From: Spiroplasma helicoides
GTDB taxonomy: Bacteria; Bacillota_I; Bacilli_A; Mycoplasmatales; Mycoplasmataceae
DNA length: 64,000 nucleotides
Direction: 5' to 3'
Assembly (NCBI RefSeq): GCF_001715535.1
Contig: NZ_CP017015.1
Location: forward strand, 496,001-560,000
How positions within the stretch are numbered: the first letter of the stretch is position 1; each line of letters opens with the position of its first letter. Both the position numbers and the translations under genes were made by a program. Below are positions 1-64,000 of this stretch, in pieces. Below the pieces are notes generated by a model. The model saw nothing but the letters and a program-made list of their open reading frames with translations, was not told the DNA's origin and ran no database searches.

Positions 1-564
1 GAGAAAAGCCGAATAGAGTTTAAAAACATAAAAAATGAAGTAAGTAATATAAATATGGAAAAAAGAGAGGCAAAAAAGCTAGTAGATAGTCTTATAAAAA
101 AATTTGAAGATTATGATAAAAACTTGTCAGATCAATTAAAAAATATCATAAACAGTTTAAAACTTAAATATGATATTAATATTAATTGTTTTATTGTTAA
201 TAGCAAAGTACACTCGGGCGCTGCAGCTACAATATATAGTCTTTCTAAACTATATTTAAACTTTATTAATTTTTCTAAGTTGAATTCATTCTATGTTATT
301 GATTCACCAAGAGAAAAAGAACAAGATGAAGATACAATTACAGCTAGAAATGAATTACTGAATAAATTTCTTATTTCTAACTTAAATGAAAAAAAGCAAG
401 TAATTTTATTTACAGTAAAAGACGATTTTAATTTAGATAAAAACAAAATAAGTATATCAAGAATTGAAAGACAACCACAAAGTTTATTGACTGATGAAAA
501 TTATGAATTTAGAAAATGAATAGAAAACAATGTTCTAGAAATTTTATTAGAAAAAAACATTTAA
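1..564 (+). CDS. C-terminal part of an SMC/Rad50-like ATPase (5' end outside window)
   Basis: The frame is open from the first base and ends at TAA 562-564, so only the last ~187 residues are visible. A hydrophobic strand ending in VIDSPREKEQDE (about residues 99-110 of the fragment) looks like the Walker B region of SMC/RecN/Rad50-type repair ATPases, where an ID-S-P-R-(Q/E)-x-Q-D string is common. The stretch HSGAAATIYSLSKL just before it could be the ABC-type signature helix. An in-frame TGA (517-519) encodes Trp. RecD follows 78 bp downstream, which fits a DNA-repair setting. The family call is an inference from one motif; the missing N-terminal Walker A would decide it. Confidence 0.45.
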
Positions 565-642
565 AAAATTTTAAAGATTGTTTATTTTGTTCAATACTAT
601 ATTTTATATCAATTTTTAATAAAAACAAACGAGGAAAAAATT

Positions 643-2925
643 ATGTATAAAAAATACAACAGAGGTATAATCGAAAGAGTTGAAAACAATAATCTATATT
701 TAAGGGTAAATAATATTCTTCTAGAGTTTTCGCTTGAAAACGTAAATGAAGAATTAGTTAGATTACTTTCAAGAAGTATAAATCATACAGTTGTTGTAGA
801 AATAAAAGCATATTGATTTATAACAAGAAGTGAAGCCAAAATTGTTCAAGTATATGATGAACAATCTTTTGACTTCTTTTTATTTGAAACTTTTTTAGAT
901 GTTTATAGTTATACATTTTCTAGAAATAATTATAACTTTTCTTCTTTATACTTAATAAACAGATTTTTAAATCAGGTTAATAGATCTCATAATATATTTG
1001 AATGATTTTTGACTGAATATAATTTAGTTAATACACCGTTTTATAATTTGATTATGTTTTTTTATAATAATCAATTAGATTTTGAATTAATAAATGAGTT
1101 TTTTTATCCTAGTTTTACATTAGACCTAGATACATTTACAGATCAAATATTAGAAAAAATTTATAACTATATAAAAAACATCACTATTTATATTGATATT
1201 AACAATTATTATCAATCAATTTATGATTTTTTACTATCAGCTAGATTTAGAATGAATGATATTCAAATACAAGCATTATATTTTGCTTTAAAAATGTATC
1301 GACAATGTTCAGAAACAGAAAGTGTTTGCTTAGATGTTTTAGAATGAGAAATTTTAAAATACTCTAAAATTGATGAATCACATGATAATAACTACTTAAT
1401 TCATGTTGATCAAATTATTGAATATTGTTTAGAAAATAATTTAATTAATAATGAACTACAACATTTATTTTATCCTTCAATTTATTTTGATTATGAACAA
1501 GGACTTGCAAATAAATTATTAGCATTACATGCAAGAAATAACAATCAATTTTACTTTTTAGAAGATTATATTTTAAATCAACAAATTGAAACTTATTCAG
1601 ATTTAAATCCAGATCAAGTAAGAGCTATAAATACATTTATGAACAATAAAGTTTGTTTAGTAAGTGGGGGAGCTGGAACTGGTAAAACAAGATTAATTCA
1701 AACACTAGTTGATATTGTTAAATTTAATGATAAAGATGCAATAATAAAGATATGTGCACCATCAGGAATGGCTGCTAATAATGTTAAAAACTCATTTGAT
1801 AAAGATTATACTGATTTAAGTATTGACACAATTCATAGAATGTTAAAAGGAAGAGGTTTAAATAACTTTAAATATAATATAAGCAATAAATTAAATTGTG
1901 ATGTTTTAATTATTGATGAATGTTCAATGATTGATTTAAGAATGTTTTATCATTTACTAATAGCTACAGATAATAATATTAAAAAAATTGTCATGATTGG
2001 TGATGTAAATCAACTACCTTCAATTAATGTAGGAAGCGTTTTTGAAGATTTGATTCATGCAAATATATTTCCAACAGTTTATTTACATGAAAATATGCGA
2101 CAAAGTGAAAATTATGAACTAATTAACTTTGCTAATAGAATAATTGATGTTAACAATGGATTTACAGCTGAAGAAATAAATCAAATTATTGATAACAACA
2201 ATATGGAAAATATTACTTTTTGATTTAATAATGAACCAACAGAAGTCTATGATTTAATAGTTAATCAGTATAGAAATATTGATCTTAGAAATGTAAGACA
2301 AAAAGCTTGTCAAGTAATATCAAATGTTAATGATATCAATAAAGATGGATTGTATGCAACTCAAGTATTAAATCAAAATATTACAAATGCGTTATTAAAC
2401 AATAATAATAGAACTTATGGTTTTTTGGCACTAGAAAGAGTTATTGTTAAAAAAAATTTATACAAACATAATTCAAATCTAAACTTTGATCTATTTAATG
2501 GCGATATTGGAGTTGTGTTAAATATTGAAAATCGAGATGTTGCAAGACAAAATAATGAGACTCAAAGTTTACAATGAGCAAGAATTAGATTTGATGCAGG
2601 TATTATTGAAGTATATGTTGATGAACAAAGAAGAACCACTTTAGTTAACAAAGGTGAAGCAGAAATACAGTTAGAATCTGCTTTTGCAGTCAGTCTACAT
2701 AAACTACAAGGTGGAGAGTATAATACAATTGTTTATGCAGTTGCAGGTAGTGGAGCAAGTGGTAACTTCCACTCAAAAAGAACTGCTTATACAGCTATTA
2801 CCAGAGGACGACAAAGAGTATTTATTTGTGGTAATCGTGAAACTTTTGTTCAACAAGTAACAACTGATTATCAAAATCCAAGAACGAATTTAATTAATTT
2901 ATTAATAGCAAACAATGATGACTAA
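643..2925 (+). CDS. recD2: RecD-like ATP-dependent DNA helicase (SF1)
   Basis: A 760-residue protein starting at ATG 643 with GAGG-type RBS at 631-635. The N-terminal ~330 residues are poorly conserved. Walker A GGAGTGKTR lies near residues 342-350, Walker B VLIIDECSM near 422-430, and the C-terminal helicase motif VI TAITRGRQR near residue 720. This order and the length fit the RecD2 group of 5'-3' helicases, which act without RecBC in Firmicutes and Mollicutes. At least five TGA codons are read as Trp. Expected role: unwinding DNA ends during repair or replication restart. A ~98-bp diverged copy of the gene's 3' end lies 2.1 kb downstream (4941-5038). Confidence 0.85.
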
Positions 2926-2998
2926 ATTAAGTCATTTTTTAATTTAAAATCTATAAATGTTTTTAATAAGTTATAATAAATATGAAAAGAGAGAAAGA

Positions 2999-4033
2999 AT
3001 GAGACATTTTTTAAAATTATTATTAAGTATAAATTTTTTAGTTTATCCCGCTAGTATGGTTGTTAGTTGTAAACCAACAAATGCTCCAAAAAGAACAGAA
3101 GAACCAAATGAATTACCTGAAATTGATTTGAATTACCTTCAGTGAGATGATTTTTATGCTGGAGAATCATTACAAAATGCAGGAGATAAAATATTTGATA
3201 GAATTAAAAACTACGTTTATACTAACAATAAAAATATAGACAGAACTTATTTGTTTCAAAGTAAATGAGAAGATTTGTTTAGTTTTAGTTACTCAAAAGA
3301 TGATGTTGTTTATTTAAGTGAATTTGGTAGTAAAAAGAACTTGCATAATCTTATTTTTAAAGCCAATAAAACGATTGAATTAATTCCTAAAGTATATAAG
3401 AATTTTCAAGCAATAAAAAATCAATTTAGATTTAAAACTAAAAAAGCATCTATTAGTTTAAATAAGTCTATTATTTTAGAAGCTGGACATAAAATTGTTT
3501 ATTATAAAAAAATGGTAAGCGATATAGTAGATTTATATCGCGTCAATATTTTATCGAGTGTTATTCAATATAATAATGACTTTTATTTTGAAGGATATGA
3601 AGGTTTAAATAGCGAAAACCTTTTGATTGAAAAAAATACTAAATCAAAAATTACAGCAAATAAAGATTCAGAATTTATTTCTGGTAGTGTTGATGTTAAT
3701 TTTAAATCTATAAATATTTCTTTAAATAGTGAGAATAAATTTACAAATAAAATAGATTTGAATTTGAGTCAAATATTTTATTTTAACAAGCCAAATAATA
3801 CAGAAGAAGATTTTAAAAAGTATGAAGACGATTTAATAAAAACAGTTGAAAAAACATTTATAAAAAATGTATACACAGTTGAAAGAGATGTTGACTATAA
3901 AATAGAGTTAATATACGATCCAAATAATTCGAATATGAAAAAACTAAATAAAATAAAGATAAAAGCGCTACCTTCTTCTAAATACATGGAAGGTGAATGA
4001 GAAATTAGTCCTAATAGAAAATGGGGCGAATAA
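2999..4033 (+). CDS. Surface lipoprotein, function unknown
   Basis: A 344-residue protein. ATG 2999 is chosen because GAGAGAAAGA sits directly upstream and the next residues form a lipoprotein signal peptide ending in VVSC with Cys24 as the lipid-modified residue. An acidic/proline linker follows (EEPNELPEID), then a mixed alpha/beta ectodomain with many Lys and Asn. Three TGA Trp codons occur. No family recognised. It sits between recD and a decayed stretch, with the recD tail repeated beyond it, so it may have arrived on inserted DNA. Confidence 0.75.
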
Positions 4034-5131
4034 TTTAGAAAGATTTTTTTAATAAATTTGTAAAATAGATTTTTTAGCTAAATTTGCATATAAAAAATGT
4101 TTGTTTTAAAGTGATTAATAAGTTACTATCTTCATGTTGAATAATTGCTTTAAGTAGTTTACTTACAATATCTTATGGTTAGTTTAGATATCATGACATT
4201 AGTGAGCTAAGTGGTTATGAAGTATTATTAAGTCAGGAATTAAATAATTTATAAAGTCAAGAGATGTATTTAATATATCTTTTAAATTAAAAAAAATTTT
4301 ATACCAGTAAAATCAGAAAATAATTCAAGATCAGTTACTGTTATTGTTGATAAAAAAACTAATATTAAAAAAATTTTCAAATTTTTATGTAATCTCAATG
4401 TAAAAAAAATAATTAAGTTAATTTAAAGAAAACATTTAAATTAACTTATGATAGATTTTTAATTATTTTTTATTTATTGGTACAAATAATAATCAATAAG
4501 AATCTGTAATGAAGAATTTGAATTAATATTTAATTTTTAGAAGGATATATTTTCATCATATCTCGAAAAAAATTTATAAAATATTGACTACACTGTAAAA
4601 TAAATTAACCAAGCTAAACTTAAAAAAACTAAAGTTAAAGTTAAATAAATTGCTACAAGTAAGGAATAAAAATCAAAAACTAGTGGAAATTTATTTTTTT
4701 TCTAGTAAAAAGAATGAGAAAAAATAGCTTTAAAAATTTTTTTAGGCAAGCTAGTAAATTAATGCCTATAATTAAGAGCTTTCTTTAGTTGATAGATTAG
4801 AAAACATCCTTTAGGTTTTGTAGCATAACTAATAAATGATTTTTTATTAAAAAAAAGCAGTTTTTAATAAAGCTTAAAAAATAGATGTTAATAGAAGAGA
4901 ATCGCTTAGTAAATCTCGTAAAATAAGCGTTCATTCAAGAGTGGTAATCGTGAAACTTTTGTCCAACAAGTAACGAGTGATTATCAAAATCCAAGAACAA
5001 ATTTAATTAATTTATTGATAAGAAATATTGATGACTAAATAAATTTACTAATATAAAAAAATAATAGCCCTCTATTTTTATCTAATATGATATAGTAAAA
5101 ATAAATTAAAATGAATTTTGAGGAGGTTATC
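4034..5131. other. Decayed intergenic stretch with lipoprotein relic and recD-tail copy
   Basis: About 1.1 kb with stops in all frames. Around 4135-4180 the + strand reads like a worn lipoprotein signal segment (Leu/Ser-rich then ISYG). Near 4575-4670 the string attgactacactgtaaaata and the Lys-rich stretch after it resemble the 3' end of the lipoprotein gene just upstream (gttgactataaaatagagtt), suggesting a dead paralogue. The last part, 4941-5038, copies the recD 3' end. No intact gene was found. Confidence 0.5.
4941..5038 (+). repeat. Partial duplication of the recD 3' end
   Basis: Bases 4941-5038 match recD 2828-2925 over the full 98 bp with roughly nine substitutions and no gap, including the stop codon. 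Read in frame it gives GNRETFVQQVTSDYQNPRTN and then the recD-like C-terminus. It has no start and cannot be expressed alone. Two recD tails flanking the lipoprotein segment look like the scar of a duplication or of homologous integration at recD. Confidence 0.9.
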
Positions 5132-5839
5132 ATGTTCTGGTTATATATTGCATTACCATCTACAACTAGTTTATTTTCAGGAGTTTGATGTTATATAATA
5201 GCATTTTTAATATATCAAAGAAAATATTGAAATATTAAAAAACATTTTGGTATTACTCCTGTGTTTTTCAAAAAGGAAAATAAAGTTGTATATTGCTCAT
5301 TTTATATATTCGCATTGTTAAACACATTAGGTTTTATTGGATTTATTTTTATTTATCAGTTTTATGAAAGTGACTATATTTATTATTTAATAACAATTTT
5401 AGTTATATACATATCTTCAATTATAGTATTGATAATCTTATATATAAAATTTAATAAAAATTACACAAAAAATATCATATACACAAAAGATCAAGAAATA
5501 GATAGTTTAATTACTAATAATTTAGAATTAGCAAAAGAATATGACTTGATATCAATAGATAAATACTTGGACATAATTCAAAATAAAATTGTTAAAAAAA
5601 TGTTAGTTCTAGTTCAAAATAATTATCTTAAAAAAATCAATGGTGATTTAAATAACCAAGAATTAATAAAGTTATATTTATATTACATTCGCAATAATGC
5701 ATATGTTTTAGATCAAATGACAAAAACAGAAGTTCATAAGAATTACAATATTATTAATTATATGGATGAAATAAAAAAAATGATGCTTCAAAACTTCTGA
5801 TATAATGTATATAATAGTTCAAAAAAGCAAGATAATTAA
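5132..5839 (+). CDS. Membrane protein of unknown function
   Basis: A 235-residue protein with a strong AGGAGG RBS (5121-5126) six bases before ATG 5132. Three hydrophobic segments (about residues 2-28, 51-76 and 81-107) are followed by a ~125-residue charged, helix-prone cytoplasmic tail rich in Lys, Asn and Ile. Three TGA Trp codons. Stands alone, followed by a clear terminator. No family recognised. Confidence 0.7.
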
Positions 5840-5857
5840 AGTTGCAAAAAATAAAGT

Positions 5858-5886
5858 CTACACAAAAAATGTGTAGTTTTTTTTTA
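5858..5886 (+). terminator. Rho-independent terminator
   Basis: CTACACA / TGTGTAG perfect 7-bp stem with an A5 loop, followed by nine T, 19 bp after the stop of the upstream membrane-protein gene. Confidence 0.85.
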
Positions 5887-5996
5887 AAATATATTATACT
5901 TAAAGTATAGTTAATATAAATTATTAATATATTTATTTTAAGTAAATAAATAATTAAAAACAATGAATGAAAGTGTTTAAAATAGGTCGTTAATTT

Positions 5997-6788
5997 ATGA
6001 AAAAAATGTTAGTATCTTTATCAATTATAGCTATGATACAAACTTCTTGTATGATGCCAGTTTCATGTAAAGGGAATGGCATGATTTTTAATACAGAACA
6101 AAATATTTATAGTAAACCAGAAGAATTTCTAAAATTAAAAAATTATTTAATAGCAAGATATACATTATTTAAAAATCATGAAGATATAGAGGAAAAAGTC
6201 TATAATTTTTATTCTGGCAAAAGAGCTTATACATTTGATAAAAACTGAATCCCTAATCAAAAAGGTTATTATGTACAATATAGTTTTTTAGAAGATAGCG
6301 AAAACTTTTACAATTTAAAAGTAACATTAACAGATATTATAAAAGTAGATGATGGTGATGAATATAGTGATAATTATAAAATAGATGAATTAAACACTGA
6401 AAGTAAGGTTATTAAAATACAAAAAAACAAAGCTGTTCAAGATATTTTACTAGATATGTATTTGTATAATATTTCTGATAAAGATATGATTTATAACAAG
6501 TAAACTAAAAAATATAAAGTTAAACTTAAAATTAAAGTTCTAAATTATAAAGATTTAGAAAACGTTAGCTTTGAAACTTTGGGATATGATCATGATTCTC
6601 GCATAATTGTTAAAGAGTATGATCAAAATGATTCATCAACAATTAATATTGAAACTTTCGATTTTGATAATAAAGATTTGATTGGTTTATATTTATTTGA
6701 ATTATACGTTATGCAAATAACGCTAACACAGCATACGCACTTTTTTATAAAAGATCACTATAAAGCAAAGGGGAGGATATTATGTTAA
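5997..6788 (+). pseudogene. Lipoprotein gene broken by one in-frame TAA
   Basis: ATG 5997 opens a lipoprotein signal peptide ending in PVSC (Cys24). The frame runs 168 residues to TAA 6501-6503, then continues in the same frame without further stops for another 94 codons to 6788, with the same composition (KVKLKIKVLNYKDL...). A single nonsense change therefore splits an originally ~263-residue protein. The shorter product could still be secreted. The RBS is weak. A second lipoprotein start (6782) overlaps its end. Confidence 0.65.
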
Positions 6789-6950
6789 AAAAATATTACT
6801 TGCTTCAGGGTTAATGGGTTTATTGGTTTCTAGTAGTTCAAATATTTATTCTTGTTCAAAAGAAAAAAAAAAAAAAATACAATCATACCAGTTTCATCAT
6901 CAGAAATTATGATTTTAATTCACATTATGTAATAAAAAAATTACCAATTT
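6782..6950 (+). pseudogene. Frameshifted start of a second lipoprotein gene
   Basis: GGGAGG (6771-6776) precedes ATG 6782. In that frame translation stops after ten codons. Adding one base to the A7 run (6786-6792) restores MLKKILLASGLMGLLVSSSS and then NIYSCSKE, a normal lipoprotein signal peptide with lipobox Cys. After a run of about 15 A at 6861-6876 the frame decays. This is the 5' relic of a lipoprotein gene whose body is gone or unrecognisable. Confidence 0.55.
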
Positions 6951-8165
6951 AATAATAATATGTCCTATTTAATTTTTGTAATTATAACATTTGTTTAGAT
7001 TTTAAATTTTATTTTTTAATATGAAGTTAACAAATAAATTTTATTATCAAAATTTATGATTGTAAATTTTTTAAAACTCTTGATGATATGTATTAAGAAA
7101 TAATATATTAATCTAATGTAAATTTTTAATATATTATTTATAAAATTTAATAGGATAAAAATTAATTATTACTTACTTTTTTCAAAATTTTAATATATAT
7201 ATTTATATAAAAAATTATTTTAGTTTGTTTATTTAATTACTTTTGTAATATTATTTTATGCTTGCCAAGGTGTTTTTTATTACTATTTTATTCGCAGTAT
7301 ATAAGTTTTTTATTTCAATAGTTAAAAAATTTTTATTAAACTTTAATCTAGCATAAGATTGTGAATAACCATAAAACTCTTTATTAGTTTTTAGTTAAAT
7401 ATAATTTAATTGACTGATACATTTTAATTAATATAATGCATATTTTATAATATTTTATGTAGTTTCTTGCCTACTAAATAACCTGCTTTTTACAGATTTG
7501 TTAATCATAATGTGTTATTTTTTTATAAACTACTTTATTCATTTATTATTTAAAGCATAACTCTAAAAAAAAGCATCTAAATTTTGTTTTTTTTCAATAA
7601 TGTGTAGATATTTTAATTTAGTTATAACATGTAAATTAATATTCAAAACGTTATTCATTAAATCTAAGTAATTTATATTAACTTAATTTCTATCTTTATT
7701 TTTATACAAGTTTTAAAGATATATTAGTATATATTTTAATGAAAATTTGCTCTAATTTTCCAACAATTTTATCACAAATTAAAATACTGAAGTAAATTTT
7801 TATCCTTATATAGTTTTAACTATATATTCAGTTCTTTTATTTTTGTATAATTTTTATCATTGTTATTTAATTAAAAGTCAAGACTAACGTTTCTAAATTA
7901 CTCATGATTTTGATGTATAAATTTTCTTGATTACCTTGGTTTGAATGATGTTTAAAATTATTTGTGTATTTTATAGTTATCTAATTACTTTAAATTTTAT
8001 TTGTTTCAATATGTCTAAACTATTTTTTCATATATTTTCCACAAGGTAGATTTTACTTTTGACATAGTTTCAATTATCTATATTAATGTAAAATTTTATC
8101 TACTAATGTTAAATCAATAAATTTTATAGTAAAATAAATCTTCTTAGAAAAGTAGAGGTACATAA
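6951..8165. other. Gene-less AT-rich stretch
   Basis: About 1.2 kb with dense stops in all six frames and long A/T runs. No RBS-plus-start, RNA gene or repeat was recognised. The composition matches the decayed genes on both sides, so it is probably gene remains too worn to identify. Confidence 0.5.
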
Positions 8166-8637
8166 ATGAAGAATATATTTTGATTGTAAAACCTATTAGA
8201 ATTATTTTATCAGTCACAAATGTTATTTAATGTGTAGATGAAACTTAAAGTTAAGGTAAGAATTTGTTGAGGTTATAAAGATACAACTTCATTATATGGT
8301 ATAAGCAAAGATTTTAATATAAAAAACATTAAATCTACGAAATTAAAAGGATAGGAGCTATATTTTAAATTATTAATAGTATTTAAATTTAAGCGAAGAT
8401 AACCACATTACATCGATGATGATATTAATGAAAATATTAAAAATATTTAGGTTTTAATTACGATGCAGTTGTTATAATTGCTTGAGGTTATATAAAATTA
8501 AGAATCTGTAGGCTATGGTTTAATATAAAACTATTAACAGATTTATATTTTGGTAAATTTATTTTTAGCATAAGAAAATATCATTGATAGTGTAGCTCAA
8601 TATTTGTTATATTCAGTACTTTATAATTAATGTAATT
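8166..8637 (+). pseudogene. Dead, internally deleted copy of the 12.7-kb lipoprotein gene
   Basis: The leader (aaaagtagaggtacataaatg) and the following bases align along the intact gene at 12712. The lipobox region matches (gttatttaatgtgtagatg against gttatttcatgtggagatg), as do ttcattatatggtataagca (ttcattagatggtataagta), a segment around 8425-8480 (atttaggttttaattacgat against atttaggttttaattatgaa), and the end gatagtgtagctcaatattt (gataatgtagtgcaatatgt). Stops occur throughout, and it is ~190 bp shorter than the parent, so it carries an internal deletion. Confidence 0.75.
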
Positions 8638-9718
8638 ATCATTAAAGATTGTCTTATATTGACATAAATTTTAAATCATAACAGATTATTAATAAAAATA
8701 TTTTATACAATACCTAAAATAAATTTAAAATTAATAAAGTGTTTTTTTTATATAGATTCTTATTTATTATTGTTATTTTTATATCAAGCTTTGACTAAAA
8801 AAGATAATCTATGATAATTAATAATACAAAAGTAATTACAGCAAGTTCTGTATTAATATATGATGTTAACACAAGTACAATTGAGATTTAAAATAGAAAC
8901 AAGAATATAATCAATACTAATTTGTATAATTTAATTGTATAAAACAAAAGAAACTATTAATAAATTTCTAAAAATTAGAATGGATTATAAACTTTTTACA
9001 AAGAGGACTTAACAAAATGACTTTACTATTTTTTATTGAAAAAAATTCAATTTTAAATTAGTTGTAAATATTTTATTTTTTTCAAAATTTGGTCATTTAA
9101 AATGTTCAAAGAATTGAAGAACTAAGCATAAAAGTAAGGATCAATTATTATAATTATATTTTAAGACCATTAAATAATCATTTATATGAAAAATAATAAC
9201 TTAAAAATATTTAGGAGATAGAACCATTGAATATTATATATTAGATTCATAAAGACATAGTAATTTATAAAATATAAAATTCAATGCACATATAATAAAT
9301 CAAATATTTATTACTGATGTAAATTTTATAAAGATTAAATCAAAAAATATATATTAGTTTATTAAAATAACTAATATTATTCTAAAACTGTTAATAAAAA
9401 ACTTTATAATAGACCTAATGATAAATTATGTTATAGGAACTTATTTTTGCAATAAAAGAAAGTTAACCTTTTATAATTTAATATTACAAATACAGACTTT
9501 ATATAAATAGACTTTAAAAGTTTATGTGGTGCAAATATAAAAAATATATATATGTAAGAAGAGTAACTTACCTAATAATGTTTCATGTAAATTTGTTATC
9601 GGTACAATAATGATTTAGTACATTTATTAATTTAAATCAAATTATTTATTTCATTCAAATAACTTTTTATTAATTTTTGATTATACTGGTTTTTATATTT
9701 GCGATAGATCTATTCGAA
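8638..9718. other. Gene-less decayed stretch
   Basis: About 1.1 kb with stops in every frame. At 9001-9020 aaagaggacttaacaaaatga resembles the RBS/start region of the large lipoprotein at 21.5 kb, a possible further relic, but no protein similarity follows. Nothing else recognised. Confidence 0.4.
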
Positions 9719-9750
9719 ATAAAAAAAACTCCATAAAAAATTTGTATGGA
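9719..9750 (-). terminator. Terminator of the flavodoxin gene
   Basis: Read on the minus strand: CTCCATA / TATGGAG 7-bp stem (9728-9734 with 9744-9750), then a long T run. It lies ~90 bp beyond the stop of the flavodoxin gene. Confidence 0.75.
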
Positions 9751-9841
9751 GAAAGCATTTTTTAAATTCAATTTAATTAAGAAATTTATTTTATATTTTT
9801 CTATAAAAAAACTTTTAAAATTAATAATTAAAAGTAAAGAA

Positions 9842-10456
9842 CTATTCTGTAGTTTTAAGTTTATCTAAATATGTATTTACAAGTCATTTATCTACATCGT
9901 TTCTACTACTTGAATAAACTTCTTTTTCTATAATAGCATCTTTTGATGAATTATCTTTTAAATAGTTTAATGCTCTATTTAAATGTTCGCTTAAATAAGC
10001 AGAAGATCTAATAAATGGAAAAATATGTTTATTATCTAAGTTATAATGCTCCAAAAAAGAACCAATTATCATAGGTGCAACATGCCACCATATAGGAAAA
10101 CCTAACAATATATATTCATAATTGTTTATATAATCTGGGTATTCCTTCATTTTTGGTCTTAAATTATTTACCGCTTCATTTTTTGCGTCTTCTGATAATT
10201 CTGAATAATTTGAAGAGTATGGTAATTCTCTTTCTATTTTAAAGGTTTTTACACCAAGTTTGTTAGCAATATAATTTGCCATATTCTCAGTGCCATTTGA
10301 CCAAGAAAAATATACTACAATTGTTTTTGATTTTGTATTTTCGTTAGTGTTATTGTTTATTTCGTTATTTATATCAGGTGTTGAACAGCTGACAGCACCA
10401 ATTGATAAATTAGAAACTAGTGCCACACTAAATACTCATTTTGAAATTTTTTTCAA
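9842..10456 (-). CDS. Lipid-anchored flavodoxin-like protein
   Basis: A 204-residue protein. The start is TTG 10456-10454, eight bases after AGGAGG on the minus strand; it gives the lipoprotein signal MKKISKWVF...GAVSC (Cys24), with a TGA Trp inside. An Asn/Thr linker follows, then a flavodoxin fold: strand KTIVVYFSWSNGTENMANYI, the FMN-phosphate loop variant SWSNGTEN, and further on LGFPIWWHVAPMIIGSFLEH typical of the Flavodoxin_4 group. Predicted to carry FMN on the outer face of the membrane and pass electrons to an unknown partner. A MerR-type promoter lies just upstream and the MerR gene is next to it. Confidence 0.85.
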
Positions 10457-10501
10457 AGATACCTCCTTATATTAAAGTCAAAATATTTTAACTTTAATAT
10501 A

Positions 10502-10532
10502 ATGGTAAAACATTAAAGTAACTCTAATGCAA
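10502..10532 (-). promoter_or_regulatory. MerR-type promoter/operator of the flavodoxin gene
   Basis: On the minus strand: -35 TTGCAT, a 19-bp spacer containing TAGAGTTACTTTA (10514-10526), and -10 TACCAT. The long 19-bp spacer with a dyad inside is the hallmark of MerR-activated promoters. It closely matches the site in front of the aldo/keto reductase gene at 10965-10995. Confidence 0.75.
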
Positions 10533-10544
10533 TACATTTTTGTA

Positions 10545-10910
10545 CTAAATTAAAAGTTTTTTAAAAATTTCAATTTTATTTTTCAAAAAATTGATCTGTT
10601 CATCAATATCTTTTCGCATTTTTATTGCTATTTTTAATTGTTTATCTATTATTTGAAATCTCTCTTTCATTGTAGTTTCACCTTGCTCTATAAGTTGCAA
10701 ATATCTTTGAATATTTTTTAGACTTAAATTAGTCTTTTTAAGACAAATCACAAGTTCTATAAATCTAAGATCATTTTCTTCTATATAACGATATCCATTA
10801 GTATCTCTCTTGAAACAAGTTAAAATATTTTTTTTATCATAATATCTGAGTGTATGTTCAGAAATAGAATACATTTTTGCTAAATTGTTTATATAATACT
10901 TTTTATTCAT
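10545..10910 (-). CDS. MerR-family transcriptional regulator
   Basis: A 121-residue protein with the MerR winged helix at residues ~4-70 (YINNLAKMYSISEHTLRYYD, then NGYRYIEENDLRFI) and a C-terminal coiled coil at ~75-118 for dimerisation. It lacks conserved metal-binding cysteines, which fits the redox/aldehyde-sensing AdhR/NmlR-like branch rather than metal sensors. It lies between its two presumed targets: flavodoxin (same strand, downstream) and aldo/keto reductase (divergent). The divergent operator could also affect its own expression. Confidence 0.9.
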   Translation of the reverse strand: MNKKYYINNLAKMYSISEHTLRYYDKKNILTCFKRDTNGYRYIEENDLRFIELVICLKKTNLSLKNIQRYLQLIEQGETTMKERFQIIDKQLKIAIKMRKDIDEQINFLKNKIEIFKKLLI

Positions 10911-10964
10911 AAAATCACCTATTAAAAATATATCATATAAAATAAAACTTTTAGTTAATATATA

Positions 10965-10995
10965 TTGACTTAGAGTAACTCTAATGATTTATTAT
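10965..10995 (+). promoter_or_regulatory. MerR-type promoter/operator of the aldo/keto reductase gene
   Basis: -35 TTGACT (10965-10970), 19-bp spacer starting with the near-perfect palindrome TAGAGTAACTCTA (10971-10983), -10 TATTAT (10990-10995). Same layout as the flavodoxin site. It lies 37 bp before the start codon of the reductase and 55 bp from the divergent merR start. Confidence 0.8.
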
Positions 10996-11031
10996 ATAAT
11001 TAATTACAATTATGTAATTAGGAGGAAAACT

Positions 11032-11901
11032 ATGAAAAAAATAAAATTAAATGATGGTAATGAAATGCCACTTATATCTTTTGGTACTTATCAAATAACA
11101 GATTTAGAATTATGTGAAAAAGCTGTATTAAATGCATTGGAAGTAGGATATCGTGCAATTGATACTGCACAAAGTTATTTCAATGAAGAAGCAATAGGTA
11201 ATGCACTAGAAAAAACAAATGTTGCAAGAGAGGAAATTTTTTTAACTACAAAAATATGAGTGACTAATTATAATTCCAATAAGACAACTGAGTCATTTTA
11301 TAATTCTTTAAAAAAATTGAAAACAAATTATGTAGATTTAGTTTTAGTTCATCAACCTTTTGGGTATTATAGAGAAGCATTGTCCGCACTTTTAAAATTA
11401 AAAGAGTTAGGTCATATAAAATCAATTGGTATATCAAATTTTTATGATGATAAACTGGCTGATTTATGCTTATTTAATGATAGTGATTTTATTCCAGCTA
11501 TTAATCAAATTGAAATAAATCCATTTTTTCAAAGAGAAAAAACAATAGAAAATAACATGAAATATGGAGTTAAACCAATGGCATGAGCTCCATTTGCTGA
11601 GGGAAAAAATGATATATTTAATAACTTAATATTAAAAGAAATTGCAAACAAACATAACAAATCTGTAGCACAAGTTGTTTTAAGATGATTATATGAAAAA
11701 GATATTCCATTTATCACAAAAAGTATTAATATTGAAAGAATGAAAGAGAATATTTCTATATTTGATTTTAGTCTATCTAATGAAGATAAAGAACAAATTA
11801 AATCTTTGGATAAAGGTGTTTCACAGTTTTTTAATCATAATGATATTAACGGTGTTGAAATGTTATTTGAGTTAGTAAAAAAGAGGGGTGAAATTAAGTA
11901 A
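11032..11901 (+). CDS. Aldo/keto reductase
   Basis: A 289-residue NADPH-dependent oxidoreductase of the AKR superfamily, full length. AGGAGG (11020-11025) precedes ATG 11032. The catalytic tetrad is visible: Asp44 and Tyr49 in [10 protein letters not shown], Lys74 in TTKIW, His107 in LVLVHQP. The cofactor region SIGISNF and [13 protein letters not shown] is present. Three TGA Trp codons. Likely substrate: small aldehydes or ketones such as methylglyoxal or 2,5-diketo compounds (inference). Divergent from a MerR gene with a MerR-type promoter in between, so it is probably induced by electrophile stress together with the flavodoxin. Confidence 0.93.
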
Positions 11902-12711
11902 TTTTAATTCTTATTAAACTAAAACATAATTGAATTGAGGGAAAATAGATCTAGTTAGTTCATTTGAATACAGAGTAATTTATATATAAAAAAATATTTT
12001 TAAAATGAAATGCAATTCATCAATTAAATATCATTTTAAATAATTTACATCAGTTACACATTTTATAAAAAATTAGATTAATTTATAAAATCTAATATTT
12101 TAATAGTAGAAATAAATTTTATTTTCTAACTTTAGTTGGATCTTATTTTTTAAGATAAGGATATTGAGTTAATTATTATTTAAAGTTTAATTAGTAAATA
12201 AAAGTAATAATTTCTCAATTTAATTGTTTTTATTTATTGTAAAATTTACTTATTTATTTTCTTTCATATTAATTAATAAAAATTAATTTTTATTAATTTT
12301 TTTTTTTTTTATTCATACATTCTAATGCCAAAATACTTATCTTTAAAAGTTATAATTTAATCTTTAGCACTTTATTCTTTTTTAACTTTAATTTTTTACC
12401 AATAGTTTTATTAATAAATAATTATGATTATAGTTAATATTATTTAATTTATCATTTTGTATGTCTTCTATAGACAAAAGTGTTTTATATTGTTTTAATA
12501 TTATTTAATATAATTGAAAGATATATATTTATGTTCAATTTATTTTATTATTGTGTCTAAAATAATTACTTTTATATAATTATTCATCTTTGAATTATAT
12601 TTTTGAAATAATTTATATTATTAACAGCTTATTTAAAAGTTTATAAACTTTTAAGTTTAAAGATATTATTTTATGGTAAGATAAACTATGTTAGAAAAGT
12701 AAAGGTATATA
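11902..12711. other. Gene-less AT-rich stretch
   Basis: About 0.8 kb with stops in all frames, poly-T around 12295-12315 and no recognisable relic. The last ~50 bp hold the RBS region (gttagaaaagtaaaggtata) of the next lipoprotein gene, which is also conserved in front of the dead copy at 8166. Confidence 0.5.
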
Positions 12712-13371
12712 ATGAAAAAAATATTAGGATTGTTAGGAGCTATTAGTATTGGTTCAGTATCAGCTTCAAGTGTTATTTCATGTGGAGATGGAACATCAAG
12801 TAAAGAAGTTGGTGAGATTGATAAAGATATTACTTCATTAGATGGTATAAGTAAAGATATTACTCTAAAAAAATCTGAAATACAGGAAGATAAAACGTCA
12901 GAAGCTATAATATCAAAAATTATTAAACAGTATTCAAAACCAAGTGAAAATAAGGATGAACCTGTTGATGATGTAATTAGTGGAAAATATTACTATTATT
13001 TAGGTTTTAATTATGAATATGTTGCTACCATTGCTCAAAATTATATTAAAGAAAATAAAACTGAAGGATTTGAAGGATATGATTTTAATTTCAAAACTAT
13101 TCAACAAGTTTATGCATTTGCAAATTTATTCTTTAATAAAGTAGACGCTAAAACATTTATAAGTAAGTTATTTAAAATAGATGAAGTGTCTGAAGATAAA
13201 ATCGAGCCATTTGTAAATTCAATTTTTAAACATTTATTTTTAGTAGAAGAAAAAACCATTGATAATGTAGTGCAATATGTCCTATATTCAGGAAGTTATA
13301 ATTATGGTAAAGCAGATAAATCATTGTCTTATAATGGTGGGATGATTCTAAACGTCACAACTCAAGAATAA
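12712..13371 (+). CDS. Surface lipoprotein, function unknown
   Basis: A 219-residue protein with a clean lipoprotein signal ending in VISC (Cys24). Residues 25-80 are acidic and Ser/Lys-rich; the rest is rich in Tyr, Phe and Asn (YYYYLGFNYEYVATIAQNYI). A Gly/Tyr-rich C-terminus ends in LNVTTQE. AAAGG RBS. No TGA codons. A dead copy lies at 8166-8637, so this family has duplicated locally. Followed at once by a terminator. Confidence 0.8.
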   Translation: MKKILGLLGAISIGSVSASSVISCGDGTSSKEVGEIDKDITSLDGISKDITLKKSEIQEDKTSEAIISKIIKQYSKPSENKDEPVDDVISGKYYYYLGFNYEYVATIAQNYIKENKTEGFEGYDFNFKTIQQVYAFANLFFNKVDAKTFISKLFKIDEVSEDKIEPFVNSIFKHLFLVEEKTIDNVVQYVLYSGSYNYGKADKSLSYNGGMILNVTTQE

Positions 13372-13372
13372 A

Positions 13373-13395
13373 AAATACTTATAAAGTATTTTTTT
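13373..13395 (+). terminator. Rho-independent terminator
   Basis: AAATACTT / AAGTATTT 8-bp stem with a 3-base loop and T tail, directly after the lipoprotein stop codon. Confidence 0.75.
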
Positions 13396-13456
13396 AATTC
13401 ACGTATATAACATAATAAAATATCATTTTTACAAAAAACATGGGGTGTTATTTGAT

Positions 13457-15130
13457 ATGAAAATCTTTAAAAGTAATTATTTAATAGTTTTATTACAATT
13501 AACTATATTTTTTTCAACAATATTAATAATTGTACAAGTATTAATTAGTGAACAAATAATTTCTCTTTTACTCTCAAAGTTTTATGTCAGATTAGCTAAA
13601 ACTGTTGGGTTGAATGATGAAGCCACACAATATTATCTATGAGATTTTTATCCTCATGTTTATTTTGATGGTTTTAGTGTCTACACATATTTATTTAAAT
13701 ATAAAATGTATTGAAATGATTGAATTTGAATCACAATAGTTATAATGGTATTTAATTTCATATTCTTATTTTTATCATTTTCATTATCAAAAAAGTTAGG
13801 TGTTTATAAAAGAAACGAGTATAAATATATATACTTGAAAAAACTATATATTGATAATAAATTAACTGGAAAACTATCTAAAGATAATTATAAAAATAAA
13901 TTAATTGATACACTTGGTCAAGTTGAAGATTATTGAAAAAAAATTCCATTAATTCTTGGTCAAGTTGCTTTTATTTTTGTAGGTTTATCAATTGTGCTAT
14001 GTTTAAAAAACTTTATGTTATACTTCATAGTTATGTCTTGCTTTTTAATTGTATTAGTACTGTGTTTGATTATTTGAGTTTTAAAGAATAAATATGTATT
14101 TAAGCATAAATCAATAGTTAAGAATCTTGACAAAGACTATGTAAATCTATGTGTAAATATAGATGAAATAAAAATAAGCTCATCGATTCAAAGAGAAAAA
14201 GATCTATTAATAACCAACAATAAAAATAAAAATAAAAAAATATCAATTATTGAAATATTTAATAATTTAATTAATAGCTTATTAACTTTCTTATGTCCTT
14301 TAGCAATGAGTGCATTAATAATAGGTATTGGTTTTGTATTTTCTTCAGATAGTTCAAAGATTGCAATATACTTACCTGTCTTTTTTATATCTATTGGTAT
14401 GATGTGTATGCCTTTGATGCAACTAATCCGAAATATTAGAAATTTAAAATTATATAAATTAAATAATGATGATTTTAGTCTATTTTTAAATAAATTATCA
14501 TTTAATGAGTTAATTAATTCAATAAGTCTAATGAATTTTTCAATTATCATAGATGAGAAATGCGTACTAAAAGATATTAATTACTCATTTGAAAAAAACA
14601 AAATAAATTATATTACCGGAAAAAATGGTATTGGTAAATCAGTCTTATTAAATTGTATAGCTAGATTAGAACTGAGTTATGAAGGTTTAATTAATTTTAA
14701 TTCAACGGATTCTAAAACTATCGAAAATAACTTGAGCATTAGTTATATTGGTCAAAATTTAAATTTATTTGATAAATCAATTTTTGATAACCTGACATAT
14801 GGAGTAAGTATTTTAAATAATGATATGTTGACCAATTTATTAAAAAGATTTAACTTATATAACAAGTTAATGCAACTTGATAATAAATTAGATACTATAA
14901 TTGACAATGAAAGTATTTGATTATCAAAAGGAGAGTTACAAAAAATATTATTTATTAGAGTAATTTTACAAGACAGAGAAGTGCTATTACTTGATGAATT
15001 TGATAGTGCTTTTGACAAGGAATCAAAAGAAGTGGCATATGATATTTTAAATGATTTATCAAAAAATAAAATAATAATAGTTATTAGTCATAATAAAATA
15101 AAAAATACAAATTGTTTAAAACTCAGTTAA
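13457..15130 (+). CDS. ABC transporter half-molecule (membrane domain fused to ATPase)
   Basis: A 557-residue protein; ATG 13457 follows GGGGTG by nine bases. The N-terminal ~340 residues hold about six membrane segments (for example residues 10-30, 88-110, 160-210 and 275-325). The ATPase domain follows: Walker A GKNGIGKS near residue 388, Q-loop YIGQN, signature LSKGELQK near 489, Walker B VLLLDEFD near 509, and switch His in VISHNK. The signature and Walker A are slightly degenerate but all catalytic residues are present. Probably an exporter acting as a dimer; the substrate is unknown. Seven or more TGA Trp codons. Stands alone after a lipoprotein gene. Confidence 0.85.
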
Positions 15131-15384
15131 AGAGTATAAGATAATAAAAATTTTATCCTTATAATAACCTAAAAATTTAATTTAATAAATTCTCATTTGA
15201 TAACTCAATTTCTTTAATAAACTATTTTTACAAAATAGTTAAAAAAAATTAATTATCTAACCATAATATAATAATATAAACCTTTTATAAAATAGATTAC
15301 TTTCACCAATATTATAATTTTGAATTTAATTATAATAATTGTATATATTAAATTAAAATATAAGGTTACTAATTAACACTCTTT

Positions 15385-15435
15385 TAAAAAACCTAAGTAG
15401 ACCATTTCTATACCATGGTCGTACTTGGTTTTTTT
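15385..15435 (+). repeat. Long palindrome built from two IS-like ends, may act as terminator
   Basis: The left arm (AACCTAAGTAGACCAT) pairs with the right arm (ATGGTCGTACTTGGTT), and a T7 run follows. The left arm carries the CTAAGTAGACCA core found at the ends of the IS at 19324-20785. It looks like two inverted IS ends joined almost directly (MITE-like). It is also placed like a terminator for the ABC gene 255 bp upstream. Confidence 0.55.
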
Positions 15436-15493
15436 ATTTTATGTATAATTAATTAATTTTTTATTAATATACTGTAATATATTTTAGAAAAAA

Positions 15494-15656
15494 GGAAGCT
15501 AAGTAGACCAGTTGTATATACAACTGGTTTTTATATTAGAAAGGAAAATATGCCTAGAAAGTATAGTGAAGATTTAAAAAAGAAAGCCTTAAAAAGGTAT
15601 TGGTCATGAGAAAATTTAGATAAAATTGCTTTATAAATGAATATACAAACATCGAT
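15494..15656 (+). mobile_element. 5' fragment of the IS found whole at 19324-20785
   Basis: From GGAAGCTAAGTAGACCAGTT to the first ~35 codons of the transposase (MPRKYSEDLKKKALKRYW), this segment is nearly identical to 19324-19480. It keeps the ACCAGTTG...CAACTGGT hairpin followed by T5 that insulates the IS end. It has one GAA to TAA change (15633-15635) and then stops matching. Here the sixth codon pair reads SED, whereas the longer copy has a TAA at that Glu, so the two copies decayed independently. Confidence 0.8.
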
Positions 15657-15750
15657 GATTTGACCGAAGAAATTTATCAATCAATGCTATAATAAAAATA
15701 GAATATTTATAATAATGGTAAAATAGAATTGTTAAAAATAAAGGAGAAAA

Positions 15751-16728
15751 ATGAAAAAAATATTATATTATGTAGTGTCTTTTATGTTGGTTTTTCAAAG
15801 TTTTGTTACTATATCTTGTTCAGATAATCCCAGCGATATGCATGAAGAGAAAAACCCAGTTACAAAATTAAATTGAAATAATGAGGACGTTTCAGGACAG
15901 TTAGGAACTTTAAAAATTTATAATATAAATGAAAATAAATTGAATTTAGTTTCTGACAAATATAAATTTAGTTTTTCAGATAATATGTGAAAAAATAATA
16001 TTGAAGTTAATAAAATTAACTCTTACTTTACAGATTCTTCAATACTTCAAATGCCTAGTGAAGAAAAACCTTATGATATTGAATTAATGAGTGCCATATC
16101 ATTAAACATGTCTTCATTAGATAGTTTAATATTGGATGATTACATTAATGAAATGAATTTAAAAAAAGATACAAGGAAAATAGTACCTTCAAACTTATTT
16201 GTTAATAACAATGGTAATGGAGAAAAAAATGTGAGTTTTTTTACTTATAATACTTTTGCTATAGATGAAAATGGAAATAAAGTTGATGTATTTGTTAAAA
16301 TACTTCAGATTAATTACATAATTGGAACTTTTTATTTAGATTTAGACAATATAATAAAAAACTTCAACGGATCCAATGATGCAGATTTTTACCTAAAATC
16401 AGATGAAAATAACAATTTAATTTATGAAACTAATAAGTTTAAAATTAATCATCCTACTATATGAGATAAATTGTCTGATTATTTTAGAAAAGTTTACTCA
16501 AATATACTAATAAAAGCTTCAGATAATGAAGTTTTAAAAAAAAGATTTAATATAGAACGCAAATCCACATACTATAATGATATTACTTTCAATTTAAATA
16601 AAACCTTTGTGCTTGATACTTTACAAATTAAGTCCCAAAAAACTGAATCTACTAATTCCAAATATATTTATTACTATAATAATAAGAATTCGACATTAGA
16701 AGCATTAATTTTTTTACCATTAAGTTAA
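15751..16728 (+). CDS. Surface lipoprotein, function unknown
   Basis: A 325-residue protein with AAGGAG RBS (15741-15746) and a lipoprotein signal MKKILYYVVSF...TISC. The lipid-modified Cys is residue 23, one short of the Cys24 seen in all other lipoproteins here. The ectodomain is Asn/Asp/Ser-rich with no family recognised. Three TGA Trp codons. It sits inside a zone of IS fragments. Confidence 0.75.
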
Positions 16729-16797
16729 TAAAAGTACGCAAAAAAATTATTAAAGATAATAAACTAATATAATAAAATTTAAGTTTAATAAATATTA

Positions 16798-16822
16798 ACG
16801 CCGTAACAACCCGGCGTTTTTA
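16798..16822 (+). terminator. GC-rich terminator
   Basis: ACGCCG / CGGCGT stem (16799-16804 with 16813-16818) plus T5. Such GC-rich stems are rare in this window. Confidence 0.7.
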
Positions 16823-16870
16823 ATTTGGGCGAGAGAAATAATTAGGGGATTTAAATAAAACCATTTATAT

Positions 16871-16900
16871 AAAAAACTGCTATTAATAAAGCAGTTTTTA
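16871..16900 (+). terminator. Bidirectional terminator-like hairpin
   Basis: AAAAACTGC / GCAGTTTTT perfect 9-bp stem around a 10-base loop, flanked by A and T runs. Confidence 0.65.
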
Positions 16901-17120
16901 TTTTGGTTATTAAAGATTAAGAGGGTGAGTAACTATCGCGAAATAATAGCGAATAAATAAATTTATTGATTTTAGATTAATAAAATATTTCATTAATAAA
17001 TATATAACCGCTTTATTTTCTTAATATCAAGTCATGACATAAATTTAAAAACTTCATAATAAATAAATTATTAAAGTTTCTAGTTTGTTTTTATAATGTA
17101 AAAATGAGTAAAGATAACTT

Positions 17121-17275
17121 AATCTATGATTATAATATATGATTATAATCTATGATTGTTATCTAGAATTTATTCAATTATTAATTATTTTGTTAGTTAA
17201 TTATTTTTATTTTAATACACTTTTATCTACATAATTATTTTTTAATCTAAGATTATAATCTAAGATTATAACTAG
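17121..17275. repeat. Short direct repeats upstream of a plasmid-like relic
   Basis: The unit ATCTATGATTATA occurs about three times in 17121-17160, with variants ATATATGATTATA and ATCTATGATTGTT. A sister unit, AATCTAAGATTAT, occurs twice in 17241-17272. The rest of 16901-17325 is gene-less. Clustered 13-15-bp AT-rich repeats ahead of a DnaI/DnaC-type gene resemble iterons of a plasmid or phage origin, but this is inference. Confidence 0.5.
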
Positions 17276-17325
17276 TGTTCTTTGAAAACTTATTAAACTA
17301 AACAATTATGGAAAGAGAAAATAAC

Positions 17326-18273
17326 ATGAACAAAAAAATATGGTTATTAAATCATTGGTTTAAAGGTTGAAATCCAAATAAAACAGCGTTTGCTATTCAA
17401 TCACCATGAAATTTGAATGGAACAATATGATTTTATAAATCTTATTATTTGATTAGTAAATTTGATGGCTGATTTGGGATTGAAGTAAATATTAAAAATT
17501 ATAAAACAAATCAAGATCATTATTATCAAGAGATTATATATGATTTTAGCAGTAAAAAAGTTAACCTAATAAAAGGAGAAGATATAGTAAATCATTTTGA
17601 GGATCTTAATAATGAAAAATCTGAAGCTTATAGAAATTTTGTAAAAGAAATAAAAACTGATAAGGAAATTAATTAATACGATTAAACAAAAATTAATATT
17701 GATCATGATTTAAGTTATTTAAATTTTAAACCTTATATTGAATTAATTAATAATGGAAAAAATAAGAAAATTAAAGGTATTTATTTGTATGGAATATTTG
17801 GAGTAGGTAAAACAGAACTTGTTAAATATTTATACTTAAAAATAAATAAAGCAAATAAAAAAATAATTAATATACAAAAATGAATTGCTAATTATCAATT
17901 ATCGTGAAAATTTGGAAGTTTTGAAAATATCAATCAAACACCATCTGAAACTTTAAAAAGTAAAGAAGTTTTAATTTTTGATGATTTAGGAGCTGAATTT
18001 ATACATTTTTCAACAGCACCCTACATATATAAATTATTTGAGTTAAGATATGAAACAACAAGATTACAAAATAATTTTATAACTATCATCACTTTAATCT
18101 ATAGCATTGATGAGTTAGAAAAATATTATTTAAAAAGTTTAGACAATCAAACTTCTAAAAAAATAATATCGAGAATAAAAGGTATTGTTGATTTAGAAAT
18201 TCGATTAGACGGTGATGATAAAAGAGATAGTGAAAAAGCAGAACTTATTAATTTTAATAAGGAAATATTTTAA
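17326..18273 (+). pseudogene. DnaI/DnaC/IstB-type helicase-loader ATPase with two in-frame TAA codons
   Basis: GGAAAGAG RBS precedes ATG 17326. The frame reads 116 codons to TAA 17674, then TAC GAT TAA (17683), then continues open to 18273, 316 codons in all, close to the length of DnaI-like loaders. The second part is a clear AAA+ loader: Walker A GIYLYGIFGVGKTELVKYLY, Walker B EVLIFDDLGAEF, and a C-terminal arginine-containing region. The N-terminal part (HWFKGWNPNKTAFAIQ...) is unrecognised. Either one gene with two nonsense changes or two adjacent genes, the second without a proper start. Several TGA Trp codons. Typical cargo of plasmids or phages, where it loads the replicative helicase. 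Confidence 0.6.
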
Positions 18274-18307
18274 TTTTCCGCAGGGAAAAAACTGAAAGGA
18301 AAATAAC

Positions 18308-19186
18308 ATGAACAAAAGTATTTATTTAATTGGTGTTGGTGGAACGGGTGGTTTATTATCAGGTTAATTAGCAAAGTTCTTAAATAGTAATTATAATTTA
18401 TTTTTAATCGATGGAGATAAAGTTGAGTTTAAAAATATTGTAATACAACCTTTTTAAATGCATGATGTTGGTTTGTACAAAGCAGAATCTTTATAAAAAA
18501 AAATTAATAATGTAAGTCAGTTTAAAAATTGATATAGTATCAATAAATTTTTAAATAGTAATTTGTTGTTGTTTAAAATAATTAACTCATCAGGTAAAAT
18601 AAAAAATTTTGAAGATATAAATAAGTTAGTAATCATTAGTTGTGTAGATAATCATAAAACAATATTATTTATCGAAGAATCAATTAAACATATGTATTCT
18701 ATTTGTAAATTAAGTGATTATTATAATATAAAAAATTTTGAGAAGTATGTTTTACATATTGATTCAGCAAATGAAGATTTATATGGAGATATTATTGTAA
18801 ATTATTTTAGAAGTAATTTATATGTAATAAAACCTGAAAATGAAAAACAATTAGTTATTAGCGAAGAGCATTGTCAAGAATTAATTAATGATGGTGTAAT
18901 TCAACAGTTTTCTGCCAATGATCAAGCTAGTAATATAATATTAAAAATCTTAAGCAATATTAATAAATGAGAGTATAAAAGTAGTCACATTAAATTTGAT
19001 AATTTAAACAGTAAGATTGATTTCATAAAAAAAGATTATGACTGGACATAATTAGCTAGTTTTTTATATGGTTATAGAATTATTAAAAAAAGTGATATAG
19101 GCAGACTTAAGTATTTACAAAAAAGCATAATTAAGAGAATTTATATTATAATTGACAAAGAAGAAGAATGGTTGAGAATATATTAA
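18308..19186 (+). pseudogene. ThiF/E1-like (PRTRC-type) nucleotide-binding protein, multiple TAA codons
   Basis: AAAGGA RBS and ATG 18308 start MNKSIYLIGVGGTGGLLSG, the adenylate-binding Rossmann loop of ThiF/MoeB/E1 proteins. FLIDGDKVEFKNIVIQPF, TAA, HDVGLYKAESL, TAA, KKIN follows; this matches the family pattern D-G-D-x-V-E-x-x-N-x-x-R-Q-x-F and D-V-G-x-x-K-A. TAA codons lie at 18365, 18455, 18494 and 19049, all in one frame, and the frame continues to 19186. At each site Gln (CAA) would fit. The PRTRC ThiF proteins are plasmid/ICE cassettes; this one cannot be made whole without readthrough. Confidence 0.6.
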
Positions 19187-19323
19187 GATTTAACATTATT
19201 TTTAAAGAGAATGATGAATTTCATATACATGAATCTATTTTATTAAACTTAAATGAAAGTTCTAGTGAACCTAGATTTATATTTAAAAAATATGAAAATA
19301 AGATTATAGTAACTAAGAAAAAA
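19168..19323 (+). pseudogene. Small protein gene cut by an IS
   Basis: ATG 19168 after GAAGAAGAA opens 52 codons (MVENILRFNIIFKENDEFHI...), then runs into the IS left end at 19324 and stops at TAA 19330. It overlaps the tail of the ThiF-like frame by 19 bp, so the two were probably translated together. Family not recognised. The rest of the gene is not seen beyond the IS. Confidence 0.45.
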
Positions 19324-20785
19324 GGAAGCTAAGTAGACCAGTTGCGTATACAACTGGTTTTTATATTAGAAAGGAAAATATGCCTAGAAAGTATAGTTAA
19401 GATTTAAAAAAGAAAGCCTTAAAAAGGTGATGATCAGGAGAAAATTTAGATAAAATTGCTTTAGAAATGAATATTAAGGCTGGTTCTCAATTAATAAGAT
19501 TTGAGATAAAAAAAGTAAACTTATTCATTATGATAGTAGAATTAAAACATGCAAAAAAGTCGAAATAATGAGTAAAAAATTAAAAAAAGAATTTGTATCT
19601 AAAGATTTAAAAACAAAAGAAAAAGAAAATAAAGTTTTAAAAGAAAAAATTAGACTTTTAAAAAAACAATTAAAGTTCGAAAAAGAAGAAAAGATATTAG
19701 CAATGGCAAGTAAAGAAATTTTGGAAAAGTCCATACCTTCTTGAACAACAACTATAATGTTGAACATGTTGAAGATGAGCATGAAGGACAAGATAATGAT
19801 AATGGCAACAAAAGCTTATAAACATTATGCATGCTGTCAAATATATTATTTTATTGCAAAGCATGGCTTGGGAACTAATAGATTAATTAGTTATTTTAAA
19901 ATTCATAAAAATACATTTTCTAAGTTTAAACTAAAAAATAATTTAGAGAATCCAATAATTATATTTAAAAATGGTCTATATTTTAATGATTTACCAAATT
20001 TTAATAGTCCTAGATATACAATAGCCAAAAAACTAATAATAGATATAATCTAAAAAATAATAGTTTGAAAGCGGCGCAAATTTAATAAGTAAGTGAATTT
20101 ATGTAAATAAAGGCGTAAAAGTATCTGAAAAAATGATTAGAAAAATTAGAGTAGATCATCCATGAATATTAAATAATCCAAGTAGAAAGAAACGTAGTGT
20201 TAAGAAATCAGAATCAAAAAAACATAATATCTATGTTAGAGAAGACTTGGTGGAAATGAATTATAGTCGACCAAATATAATTGGTATGGATGGAACAAAC
20301 TTTAAGATATTTTTAAATAATGGAAAAAACAGAAGTAAAATTAATTGTTTAATATCATATGATTGAGAAAAAAGAACTATAGTTAGTTATAGTTTTGATA
20401 AAAGTGAAAATTCAAATAGTGCATTATCTGTTTTTAAAGAAACAAATAACTATGCCATTGAAAAAGCAAATCAAAAGATAATACAATCTGATAGAGGTTC
20501 TGCCTTTGCTAATGAGCTTATTTTTAACTATGTAAATGAAAATGATTTTATAGTTCATTCTATGTCTAAAAAAGGCTTTAAACATAATGCACCAACCGAA
20601 AGTCTAAATGGATGAATTAAACAAAAATTTTATAAAACTTTTGGTAATAAATTTGAAAATAAGGAAAATTTTTATTATTATTTTAAGAAGTTCTCAAATA
20701 TTTACAATAATTTACAACAAATAAAATATAATTTTAATATATAAAAGACCATTTATTATATTTGCAAATGGTCTACTTAACTTCC
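19324..20785 (+). mobile_element. Decayed insertion sequence with DDE transposase remains
   Basis: Inverted ends GGAAGCTAAGTAGACCA (left) and the complement of GGAAGTTAAGTAGACCA (right) bound 1462 bp. Inside are a degraded orfA (MPRKYS, TAA, DLKKKALKRWWSGENLDKIA), a Lys/Leu coiled-coil stretch at 19569-19740, and a C-terminal catalytic part with GMDGTNFKI, QSDRGSAFANE and NAPTESLNGWIKQKFY, the three acidic residues of an IS3/rve-type transposase. Frameshifts and TAA codons make it inactive. No target duplication was found at the flanks. Confidence 0.8.
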
Positions 20786-20839
20786 GTTATTCTAACTTAA
20801 TTTATTTAACTATACTATAATAAAACAAAGGAGGATAAC

Positions 20840-20959
20840 ATGAATAAAAAAGAAACTAAAAAAAGTGATTATTACGAATACTCAGATGATCAATTAAGAG
20901 AGCTTCTTGAACAAATAAGAGGTTTAGACGAAGACTGATTTTAATAGCCTGAATTAAGA
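20840..20959 (+). CDS. Short hypothetical protein (39 aa)
   Basis: A strong AAGGAGG (20828-20834) sits six bases before ATG 20840. The product is MNKKETKKSDYYEYSDDQLR followed by ELLEQIRGLDEDW and a short tail; highly charged, with a predicted helix. TGA is read as Trp. A terminator follows 33 bp later. Good translation signals and isolation argue for a real small gene, possibly a remnant of the plasmid-like module. Function unknown. Confidence 0.55.
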
Positions 20960-20991
20960 AAAATAAAGTTATTGGAATCATTATAGATTTT

Positions 20992-21024
20992 AAAAAAGAA
21001 CTAGTTTTGATAGTTCTTTTTTAA
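20992..21024 (+). terminator. Rho-independent terminator
   Basis: AAAAAAGAACT / AGTTCTTTTTT 11-bp stem (20992-21002 with 21012-21022) after the small ORF. Confidence 0.8.
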
Positions 21025-21204
21025 TTTTCTTCTAGATATAAATTTAAATTAAGCAAATATTTTTTTATAAATTAATTGAAAATTAAAAAAAAATTAAACT
21101 TTTTGTTGCTATTTTAGATTATTAGTGTTATAAAGAACTTAGAGAAATGCACTGTTTTCAAATGGATTAAAACATCATCGTTTCTATTTAAGTAAATAAG
21201 AGCG

Positions 21205-21430
21205 CTAAGGGTTATAAACAGGCTCGCATATTAAAAATTTCAAGTAAACTCGAGTTATGGTTATAAACATGCTCAAATTTAAAAATTTCAAGTAAACTAA
21301 AAGATTAAAATAATATAAGTAAAATAAAAGATTAAAAATTTCAAGTAAACTAAAAGATTAAAAATTTCAAGTAAACTAAAAGATTAAAAATTTCAAGTAA
21401 ACTAAAAGATTAAAATAATTCAAATAAACA
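21205..21430. repeat. Tandem repeat array (26-bp and ~49-bp units)
   Basis: Three perfect head-to-tail copies of a 26-bp unit containing AATTTCAAGTAAACTAAAAG occupy 21331-21408, with a worn fourth at 21409. Before them lies a ~49-bp imperfect repeat that joins GGTTATAAACA(G/T)GCTC to the same AATTTCAAGTAAAC core (about 21208-21305). There are no unique spacers, so it is not a CRISPR. The remaining bases of 20960-21522 hold a terminator and the promoter/RBS of the next gene. Confidence 0.8.
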
Positions 21431-21522
21431 CAATTTAAATTAAAAAAATAAAAAACTATTTATTATTAAATAGCTTATTTTGTTATACCAAAAAAACAAT
21501 TATAAAAAGAGAGGACCTTAAA

Positions 21523-23991
21523 ATGAAAAAGATTTTAAATTTTTTAACATTGCTTGGTGTTATTTTTTCAGCAAGCATAACAGCAGTATCATGTAGTTCA
21601 CCACAAAGTAGTAATGTGGGAAATAATCAATCTAGTAACAACGATTCACAATACAGTGAGTTTGAAAAACTAAGCAAACACAAAATATTTTTGATTAATT
21701 TAGATGATCAAAATGTCAAAGAGTTTTTAAATTATGTATCAAATGATTCAAACAAAATTGGAGCAGAACTTCCACAATATACAATTGATAAAAGCAGTAA
21801 TACTTTTACATTAAATTTTAGTGAAAATAAAAATATAACTTTTAATGTTGATTATAAAGTACAAGCTTCTAAATTATTAAATACAGACTCAATTGGTGAA
21901 ATTGACCTTGTTGATAATTTTAATAATTTATACGATACTTTAATTAATAAATATTATTTTCCTAAAGAAATTAAAGAATACAAATTTAAACAAGAAGAAA
22001 TTATCAATCAAACTTATCACTATGTTGATAAAGTAAATTTTAACTTTGATGAAATCTATGATAAAAGTTCATGAGATGATTATTACTTAAAATATTTTAT
22101 TAATACTTATGGAAGTGTGACAGTTAATTTTTTACCAGAAAAAAGAATTGATAAACTAGTAGATCAAGAAATTATAAACTCATTTGCAGAAGTTTCAACT
22201 AATGATGTTTATGAATATTATTCAAATAAAGAAGGATTTAAAAGTAACTATGAAAAATATAAAATTGATGCAAAAAAATTTACAACTTATTATGATCGTG
22301 ATTCTCAATTTTGTTTAAAGTATGAACAAGGTTTTTGAGGTTTTGTTAACATAGGTAAAAACAATCAAACACAATATGACTTAAATAAAATTACATTTAC
22401 AACAGTTTTTAATGATAGTGAGCAAGTTGAAAATCAAAAAGAAATTTGAACAGAAAAAATAAAAAAAATTATTGTACAAAGTTCACAATGTAGTGACGAT
22501 GATGTAAATAGGTATTTAGAAATAAATATCGACGAAAATTTAAGAAAGTACAGTGTCGCTCCAAAAAGTGATTTACCAAAAATATTCAATCCTTTTAAAA
22601 ATATTTTAAAAGGAAATCTAACTGGACCTATCAAGGCTCAAACAGTTTTGAAAAATACTTATTTAGGAGTTGTTCCATGAAGTACAATTTATTTTAAAAA
22701 GCAAGGTCAAACATATTATAATAAAACTCAAATTATTGAAACAATTTCTAAAGTAAATGATTATGATGTTCAAGAAAATCAAGTCATGTTAGAATCAAAT
22801 TCTTTTAGTGGTCAGGGGGAACTAAAAGTAAGTTTTGTAAAACCTTTTATGACTAGTGAAGATTATTTATTTGGAACAATTGTTTTTAAATTATCATATA
22901 TTGGGGATAATAATATTCTTGAAACTGATGAAAATAAGTTTTCTTATGATGTTTGAATAGAAAATTGAAATAAATTTCTGAGTCTATCAGATAAAGCAGA
23001 TATGTATTTTTATCGAACAATTACAAATACTAAAATTAACAAGTTTTATATTTATAACACTTTAACAAACAAAAAAGTAAATATTGATTTAGAACAAAAA
23101 CTTAATGTTAAGGCAAATAGTATTAAAAATGTATTTGCTCTAAATGATTATTCAATTCTGGTTAGCTTTGAAGATATAAATCCAATTGTTGTAAATTTAA
23201 CTGTTGATTCTGATGAAGTTACATTCACTAAACTAGATGCTGATGAATTGCTGATTGATGATGTTCAAGATGTTAAGTTTTCAAATGACAACATGTTAAT
23301 ATTAAATGGAACAAACGTCTTATTTAGTTTTAAAAACTTACAATTTAGTGAAAGAATAGGTGTATCAGGAGATTATGGTGAAATTTCAAATTATGAAATT
23401 TATGATGATCAAGTTATTTATGCAACAAACAAAAATTATGTATTTTATACAGTATTAAACTCAAATATTTTGCATAAAGTAAATTTAAGTAGTGCTTTAG
23501 GTAATGATGAAAGTAAAAAAATTAAGTTTATTTTAAAAAATAATTCAATTCATATATTTACTAAATCAATGCAAAACACAAGCTTTTGAACTTATTATCG
23601 CTATGATATTGATCAAGCTAATTTAAAAGCATCAAATAGTGTAATAGGTTTAGAATATAATCGTGATATTGATTCAGTATTTGTAGATAATTTGGGTAAT
23701 GTTTTAGTAAGTTCTGTAAGTAGAATTGCAAATAACTATTATATATTTATATCTAGTATAAAAACTGTTGATGATAGTAATAAAGATATTGTCAAGATAT
23801 TCTATACATTGTCAAAAACACAAATTAAAAATAATACTCATTTATCTGGATCAACTGGGATGGCTTTATTAAAATCAATTATTAGTTATGATAGTGTTGA
23901 GAATAAAGTTTATGTTTCAAAAACTATTTTTAATAGGTATGTAGGGGATGTTTATATTTATAAAGTAAATCAAGTTATTGCATATTATTAG
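21523..23991 (+). CDS. Large surface lipoprotein (822 aa)
   Basis: AGAGAGG RBS and ATG 21523 open MKKILNFLTL...AVSC (Cys24) with a Ser/Asn-rich spacer. The frame is continuous for 823 codons through about nine TGA Trp codons. The first ~480 residues are mixed. From about residue 495 the sequence turns into short beta-strand-like segments with recurring D/N turns (YDDQVIYATNKNYVFYTVLN), suggesting a propeller-like domain (inference). No family recognised. Promoter region adjoins the tandem repeats; a bidirectional terminator follows. Confidence 0.75.
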
Positions 23992-24108
23992 TTATTATTT
24001 TAAAAAAATTTATAATATACTTTATTTAAATGCAAGTATATAAAATATTCAATAATTTGGCTAGAGTTTTTAAAGTTTATATATAATCTAATTTTGCATA
24101 CCAAAAAA

Positions 24109-24143
24109 AGAAAAACCATTTATTAAAATATAAATGGTTTTTT
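24109..24143. terminator. Bidirectional terminator between convergent genes
   Basis: AAAAACCATTTA / TAAATGGTTTTT 12-bp stem with an 8-base loop, placed between the + strand 822-aa lipoprotein gene and the - strand lipoprotein pair. Confidence 0.85.
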
Positions 24144-24192
24144 CAAACTTTATTGTTATAAATACATGTTAATATTTAAATTAAATATTAAT

Positions 24193-25584
24193 TTATTCTT
24201 CAACTCATTCATCATCATCATTAATTGTAATAGTTTTACTATAATTTTTAAAATTATATATTAAATCTTCTCCTTTATCTGATTTAAATACAAAGTCAAA
24301 GTTCATATTTACTTTCAATGGATCTTCATCATAAACATACTTTATAGCATTTATTGATATGCTTGTTTCATTACTAAAGTCTATTTCATAATCATTTTTT
24401 TTGACTCCGTTTTGGAATTCAAATGATGTTATATCACTTAGTTTTTTATCAAATTTTAAAACAAGATTTTTTATACTATTAGTATCAATATCTACAGAAT
24501 AAACTTTTTTTTGAGTTAAATTTAAATTGTTTTTATAATTTTTAAATAAATCAATATTTTTAATACTAAATATATGACTCGCAGTTGTTTTGATACCATC
24601 AGCTGTAATTATCGCAACAACACTAGTAGGGTCTTTTCCTTCTCAGGACGCAATGTAATTATTTACATTATCATTATCAAAAAATAAATATCCTGAAACA
24701 TATAAAACACCATCGTCTAATCTTTTAAAAATATCATACTTTGTTTTAAAGTGAACTTCTTGGTCATTAAATCGATAGAAAAAATCAATTTTTAAATTAT
24801 TTATTGTAGGACCTCTATCAACAAAAAACTCAAACCTTTGTCCCATATTTGAAGTTTCATTATCGTTTTTTTCGTTTAAAAGAGTTATACTATCAATTTT
24901 TTTTGTATAAACTTTAGCTTGTAGAGTTGAACTTCCAAGACTTTCGCTGTTAAGTTTTAATAGTAATAAGACATCTTCTTTTAACTTATTTTCTTGAAAT
25001 TTTAAGTGTAAATATCCAGCATTTAAATCAACTGAATAACTTTCTAACAAATACGAATATTCATAACTTACAAAACCAATTGTTACATTTTTTAATTTTT
25101 CTTTATTAAGTATTTTTAAATCCTTAGTTCCTGCTTCAGTAACGCCTATAAAACCAGTTTCTAATTCTACTCCAGTATGATATACTGATTTTAAAACTTG
25201 AAAAGACTGATTTACAAGAGCTTCACTTTTATCTGCTACAAATTTACTATCTTGTTTTTTTATTGCATATAATTTAAAATTAATATTATAATGCAAAGAA
25301 TCTTCACCAATATTTTCTAATTTAATTAAATATCCTTCTTGATTTGCTTTTGATTCATCTAAAGTAATATAATCATAGTCTGTAAAAGCAGAAAAAACAT
25401 CTGCTTCAATATCTCTGAAAGTAGAAAATCCGCTCTTTCTATTAACTATTTGTGCTTTAAATATTCTTAATATTTCTTCTTTGTAAATAAAAGGTTTTGT
25501 TTGTGGATTTGTGCATGAAGTTAAATACGACGCACTACTTATTGAAATACTAGACACTGATAATAAGCTTAATAATTTTTTCAT
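24193..25584 (-). CDS. Surface lipoprotein, second gene of a pair
   Basis: A 463-residue protein. The start ATG at 25584 follows AGAAAGGA, which lies inside the 3' end of the upstream gene. The signal peptide MKKLLSLLSVSSIS...LTSC gives Cys24. The mature part looks like repeated beta domains with an acidic C-terminus (TINDDDEWVEE). TGA Trp codons at 24643 and near the end. Four bases separate it from the upstream lipoprotein stop, so the two are co-transcribed and probably translationally coupled. No family recognised. Confidence 0.8.
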
Positions 25585-25588
25585 ATAC

Positions 25589-26311
25589 TTATCCTTTCTT
25601 AATTGATTTTGCATAAATTGTTAATTCAGTACCTCAATCAATATTATCACCAGAAATTTCAAAAACTATTTCTATTTCTTTTTCTGTATAATTTGGTGTA
25701 AGTTCAATTACAATGCTTTGAGTTTTATTGTCGATTTTAAAACTTTTCAAACATTTAAAATCACTAGGATCATAGCCGCGATATAAACTTATTTTAGGAC
25801 CAATAATTTTACTGTAGTTTAAAATTTTCTCCTTTATAACACTATCTCCACTAACTTCAAAAACATGTTCTTTAAATTCAACTACTTTAACTAAAGTATT
25901 ATGCTTTGCTACTTTAAATTCTTTTGATGTTGCTTTATCATCTATAATTTTAAAATTATCATCAATTTTTTGAATTGGTTTAACAATTAATTTGATTGTT
26001 AAAGATTCATTATCTTCTGACATCAATTGTGAAGATACAAAATAACCTTCTCTTAGTATTTCAAAGCTGCTACCAAAAACAATGTATAAATCTAAAATAA
26101 AAGCATTGTAAATAATTTGATTAATATCATCAATATTATTAATATATAATGTATCATTTTTTAATTGTTGTTCAAACTTATCAAAAATTTGTTTATCTGT
26201 CATCATTTCCATATCAGGAAACTTTGACGACATTTTATTGCAACCAATTGCATAACTACTTATAGATGTTGTAATAGTAAAAACACCTATAAGGCTTAAC
26301 ATTCTTTTCAT
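25589..26311 (-). CDS. Surface lipoprotein, first gene of a pair
   Basis: A 240-residue protein with MKRMLSLIGVFTITTSIS and lipobox AIGC (Cys24); RBS GAGG nine bases upstream. An in-frame ATG five codons earlier is possible but lies over the RBS. The ectodomain resembles the downstream partner in style: residues such as KQIFDKFEQQLKND and an E/K/I-rich beta-strand end (EIEIVFEISG). One TGA Trp. Partner of the gene at 24193-25584 in a two-gene operon. Confidence 0.8.
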
Positions 26312-26436
26312 TATTCATTTCCTCATCTCACTCTTTTTCATTTTATCATATAGACTATAAGTTTATAAAAAAAAATTTAAGTATAAAATAACCTTTTTAA
26401 ATAAAAATCTATTATATCAATTGCCAATTATATGGG

Positions 26437-26461
26437 TTATAAAACAAAAAATGTTTTATAA
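26437..26461. promoter_or_regulatory. Perfect inverted repeat upstream of the sucrose hydrolase gene
   Basis: TTATAAAAC / GTTTTATAA, 9-bp arms with a 7-base loop, no T run after it on the + strand, in the 305-bp divergent gap between the lipoprotein pair and scrB. May be an operator for scrB or a weak terminator. Nothing else recognised in the gap. Confidence 0.4.
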
Positions 26462-26616
26462 TAAAGTTATAAAAATAGCTATTTTGTTATTTTTTAAGAA
26501 AGTTGGATTTTAAATTCAACCAAGTTTATAGCAATATGATTAGAAATATTGGCTGAAAATAGCATTAAAAATTAATTAAAAAAACACTTTTGAAAGGTAT
26601 AAAAAGGTAAAAAAAT

Positions 26617-28068
26617 ATGAAATGAGAAAGAAATAGTTTAATAACAGACAAAGATTTAGATTTATTTAATGAATATCATACAAAAAAACAAAGTGATTGA
26701 TATAATAATCAATTTCATTTATCAGGATATTGTGGTTCAATCAATGATCCAAATGGATTAGTATTTTTTGATAGTAAATACTTCATTTTTATGCAAAATT
26801 GTCCATTTAGTATTTATCACTATAATAAATCATGAGCTCTATACACAACAAAAGACTTTATTAATTATCAATATGAGGGGATTACTTTAACTCCATCAAA
26901 CGATTATGATAAACATGGAGTATTTTCAGGGAGTGCAAGAGTTAATGATAAAGGTGAAATGGAAATTTATTATACTGGAAATATTGAATTTAATGATGTA
27001 GAAAGAACAAGTTATACTTTAAGAGCTTTAATTGATTTAAAAGAAAAACTAGTTAGTAAAGAATTATTATTTGAATGTGATTTAAAAAAATATACTGGTC
27101 ATTTTAGAGATCCTGTTGTATTTGAAAAACACAATAAATTATTTATGATAAATGGGGCTCAAACAATCGATAAAAAAGGGGTTTTAGCAGTCCATGAATT
27201 TGTTGATAATAAATGAGAGTTTAAAAATCAAGTGGAATTAGATAAAAACTTCGAACAAAATTCATATATGGTTGAATGTCCTAACTATTTTAAAATTGAT
27301 GAATCAGAATTTGTTTTTGCTTGTTTTGAACAAGACGCTTCATTAAAAGATGGAAGTCATTTTGTGCAATATCGAAAAGTTGATTTTCAAGAGAATGGAA
27401 GTTTTTCATTTTTGAGTGATTTGAGAAAAATAGATCTAGGTTTTGACTTTTATGCTCCTCAAGTATTTTCAAATACTGCTGATAGAAAGATAATGCTTGG
27501 TTGATTAGGTAATTCAAGATCAAATCCATTTCCTAAAGAGTTAACAACATGAAGTAACAACTTAACTGTCCCAAGAAAGCTAAGTGAAGTTAATAATAAT
27601 TTATATCAATATCCAATTGAAGAGATGAATAATTTAAGAACAAGTGAAATCAACTCAAAAAGTGGACTTTTTAACTATGAAAATGGAACTGTCGAATTGC
27701 TAGCTGATAATATTGCTAACAAGGACTTTGAAATAAAGATAAAAAGTGATAATAAACAAATCATTATTTCCAATAAGAACAAGCAATTTATAGTTGATAG
27801 ATCAAAAATGGACTATAATGATGAAGTGGAGTTACCTTCAGTTATCAACTTTGAAGACTTAAAAATAAACTCTTTAAGAATATTAATTGACAGAAGTTGT
27901 ATGGAGATATTTATTAATAATGGAGAACATGCAATTTCAGTTAGAACATTTATAATTAATCATAAAGTAGTAGAATCAGACTTGAAAGAATCACAAGTTT
28001 ATCAATTAAAAGGCTATAACATAGAGTGAAATAATACTTTATTTAAAAATGTTACAAATAAAAAATAA
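26617..28068 (+). CDS. scrB: Sucrose-6-phosphate hydrolase (GH32 family)
   Basis: A 483-residue protein, full length for GH32 beta-fructosidases. The nucleophile motif NDPNG is at residues 43-47 (Asp44), the transition-state-stabilising FRDP at 163-166 (Asp165), and the acid/base VECPNYF at 219-225 (Glu220). A C-terminal beta-sandwich follows, with the typical LRILIDRSCMEIFINNGE. Many TGA Trp codons. It would split cytosolic sucrose-6-phosphate into glucose-6-phosphate and fructose. No PTS permease or ScrR regulator is adjacent, so its transporter must be elsewhere. A related raffinose or fructoside substrate cannot be excluded. Only an A-rich GGTA-type RBS is visible. Confidence 0.9.
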
Positions 28069-28340
28069 GCATTATTTATAGTTAGCTTTTGAATATTTTT
28101 GGTATAAATTATTAGAATATTTTGTATACATAAATATACATATGAGTTTATTAAACTGGTATTTTAAAAGGATAAAAATGAATACAAATATAGATAAATA
28201 TTGAAACAAATTTATTAAAGAACAAAATATAGAACAAAATATTGGCTATAAAGAGCATTTCTACTTTGGAAATAATAAAAAATTGGCTAATAATTTAGCC
28301 AATTTAGTAATGATTGGAGTTAAAAAAGCTACGTCATCTT

Positions 28341-29558
28341 AAACTGGGAAAAACAAATTCTACAGTTTTAAATAATAGCGCCGGCAGTAGCTGGCGTTTT
28401 TCAATTCAAAATTTTTTGTATTCTTTTATTATTATATCAATCTATATATCAATCTATATGATTATAAATTTCATCAATATTCATTTTGTTTGTATTAATG
28501 TGATTTAGATACTCACCTTTTAAACAACTAAAAAAATACTCTATTTCTCTATTATCTAAGGAATTGCCAACTCTGCTCATTGAAGTTTGACAATTCATTT
28601 GTTTTACCAATTCTATAACTTCATTACTAGAGTATTGAGAGCCATGATCTGAATGTAATATAAAATTTGATTTATTAATTTTATTTAAAGTATCTATAAC
28701 TAATTGCGAGTTGTTGTTTTTTGATAAACATCATGATTCAATTTTTTTAGTTTTATGACTAATAGCTGCAGATAAATAGTAATTATTTCCTTCTACCAAA
28801 CCCGGAATGTAAGAAACATCAGTAGCAATTATATTGTCTATAGTAGGATTATAATTGCGCTTCACTAAATCCTTAAATTTAGTATTAATATTTTTTGATT
28901 CTGCTTGTCTTTTTTTAATTCGGGTTTTAATTATAAAACCTCATCTTTTTAGATAGTGCCTTAAAGTTCTATCGTTGATTGACATATGTTTTTCTTTTAA
29001 TAAAACACTTATTTTTCTGCTACCATATATAAACTTGGACTCCTTTAATATTTCTTCAACTGTGTTTTTTAAATTATTGTATTTATATCTTCTAACTTTT
29101 GGTTTTTTGTAAAATGTTGTTCTATGCATTGATATAATTCTTGCTTTCATACTTATGTTTAGAGATTTTATTTTGCTAATCGCATTTCTTTCCTTTTTAT
29201 CTCTCTGACTTTTTATTCAATCTTCAATTATTTCTATTTTTTGCTCTTCAGTTAGATCACTAATTATTCCTGGAATATCAGAATCATCTCTTTTTTTGTA
29301 TCTTCCAGAGCCTTTTTTTCTATTTAAACTTTTCATACCATAATTATCTACTAAATAAGTTTTTTGTTTTATTCTTTTTTTAATAAATTGTGAAAATTTA
29401 ATCTGTTTTGCTTTAATTATACGATATTCTTGTTCTGCAATTTGAATTCCTTGTTTTTTATATATTTGAATTATTTTCATTCATTCTTCTACAGTTAGGT
29501 TTTTTGACATAAAAAATTCTACACCTCTTTCTAGTGTAGAATTTATTTTTCCCAGTTT
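28341..29558 (-). mobile_element. IS3-type insertion sequence, copy 1
   Basis: 1218 bp, bounded by inverted ends AAACTGGGAAAAAYAAATTC, with a 5-bp target duplication ATCTT inside the ASCH gene. The transposase reads right to left. A perfect hairpin (ATTCTACAC / GTGTAGAAT, 29516-29542) covers the transposase 5' leader. A GC-rich hairpin with T5 at 28377-28401 ends incoming + strand transcription at the other end. The copy at 33189-34406 is almost identical. Confidence 0.92.
28368..29510 (-). CDS. IS3-family transposase, single uninterrupted frame
   Basis: A 380-residue protein from ATG 29510 to TAA 28368. The N-terminal ~110 residues correspond to OrfA (MSKNLTVEEWMKIIQIYKKQ, helix-turn-helix and basic region). 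The rest is the OrfB-like rve domain with TDVSYI, LHSDHGSQY and LDNREIEYFFSCLK (D, D, E). Family members normally need a -1 frameshift to join OrfA and OrfB; here both lie in one frame through several TGA Trp codons. No inactivating change is visible, so it is probably active. Confidence 0.9.
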
Positions 29559-30055
29559 ATCTTGCAAAAAACAGTATGAAATTGAAAAAGAAAATTTGCC
29601 TTGCATTGGCGATTATGCCATAGTTACTGACTTTTATAATCAACCAAAATGTATAATAAAAACAACCAAAGTTAGTTTTATAAGATATGGTGATATGACA
29701 TATGAAATTTGCAAATTAGAAGGAGAAGATAAGAATCTAAAGTCATGAAAAAATAATCATAGTAAATTTTTTAGAAGAATAGCAAAAGATAACAATTTTG
29801 TTTTTGATGAAGATTTAGTGGTAGTTTTTGAAGAATTTGAACTTGTTTACAAATAAAATCTTAAATATTAATTAAGAAGCAAGGTTTTAATAACTGGTTT
29901 TTTTGATTCATTTTTTAAGTTTTTGTTAATAAAAAAATAAGCTAAGTTTTTTTATATATTTCTGAAATTTTCTTAAATAGTATTATAATTTATGTAGTAA
30001 AAATACTTTATGTTAAAAATAATTTGAAATTTATTTAAAGGGGTCTTTATTATTT

Positions 30056-32752
30056 ATGAAAAAATTGTTGTTACTTATGTCTAGTTTTATGCTTACGGTC
30101 AGTGCTGGAAATTTGGTGTTTTCTTGCTCTCGAAATGAAGTGGAAAAAGTAAATTTATCTTCTTTAAAAGGGGATGATTTATCTATTGATATTGATTCTA
30201 ACACTAAAACAGCAGCAGAAAGAGCTGTTATTAATAAAATAAACCAAACTTTTTCTATTAAAATAGTTAAAAATAGAGATTTTGACTCTAAGTTTTTTTG
30301 ATCTGATGGTGATGAGACTGGGAATATTAAAATAATTGCTTCAAACAAGAGTAATTTAATAACTGGAACTGCTACTTTTTCTTTTAAAGCTAAAATTTCA
30401 AGCGATAAAAAACAACTTGCACAAATTAAAAATAGTAATCTTGGTAGTATTTCGGGTAAAGATAATCTTCCTTCACTAAAATTGATAATTACAAACTTGA
30501 ATGATAAAAATGATAACTTAAATTTAACTGAAAGTGATGTTGATTTTTCACAAGATCCAACAATTTCATCTGCAATTATTCAGGCTAAAAGTAGTTCTGC
30601 AAGTTTTACAGGCTCATTAAAGGTTACTTTTACTTATACAATAGTTATAGAAAAAAAACGTCTAGGAGAAATTGACAATAAAGATTTAGGTAATATTTCA
30701 GATACAGAAGATCTACCATCATTGAAATTACTAGTTTCTAAACTAAATATTATCAATGATAACTTAGATTTAAATGTTAATGAAGTTAAATTTATAGAAC
30801 AACCTTCAACATCTAGTGCAATTATCAAAGCTAAAAAAGAGTCTACTAATTTTGAAGGATCAGTTACTTTGAGATATGATTATGTAAGAAAATTTGAAAA
30901 TTTATTCAATTTAAGTAATATAAAAGAAAAAGAAATATCTTCTTCAGATAATGCAGAAACTTCTATTAAAAGAAAAGCTGCTGTTATTATAGAATCTTAT
31001 GCTAGTCAAGCTATTGAAAATATTGATTATAAATTTGATTCATATAGCCAAGCAACTGCAACATCCGATGGTTCTTTGACAGTTATTGCGCTTCAAAGCA
31101 GTCATTATTTAATAAATTCTTTTAAATTTACAATAAAATACAAAACAGATTTAGCAAAAATAATTAATAATATTTTATCTTTTGAAGAAATTTCTTTGGA
31201 AAAAGTTAAATCCAAAGTAGACCAAGTCATTTCAAGTTACAATTTATTTGCAAAAGCTGGTGTTGATTATGATTATGGTGATTACAAAGCAGCTAGCAAA
31301 ACAACAGATGGATCTATCATAGTTAATGCAAAAACAAATAGTAGTTATTTAATAAACTCTGTTAAATTTACTTTAAAATACAAAGTAAATCTTGGTAGTC
31401 TTCCAACTAATTCCATAGCGATTAAAAGTGCTTCATTTGATAGTGCAAAATCAGAAGTGCAAAGAATAGTTTCAAGTTATTATAGTTTAGCAAAAATTGA
31501 TGTGGATTATGTGCTGGAAAATTATAAAGCACCTTCAAATGATGATGATGGTTATGTATTGGTAAAAGCAACTGATAAAAGTTATTATTTTTATAACTTA
31601 GCAGTTTTAACAATTAAATATAATAAAAATTTAGCTGATTTAAAAAACATTACTTTAAAACCGAGCGCAAATATAAAAGACGCTGCATCTAATAGTGCAA
31701 AATTAGAAATAATTAAGTTTTCTTCTAGAGCAAAAGAAGGAGTTGACTATGAATTTGGTAATTATGTGCAACCAACTCAGGATTCAGATGGTTCATTAGA
31801 AATAAAAGCGCTGAAAAGTGATGGTTACTTATACAATACAACAAAATTTATTGTTAAATATAAAACAGAAGAAATTGTAAGAAAATTATCATTATCCGTA
31901 ATTAAAAATGACGATTTAAAAGTAAGTCCATCTGGAAACTTAGAAAGTGATGTAAAAAAAGCTGTTATTAGTAGAATAGCAAGCGTTTTAAAAATAAATG
32001 TAAAAGAAAATGAAGATATTGTATTTAGTGGATTTAAACCTTCAAAAGTTAATGGTAACACTGGCTCAATTACGGTAAACGCAGTACAATCAAGTAAATT
32101 AGTTGAAGATGGTGCACAATTTATAACAAATTATTATGGAACTATTTTCAAGAGAGTAAATCTTTCAGCAATAGATACAACAAAAGTCTTGTTTACACCG
32201 AGTCGAAATACTGAAAGCATTTATATTCAATTGATAGAAGATTTTTTAGATAAAAATTGCAAAACTCCTGAAAAACCTGTTTATGGAAAAGACTATACTT
32301 ATCGTGTATCTACAAAACCTAATAGAGTTAAAAAAGAAAAAAATGGTTATACAGCAGAAAACGGAACGATAATTGTTGAAGCTACTTCAAATAGTGATTG
32401 ATTTGTGGGTTGAATGCGTTTTCAAGTAAAAGGGGAGATCAGAGATCTTTCGGAAATGAATAATGTAGATAAAGCATTAGTTAAAGCAGAAGTTCTCGAA
32501 AAATACACAAAAGATAAAGAATTTTATAAAAAATATATGACAAATTACATAGAAAACATTATGAAGGAAAAATATGACATGTTTGCTGTGCTAGGGGTTG
32601 ATTATAATATCATTATTAAAGATGAAGATATTCCTGCAAAAGGCAAAATGGGATATATATACATACAACCACGCTTAATTCAAGACTCTGACTTATATAG
32701 AGTTATAACAAGGTTAAAAGTTAATTTATTAATGTATTGTACTTGCGTATAA
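30056..32752 (+). CDS. Repeat-rich surface lipoprotein (Lipoprotein_17-like)
   Basis: An 898-residue protein with signal MKKLLLLMSS...VFSC (Cys24). At least two repeats share SAI(I)xAKxxSxxFxGS(L/V)T-V-x-F-x-Y (around residues 180-205 and 265-290), the style of the variable-surface Lipoprotein_17 domain of mycoplasmas. Four or more later repeats of ~85 residues share (A/G)VDYxxxxY and TxDGSxxVxAxxSxYLxNS(x)KFTxKYK. A unique C-terminal region follows residue ~700. Three TGA Trp codons. Internal repeats would allow size variation by recombination, typical of surface antigens or adhesins. Confidence 0.8.
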
Positions 32753-32776
32753 TTGATAATTATAAAAAAATAGATT

Positions 32777-32807
32777 AATTCACCAGAATTTATGGTGAAT
32801 TTTTTTA
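32777..32807 (+). terminator. Rho-independent terminator
   Basis: AATTCACCA / TGGTGAATT 9-bp stem, 7-base loop, T7 tail, just after the repeat lipoprotein. Confidence 0.85.
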
Positions 32808-33188
32808 TTATTTAATTAGTTATAACTATTTGTTTATATTTTAAAATAACTATATACTTTAGATTGGACTAGTTATGGAAAATATTGTAAAAAAAGAAGA
32901 TACCATTTTAAATAAATTAAAAAGTAGATTAGTACAAACTGACAAAAAAACTTTAGTATTTTTTAACAGTTTTAAAGAAAACTCTATGTCAATTGATTTA
33001 CTTAAAGCATGTAATTCATCGGTTGCTAGTAAAAAAGGGTTTGATTTTACAAAAACTAATTATGAATTTAAAATAGTTGAAAATATCAATGAAACAAAAG
33101 ACTCTAATAAGATTTTAAAAAATCAATTTAGTAAGATTTCAAAGAAAAATACCTTAATTTTACAAGAAAAAAATATTCATTCTTTATT

Positions 33189-34406
33189 AAACTGGGAAAA
33201 ACAAATTCTACAGTTTTAAATAATAGCGCCGGCAGTAGCTGGCGTTTTTCAATTCAAAATTTTTTGTATTCTTTTATTATTATATCAATCTATATATCAA
33301 TCTATATGATTATAAATTTCATCAATATTCATTTTGTTTGTATTAATGTGATTTAGATACTCACCTTTTAAACAACTAAAAAAATACTCTATTTCTCTAT
33401 TATCTAAGGAATTGCCAACTCTGCTCATTGAAGTTTGACAATTCATTTGTTTTACCAATTCTATAACTTCATTACTAGAGTATTGAGAGCCATGATCTGA
33501 ATGTAATATAAAATTTGATTTATTAATTTTATTTAAAGTATCTATAACTAATTGCGAGTTGTTGTTTTTTGATAAACATCATGATTCAATTTTTTTAGTT
33601 TTATGACTAATAGCTGCAGATAAATAGTAATTATTTCCTTCTACCAAACCCGGAATGTAAGAAACATCAGTAGCAATTATATTGTCTATAGTAGGATTAT
33701 AATTGCGCTTCACTAAATCCTTAAATTTAGTATTAATATTTTTTGATTCTGCTTGTCTTTTTTTAATTCGGGTTTTAATTATAAAACCTCATCTTTTTAG
33801 ATAGTGCCTTAAAGTTCTATCGTTGATTGACATATGTTTTTCTTTTAATAAAACACTTATTTTTCTGCTACCATATATAAACTTGGACTCCTTTAATATT
33901 TCTTCAACTGTGTTTTTTAAATTATTGTATTTATATCTTCTAACTTTTGGTTTTTTGTAAAATGTTGTTCTATGCATTGATATAATTCTTGCTTTCATAC
34001 TTATGTTTAGAGATTTTATTTTGCTAATCGCATTTCTTTCCTTTTTATCTCTCTGACTTTTTATTCAATCTTCAATTATTTCTCTTTTTTGCTCTTCAGT
34101 TAGATCACTAATTATTCCTGGAATATCAGAATCATCTCTTTTTTTGTATCTTCCAGAGCCTTTTTTTCTATTTAAACTTTTCATACCATAATTATCTACT
34201 AAATAAGTTTTTTGTTTTATTCTTTTTTTAATAAATTGTGAAAATTTAATCTGTTTTGCTTTAATTATACGATATTCTTGTTCTGCAATTTGAATTCCTT
34301 GTTTTTTATATATTTGAATTATTTTCATTCATTCTTCTACAGTTAGGTTTTTTGACATAAAAAATTCTACACCTCTTTCTAGTGTAGAATTTATTTTTCC
34401 CAGTTT
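33189..34406 (-). mobile_element. IS3-type insertion sequence, copy 2
   Basis: Same element as 28341-29558, same orientation, with the only noticed coding difference an Ile/Arg codon (EEQKIEI versus EEQKREI). It sits in the helicase gene; a 5-bp TATTA duplication is seen if the ends are taken as AACTGGG...CCCAGTT. Near identity implies recent transposition of both copies. Confidence 0.92.
33216..34358 (-). CDS. IS3-family transposase, single uninterrupted frame (copy 2)
   Basis: 380 residues, ATG 34358 to TAA 33216, matching the copy-1 transposase apart from one Arg for Ile in the OrfA part. All three catalytic acidic motifs are intact (TDVSYI, HSDHGSQY, DNREIEYFF). Expressed against the host helicase gene. 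Confidence 0.9.
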
Positions 34407-37400
34407 ATTATTTGTGGGAACTTTTTTTATTGAAGGAGTTTTAGATAATAATAAATTAAATGTATTTAGAGCTCCATTGATTTTGTATCCAGCAAACATT
34501 AGTATTAAAGGAAATATTGTAACGATTTCTGATATCAACTATCATGAACCTCAATTAAATAACTCGATTTTATTATTTATGGCAACTAAAAATAATATTA
34601 ATTGAGAATTTAGTGAACCCGATGAAGATTTTGATCAAAATAAACTAGCTTATGTTTTAAAAATGATTGAAAAAACAGGGTTTCTTGTCAATAAAGATTC
34701 ACAACAAAATTTTGATATTAATAAATTAGAACAAGCCACTCATTACACAAAAGAAGAGTTACATAATTATTTTAATAGTGTAAATAAAATTGATAAAAAT
34801 GAAGTTAGCTTAAAAAACTACATTTCTTTTGGTTTGTATGATATTGCATCATCTTCAATTTTATCTGCTTATAATACAATTGAAGATAATGATCGTTCTG
34901 ATTTTATTTCTGAAATAATTGCTTCAGAACAAAGTTCAATGATTGAACCTGATGTTGATTGAAGCGAAAAAGAAATTGTACAAATTTCAGATTTAGATGT
35001 TACTCAAAAAACCGCAATTGCAAATTCTTTATCAAGAAGTCAATTTATTTGAGGTCCACCAGGTACAGGAAAATCAGAAACAATTGTCAACCTATTGGCA
35101 AATATTATTTTTAGAAATCAAAGAGCATTATTTATTACAGAAAAAAAAGTTGCATCTGATGTTGTTTATGATAGAATGAAAGACTTAAAAGACTTTTGTT
35201 TGATGTTATTTCATAAAACTGAAGGAGTGCAATTTCATGAACAAGTTAAAAAAATTCATAACAAAATTCAAGAAGAGATTGATAAACAAAACAATCATCT
35301 AAGTAATTCTAATCTTAATTTTCAAAATTATGGAGAAAAAATTGATAGTTATATTGATTTAGCAAAAGAATATAAAAATCATTTCACAATCTATACTGGT
35401 AAGTATTATTTACTAAGTGTACAACATTTAAAAAATAAGATTGAGAAATTTAGTTTTGAAAATAAATTTGTAATGACAATGGATAGTTATGAATGTTTTG
35501 AAGAATTACAATCATTAAATGATAAAAAGTTAAGCGATAAGTTTAATATTATTTTAGAATTATTTAAAGATCTTGATATTAAAAAAATTTGAGAAAAACG
35601 ACAATATTTAGAAATTTATAACGATGATTACAAGAGAAAAGTTTTTTACTTTAATCACTATACAAAGCAAAAATATAAAACTAAGCTGGGAATTTTCGCT
35701 AAAAAGAAATATGAGCAATTTTTAAGTACTCAAATTCAAAATACTAATTATGAAAGTTTTTGTGAAGTTATCAATTTTATTGATAATATTACTTTTAGCC
35801 TAATTTTTAAAATGTTATATTGTTTAACAAATCAACTGAGTCAACCTTTGATTAACTATAATTTTGATTATTTATGTGCTATGTATATCAATGATCATAA
35901 GAAAAGATTTGCAAGAGTTTTAAATAATGCAAATTCGTGAATTGATGCTATTCGTGAAACTTCAAAAAATAGATTTTTAAATGATTTGAAACTAATTTAT
36001 CAAACTCATTTAGAGCAAATTGCATTTAAAATTAAGCAAAGTAGTGAAAAGGGTTATGAAGGAGTTGCCTATGCTAAACTATTTAGAAATTTAGGTAATG
36101 CTATTGGAATTAGAAAACAAATTAGATTGACAACATATTTTAAAAATTACATTGATTTATTAAAATTAATGTTTCCAATTATTATTACTAACCCAAATAA
36201 TGCTGCTAACAATAATTTTTTAAAGCTTGTTGAAAAAGAATTTGATTTTACAATTTTTGATGAAGCTTCTCAAATATTTGTTGAAAAATGTATTCCAGCT
36301 TTATATAGAGCTAAAAATTATATTATTGTTGGAGATGATAAACAATTACCACCAACTAATTTTTTTAGCGATAAATTAAATAGTGATGAAATTGATATTG
36401 AACAAATATATCAAGATCCTGAAGAGCAAAACTTCATTAATACTGAAAGCTTAATTGATTTTGCAAATTCACGATATCCTAAAAACATGCTTCAATATCA
36501 CTATCGAAGTTTTTATACTGAATTAATAAACTTTTCAAACGCTAAATATTATGAATCTAAATTATTAGTTGTCAATAAAAATCAGAGAAGTTTTTTACCA
36601 ATTGAAGTTATTTCAACTTCTGGTAATTTTGAAGATGGAGTCAATGTTAAAGAAGCGCATATTGTTGTTAAATTAATTTTAGAGTTACTAAAAGATCAAT
36701 TGTATCAAAATAAAACAATTGGAGTAATCACATTTAACTCACAACAAAAAAAATTAATTGACTCTTTAATAGAAAAAGAAGCAGAACATTCAACTAGTTT
36801 ACAAAATATCTTAAATTTACAAAAAGGTGAGGAATTGTTTGTTAAAAACATTGAAAATGTCCAAGGAGATGAACGAGACATTATCATTTTTTCAATTGCT
36901 TTTGCCCCAAAAAATGATGGTAAATTCATTAATAACTATGGTCCACTAAATAATGAGGGTGGAGAAAGACGTCTAAATGTTGCAATTACAAGAGCTAAAG
37001 AAAAAATGATTATTGTAAAATCTATTCATTCGTCAGTTATGAATCCAAATAAAAAAGGAGCAATCGATCTAAGAGACTTTTTATACTACTCTGAACTTTT
37101 ACAAAATAAAGAAACTGTTGAGCAAGCAAGTCAAACAATCTTAAAAAATAATTACAATGATCAAGAATTTCAATTAGAACAATTTGACTCAGATTTTGAG
37201 GTCGAAGTTTTTAACGAACTGCAAAGATTAATAGCTCCATACTCAAATAGATATGAATTGAGAAATCAAACAAAAACTGCTGGTTATAGAATTGATATTA
37301 CAGTTTTAGATAAAGAAAAAAATGAGTATGTTCTAGCAATTGAATGTGATGGTTATAAATATCATTCCTCAGATTTTGATAGAAAAAAAGATATTGATCG

Positions 37401-37653
37401 CCAATATTATTTAGAAAAAAGAGGGTGAAAATTTGCAAGAATTTTATCAACTGATTGATGGAGTAAAGATAAAACAAAAAGAAATGAATTTTTAGAAAAG
37501 GTTATGAGTTATTTAAAATAAAAAAAATTTGGCAAACTTTTGAATAACTTTACGATGATATAAAAGGAAAAAAAATAATTTTATTAATATAAAATTATTT
37601 TTATTGTTATCTCTATTAAAATAACAATATATTTCGAAAAAGAGGTGGGAGTT

Positions 37654-38442
37654 ATGGAAGAAAACAATTTAATAAATCAACCAGATAACAATTTATTAAA
37701 TGATATGAAAAATCTAAAAAAATATGAGAAGTTAATAAAAATTTGCTCAATTTTATTAATGATTTTTGGATTTTCAATGATTTTATTTGTTATTCATTAT
37801 ACTTTGAATTATGATGGTCTTATTACAAATATTTGAGATGGGAATTTTATATATTTATATGTAGTTTTATTTATTTTGGGTTTTACATATTTTACTCATA
37901 ACACGGTTTTGCTAGGATTTACAACTGTACAAGGTAAAAGAATGTATACAACAAATCAAATGAATTTTTATATTAAAGCAACTTTATTTTTATCTTCTTT
38001 AGCATTTTTATCTTTTATAAATATATATTTGCTTTTCAAATATTTATCACTACTAAATAAAGTAAGAACCAATGAAGAAGCAGCGGTTTATCTTAAAATT
38101 AATCAAACAAGTAAAAGACAAATTAAGACAAAACCTTTACTTTTTGTATATGTATTTTTATTGATAGGATACATTGTATGATTATCATTAACAATCAAAT
38201 TTGATCTTATTAATCGAGGTTTTTTGTCATTAAATACATACTATTTTTTATTAGTTTTTGCAGCAACTTTTATTTTCGTAATTAGTTACTTTATGTGTGC
38301 TTCCCTTTTATCGAATACAAAATATTTTTTGAATAATGAATTAGTAGATAAGAAATGATTTATAATATCAGCGTTTCCATTTATCGGAGCTCTTATCTAT
38401 GCTGTTTTTTATATCAAAAAAGGTGGATTAAAACATAATTAA
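37654..38442 (+). CDS. Multi-pass membrane protein, function unknown
   Basis: 262 residues. GAGGTGGGA RBS precedes ATG 37654; an in-frame GTG three codons earlier lies in the RBS and is less likely. A polar N-terminus (~28 residues, Asn-rich) is followed by about six hydrophobic segments, with a Lys-rich loop near residue 150 and a short basic tail (KKGGLKHN). Two TGA Trp codons. The next gene is similar in size and layout, so the two may work as a pair. No family recognised. Confidence 0.7.
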
Positions 38443-38491
38443 AAATAATACATACTTTTAGAGTTATAATTTTTAAAAAGGTGCTAAAAAA

Positions 38492-39244
38492 ATGAAAACA
38501 CAAAGTAATAGTATGTTTCTAAAGTATGTTGTTTACGTAAGTTTATTTTTGACCACGATAATTTCAATAGCTATTTTTGTTATTTGCTTATCTAATGGAA
38601 AAATATTAAGTTTATGGCAGGACGAAACTACAATTGTCCCATGATGAGGTTTTGTTCTATTTTATATAAGTATTGTTGGTTTTGTTTTATCAATTGCTTA
38701 CATTTATACTTTTTGAAAAGGCTTTGATAAAAAAGAAAATCAGCTTAAAAAAGAAAAAGTTACAATTTTATCAACAATTCCATATACATGTCTTGCAATA
38801 ATTACAATTCCATCAATGATATTGATTTTTTTATATTTATCTATTTTACAAAAAAAAGACAATTTTATAAAAGAACCAAAAGAACAAAAAAGTAGTAAAT
38901 TATCTGATGATACTAAAATTTTATTTTCTACAATATTTTTCTTTTTTGTAACTATTCTTATAATAGGTTTAATTTATTTTTATGTAAAAATTAATACAGC
39001 TTTTCTAAGTGAAGAAAAAGTCACTCAAAGTGCAATGTTTTCATTTATAATGGTAGTTTTTTGCTTATTTATAAATGGCTTTTCTCTTGTATCAATAGAT
39101 AGCTTTTTTGGAGAATCTAAGCTTTTTAGCAAAGAGGGTAAAGTAAGTTGACCGTGGTTTATTGTTGCTCAAATTCCCTTATTTGGATATCTAGTTCTAT
39201 CTATTTCATACATTATCATGTATCTTGTAAGTAACAAAAAATAG
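38492..39244 (+). CDS. Multi-pass membrane protein, function unknown
   Basis: 250 residues, AAAGGTG RBS, ATG 38492. Around six hydrophobic segments with a Lys/Glu/Ser-rich loop (KEPKEQKSSKLSDDTK) between the third and fourth. Ends with FGYLVLSISYIIMYL and a basic tail. Six TGA Trp codons or so. 49 bp after its neighbour and probably in the same transcript. No family recognised. Confidence 0.7.
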
Positions 39245-39337
39245 TTATATTATCTTATTTATGTCATTAAATAAGTGTTAAGATAATAAAAATACCAATT
39301 CCTATTAATTATCAATTTTTTACTAGGAGGGATATTT

Positions 39338-39712
39338 ATGACTAAAAGTCCATATGAATATCTAAGTGAAAAAGACTTAGAAGTCTGAAATAAAAGTAAA
39401 GATTGCAATTGTGGTGAACAAGATTGTAAAGAAAAGCACAAGTTATGCGCTTTGTGTAATCATCGAGTATTATTTGAGGCATATATAGAATGTGAAGATG
39501 ATGACGAAATAAATTGAAATATAGATCACATCATCCCAAAAATAAGATTTGAAGAGCTAATGCATATTGCTACAACTAGAGGAATTCATGATATAGATGA
39601 TTTAAAAAATTTGCAGCTAACTCATGTACATTGCAATATTATTAAGGCAAATATTTTTAATAATAACTATGAAAATGGTTTTGGATTGATAATTAACCAA
39701 AATTATAAGTAG
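39338..39712 (+). CDS. Small HNH endonuclease
   Basis: 124 residues, AGGAGGG RBS, ATG 39338. The HNH/beta-beta-alpha-Me core is NWNIDHIIPK, then NLQLTHVHCNIIKAN. The N-terminal half carries cysteines in CNCGEQDC and CALC that could bind zinc. Three TGA Trp codons. No methyltransferase or specificity gene is nearby, so it is not an obvious restriction system; it may be a standalone nicking or defence nuclease or an IS/intron-like remnant. Confidence 0.8.
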
Positions 39713-39725
39713 GCTTACTTTAAGT

Positions 39726-39754
39726 AAAAAAATCAGCATTAATTGCTGATTTTT
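39726..39754. terminator. Bidirectional terminator between HNH and permease genes
   Basis: AAAAATCAGCA / TGCTGATTTTT 11-bp stem with a 5-base loop; A run on one side, T run on the other. Confidence 0.88.
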
Positions 39755-39765
39755 AAATCTAAGTT

Positions 39766-41415
39766 TTAATTGCTATTAAGACTTTCATAAAATTTTTGAT
39801 GTTTTACTTTGTATTGCTCAATAGCTTTTTGTCTATCATAGTTTTTTCCTCAATTTTTAGGATTAAGTCTTAATACAAAATCATTATCATCAATATGAAT
39901 TCTTGATAATTTAGCCTCATTTATAATAAATGAAATAGCTAGCATTAGGAAGAATATTATTACAAATATTGGTGGTAGCATTTTTCCTATTTGCCCAGTT
40001 CCAAGTTGTGAAAAAATGTCATAGTAAATGTACAAAATAAATAGTCCCATCAATGTTGAAGCAACAATGTTATAGTAAACACTTCCTTTAACATTCATTA
40101 CATCATCAACTTTTCTAGTTTTATGATTTGCCAATGCAGCTAGCATTAGAATTAGGTAAGTAGTAAACGCGATTACAACAACCGCATCAGAGATTTTATC
40201 TATCAAATATGTGACTGCTTGTCCCACATAATAATACTCTGCACTAGGGTTTGTCCTTTCGAGCGAGTCTTTGTAAATGATTCATGAAGTTGCGTTTATT
40301 GCTACTAAAACTACAGAAATCATTACTGCATTTATGTATCCACTTAATTTATGTGAAATCATTTCTTTACTTTTTTTGTAATAAACAAGTTGAACTCCAT
40401 CGTTATCTGTTGTACTACTTAAGTTTATAACTCCAAAACTAGTAAATCCTGCAACTGATCCCAAAACAACTAAAGCAATAATTAATTTACATACTAAGGC
40501 GCCTTCACTTGGAAGGAAATTAGAAATTAGTGATAGTGAATCTGCATCAGATGTTCCAAAGTATAGTGATAATGCAAACATCATATTAATCATAACCACT
40601 AAAATAACTCCAACAACTTGCCCAAAAACAAGCATTCTTTTATGAGTTATTTCTTTTTCGATACTTGATCCATACATAAATCCATCAAGTTCAAACAATA
40701 ACATTGGTATAACTAAAATAAAGTAACTCATTTTCCATTGTGAAGTATTTGATTCAACAAATGCTGTTGTGCTTAAATGGAATTTTGCATAAAATCCTAG
40801 TCCCAATACAAATAATAGGGGAACAAATTTTAAGTTATTGAAAAAAATATGTAAATATTTAAATCACCCATTAGATGCATATCCATTTGATATACACATA
40901 AAAAATACAATTATTACAGCTATAAAAATTATTAAAAATGCTTCTAAATCAGGATTCATTCAAACTTCATTATTATAGTAATCATCAACAGATCTAAAAA
41001 CATAATATGATACTGTTATTGCCATTATTCCAACATAAACAGGAATATATATTATGCAATAAAATAGGGAGAACATGCTTCCTGTCCGCCTTCCAATAAA
41101 TGTTTCAGCAAATGATGTATGTGTATGATATTTATTTCTTGCACTTGTTCCAAGTTCAATGAAAACGAACACCATTGAAACCCCAATAAACGCCATAACA
41201 ATTAGCATAATAATTACAATATAGGGGTTATGAGCAGCACCTAGGGCCTGTTTACTTTTCATATAAATACCCACACCAATTGAATTACCAAAAACAACTG
41301 AAAATACTCTTCAAAAATCAAATGCAGCTGATTTTCTAACTTTCTTGTTATTCAAATGCATATGAAGTGTTTCTGTTGGATCCAACTTTGGGTTATTTTT
41401 ACTACTACTATCCAT
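39766..41415 (-). CDS. APC-superfamily amino-acid permease
   Basis: 549 residues with about 12 membrane segments. ATG 41415 follows AAAGGA on the minus strand. TM1 contains FGNSIGVGIYMKSKQALG, the G-x-G(I/V)-GIY unwound-helix motif that binds the substrate amine in APC transporters; FELDGFMYGSSIEKE in the middle resembles the TM6 region (F-x-G-F/E-x-x). Several TGA Trp codons. Substrate amino acid not predictable. Typical of mollicutes, which import all amino acids. Single gene; ends at a bidirectional terminator. Confidence 0.85.
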
Positions 41416-41928
41416 TTTTTTATCCTTTCTCTTTAATAAACTGATAAAAAAGTAAAAAAATATAAATTTAATTCTATTTAAATTTATATTTACTTAAAAT
41501 TACATTTATAATTTAATAATTTTTAACTATTTTTGATTGAATTAAATTTTCAGATAGTAAAACATTAAAAAATATTTAAAAGTAAATATAATTATTGGTA
41601 AATATTAGAATTTTTTTTAGTTTTTTTTATTGATTTATACATTGCTATTTTTCATTCTCATCATTCTTTATCAATTTTAATTATTAGATATTAAATTACT
41701 TTTACTAAATTAATTAAAATTTTACACAAATAAATTAATTTAATACCTTTTTTGATTATAACATTATCTTAGTTTATGTACATACTTTAAAAAAATTTAC
41801 GTATTTAAAAATATATTAGTATATATCTTGATATATAATATTTACAAGAAAGAGTAATGAAAGTATAAATTATAAAAAGAGAGGTTTATTAAAATCTAAA
41901 TATACTTTTACTCATAGGGAGTAAAAAA
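41416..41928. other. Intergenic promoter region between divergent genes
   Basis: About 510 bp, extremely AT-rich, with no gene. It must hold the promoters of the - strand permease and the + strand ABC operon. TTGATATATAATA at 41829-41841 and several TATAAT-like strings are visible, but none can be assigned with certainty. Confidence 0.4.
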
Positions 41929-43764
41929 ATGCTTAAAATAATGTCTTTTAACTGATATAGAAATTTAAAAAATCCGGTGTTTATTAGTACATTATCACTA
42001 GCTTTTTTAGCAATTTTTATATCTTTTGGTGTTCTTGTTGGTCTTTCTAATAACGATATTACAACAATAATAACATCAACAACTGCTGTAATTATGCTTG
42101 CTTGACTAACAATAATTTGTTATATAAATTTTATATTCATTTCAAATGCAATGATATTAGATTCTAGTAGTGGTTTATTAAATTTAGAGTTATCAAAAGG
42201 TTATAGTTACAATGAGTTATTGATGTATAAATTACTTGCAAATAAAATAGTTACTATTGGATTTAATGCTATATTGCTAATTTTGATGTTTTTAGTATTA
42301 GAGATTGTTCAACCGATAAATATTGACTATTTTGAAAAATGTACTTTAATTGGTTATTTATCATTTTTTGCGTTTGATTGGCTAACAACAGGAATGTTTA
42401 TCTTTTTTTGCTCATTTAAAAAGCAAAGGCTGGTATTTTATTTGATTTCATCAATAACTTTACTATTTACAATATCAACATTTACTGGTAATGTTCAACA
42501 GCAAGTTGTTGAAAGAAAGTTTCCAATAATTGGTTTTAAAAAAGACTTCTATTTATCTGACTATTATAAAAAACTTGAACAATTATCTTATAGTAGAAAT
42601 GGAATTGTCTATTCTTTAATGAAAAACATGTATACTTTAAATCAAGATTATGGATACACTCTTGATGTTAAAAATACTGCTTCAAATTCATCTTGTTCAT
42701 CATTTGGTTATGAATGTTTATATAACAAGCATTCTTCTGAATATAATCCTGATTATACAGTTCTTTTAGGAAGATATGGTTATATAAGTTACTTAGGTAT
42801 GATGCTTGACTCAGAGTATTTTGTCAATAATAGTCCCACACTAAGTACAAATTATAAATTTAAGCTTATTGATCAGTACAAAGAAAATATAGTTTACAAA
42901 TTTTTGACAAGTACAATAAAACAATCTAACAGCAATAATTTAAACAGTACATATTACTATAAAGTCTCTGATAAAAATATTAGCGGACCTAATCAATTTG
43001 ATGAATATTCAAATTATTTATTACAAGATAGTGTTACTGAAAGTTTAATTAAAGCACTAAACATCAATGAATCTAAAGATAGTATCAAACAAGAAATCGA
43101 TGAATTAAGTCAGCTTTTAAAAAAATACTTTGTAAATATATGAAAAACAAAATTAAATCATCCATATGATGAAGTAATAGACTTACTAGAATGATGAAAT
43201 TTCGATCATTCTTTAATTTCTAATATTAATTTAAAGTTTGCAGATGAAAAAGATATCTACAATAATGCAACTTTAAAAGATGGAAATAGACTATATATGG
43301 CTTTATTATTTGAACTCATAAACAATTATATGCGTGCTGGAAGTAATGGTTTTGGTGAAGACACAAATCAACTATATAATATAATTCAAAAAAATCCATG
43401 AGAATATAGAGTTTGATGAATTAGTAATCCCTTATATTATCCAACTTATTTAATGATGTATAGTAATAAAAATATGAGTTTAGCACAAGAAATGATTTCT
43501 TTTAAATCAAATCTTTGACAAACATTGTCTATTAGAGCAGTTAATTTTGTTAAAAATGAGAATTTTATTCCTGTTAATTATTTCAACACAAACACTGGAG
43601 ATGATAGATTTATGTATAACAAATTAGAAAATATATACCTAAAACAAGTCAATATCAGTCCAAGAATTGTTGAACCAGATTTTATTTATCTGGGATATAT
43701 ATTGTTTGGTGGATTTACAGGATTAATTGGATTTTTAATTTATAGAAAAATAAGTATTATTTAA
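41929..43764 (+). CDS. ABC-2-like permease with large extracytoplasmic domain (paralogue A)
   Basis: 611 residues; GGGAG RBS, ATG 41929. About five N-terminal membrane segments to residue ~190 (ISTLSLAFLAIFISFGVL, then FNAILLILMFLVLEIV), a ~380-residue outside region, and one C-terminal membrane helix with basic end (LIGFLIYRKISII). It matches the protein at 46361 in layout and in motifs such as LGxMLDSEYFxNNS, TLKDGNRLYMALLF and ISNPLYYPTYLMMYSNKN. Followed by a lipoprotein (16 bp) and an ATPase (2 bp), forming one transport operon. The direction of transport and the substrate are unknown. Confidence 0.75.
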
Positions 43765-43779
43765 AAAAGAGGTGATGGT

Positions 43780-45522
43780 ATGAAAAAATTATTATGAAAA
43801 TTAAGTACATGTTTTTCTATTTTGTTAACTCCAGTTCTTTCAATTTCATGTAACTCATCTATAAATGATTATCCTGATTACATGAATCAAAACTCAAACA
43901 GATCAATTATGTCAAAGATAACTGATTATTTTAATAATTCTAAAAAGTTATTCAATAATAAAACAGCTGTTTTAGATGAAATTAAAATATTATTTAAAGA
44001 TAATGAATATATTGTTTTTGATAAAACAAAAACACCTAAGCAAGATGACTATTTGATTGAAATTGAAGACAATCGCATTTTAGAAAAAAATATAATTTTT
44101 AATATATTGATTACTAAAGCATCACCTAAAGACAATAATTATTATTTTGATGAAACTTATTGCCAAAAATCTGAACTAAGCGTCAATAGAAAAGTTGAAG
44201 ACGTTGATGCGGTTCTTATTGATAAAAACGAAATTGCAAATACTCCCGATAGTCCTATAGCATCATTTGTGATTACTAATCTTGATAAACTAGTGGGTGT
44301 GGAATTAGTACCCAAAGTCTCAAATCCATTTTATGGCAAATGAGAATATGATAAAGAACAGAAAAATAAAATCAACATTTCAATGCAACAATTTTCTGGA
44401 AGTGCAAATTTTGAAATATTTAACTTTGATGTTACCGCAAAAAATGCTACAAAAAGTGCAAGTCTTAGAGTTACTAACTTCTATAAGTATCAAAATAGTG
44501 AAATTGTAGTTGATAAAAGTAGTCAAAAAGTAGATTGAGGGCAAAAATTTGCATTTACAATAACTAACTATAAAAAATTAAAAAATGTAAAAGTAAACAG
44601 CTCTAATTATAACTTTCAAGAAAATGTTGTTTATGATCAAAAAACCGGAATAATCACAGGATATGCTTTTGGTCAAAAAGAAAATAATAGTTTTAATGAA
44701 AATACATATGTTACTTTAATTATTAGTGCTGTTGATTTAGAAGATAGAAAGTTAGATACTAGTGTTTATGTAAATATTAATAAATTAAATTTAATAAAAA
44801 ACTTAGATGAAAATCAAAATACCTTAACTTTAGTTAATGGTGTTTATAAAAGTTTTGACATAAATGAAAATGTGTATGATTTAAAATTAACAGACAACAT
44901 TTCTTTAAATGACACATCAAATTATCTTTTTGAAAACGGAAAACAAATAAACAAAAGGTCTTGAACTTTTAGTAATGAAAAAACTCTTAAAGTTCAATCT
45001 TGATGATATGCAAATAGAAAACCTGGGGGTAGATTCACTGGGGAAGCAACTTTTAAAACAATAGTTGATGGCATAACTTTTACAGATAAAATTAAAAATT
45101 ATAGTATTAATATGAGTACATCATATAATAGTGAAGATTACCCAAAAATAAGTGTTTTTGATAATAATTCTGGAGCAAAATTTGAATCATTAGATGAGGA
45201 TAATACATATTTAGATTTTTCGGCTGATTCTGCAAATAATTGTTTTAATTTATATACATCATCATCTTTAATTGCTTTCAAGTTTAATACTGATTGATAT
45301 AGAAGGATTAATGAAATAAAAGAATTTTTAAATGACCCAGAAATAGTTGTTGACTCAATATTTAGCCAAATTACACCAGAACAAAATAAAAAACAATATG
45401 AGTTAGATATTTCAATTGATATAGAAAAACTAAAAATTGCAAAAAGTACAGTAATGCAATACAATATTGGTGAAAGTAATTTAAATGATTTTAAAATAAA
45501 TATTTTTTATAAGGAGGGATAG
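43780..45522 (+). CDS. Lipoprotein of the ABC operon
   Basis: 580 residues with signal MKKLLWKLSTCFSILL...SISC (Cys24), including one TGA Trp. The ectodomain appears built from repeated Ig-like beta segments (FVITNLDKLVGVELV, FTITNYKKLKNVKV). The stop TAG (45520-45522) lies inside the AGGAGGGATAGG that serves the next gene, so translation is coupled to the ATPase. Likely the outside partner of the permease, binding a ligand or assisting export. No family recognised. Confidence 0.78.
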
Positions 45523-45524
45523 GA

Positions 45525-46253
45525 ATGTTTAGAATTGAAGGTGTAACAAAAAAATTCGATAATAACAAAGGAATTTTTGACATCAATATAACTTTTAATG
45601 AAGGAGACATTGTTGGTCTAGTTGGTGATAACGGAGCTGGTAAATCAACTTTACTAAAATGTATGTTCAACAACTATAAAAAAGACTCGGGTCAGTTCTT
45701 ATATAATGATGAAGAAGTGAATAAAGCCATTATGAAACGTTTCTCATTTTTCCCAGATCAAAGTATTTATCCAAAATCTATTTCAATATTTGATTTTTGT
45801 GTATATTCAGGTAAATTATCAGGAATAAAAGCAAAAGAAGCAAAACAAAAAGCTACAAGTTTACTAACTTCTCTTGATTTGATTAGCTATAAGAAAAAAA
45901 CTTTTAAATCATTATCTGCAGGAATGCAAAAAAGGGCATTGCTAGCTATATGTTTAATAAACAATCCTGACATTATTGTTTTAGATGAACCAACAGCTAA
46001 TTTAGATGTTAGTTCAAGAATTGAGTTTGTAGCTTTATTACAAAAATTAGCAAGAATGGGTAAAACAATTTTAATAACAAGTCATATTATTGATGAATTA
46101 CAGAAGTTCATTAATAAACTTGTAATTATCAATGAAGGTGAAGTTGTTTTTGATCGCTACTTAACTCCAGAAGATAATATAGCGAGAATATACTTTAACT
46201 TAACAAGTAACACAAGAACAAGTAAAATTAAAATTGATGAGTTAATTAAATAA
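45525..46253 (+). CDS. ABC transporter ATP-binding protein
   Basis: 242 residues. Walker A GDNGAGKST near residues 36-44, signature LSAGMQKRALLA near 134, Walker B IIVLDEPTANLD near 156, switch His in ITSHIIDEL. All catalytic residues are intact. This is the CcmA/NatA-like subfamily that pairs with ABC-2 permeases. It presumably powers the permease at 41929 and perhaps also the paralogue at 46361, which has no ATPase of its own next to it. A strong terminator follows at once. Confidence 0.92.
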   Translation: MFRIEGVTKKFDNNKGIFDINITFNEGDIVGLVGDNGAGKSTLLKCMFNNYKKDSGQFLYNDEEVNKAIMKRFSFFPDQSIYPKSISIFDFCVYSGKLSGIKAKEAKQKATSLLTSLDLISYKKKTFKSLSAGMQKRALLAICLINNPDIIVLDEPTANLDVSSRIEFVALLQKLARMGKTILITSHIIDELQKFINKLVIINEGEVVFDRYLTPEDNIARIYFNLTSNTRTSKIKIDELIK

Positions 46254-46281
46254 AAAAGACAAACTAAGTTTGTCTTTTTTA
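46252..46281 (+). terminator. Rho-independent terminator
   Basis: AAAAAAGACAAAC / GTTTGTCTTTTTT stem with a 3-base loop overlapping the ATPase stop codon, ending in a T run. Confidence 0.85.
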
Positions 46282-46360
46282 TTAAACTATTTTAAAGGAA
46301 AATAAACAAACTCACATATAATAAAAATATATAAAATAAATTTTAGAAAGGTAAATATCA

Positions 46361-48205
46361 ATGAATAAAATATTAGCATTTCATTTAAAAAGAACTCTTA
46401 AAGATAAATTATTTATTGGTATTGTTTTATCGGTTTCGATTGTTATGATATGTGTAATACTTTGAATGTGTATCATTACTAGTCAAGCCGTTTATACAAT
46501 TTATGTATGAGGTCCGCTTTTAATAGTTTTTTGAATTCTAAATATTTGTTACATAAATTTAGTATGTATATCAAACGCAATGGTTGAAGATAGACATAAT
46601 GGTATTTTAGATCTTGAAATATCAAAAGGGTATAATCATGGAAGCATTTTAGTATGTAAGTTGATAACATCTAAAATTATTAGCATTTCATATAATGTAA
46701 TTATGATTGGTTTTTTTTATCTTAATTTATTAATTATGCAACCAGATAGCAAATATTTTTTTGAAAATGTATTGTTTTACGGCTTTTTATCATTTTTTGC
46801 TCTTGATTGATTAACTATGGGTATATTTGTTTTATTTAGCTCTTTTAAAATATCTAGAATTGTATTTTGTTTAGCGGGTATTTACACAGGATTAATGTCG
46901 TTATCGCCAATTTTGGGAGGTGTTCAACAAACATTTTCAAGAAATAAGTTTCAAGGAATTAATGAATCAAGAACGACACTATCTGCACAATATTTTCAAA
47001 TATTGCTTGATTTTGCAAATTCACAAAAAGGAATATTAAATAAGTTACTCAATAATATGTATACTTTAAACGATGATTATCGTTATGATCTCAAATGAAA
47101 AACTAATAGCAAAAATAATGATTGTTTATCTTCTGGATATATATGCCTTTACAACTCATACTACAAGGGTGAAGAATTTACTGAATCTGTTAGTAGGTAT
47201 GGTAAAATTGCTTCTTTGGGGTTGATGCTTGATTCAGAATATTTTTTAAATAATAGTAAATCATCAAATTCAAACTATGAATTTAAATTGTTTGATAGTT
47301 ATAAACAAAATATTGTTTACAAATTTTTAAAAAGTTCACTAAAAGAGTCAAAAGCAGATAACTTAACAAGTACTTACTTCTATAAAAGGTCGCAAAAAAA
47401 TATAACAGGGAGTAATCAATATAATGATTATTGCAAATATATTATTCAAGATAATGTAGTTAATAATATTATTAGTTCATTAAACTTAGAGGCTACAAAA
47501 GACCAAGTTATAAATGAGATTAAAACTCTAAATGATATTTTGTACTATTATTATCAAGATTTTTGAGTTGTAAATGATAATCGATTTTTAGATATGGATA
47601 ATAAAAATTGACAATTAATATTTCGTAATTTTAATAATAACTCTACTATAGATAACTCTACAAAGATGTTGTTTGTTTCAGAAAGAGACTTGTATGATAA
47701 TGCTTTATTAAAAGATGGTAATCGACTATATATGGCTCTATTATTTGATATGATTGATAATTTGATGTATTATCCAGATTTTATTATTAATGGTGGTATA
47801 TTTTTTGGCTATGATTATGAAACATATCAAAAAAATCCTGGTTCATATAGACAATATTTTTTAAGTAATCCGTTATATTTTCAAACATTTATGCTGATGT
47901 ATACAAATAAAAATCAATCATTAAAAGAAAATAAATTTGCAATGCAACTTTCACCTTTTGATCATTTACCACTAAAAATAGTGAAATATGAGAAAAATGA
48001 AAACTATGAATATATTGATTTATATAACTGAAAATTTGGAGAAAAAAATACATTATATAATAAGTATGAAAATATAGGTATAAAAAATGTTTTTGTAACA
48101 GAAAATGTTATTAATGTTGATTATGTGTATATAGGATATTTTGTTTTAGGAGTTTTATTTTTAACTGCTGGATATTTAATTTATAGAAAACTAACATTAA
48201 TTTAA
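46361..48205 (+). CDS. ABC-2-like permease with large extracytoplasmic domain (paralogue B)
   Basis: 614 residues; GAAAGG RBS, ATG 46361. Same architecture as the gene at 41929: about five membrane segments to residue ~180, a long outside domain with LGLMLDSEYFLNNS, LLKDGNRLYMALLF and LSNPLYFQTFMLMYTNKN, and a final membrane helix ending in AGYLIYRKLTLI. Many TGA Trp codons. Separated from the ATPase by a terminator, so it has its own promoter. Clearly a duplication of the first permease. Confidence 0.75.
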
Positions 48206-48333
48206 TTTTAAAAGTGTGGTGATTTAAAAATTCATTACGCTTTTTTTATTTTATAAAAGTTATTTTAAAAAATTATTAGTTATATAAATAAAAAAGGTAT
48301 ACAATAAGTGTAAATTAAAAGGAAAAAGGTAGT

Positions 48334-49119
48334 ATGAGACTTAATAAGATATTAATTGCAACGAAGCAAAACTTTTTAAAAAACTGATCATTATTTTTAG
48401 TTATTGGATGTGGAAATATATTTTTAACTTTACTTTCAGTTGTGTCTTCTTCTTCAGCAGCAAATATTTTTGAAGGATCATCTTTTTATGAGCAATTCGT
48501 TGGTACTTACATTGAAGTGTTTGAGGGGATAACATTTGCATTTTATATTTTGTTTTCTTTGGTTTTAAGTTATCGTATTTATTATTTAGGATTTAAAAAA
48601 AATACACATCGGTATTTTCTGGTTTGTGGATTAAATAGAAATGAGATTTATTTTTCAAACAGAGTATTAATATTTTTAGGAATCATAGTTTTATACTTAA
48701 TTAATCAAATTTTGTATGGTTTACTCTTTGTTTATTATGATAATGTTTTAGATTATAAAATGAGTTATAAAGATGATTTATTTTTAAGTTTTAATTATTT
48801 TATTGAAGCATTATTGTTTGCAACATTATTTATAATTTTCTATAGTTTGTTTGTTAAAATGAGAAATAAAAAACTTTTATATTTTTTTCTTGTTATATTT
48901 TATGTTTATATTTGATTTATGGTGGTGAGCTTATCGTATTCTGCATTACCAGATGTAGATATTCATAAATCATTTTATTCATTTATACCGCTTACATTCT
49001 CAAAAATAACATCAAACTATGAAGGTGTTTATAAATTTATAAACTTGATTTATTTTATTGTTTTATTTCCAATTTTCACTTATTTTGAATATTTATTATC
49101 TAAAAAATATAATTATTAG
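48334..49119 (+). CDS. Small ABC permease (first of three related ones)
   Basis: 261 residues, AAGGAAAAAGG RBS, ATG 48334. About six membrane segments. Its C-terminal section NYEGVYKFINLIYFIVLFP is shared with the permeases at 50512 and 51292. A KNTHRYFLVCGLNRNEIYF loop resembles the permease loop before the coupling helix. Followed 21 bp later by the first ATPase of the cluster. Three or so TGA Trp codons. Confidence 0.72.
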
Positions 49120-49140
49120 ATTTTGAAAGGTGTGTTACTT

Positions 49141-49824
49141 ATGCTTGAAATAATTAATTTGACTAAAATGTTTGATAAACATAGTGGTATAAAAGATGTA
49201 AACTTAAAACTTGATAAGGGTGTTTATGGATTACTTGGTAAAAACGGAAGTGGTAAATCAACGCTTTTAAAATTAATAGCAAGTATAATTCATTATAAAA
49301 AAGGAGACATTGTTATAAATGGGTTAAGTAATAAAAATAATAAGTTTGATTTAAAAAATATTGCATATATTAGTGCAGAACAAGATTTACCCATGCAATT
49401 ATCAATTCAAAAGTTTTTTAAATTTGTAAGAGAATTTAATGATGATATAAAAGATACATTTGATGAAGTGGCAGCAGCTCTTAACTTTGACATAAATTCC
49501 ACAAAACTAATAAGTCAACTATCAACAGGAATGCTACAAAAATTAAAGATTTGTATAGCTTTTGGTTATCCTAGAGAAATATATTTATTAGATGAAATAA
49601 CTTTGGGTTTAGATCCTGTATCAACAGATCAAATAATTTCATTTATCAAAAATTTTTCAAAAGACGCCTTAGTAATCTATAGTTCTCATAAATTAGAAGA
49701 AGTTGAGGCACTATGTAGTAAAGCAATTGTTTTAAGAAATAATAAAGTAGAGACCATTTTTAATGTTGATGAAAACAGTGAAGTTATAACAAATTACCGT
49801 AAAGTTTTTAAAAGAGAGGAGTAA
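49141..49824 (+). CDS. ABC transporter ATP-binding protein (cluster ATPase 1)
   Basis: 227 residues. ATG 49141 is preferred over an upstream in-frame TTG because GAAAGGTG lies before it. Walker A GKNGSGKST, signature LSTGMLQKLKI, Walker B IYLLDEITLGLDP and switch His in YSSHKLEEV are intact. The LSTGM signature and compact size recall ATPases of lantibiotic/antimicrobial-peptide exporters and NatA types. Very close to ATPase 2 just downstream (4 bp). Confidence 0.9.
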   Translation: MLEIINLTKMFDKHSGIKDVNLKLDKGVYGLLGKNGSGKSTLLKLIASIIHYKKGDIVINGLSNKNNKFDLKNIAYISAEQDLPMQLSIQKFFKFVREFNDDIKDTFDEVAAALNFDINSTKLISQLSTGMLQKLKICIAFGYPREIYLLDEITLGLDPVSTDQIISFIKNFSKDALVIYSSHKLEEVEALCSKAIVLRNNKVETIFNVDENSEVITNYRKVFKREE

Positions 49825-49828
49825 ATAT

Positions 49829-50500
49829 ATGATCAAAATAGAAAATCTTTCAAAAATGTTTGATGATATTAGTGGAGTTAAAAATATTACATACAATTTT
49901 GAAAAGGGTTTTTATGGATTACTTGGAAAAAATGGTAGTGGAAAATCAACTTTGTTAAAACTAATATCTGGAATAACTTTTTATAACGATGGAAAAATAA
50001 TTATAAATGATTTAAACAATAAAGAAAATAATTTTAATCTAGAAAGAATTGCATTAGTTAGTGGTGATAAAGATTTACCTGAAACTATAAAAGTTTTTGA
50101 AGTATTTAAATTAGCTAGATTTATAAATAAAGATAGAAAAGATGACTTTGATAAAATTTCAGATTTGCTAGACATAGATATTCATTCAAAAAAGTATATA
50201 AAAGAGCTAAGCACTGGAATGTATCAAAAAATAAAATTATGTTTAGCATTTGGTTATCAAAGAGATATATATTTGTTAGATGAAATTACATTAGGATTGG
50301 ATCCTATTAGTTGTGAAGATATTATAAGTTTTATTAAAAATAATTTGCAAGATAAGTTAATTATTTTTTCATCACATAAGTTAGAAGAAATAAGAGATTT
50401 ATGTAATGAAGTTATTGTTTTAAATAATAATAGAATAGAAAAAGTATTTAAAGTTAAAGATAGTCAAGTTTTTGAAAAATACGCAGAACTATACAAATAA
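49829..50500 (+). CDS. ABC transporter ATP-binding protein (cluster ATPase 2)
   Basis: 223 residues. RBS GAGAGGAG overlaps the end of the preceding gene. Walker A GKNGSGKST, signature LSTGMYQKIKL, Walker B IYLLDEITLGLDP and His in FSSHKLEEI. Nearly parallel to ATPase 1 along the length, so a recent tandem duplicate; the two may form a heterodimer or serve different permeases among the three in this cluster. Confidence 0.9.
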   Translation: MIKIENLSKMFDDISGVKNITYNFEKGFYGLLGKNGSGKSTLLKLISGITFYNDGKIIINDLNNKENNFNLERIALVSGDKDLPETIKVFEVFKLARFINKDRKDDFDKISDLLDIDIHSKKYIKELSTGMYQKIKLCLAFGYQRDIYLLDEITLGLDPISCEDIISFIKNNLQDKLIIFSSHKLEEIRDLCNEVIVLNNNRIEKVFKVKDSQVFEKYAELYK

Positions 50501-50511
50501 TAGGGGGAATT

Positions 50512-51276
50512 ATGACAAAAAATATTAGATTAAAAAGATTAACATTTAAAAACTTTCTTTCTTTTTTATTGATATTTTTTGTAGTTTACTTTGTAAAAAC
50601 TGTAATTATTGCAATATCATCGCATAGTTATGTAAGTGGTAGTAATGATAATATATATACAACTAATTTAGTTATAACCATGTTAGATTTATTATTTAGT
50701 TATTTTTTAACAATATTTATTCCATTTTTATATTTGATATTGAATACTATAAATTTTAAAAATAGGTTAATAATATTTCTTGGTATTAGTAGAAAGCAAT
50801 TATTTTGATCTAATTTATTAAATTACTTTGCTTATTGTTTTTTAACTTTGTTATTAAATTTCTTTTATCTTTTTATCTTTTTCATTATTAGTAAAAATAA
50901 AGTTTTTGTAAATGAGTATTTTATTTTAAATTTAAATTTATTTATTTATGCTGCTTTTGTAGGTGTTTTATTTTACAACATATTTTATCTTTATTATAGA
51001 ATGAAAAGTAGATTTTGAGCTAAAGCAATTTTATGTTTAATAATTTTATTACATGTTGTTGCATTTTTCGTTCAAATAACTTTAGTTATGTTTTCATCAG
51101 CTAAAAATAAATTTACATTTAATTTTAACTATTTTTCATTGCTTATCTTATTTTGTTCTCATATATCAGTTTGTTATAATGGTTTTTATAAATATATAAA
51201 CATAATTTATGGTTTGATCTCGATTCCACCATTATCTTATTTGTTGTATAAAAACTTTAATAAACTAAATTTTTAA
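50512..51276 (+). CDS. Small ABC permease (second of three)
   Basis: 254 residues, RBS TAGGGGGA, ATG 50512. Six membrane segments. Contains FLGISRKQLFWSNLL, equivalent to the LLGVTKKEIATISF of the next gene, and the C-terminal VCYNGFYKYINIIYGLISI shared by the trio. Two TGA Trp codons. 11 bp after ATPase 2. Confidence 0.75.
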
Positions 51277-51291
51277 AGAAAGGGAAAAACT

Positions 51292-52044
51292 GTGAAAACT
51301 TTACAAAAAAAATTATATCTAATACAAAAAAAATTACTTATTTTATTAATGACTTTTTTTGTGATATTTTTTATAAAAGATTTGACTCTATATAGCATTT
51401 TTGAATTAATAGGATTTCATAATACTGGTGGTTTTTATTTAACTTATTCTATTGTTAATTATGCAGTTTATCTGTTCGCAGCTTTTTTCTCTGCATATTA
51501 TTTTTATTATTATTTAATAGTTACAAATTACAATAGAATGTTAATGTTATTGGGTGTTACCAAAAAAGAAATAGCAACTATTAGTTTTATAAGTTTTATT
51601 ATATTTCATTTAACAATTCTATGTTTGGGTTTATTTTCTAATTATGTTTTTTACATTATTTTTAAAGAAAACGATTTCATAACAAACTATATGTTTTTAG
51701 GTTTTAATATATTCATCTTAACTTTTGCTTTATCGGGAATTTTTGGTTTAATAAATTTATCAATAATAAACTATACTGGTAGTAGAAATAAAAACTTATT
51801 TATATGATTGGAATTAATTTTTATAATTATTATTTATATTATTTTTTTTATTGTTATATCATTTGATTCAGCCAAATCTTTTATTAATATAAATAATTAT
51901 TATTCATTTGTTATATTTATATATTCTTTTTTAACTTTCTTATATAATGGTTTTTACAAATATGTGAATATAATTTATAGTTTATTAGTTCTTATTCCTA
52001 CTTTAACATATTTATTTTTAAGAGCAAAGATAATTAGTTATTAA
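51292..52044 (+). CDS. Small ABC permease (third of three)
   Basis: 250 residues. Starts with GTG 51292 after AAAGAAAGGG; no ATG lies in a usable place. Six membrane segments, motif LLGVTKKEIATI and C-terminal LYNGFYKYVNIIYSLLVL align with the previous gene. One TGA Trp. Last gene of the + strand cluster, ending in a terminator that also faces the opposing operon. Confidence 0.75.
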
Positions 52045-52075
52045 AAAAATGCATTTTGTTGATGCATTTTTATTT
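52043..52075. terminator. Bidirectional terminator between convergent ABC clusters
   Basis: AAAAATGCAT / ATGCATTTTT 10-bp stem with a 7-base loop, starting in the stop codon of the + strand permease. Confidence 0.8.
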
Positions 52076-52813
52076 TTAATCTCATTTGAAATATTTTATA
52101 GCTAAAAAAGCAAATAATGCTGTATAAATAATCGATGTAACATAAACTCACCATATCTGAGTTGTATCTAAACCATTTGCAATATACTCCATAAGTAAAA
52201 CAGCGTTTCCTGTTGGTAAAATATATTGAAAGTATTTAAATCAAACATCATTAGTATCAATAGCTAAACCTGGAACTGTTGCACCTGAGAAAAATAAGCT
52301 TATCATTAAAATAAAAAATGACATTGAAGTAATAAAGTTAATTGATTTACCAAAGTTAGCCATTGTAACAGACATCATAAAATGAACTATAAAAATAGGA
52401 ATTGGTAAAAACAACAAAGTTGAAATCATAGTTGCTGAAGTACTTAAATTAAATGCTGCAATTGCTGTGATTAAACAAATCATAAATTCAACAAAATACA
52501 TTGTGTAATATGTAGCCACTAAAGAAAATATATATTTTAATTTAGTAATATTTGCTAATGCTATTATTTTTATTCTTTTGTCAATTCTGTTGGCGCACAT
52601 TGTTATTGGTATTGATGATATTGAAAAGGACAATATAGCCATAATTGATAATGGGGGGAATAAATAATTCATTAGTAATGACCCTTGAACATCTTCTTTT
52701 CCTCAAACCATACCATAAATTATTGTTCATGAAATTGGAAATCCAAAACCAAAAACGATGCCAAAAGGGTTTTTAGCATATTTTATAAACTCTTGTTTAA
52801 TTATCTGTAGCAT
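52076..52813 (-). CDS. ABC-2-type permease
   Basis: 245 residues, ATG 52813, AGAGG RBS. Starts MLQIIKQEFIKYAKNPFGIV and has six membrane segments with the ABC-2 style CANRIDKRIKIIALAN loop and FSGATVPGLAI near TM5. The start codon lies 17 bp inside the upstream ATPase gene, so translation is coupled. Several TGA Trp codons. Probably an exporter (drug, bacteriocin or lipid) together with its ATPase. Confidence 0.85.
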
Positions 52814-53471
52814 AAACAACCTCTTTTTCTAAAATATCTAAATTTTTTTTAAAGTCATCAGTTAAATTTAGATCATTTACTATTGAACCATTATCTAAAA
52901 GAATAACACGGTTACAAATTTTAGCGATTTCGTTGACATCGTGAGAAACCAATAAAACTGTTGTTGGGTTATTTTTAACATAGTCAATAATAATTTTGTG
53001 AATCTTTTCTCTTCACACATAATCTAGAGAAGTTGTTAACTCATCTAATAATAATAAATTAGGTCTATTTATAAATGCTACTAATAGTTTAAATTTTTGT
53101 TTTTGCCCACCTGATAGTCTATTAAATCTTTTACGTTTCAAATTTTCTAGATCAAACCTTTTAAAAAGTTCATCAGTATCCTCTTTTGATTTAAAAAGAC
53201 CTTTATAAAATTTAACTATTGATTTTAAACTCAAATCAGGTTCAAACTGACATTCTTGAAAAACAGCATTTTTAGATATATTTTCAATTTCTAGTTTTAT
53301 TTCACCGCTACTTTGTTTTTTAGAACCCATAATAATTTCTGATAAAGTTGTTTTACCAGAACCGTTTTGGCCCATTATTCCTAAGCACTGATTTGATTCA
53401 ATCTTTAAATTACTAATATTTAAAACTTCATTTTTGCTATATGATTTTTTTAAATTAATAATTTCTATCAT
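52797..53471 (-). CDS. ABC transporter ATP-binding protein
   Basis: 224 residues. Walker A GQNGSGKTT, Q-loop FQECQ, signature LSGGQKQKFKLL, Walker B LLLLDELTTSLD, switch His in LVSHDVNEI. Intact in all motifs. Overlaps the permease start by 17 bp. Paralogous to the frameshifted ATPase gene just upstream (53520-54187). A TGA Trp lies just after Walker B. Confidence 0.92.
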
Positions 53472-53519
53472 TTCGTTTACTCCTTTTTATAAAAGTATAC
53501 TATAAGTTTTATTCTATTT

Positions 53520-54187
53520 TTAACTATAAATGGTTTCTTTTTCTAAGATAGACATGTTTTTTTCATAATCATTGGTTAATAAAAAGTCTTTTTTAATTTG
53601 ACCCTTGTTTAGCATAACTACTCTATTGCACATTTGAGCAATAGCTGGAATATCATGAGATATAAAAATAACTGTGGCCTTATTTTCTTTTATATATTCT
53701 ATTATGTAATTAAGTATTTTATCTCTTCATTTATCATCCATATTTGTTGTTAGTTCATCAAGTAGTTGTAAACTTGGTTTGTTTGAGAGGCTATTAATAA
53801 CTTGAATTTTTGCTTTTCTCCTTCAGATAATTTATTGTACTTATGTGTTTTAAAATCATTTAAATCTAAATTTTCAAATATGGGTTTAAGATCTTCTTTT
53901 GAGTTGAAAATATCTCTATAAAAATTAGCTATTTTCAGTAATTTATAATTATAGGGTATTAGAAAATTTTGAAAAACTGCATTTCTAATTATTGAATTAT
54001 CCTCAAAAATAACCTCACCCGAATTTTGCCTTAAAACACCAATTAATATCTCACCTAGTGTTGTTTTACCTGAACCATTATGACCAATAATCCCTAAGCA
54101 TTGATTTTCTTCTAATTTAAAATATTCAATATCTAAAATAGCTCTTTTTTTATAGGATTTAACTACATTTTTGAGTTCTACCATCAT
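53520..54187 (-). pseudogene. ABC ATP-binding protein gene with a 1-base deletion
   Basis: ATG 54187 (or 54184) after GGAG begins MMVELKNVVKSYKKRAILDI with Walker A GHNGSGKTT and signature LSEGEKQKFKLLIA. At about 53789-53791 one base is missing from an Ala codon, so the frame runs off and stops at 53750. The next frame continues without stops as LSNKPSLQLLDELTTNMDDK through ISHDIPAI to TAA 53520, matching the intact paralogue at 52797 residue for residue. Either recently dead, or a sequencing error at that base. Confidence 0.82.
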
Positions 54188-54328
54188 TAAAAACTCCATT
54201 CAATTAATATGATTATAATAAAATAAGGCGTTTTTTATTAAAAGTTTTTCAAAGGTCTAAAATTTTTTTAATTTATAATTAAAATTTAGAAATTATTGTT
54301 AATTTTGACTATTATATTAAAATTTTAT

Positions 54329-54357
54329 AAATAACAAGTTTAAGGGATTTGTTATTT
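54329..54357 (+). promoter_or_regulatory. Leader hairpin before the large lipoprotein gene
   Basis: AAATAACAA / TTGTTATTT perfect 9-bp stem with an 11-base loop, ending 5 bp before the GGGAGA RBS; TATATTAAAAT upstream could be the -10. No T run, so it is a leader structure rather than a terminator. Confidence 0.45.
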
Positions 54358-54376
54358 AAAAAGGGAGATTGTTAAT

Positions 54377-56808
54377 ATGAAAAAACTACTATATACATTA
54401 GCAAGCTTAGCATTTGTAAGTTCGCCAATTGTTAGTGTTGTTGCATGTAATAAAAATGCAGCGCCAAGTGATGAAGGAAACAAAGATAACAACGATAAAC
54501 CGGGAACAAATACACCCGGAACTAATGAACCTGGTACAGATTTACCAGACTTAAGCTCACCTGCAGCCGATTTAGCAGACTATAACTGAAATACAAAGCT
54601 TTCATCTGAACAAAACGAAATGAAAGCAGGAGCAGAAGTAATTTCAAGACTAATTCTTGCAAGTAGACATGAAAATCTTAACTATAATGCAAATGAAATA
54701 CTATCAAATTATTTAGCACCATATCCAACAACTTTAGGATTACCAACTGGATATACATACAAAAATAGACAAGTTAATATGGGTGCTGCTATTGATAGAT
54801 ATAAAAGTTTATTAGCTCCAGAATTAATAAAAAATATGAATGGTGAAGGTTATGCAGGTATATATTCTAGCTATATTATGGGTATGTACAATGATGACTT
54901 TTATAAAAACCTTATTAAAAATGGATATTTTGCAGATTCATTTAATGACAAGGGTGGGTTGGAAATAATAAAAGTGATAAAAATAACGCCACTGGAATTC
55001 TTGCAGGACTTAATAAAGACTTAAAATTATCTGAAGATCAAGCTAGAAGAAATCTTGCTTGAGGTGTTCAAGACACTGGAGCACTATCTAACTACTTATT
55101 AAGTAATGGATTTGACGGTGGTTATCCTGGAGGAACTGCAGGAACTTCAAATCCACAATCTGGAGCTAGAGTAGATAATGGTGGAACTAATGGTGCAGGT
55201 TACTTGTACTATAATTCAATTCTTTCTAAAGGATCTTCAAACGCTGGAACAAAAACTGATATTTCCAGCAAAATGAAAAATGTTAAATATGAGCCTGGAA
55301 AAAATGGTGGAGCACCAAAAGTTGACTCTAAAGAATTTAATAAAGTAGGTAGCCAATTGATGATGGCAACAAATAGCTTATCAAAAAAATCTTATATAGA
55401 TTGATTTGCATCTGTAAAAGATAGTGTTGCAGAAAGTGATTTTGGGGCAGAAGAAACATTTAGATTAGCAAACTGATTAATGCCAATGCTTACAAAATCT
55501 GGAAATACAACAGAATTAAGAGTGCAAGGAGCAGCTTCAATGCTTATATACAACGCTCAAAGTGCTATAAATCAAATTCAAGATGAAAACAAAAGTGCTG
55601 ATATTCAAGAGTTTTTAAAAACTAATGGATTTAGTGAAGAAATTTTATCTAAAAAAATTAATAAAGTTGATGCATTAGGTGTGCCTTCACTGGCTTTCCC
55701 AGGTGCAAAAGATGTTACAATAAAAAATATTTATAAAGCTGGGGATAATATTGCAGATCCACTTGAAAATTTAAAACAAGTTTCTATCTTTTTAAAAGAA
55801 TTGAGTAAATTTCATAAAAATTTAAAAACAGAAGATTTGAAGAAAAAATTTGTAGATTTACTATTTTATTGTGATCCAAGCCAATTGGGTTTAATGGGAA
55901 ATCAAAAGACACCTTTTGCTAAAAGTTATAGTTTATTAATTAGAGCTAATGCAATGATATTAGACCTAGGGGGTTTAGGTGCTGATGGGTGATCAAATAT
56001 AATCAAAGCAGATGGTTCTGGTGGAGCTGACTTTGCTGATTGACTTGCTAATTCTTATGATTTATTAGGATCAACAGATATGAAAACAATGATTGATTCA
56101 CTATTAGAAAATTATGATAACACATCAATTAATGATTTAACTGTTTCTAAAAAAGCAGAGCTTATTGATAAAGTTGGATATGATTATTCAAAACACAAAT
56201 TTAAAGACAATTCACTACTAAAAAGATTATATGATTTATTTGCAAATCAAGATGCGGCTGGAACTAAAAAATTCCAAGAATTTATGGATACATTCAAAGC
56301 ATTTACAGATAAAGATATGGCACCTCTACATGAAAATGCTTTACAATACATCAATAATAAAGAATATTGAAAAGAATCAGATGTAAAAGTTAATGCAAAA
56401 ACTGCTAGTGAAGTTGGTGGAACTATGGAATTCACTTTAGAATACTCAGGAATTGGTGATACTGAATCAACAGCAAGTAAACAAACTACAAAAGTTGATG
56501 TGCCTGAAAACTTTAATCCATATCAAACAATAGTTGCGAACCAAAAAGATGCTGCAGAAAGTGATGCTTTAAAAGATAAAATCGATACATCAAGAAAATC
56601 TGGAGTTATTTTAGGAAAAGAACAATTGAGCATGGATGATGAAGCTCTTAAAAAATATGATGGTTATGGAAATACATTTGGAAATGTTAAACATAAATAT
56701 AAAGTTGTGTGAAAAAATATAAGTGATGATAAAGATAAACCATATTGAGTAATAGCTGATGTACAGTCATTTAATGATAGTGGAACACAATTCTACAATA
56801 TTTATTAA
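54377..56808 (+). pseudogene. Large surface lipoprotein gene with a 1-base frameshift
   Basis: Signal MKKLLYTLAS...SVVAC (Cys24), a low-complexity linker (PGTNTPGTNEPGTDLPD), then a helical ectodomain. Near 54956-54960 (GGTGGGTT) one base is missing: frame 1 stops at 55024, while the other frame continues GNNKSDKNNATGILAGLNKD to TAA 56808. Restored length ~810 residues. The G-rich site could be a deletion, a sequencing error or a phase-variable slip site. Eight or so TGA Trp codons. Function unknown. Confidence 0.78.
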
Positions 56809-56867
56809 AAAAAACTACTTAATTAGTATTTTGGATATATATTTAAAATACTGAAAAAAATTTTTAT

Positions 56868-56915
56868 AGATAAATGTTAAAATATAAGTGTTTATTATAT
56901 ATTTTTATAATAAAC
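56868..56915 (+). promoter_or_regulatory. Promoter and leader hairpin of the first Asn-rich ORF
   Basis: TTAAAATATAAGTG (56877-56890) looks like an extended -10, followed at once by a perfect hairpin GTTTATTAT / ATAATAAAC (56890-56898 with 56907-56915). The same 25-nt block, with three mismatches, and the same kind of hairpin stand before the second Asn-rich ORF at 62267. Confidence 0.6.
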
Positions 56916-56942
56916 CATATGAATGAGGAAGGAGAATAAGTT

Positions 56943-57035
56943 ATGAATTCAAACAACAACAACAACAATAATAACAATAATGATAATAATTCATGTAATT
57001 GTAACAACAACAATAACAACAACAACAACAACTAA
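56943..57035 (+). CDS. Asparagine-rich micropeptide (30 aa)
   Basis: A strong GAGGAAGGAG RBS (56925-56934) precedes ATG 56943. The 30-residue product is MNS, then almost pure Asn with one Asp, and a central SCNC motif; 24 of 30 residues are Asn. AAC and AAT codons are mixed, so it is not a simple trinucleotide slip. A long terminator hairpin follows. With the matching leader and the second Asn-rich ORF at 62267, it is probably a real gene of unknown function. Confidence 0.5.
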   Translation: MNSNNNNNNNNNNDNNSCNCNNNNNNNNNN

Positions 57036-57056
57036 TTAGTTTTAATTGGTTATAAT

Positions 57057-57109
57057 AAAAACACCTTGATGCAAAATGTGTGATGTACATTTGCAAAGGT
57101 GTTTTTTTA
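57057..57109. terminator. Long bidirectional terminator
   Basis: Outer stem AAACACCTT / AAGGTGTTT and inner stem GCAAAATGT / ACATTTGC with a T8 tail. It ends the Asn-rich ORF transcript and overlaps the stop codon of the convergent aldolase gene. Confidence 0.8.
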
Positions 57110-57952
57110 TCCCTTATTATTTGAACCAAAAGCTTGAATTTTTTTCTTTGCCACAAGCTTTACGTATTCAACTCCTTTTCTTCCATATTTTCTTGCATCA
57201 TAACCATTGGTATTTTTTTCAAATCAATCCTTGATACCTTGTGCACAAGCTATTTTTAAATCTGTTCCGATGTTTATTTTTGTTATTCCAAGACTAATAG
57301 CTTTTTGTAAATCTTCTAGAGGGACTTGACTTGACCCATGAAGTACAAGAGGGGTTTTGATTTTTTCATTTAATTCTTTTAATAAATCAAATTGCAATTT
57401 GATTTCTCCTTTAAATAAACCGTGACTAGTACCAATTGCAATTGCTAATGCATCTATTTGCGTTTGTTTTTCAAACTCTAATGCCTCATTAACATCTGTA
57501 TAACCATTTGAAGCTGAGTTTCTATCATCTTCTTTTCCTCCAACATGACCAATTTCTGATTCAACATCAACACCTTTACTTCTTGCATAATTTACTATTT
57601 CTAAGGTTTCTTTTACATTTTCTTCAAATGGTTTTAAAGATGAATCTAGCATTACACTCGAAAATCCAGCATCAATCGCTCTTTTGATTAATTCAATATC
57701 AAATCCATGATCTCAATGTAATACTACTGGAACAGATGCATTTTGAGTTGCTGTCATTGCAAAGGAAAATACATAGTCTAACCCCATATATTTGGCAGCA
57801 CTTTCAGTTACCATCAGAATAACTGGTGACTTTTCTTCTTCTGCGGCTTCAATAATTCCTTTCATCATTTCTAAATTGTCAAAGTTAAATGCAGGAACGG
57901 CATATTTACCATTTCTTGCTTTAATTAGTTCTTCTTTTAAACTTGCTTTCAT
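57107..57952 (-). CDS. fba: Class II fructose/tagatose-bisphosphate aldolase
   Basis: 281 residues, ATG 57952 with AAGGAG RBS. Zinc-binding and active-site features of class II aldolases: VVLHWDHGFD (His ligand and catalytic Asp), VESEIGHVGG, AIGTSHGLFKG (His ligand), LVLHGSSQVP (His ligand; Ser where Gly is usual), and phosphate-binding KINIGTD. TGA Trp codons at 57710 and near 57220. Cleaves a ketose bisphosphate into dihydroxyacetone phosphate and glyceraldehyde 3-phosphate. Divergent from the DeoR gene and next to a PfkB kinase, so it may serve this sugar pathway; GatY/KbaY-type tagatose-bisphosphate activity cannot be excluded. Confidence 0.88.
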
Positions 57953-57996
57953 TATTTTCTCCTTATAATATAAATATATATTTATAATACATCTAT

Positions 57997-58054
57997 TTTA
58001 TAAACTTTTATAAAGTTTTTTAAATAATTATAAAGTTTTATAAACTTTTATAAA
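57997..58054. promoter_or_regulatory. Repeated operator in the aldolase/DeoR intergenic region
   Basis: The 18-mer TTTATAAACTTTTATAAA occurs at 57997-58014 and again at 58037-58054, exactly 40 bp apart (close to four helical turns). Between them lies TAATTATAAAGTTTTA, related to two sites before the PTS gene. Probable binding sites of the DeoR-type regulator controlling both divergent genes. Confidence 0.65.
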
Positions 58055-58088
58055 ATATATGTTATTATTGAGTTAGGAGGATGTTTCT

Positions 58089-58823
58089 TTGTTAAAAGAT
58101 GAAAGAAGACAAAAAATAGTTGAGACAATCAATGATAAGGGTTTTGTTAAAAATATAACGCTTGCCAAGTTAACAAATTCTACTATTGCTACAATAATTA
58201 CTGATGTAAATGAGTTACATGAAGAAGGAAAAATAATTAAAGTATATGGTGGAGCAAAATCTTTAAAACATCAAACAAAGCCCATGCAAGAGCATTTTGA
58301 TGAAGAAAAACAACTAATCAACACTGATTCTAAAGATAGAATTGCTAAAAAAGCGGTTGATCTAATCGAAGATGGTGATTTAGTTTTTATCGATACTGGT
58401 TCTTCAACTAAACAAATGATTAAATATTTAGAAAATAAAAATATAAGTATAGTAACCAATGGATATTCAATAGCTTTAGAACTAATTGAACTTGATTTTG
58501 AAGTTTGCCTAGTTGGGGGTACAATAATCCCTTCAACTCATGCAACAGTTGGTGAACTATCACTTAAGTTTATAGATAATTTTTATTTTGATAAATCTTT
58601 TATTGGTATGAACAATTACGATAATAAAAATTTTTACACAACAAATATACCAGAGGCAATGATCAAAGAAAAAGTAATCAAAAACTCTGAAAAATCATTT
58701 ATTTTAATGGATTCAAGTAAGTTTAATTCAAAAAATAGAGTTAAAGTAGAAACTGATAAAAATATAACTCTAATTTGTGAAGAAAGTCCTTCAATTTTTA
58801 TAGGAAATATAATTGTCGCATAA
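58089..58823 (+). CDS. fruR: DeoR-family sugar operon repressor
   Basis: 244 residues. Start is TTG 58089, eight bases after AGGAGG (58075-58080); the nearer ATG 58081 is out of frame. N-terminal winged helix (residues 1-58, MLKDERRQKIVETINDKGFV, then VYGGA, the DeoR end mark) and a C-terminal phosphosugar-sensing domain with DLVFIDTGSST, IVTNGYSIALEL and KSFILMDSSKF. Probably senses a sugar phosphate. Divergent from the aldolase, in front of PTS and kinase genes. The symbol is by operon analogy with spiroplasma fruR. Confidence 0.88.
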   Translation: MLKDERRQKIVETINDKGFVKNITLAKLTNSTIATIITDVNELHEEGKIIKVYGGAKSLKHQTKPMQEHFDEEKQLINTDSKDRIAKKAVDLIEDGDLVFIDTGSSTKQMIKYLENKNISIVTNGYSIALELIELDFEVCLVGGTIIPSTHATVGELSLKFIDNFYFDKSFIGMNNYDNKNFYTTNIPEAMIKEKVIKNSEKSFILMDSSKFNSKNRVKVETDKNITLICEESPSIFIGNIIVA

Positions 58824-58875
58824 TAATTTTAAAGTTTAGATATGAATCTATCATAATTTTAAAGTTTTATGATAG
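58824..58875 (+). promoter_or_regulatory. Operator repeats and hairpin before the PTS gene
   Basis: TAATTTTAAAGTTTA at 58824-58838 recurs at 58854-58868, 30 bp apart. The second copy forms the loop of a perfect 9-bp inverted repeat CTATCATAA / TTATGATAG (58848-58856 with 58867-58875) that ends at the RBS. Likely DeoR-family binding and/or a leader structure controlling translation of the PTS gene. Confidence 0.6.
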
Positions 58876-58890
58876 AAAGGACTTATGCTT

Positions 58891-61101
58891 ATGAACAAAA
58901 GTGAAAGACAAGAGCTTATGGTTCAAAATATTTTGGAAAAAGTTGGTGGCAGCGATAATGTAAAAGATGTTTATAATTGTGCAACAAGAATGAGACTTAC
59001 ATTAGTAAACCCTGATTTAGCCAAAATTAATGAATTAAAGATCATTACAAACATAAGAGGTGCTTTGTGAGCTAATGGTGAATTACAATTAATCATTGGA
59101 GCAGAAGTATCAAGTATTACAGAATTGTTAAAATCAAAATTAAACAATAATAATACTAAAAAAGAAATAGCAAATACAGATTTTAATACTAAAAAAGTTG
59201 TTGCTGAGCAAAATGTATCTTTATGAAGAAGATTTTTAAAATCTGTATCAGCATTTTTTGGACCTTTAATCCCATTCTTAATTGGAGTTGGACTAATTAT
59301 GGCGTTCCAACAATTCTTAATAAGAACTCATTTAGGGTCAGATCCAAGTAAAGGAACACTTGGTGTTGACTATAACATGTTTGATTATGTATTAAATGTA
59401 ATTTCATCTAATGGATTTAAAATGATGGGTGTAATTGCAATGTGATCAGTTGTTAGATATTTAGGGGGTAAAGTACCAACCGCTTTAGCTTTAGCTTTAT
59501 TGATGGTTTCACCAATAATACCAGAAGCAGGAATTGACTTATTTAAATTAGGTGACTGACAAATATCAATCAAACCTTTCTATTCAACAATACTAGTATT
59601 TATTGTAATGGGTGTTATTATTGCTTACTCACAAAAAGCTATGGAAAAACATTTCCATCCAGTAGCAAACTTTATTTTAAACCCATTCTTAACTATTTTA
59701 ATTGGAGGTTTCTTAGCATTCTTTGTTATGGGACCAATTATGGGAATTGTTGAAAACGCTTTATTAAAAGCATTTAACTGATTTATGAATTTACCAATTG
59801 GAATTGGAGCATTAATTGTTGGATTAACTTGACAACCATTAGTTGTTCTTGGGGTACACAACATATTATTCTTTGCAGCAGTTGCAGATCTAAGTGTAAA
59901 TAATAATCCATCAATTTTCCTTGCAGCAGCATTTGCAGCAGCATGAGCACAAATGGGAGCAACAATTGCAGTTGGACTAAAAACTAAAAAAACTATTGAT
60001 AAATCAGCAGCTTTCTTAGCAGCATTACCTGGAATTATTTCAGGACCAACAGAATCATGTATATATGGTGTAAACTTACCAAAAGGATTGCCATTCTTAA
60101 CAGGGGTTTTAGCTGGAGGTATTGGGGGTTGAATGATTGGAATATTCAAAGTAACTCTTGATAATCTAGCTGGACTTGGTGGAATAGTTGGATTCCTAGC
60201 ATATACAGATGACTTAGTATTAGCTATTGTAATAGATTTAGCTTCACTAGGATTAGGAATTTTAATAACATACTTCTTATGAAAAGAAGAAAAAACTGAA
60301 AAAACTTTAACTCTAAAAACTACAAGTAAATTTGCAAAACTAGAGCACTTAAAAGGATTAAACGATTATTCAGCACAAGAGTTAATTAGATTAGTTAGAA
60401 AATCAAATAAAAAAAGTATTGATAAAGAGTGATTATTAAATAATATTGAAATTTCTAAAAATGAAATAATTAAAATAAATAAAGAAATCGAAAAAGATAT
60501 CTTAACTTTAATTGAAAATATTAAAGGTGATAAACAAGACAAAGTGTTTAATAATGAACTTATTAAAAAATTAAAAGTTATCAACTCTGATAGACAAGTT
60601 CAATTAAATAATGTGTACAATGAGTTAAAAAAATCATTAGCAGATCTTAAAAAACTAAATGTATTTACAAAAAAACATTATAAATTAAGTGTTAAAAAAT
60701 CAAACTTAGAATACACAATCAATCGATTTACTCAATTAAGAGAAGATAAAAATGCATCATTATTTAACAAAGGTCAAAAGTTATTGGGAATGAATAATAA
60801 AGAAAAAATGGAAAAAGGTAGACAACTTGTAGAAGTTTCTAATACATCAAATTATAAATTAGCAAAAATAGAAGCTTTAAAAAGCAAAGTAGTAGAATTA
60901 GAAAAACTATTATCTGTAAGTGAAAAAGATTTAAGTGGTGAAACATTAAAATACTATTCAAACATTGAAGGATATGTAAATAAAGTTGAATCAATTAAAA
61001 ATAAAGATTTAACAATAATTAAATATTTATACTACAATGATATCCATAGTTTAGAAATTAAAGAAAATCTTTTAAAACCAAGAATAATTCAAGTTGCTTA
61101 A
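58891..61101 (+). CDS. PTS sugar permease EIIBC (glucose/sucrose superfamily) with coiled-coil tail
   Basis: 736 residues; ATG 58891 is chosen over 58885 because GAAAGGA is then ten bases away. EIIB domain residues 1-90 with phospho-Cys30 in DVYNCATRMRLTLVN. EIIC domain ~110-470: LIPFLIGVGLIMAF, VVLGVHNILFF, and GPTESCIYGVNLP (the GITEPAIYGV motif). This is the Glc/Suc/beta-glucoside type, not the Fru type. No EIIA domain is seen, so Crr or another EIIA must supply phosphate. Residues ~475-736 are a long Lys/Glu/Leu coiled coil not usual for the family. Moves and phosphorylates an unknown sugar. Confidence 0.85.
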
Positions 61102-61121
61102 AAATTACAAAGGAGAGAATT

Positions 61122-62063
61122 ATGGCAAATAATATATATGTAATATCACTCAGTCCAGCAATTGACTACATCTTAAAGTTTGATGACTTTATAAAAGATA
61201 AAACCAATAGACCGTATTATACAGAAATGTATGCTGCTGGGAAGGGGATTCACATTTCCATGTTACTTAATAATTTAGGTTTAAAAAATGAGTCCATAAT
61301 TTTTTCAAACGGAAGTTTTGAAGAATACTTTTATAAAGATTTAGATTCACTTAATATTAATTATAAAAAGTTTAAAGCAAATGGTGATATAAGAATTAAT
61401 TTAAAACTAATAGATAGTAATCAAACAGAATGTAGTGTAAAAAGTCCATCAATAGATGATCAAGAGATAGAAAAAATGTTTGAATATCTTGAAAAAAATG
61501 TTCAAAAAAATGATTATATTATTGCAACAGGAAGTATTCCAAAAGGAGTAGATGAAAATATCTACTCAAAAATTGCAAAATTAGCACAAAAATTAGAAGC
61601 TTATTGTGTAGTTGATGCATTTGGTAAAGCTTTGCTAGATAGTTTAAATCACAAACCATTTTTGATAAAACCTAATAAAGATGAATTATCACTAACATTT
61701 AACAAACCAATAAACACTCAAGAAGATGCTATTGGTGCTGCAAAAAAATTAATAGAATTAGGAGCGCAAAATGTTATCGTTTCGATGGGAAGCGAAGGAG
61801 CTATTCTAATTAATAAAGATAAAATTATTAAATCAAGTATTGGTAAGTGAAATAAATCACTTGTTAATGCTGCGGGCGCTGGAGATAGTATGCTTGGAGG
61901 ATTTATTTATAATTATATAAAAACTCAAAAGTTAGAAGATTCATTAAAAATGGGTATAACATGCGGAAGTGCAACAGCATTTTCAAACAAAATAGCTTCT
62001 AAAGAATTGATTGATGAATTACTATTAAATATAGATACAATTAAAATCGAAAATTTATTATAA
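61122..62063 (+). CDS. fruK: PfkB-family sugar-phosphate kinase (1-phosphofructokinase/tagatose-6-phosphate kinase type)
   Basis: 313 residues, AAGGAGAG RBS, ATG 61122. N-terminal ribokinase fold with LSPAIDYILKF, AAGKGIHISMLLNNLG (sugar site; N-V-A is commoner than H-I-S), VVDAFGKALL, IKPNKDEL, and the catalytic NAAGAGDSMLGGF. One TGA Trp. It adds a second phosphate, giving a bisphosphate for the aldolase across the regulator. Fructose-1-phosphate is the default substrate, but with a Glc-type EIIBC upstream tagatose-6-phosphate or another ketose phosphate is equally possible. Confidence 0.85.
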
Positions 62064-62204
62064 AAAAATAAGACATTTTTCTAACAAATAAATAAAACAT
62101 CTTTATAAGCATTTATATTAATGTTTTTGAGGGTGTTTTTTAATATGTAAAAAAATTTTTGTTTTTAAAATTATTTTTATAAAAAAGTTTTTCAAATTAA
62201 CAGA

Positions 62205-62246
62205 GTTAAAATATAAATGTTTACTATAAGTTTGATTGTAGTAAAC
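62205..62246 (+). promoter_or_regulatory. Promoter and leader hairpin of the second Asn-rich ORF
   Basis: GTTAAAATATAAATGTTTAC (62205-62224) matches the block before the first Asn-rich ORF. It runs into a hairpin GTTTACTA / TAGTAAAC (62219-62226 with 62239-62246). The RBS AAGGGGGTG follows at 62253-62260. Confidence 0.6.
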
Positions 62247-62266
62247 CTTATAAGGGGGTGTGTTAA

Positions 62267-62404
62267 ATGAGTAAAAATAATAACGCAAATAACCAAAAAT
62301 CAAATGCTAACAATAGCAATAACACAACATTAAACCATAATAACAAAACTTATAAATCAAATACAGACAATCATGCAAATCAAAAAAACACAAATAACAA
62401 ATAA
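62267..62404 (+). CDS. Asparagine-rich small protein (45 aa)
   Basis: AAGGGGG RBS, ATG 62267. The product MSKNNNANNQKSNANNSNNT, then TLNHNNKTYK and further Asn/Lys/His/Thr, is about 45% Asn with no hydrophobic segment. Codon use and composition are more varied than in the 30-aa ORF at 56943, arguing against mere repeat slippage. It shares that ORF's promoter, leader hairpin and following terminator layout. Function unknown; possibly a disordered or surface/RNA-associated peptide. Confidence 0.55.
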   Translation: MSKNNNANNQKSNANNSNNTTLNHNNKTYKSNTDNHANQKNTNNK

Positions 62405-62420
62405 TTATATGATTTGCTTT

Positions 62421-62456
62421 AAAAAAACTAAACTGATTGATAGTTTAGTTTTTTTA
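62421..62456 (+). terminator. Rho-independent terminator
   Basis: AAAAAAACTAAACT / AGTTTAGTTTTTTT 14-bp stem with a 7-base loop, 17 bp after the Asn-rich ORF. Confidence 0.88.
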
Positions 62457-62499
62457 TTTTGTACTATGTTTAATGCTTTTGAAGCTAAAAAAGGAAGAA

Positions 62500-63198
62500 A
62501 TGAATATTTTAAAAAATATAAAAAATGAATTTGAAGAGTTATCCGGTGGTTTATCAGGTAAAAAAGTATATAAAAAAGGGAATAAGATATACAAACAAGT
62601 TGTAAAAGAACAAATATCTTTTGACATTATAAGAAAAATTCAACCTAAATATTGTCCTGTATTTTATGGAAAGCAGGGAGATTTTAATGTATTGCAATAC
62701 ATTAGAGGCTCTGTTGACACCAATTATGACTTCTTTGGTTACAAAACACGTAAGAAAATGCTTAATATTTTGTTCAAAATGTATCAAAAAGCAAAGATAA
62801 TATATGGAAAAACCATTATTCATGGGGATATTTCACCATTTAATGTGGTATTTTCATATAAATTTAAGCAAATTAAAGGCTTTATTGATTGAGATCATTG
62901 TAGATTTGATGAAATTTATTATGATATTATGTACATTTTTATAATGTGAGGAAATATTTTATCTAATAAAAAACCTGAATCTTATAAAATAAAAGTTTTA
63001 AATAAAGTTTATAAATATGTTCTTAAAAAAGAACCACAATTTAATCCTTCTAAGTTGAATGAATATGTTTTAGATTTTTTAGACTATTCTAAAAAGAATT
63101 TAAAAACAAATATATACAAATCAAGTACAGAAATTAAAAAGTGACATGAAGATTGTACTAAATGATGAATAAAAAACTTTAAAAAAATAACAACATAA
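62500..63198 (+). CDS. Aminoglycoside/choline-kinase-like phosphotransferase
   Basis: 232 residues. ATG 62500 follows AAGGAAG; an in-frame start nine codons earlier has no RBS. Catalytic loop IIHGDISPFNVVF near residues 105-117 and the metal-binding IDWDHCRFDE near 128-137 are the H-G-D-x-x-x-x-N and D-W-D marks of the APH/choline kinase fold. The N-lobe has GLSGKKVYKKGNKIYKQV. Substrate unknown: choline, a sugar or a protein are all possible; resistance is not implied. Five TGA Trp codons. Confidence 0.82.
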
Positions 63199-63212
63199 GT
63201 GTTATTTTTTTG
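63185..63212 (+). terminator. Rho-independent terminator
   Basis: AATAACA / TGTTATT stem overlapping the stop codon, followed by a T run. Confidence 0.65.
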
Positions 63213-63249
63213 TATTATTGGCTATAATCTAAAAAAATGAAGGAGTTAT

Positions 63250-64000
63250 ATGAAAAATATTAAATTAGATTTTAAAAGTATAGATTGAAAACTTTTTCTT
63301 TCTTTTTTAGTTTTTTCTCTTGTGCCAGCAATTTGAACACTAGTAAGAACATTTGTAATTACAAATGTTGCTAAGGCCGATATTAATACAATGGCACAAT
63401 GAGAATTTGTCAATTCTGCTCTTGAGATGCTACAAGAGGGTTTTGTTTTACCTTTGTTTTGATGATTTGGTGTATCTTTAAAATCTAATAAAAAATCAGA
63501 ATTTCAAGATAGAGTTAAGTGAAGTTATTTTATAAATTTTATTATTTATACATCAATAATTATAATTTTATCTTTCTTTGTATCTGATTTTGTTCAATTA
63601 ACTACAGGAAGTAATGAGGGATCTTTACAAAAAACCTATTTTTTATTAGAATTATGAGCAAAAATACCAAATATTTTATTTTTAATATCAATTACAGTTC
63701 TTAGTTCTTTGAATAAATGAAAATGAGTTCTTATTATAGCTCTTGTTAAACTACTTCTTGGTATTACATTTGACTTCACACTAGTTAATGCAAGTGTTGT
63801 TGGACAAGAAAATGGATATGTTGGAATTGGTTTAAGTACTTTAATAACTGGACTCTTCCTATTTTTAGCAAGCTTTTTACTTATATTAAAAGAAATAGGT
63901 TATAAAAAGTTTTTCATATTTAAAAAAATACAGTTTTCAAAAGAAATTATTTTAAATGTTACATATAGTTTTTTAGAATCATTTGTAAGAAATATTTTTT
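63250..64000 (+). CDS. MATE-like multidrug/flippase transporter, N-terminal part
   Basis: GAAGGAG RBS and ATG 63250; the frame is open to the window end (250 residues seen). At least six membrane segments. The N-terminal ALVR-like TLVRTFVITNVAKADINT and EFVNSALEMLQEGFVLPLFW recall MatE-family exporters, where polar residues in TM1-TM2 line the pore. About twelve TGA Trp codons occur, so it is invisible under the standard code. Full family placement needs the missing C-terminus. Confidence 0.6.

What the first reader, a model, noticed from the sequence alone, without database searches (positions are those of the whole stretch)
41929..48205. Unplaced ABC-2-like permease family with a ~380-residue outside domain and dedicated lipoprotein
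Two paralogues share layout and motifs (LDSEYFxNNS, LKDGNRLYMALLF) but match no family I recognise. One sits with a lipoprotein and an ATPase; the other has none. A permease with such a large ectodomain plus a lipoprotein could be an export or surface-assembly machine.
Basis: partly seen in the sequence, partly recalled or inferred. Interest (0 to 1): 0.55.

Follow-up and report, generated by a model that had tools for sequence, protein, structure and literature searches.

The report
Spiroplasma exporter with giant outside domain
A horsefly-associated Spiroplasma carries several copies of a membrane pump of the common ABC-2 type that has grown an unusually large domain outside the cell and sits in gene clusters with surface proteins; the pump type is known, the outside domain and its partners are not.

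Summary
The four genes are real (code 4): permease 41929-43764, lipoprotein 43780-45522, ABC ATPase 45525-46253, permease 46361-48205. The permeases are 41% identical: 5 TM, a ~386-390-residue ectodomain, 1 TM. Neither matches a curated family alone, but a 28-member profile puts the membrane part in the ABC-2 exporter superfamily (PmtD-like; PF12679-type by profile-profile). The ectodomain, between TM5 and TM6, matched nothing tested. The profile matched 35 of 248 genomes of the order (34 in the window's own family) and, in the phylum, 30 of 295, all in that family; 61 of 67 architecture-bearing members lie within two genes of an ABC ATPase, and exported surface proteins are enriched nearby. 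Best reading: an ABC-2 extruder whose ectodomain docks a surface (lipo)protein and which expels an amphipathic peptide or lipid, LanFEG/LanI- or Pmt-like in composition. Substrate is inferred, not shown. A new, lineage-restricted variant of a known kind. Side finding: the genome's other two copies flank a DRT3 reverse-transcriptase pair.

The parts
41929..43764 (+). Permease 1 (P0001, 611 aa, code 4): ABC-2-type membrane domain, TM1-5 at about residues 13-187 and TM6 at about 585-605
42505..43662 (+). Ectodomain of permease 1, residues 193-578; two cysteines (C256, C263) invariant in the 5 closest members
43780..45522 (+). Surface lipoprotein (P0002, 580 aa), lipobox cysteine 24; hydropathy periodicity favours beta structure; paralogous family
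45525..46253 (+). ABC ATPase (P0003, 242 aa), Walker A, signature, Walker B and H-loop motifs readable in the sequence; best NCBIfam models LanF-like, GldA, DrrA, all under cut-off
46249..46283 (+). Terminator-like hairpin overlapping the ATPase stop codon
   Evidence: (2 found in region, shuffles 0.4 +/- 0.7)
46361..48205 (+). Permease 2 (P0004, 614 aa, code 4), same layout, sister of permease 1 in the tree
46931..48100 (+). Ectodomain of permease 2, residues 191-580

Best explanation
A type-V (ABC-2) ABC exporter of the PF12679/PmtD kind in which the loop between TM5 and TM6 is replaced by a large ectodomain (316-425 residues in 28 members). The ATPase dimer (P0003) drives a pair of permeases (P0001 and/or P0004); the ectodomains cap the outer mouth and dock a surface protein, here the lipoprotein P0002. 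Most likely it moves an amphipathic molecule (peptide or lipid) out of the membrane, with the lipoprotein as outer binder or acceptor, as LanFEG/LanI and Pmt do (recalled). Shown: ABC-2 membrane part by profile, layout by hydropathy, ATPase partnership, recurrence next to exported proteins. Inferred: complex formation, direction, substrate.
For: A profile of 28 members finds PmtD chains as its top four PDB hits (E 0.012-0.015) over TM1-5, with the segment between TM2 and TM3 (D-x3-G-x3-LE...K) aligned to the same place in PmtD. One of 28 members hits PF12679 at 1.1e-5 and two hit PF01061, best 0.0029. Profile-profile of the ectodomain-excised family against six PF12679-type permeases of these genomes: 95.7, 94.7, 94.1, 83.5, 58 and 40% probability, against 0.9% or less for 9 other polytopic proteins. 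ATPase within two genes for 61 of 67 members, directly beside for 54. Two permeases to one ATPase recurs in several operons. Exported proteins within two genes 34 of 67 versus 47 of 204, Fisher p 4.7e-5. The ATPase's best NCBIfam model is the lantibiotic-protection subunit, 7.9e-38, though far under its cut-off.
Against: P0001 and P0004 alone match no ABC-2 model, and the PmtD hit alone is weak; the 11-member profile A1 found nothing in PDB. Five ABC-2-like or small permeases, among them the window's own PF01061-positive 52076-52819, gave under 1% in hhalign. The two copies at G000:C1:1138387-1145839 have no ATPase within two genes. Ectodomain charge is not special, so no support for binding cationic peptides. 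LanC is absent from the genome. No usable structure model.
Confidence: 0.45

Rival explanations
1. Post-Sec surface-assembly machine: the ABC module does not transport a small substrate but uses ATP to act, through the ectodomain, on the neighbouring Sec-exported protein (fold it, release it, or build a surface layer), as MacB/FtsEX/Lol-type machines transmit force.
For: Exported neighbours of at least three families that are not close relatives recur beside the permease. A secreted, unlipidated protein family (type A) sits beside permease or ATPase in 10 of 36 cases and beside a lipoprotein in 15 of 36, with only 1 having both, as if permease and lipoprotein were interchangeable partners.
Against: MacB/FtsX/Lol topology (4 TM, ectodomain between TM1 and TM2; recalled) is not seen; the TM part is ABC-2. 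Of 20 loci fetched through type A alone, none has a permease directly beside it and one has it nearby, and the window's genome has no type A at all. The 10 of 36 count is biased because many loci were chosen around permeases.
Confidence: 0.27
2. Immunity pump: it protects the cell against membrane-active bacteriocins or host antimicrobial peptides, its own secreted neighbour being the toxin in some genomes (lactococcin-972-like arrangement, recalled).
For: Gene content (lipoprotein + ATPase + two permeases) equals LanI + LanFEG (recalled); the ATPase scores best to the lantibiotic-protection model and also to the lactococcin-972 ABC model. S. helicoides was isolated from a horsefly gut (PMC5073277, abstract in the listing).
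Against: All those ATPase scores are below the curated cut-offs; no NCBIfam immunity model hits the permeases; no LanC in the genome; ectodomain charge ordinary.
Confidence: 0.2
3. Decaying locus without conserved function: tandem duplicates drifting.
For: Some relatives carry broken or split copies (G019, G031, G045). Copy number varies between genomes.
Against: In the window all four frames are intact, ATPase motifs are readable, and full-length members persist across many genera of the family.
Confidence: 0.08

Closest known systems
PmtD (phenol-soluble modulin exporter permease, PDB 9q2n, 6xjh)
   Same: TM1-5 align including the TM2-TM3 segment; ABC-2 permease with separate ATPase
   Different: The PmtD chains are ~250 aa without room for such an ectodomain; sequence match is weak (E 0.012)
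PF12679 ABC2_membrane_2 permeases
   Same: Profile-profile probability up to 95.7% with PF12679 permeases of related genomes
   Different: Window members do not reach the Pfam model on their own; those permeases are ~300 aa and lack the large TM5-TM6 domain
LanFEG + LanI lantibiotic immunity (recalled)
   Same: One ATPase, two permeases, one lipoprotein; ATPase best model is the lantibiotic-protection subunit
   Different: LanE/G are short and lack ectodomains (recalled); ATPase under cut-off; no LanC
ABCA and PDR/ABCG exporters (topologies recalled)
   Same: ABC-2 fold with big outer domains; the ATPase's best PDB hits are ABCA4/3/1
   Different: ABCA domain lies between TM1 and TM2; ABCG's TM5-TM6 loop is much smaller; ATPase fused

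Membership tests
ABC-2 (type V) exporter permease | Six TM helices, N and C ends inside | tested here: met
   Kyte-Doolittle 5+1 TM; K/R cluster in the predicted inside loops and C-terminus (read). No experimental topology.
ABC-2 (type V) exporter permease | Sequence or profile match to ABC-2 models | tested here: met
   Met for the family as a profile, not for P0001/P0004 alone
ABC-2 (type V) exporter permease | Cognate ABC ATPase encoded alongside | tested here: met
   61 of 67 within two genes; P0003 in the window
ABC-2 (type V) exporter permease | ABC-2 fold | tested here: inconclusive
   AlphaFold model from 2 sequences, mean pLDDT 35; no fold search was run on it
LanFEG/LanI immunity | ATPase over the curated cut-off of the lantibiotic-protection model | tested here: not met
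   130.4 bits against cut-off 309.75
LanFEG/LanI immunity | Two permeases, one ATPase, one lipoprotein together | tested here: met
   41929-48205
LanFEG/LanI immunity | Lanthionine biosynthesis (LanC) in the genome | tested here: not met
   PF05147 0 of 1; not needed for orphan immunity
MacB/FtsX/LolC-E (topology recalled) | Four TM with ectodomain between TM1 and TM2 | tested here: not met
   Ectodomain lies between TM5 and TM6
Lactococcin-972 immunity membrane protein | Match to an NCBIfam model of that kind | tested here: not met
   No such model among the 2 weak hits of P0001 or the 0 of P0004

The most novel reading that the evidence does not exclude
In Spiroplasma and kin a modular surface system exists in which Sec-secreted, unlipidated proteins with a shared ~200-residue C-terminal domain (ending near AYATAWNAYWAR) are paired interchangeably with either a lipoprotein or an ectodomain-bearing ABC-2 machine; the ABC-2 ectodomain is the ATP-driven counterpart of the lipoprotein anchor, and the window's cluster is a version where a lipoprotein and two such machines are combined.
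Probability: 0.15. Interest if true: 0.7.

Novelty: new variant of a known kind. Interest (0 to 1): 0.42.

Why it matters
A wall-less lineage has taken an ordinary ABC-2 exporter and expanded it with a large TM5-TM6 ectodomain of no recognised family, in several copies in some genomes (five found in G003, the most the search scored), tied to exported surface proteins. If the ectodomain docks those proteins, this is a new way of coupling ATP hydrolysis to the bacterial surface in host-associated mollicutes, and a defined target for structure work.

Tried and rejected
Dedicated lipoprotein: rejected, P0002 has a paralogue at G000:C1:462768-464444 and relatives in arrays of G008 and G013 (3 of 60 genomes positive, own included). 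Type-A protein as the permease's exclusive partner: tested by fetching 20 loci found through type A alone; permease directly beside it in none, a few genes away in 1 (L123), so rejected as exclusive. Partner lipoproteins as soluble copies of the ectodomain: rejected, hhalign under 1% for 15 of 15. Ectodomain or lipoprotein relatives in PDB: none at E 10. Peptide binding by acidic charge: ectodomain charge is like that of other exported ORFs. LanC: absent. Genome-contig scans with A3 and A4 and a viral-contig scan with A3 gave no relatives. AlphaFold with the two window permeases failed; the second fold job and the fold searches were not used. Promoter calls are no more than shuffles give. Gene-neighbour controls come from the same fetched loci, so they are not random genome samples; control genes were chosen at least 4 genes away from any permease or ATPase, so the 0 of 204 ATPase figure is by construction.

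Papers: only search listings were seen; passages of PMC5073277 and PMC13174585; the abstract of PMC6486257 in a listing. Topologies and gene content of LanFEG, MacB, FtsX, Lol, ABCA, ABCG and lactococcin-972 systems are recalled.
Full report
What is there. Under code 4 the window carries permease 1 (41929-43764, 611 aa), a lipoprotein (43780-45522, 580 aa), an ABC ATPase (45525-46253, 242 aa) and permease 2 (46361-48205, 614 aa), all on the + strand. Gaps are 15, 2 and 107 bp. A 16-pair hairpin with a T-rich 3' arm overlaps the ATPase stop (46249-46283; 2 terminator-like sites found in the region against 0.4 +/- 0.7 in shuffles). So the first three genes look like one operon and permease 2 like a unit of its own just behind it.

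Where it is. The window lies in a single-contig genome of 1,326,546 bases. That is exactly the chromosome length given for Spiroplasma helicoides TABS-2 in PMC5073277 (passage seen), so I take it to be that organism; the identity is inferred from length alone. G037's contig (1,336,077 bases) has the length given for S. alleghenense in the abstract of PMC6486257.

Family. The genome holds four full-length copies: two in the window and two at C1:1138387-1145839. In the tree the window pair are sisters, the other pair are sisters, and the G008 copy, which sits as permease-lipoprotein-ATPase, is their outgroup. The 28-member profile A2 matches 35 of 248 genomes of the order, 34 of them in the window's own taxonomic family and one partial match in another family, and 30 of 295 genomes of the phylum, all 30 in the window's family. 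With P0001 alone it was 18 of 99 relatives. Absence is common too: in the window's genus 4 of 20 genomes had no match (G005, G009, G013, G014). One search scored at most five candidates per genome, so copy numbers are lower bounds.

Neighbourhoods. From 54 sources (window and 53 fetched loci) I took 81 proteins that match the permease profile or have the layout; 67 show 5 TM, a long gap and 1 TM by hydropathy, the other 14 being fragments or hydropathy misses. Six of the 67 were taken on layout only, with no profile match. Of the 67, 54 are directly beside a same-strand ABC ATPase and 61 within two genes (53 and 60 with a stricter operon rule). Even larger ectodomains exist: 717- and 870-aa proteins in an ATPase-permease-ATPase-permease cluster at G000:C1:114.3-120.5 kb. 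Exported proteins (signal-like N-terminus, no later TM) lie within two genes of 34 of 67 permeases and of 47 of 204 control genes (p 4.7e-5), and directly beside 21 of 67 versus 34 of 204 (p 0.014).

Placement of the membrane part. No Pfam, NCBIfam or PADLOC model recognises P0001 or P0004 (two weak unrelated NCBIfam hits to P0001). The family profile does better: its top four PDB hits are PmtD chains (E 0.012-0.015), aligned over TM1-5 with the TM2-TM3 segment in register; one of 28 members hits PF12679 at 1.1e-5 and two hit PF01061, best 0.0029. The narrower 11-member profile A1 found nothing in PDB. In profile-profile comparison of the ectodomain-excised family, six PF12679-type permeases scored 40-95.7% (five checked in Pfam, two of them under Pfam's cut-off; the sixth rests on the hit, also under the cut-off), five other small or ABC-2-like permeases scored under 1%, and nine other polytopic proteins scored 0.9% or less; seven further 'controls' proved to be family members and are not counted (stopped by its time limit after 15 of 60 planned controls). 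I conclude ABC-2, PF12679/PmtD side, with high but not complete confidence.

The ectodomain. It lies between TM5 and TM6, is less conserved than the membrane part (mean pairwise identity 0.24 versus 0.32 in 11 members), carries a CX6C cysteine pair invariant in the five closest members, and has weak helical periodicity, whereas the lipoprotein's favours beta. It matches nothing convincing in Pfam or PDB.

The lipoprotein. P0002 is a member of a paralogous family: one other copy in the genome (E 2.6e-31), four matches in G008, two in G013, none in the rest (3 of 60 genomes positive). It has no convincing Pfam or PDB relatives.

Other partners. In nine other genomes (G003, G015, G030, G036, G037, G042, G043, G050, G052) the exported gene beside or near the permease/ATPase belongs to a different family, unrelated to P0002 (hhalign 1.2%), whose C-terminal ~200 residues are shared (group-to-group E 1e-14 to 1e-41; the single L079 sequence is weaker, 4e-8 and 4e-4, against two of the groups). 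Of 41 listed genomic places that reach the end of its model (position 373 or later), 11 lie within 1 kb of a permease match, 10 on the same strand (counted by eye from the listings, and one search did not list its weakest matches). The model was built mostly from permease neighbours, so this is biased. The fairer test went against exclusivity: of 20 loci found through this family alone none has a permease directly beside it, one has it nearby. Instead the family often sits beside a lipoprotein: 15 of 36 against 58 of 584 background genes (p 2e-6), and 10 of 36 beside permease or ATPase, 1 of them both, 12 neither; 36 of 36 lack a lipobox. That suggests, without proving, that lipoprotein and ectodomain permease play similar roles.

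Mechanism. I commit to an ABC-2 extruder with an outer docking domain and a surface-protein partner (0.45). The assembly machine (0.27) and the immunity pump (0.20) remain open; the last is a special case of the first. What would settle it is structure plus deletion.

Novelty. The engine is known; I found no description of the ectodomain variant and its partnership in the papers I could search (listings only).

Noticed in passing
L005:8354-11870 (G000:C1:1140353-1143869), minus strand: The other two permease copies (56% identical) flank two reverse transcriptases: 661 aa best PADLOC model Drt3b (7.3e-40) and 521 aa best Drt3a (2.9e-27), both with YVDD, overlapping by 35 bp: a DRT3-like defence pair in Spiroplasma. 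The Drt3b-like protein was found in 1 of 60 genomes (own only). A hairpin follows the upstream permease.
   Followed up: partly
L033:11098-12639, L035:10708-12264, L048:9621-10748, L044:7839-9104, L106:7730-8926 and others: Family of signal-peptide, unlipidated proteins with a conserved C-terminal domain ending near AYATAWNAYWAR, paired with either a lipoprotein or the ectodomain permease.
   Followed up: partly
L061:7800-14033 (G000:C1:114299-120532): ATPase-permease-ATPase-permease cluster with still larger ectodomains (717 and 870 aa proteins), same layout but not hit by the permease profile.
   Followed up: no
window 48334-52044: Next cluster: three small permease-like proteins (250-261 aa) without Pfam match and two ABC ATPases.
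   Followed up: no
window 34414-37521: 1035-aa helicase (AAA_11/AAA_12) ending in an REase_MTES_1575 nuclease domain.
   Followed up: no
L060:391-12130 (G000:C1:454.9-466.6 kb): Tandem array of lipoproteins that includes a P0002 paralogue; similar arrays in G008 (L062) and G013 (L063, L064).
   Followed up: partly
L074, L075, L076 (G016, G012, G006): Conserved operon: lipoprotein ~559-572 aa, permease, two small exported proteins (~156 and ~121-130 aa), permease, ATPase, small lipoprotein ~150 aa.
   Followed up: no
G045:C1:784838-785402: Broken remnants of a type-A gene and a permease still side by side on one strand.
   Followed up: no
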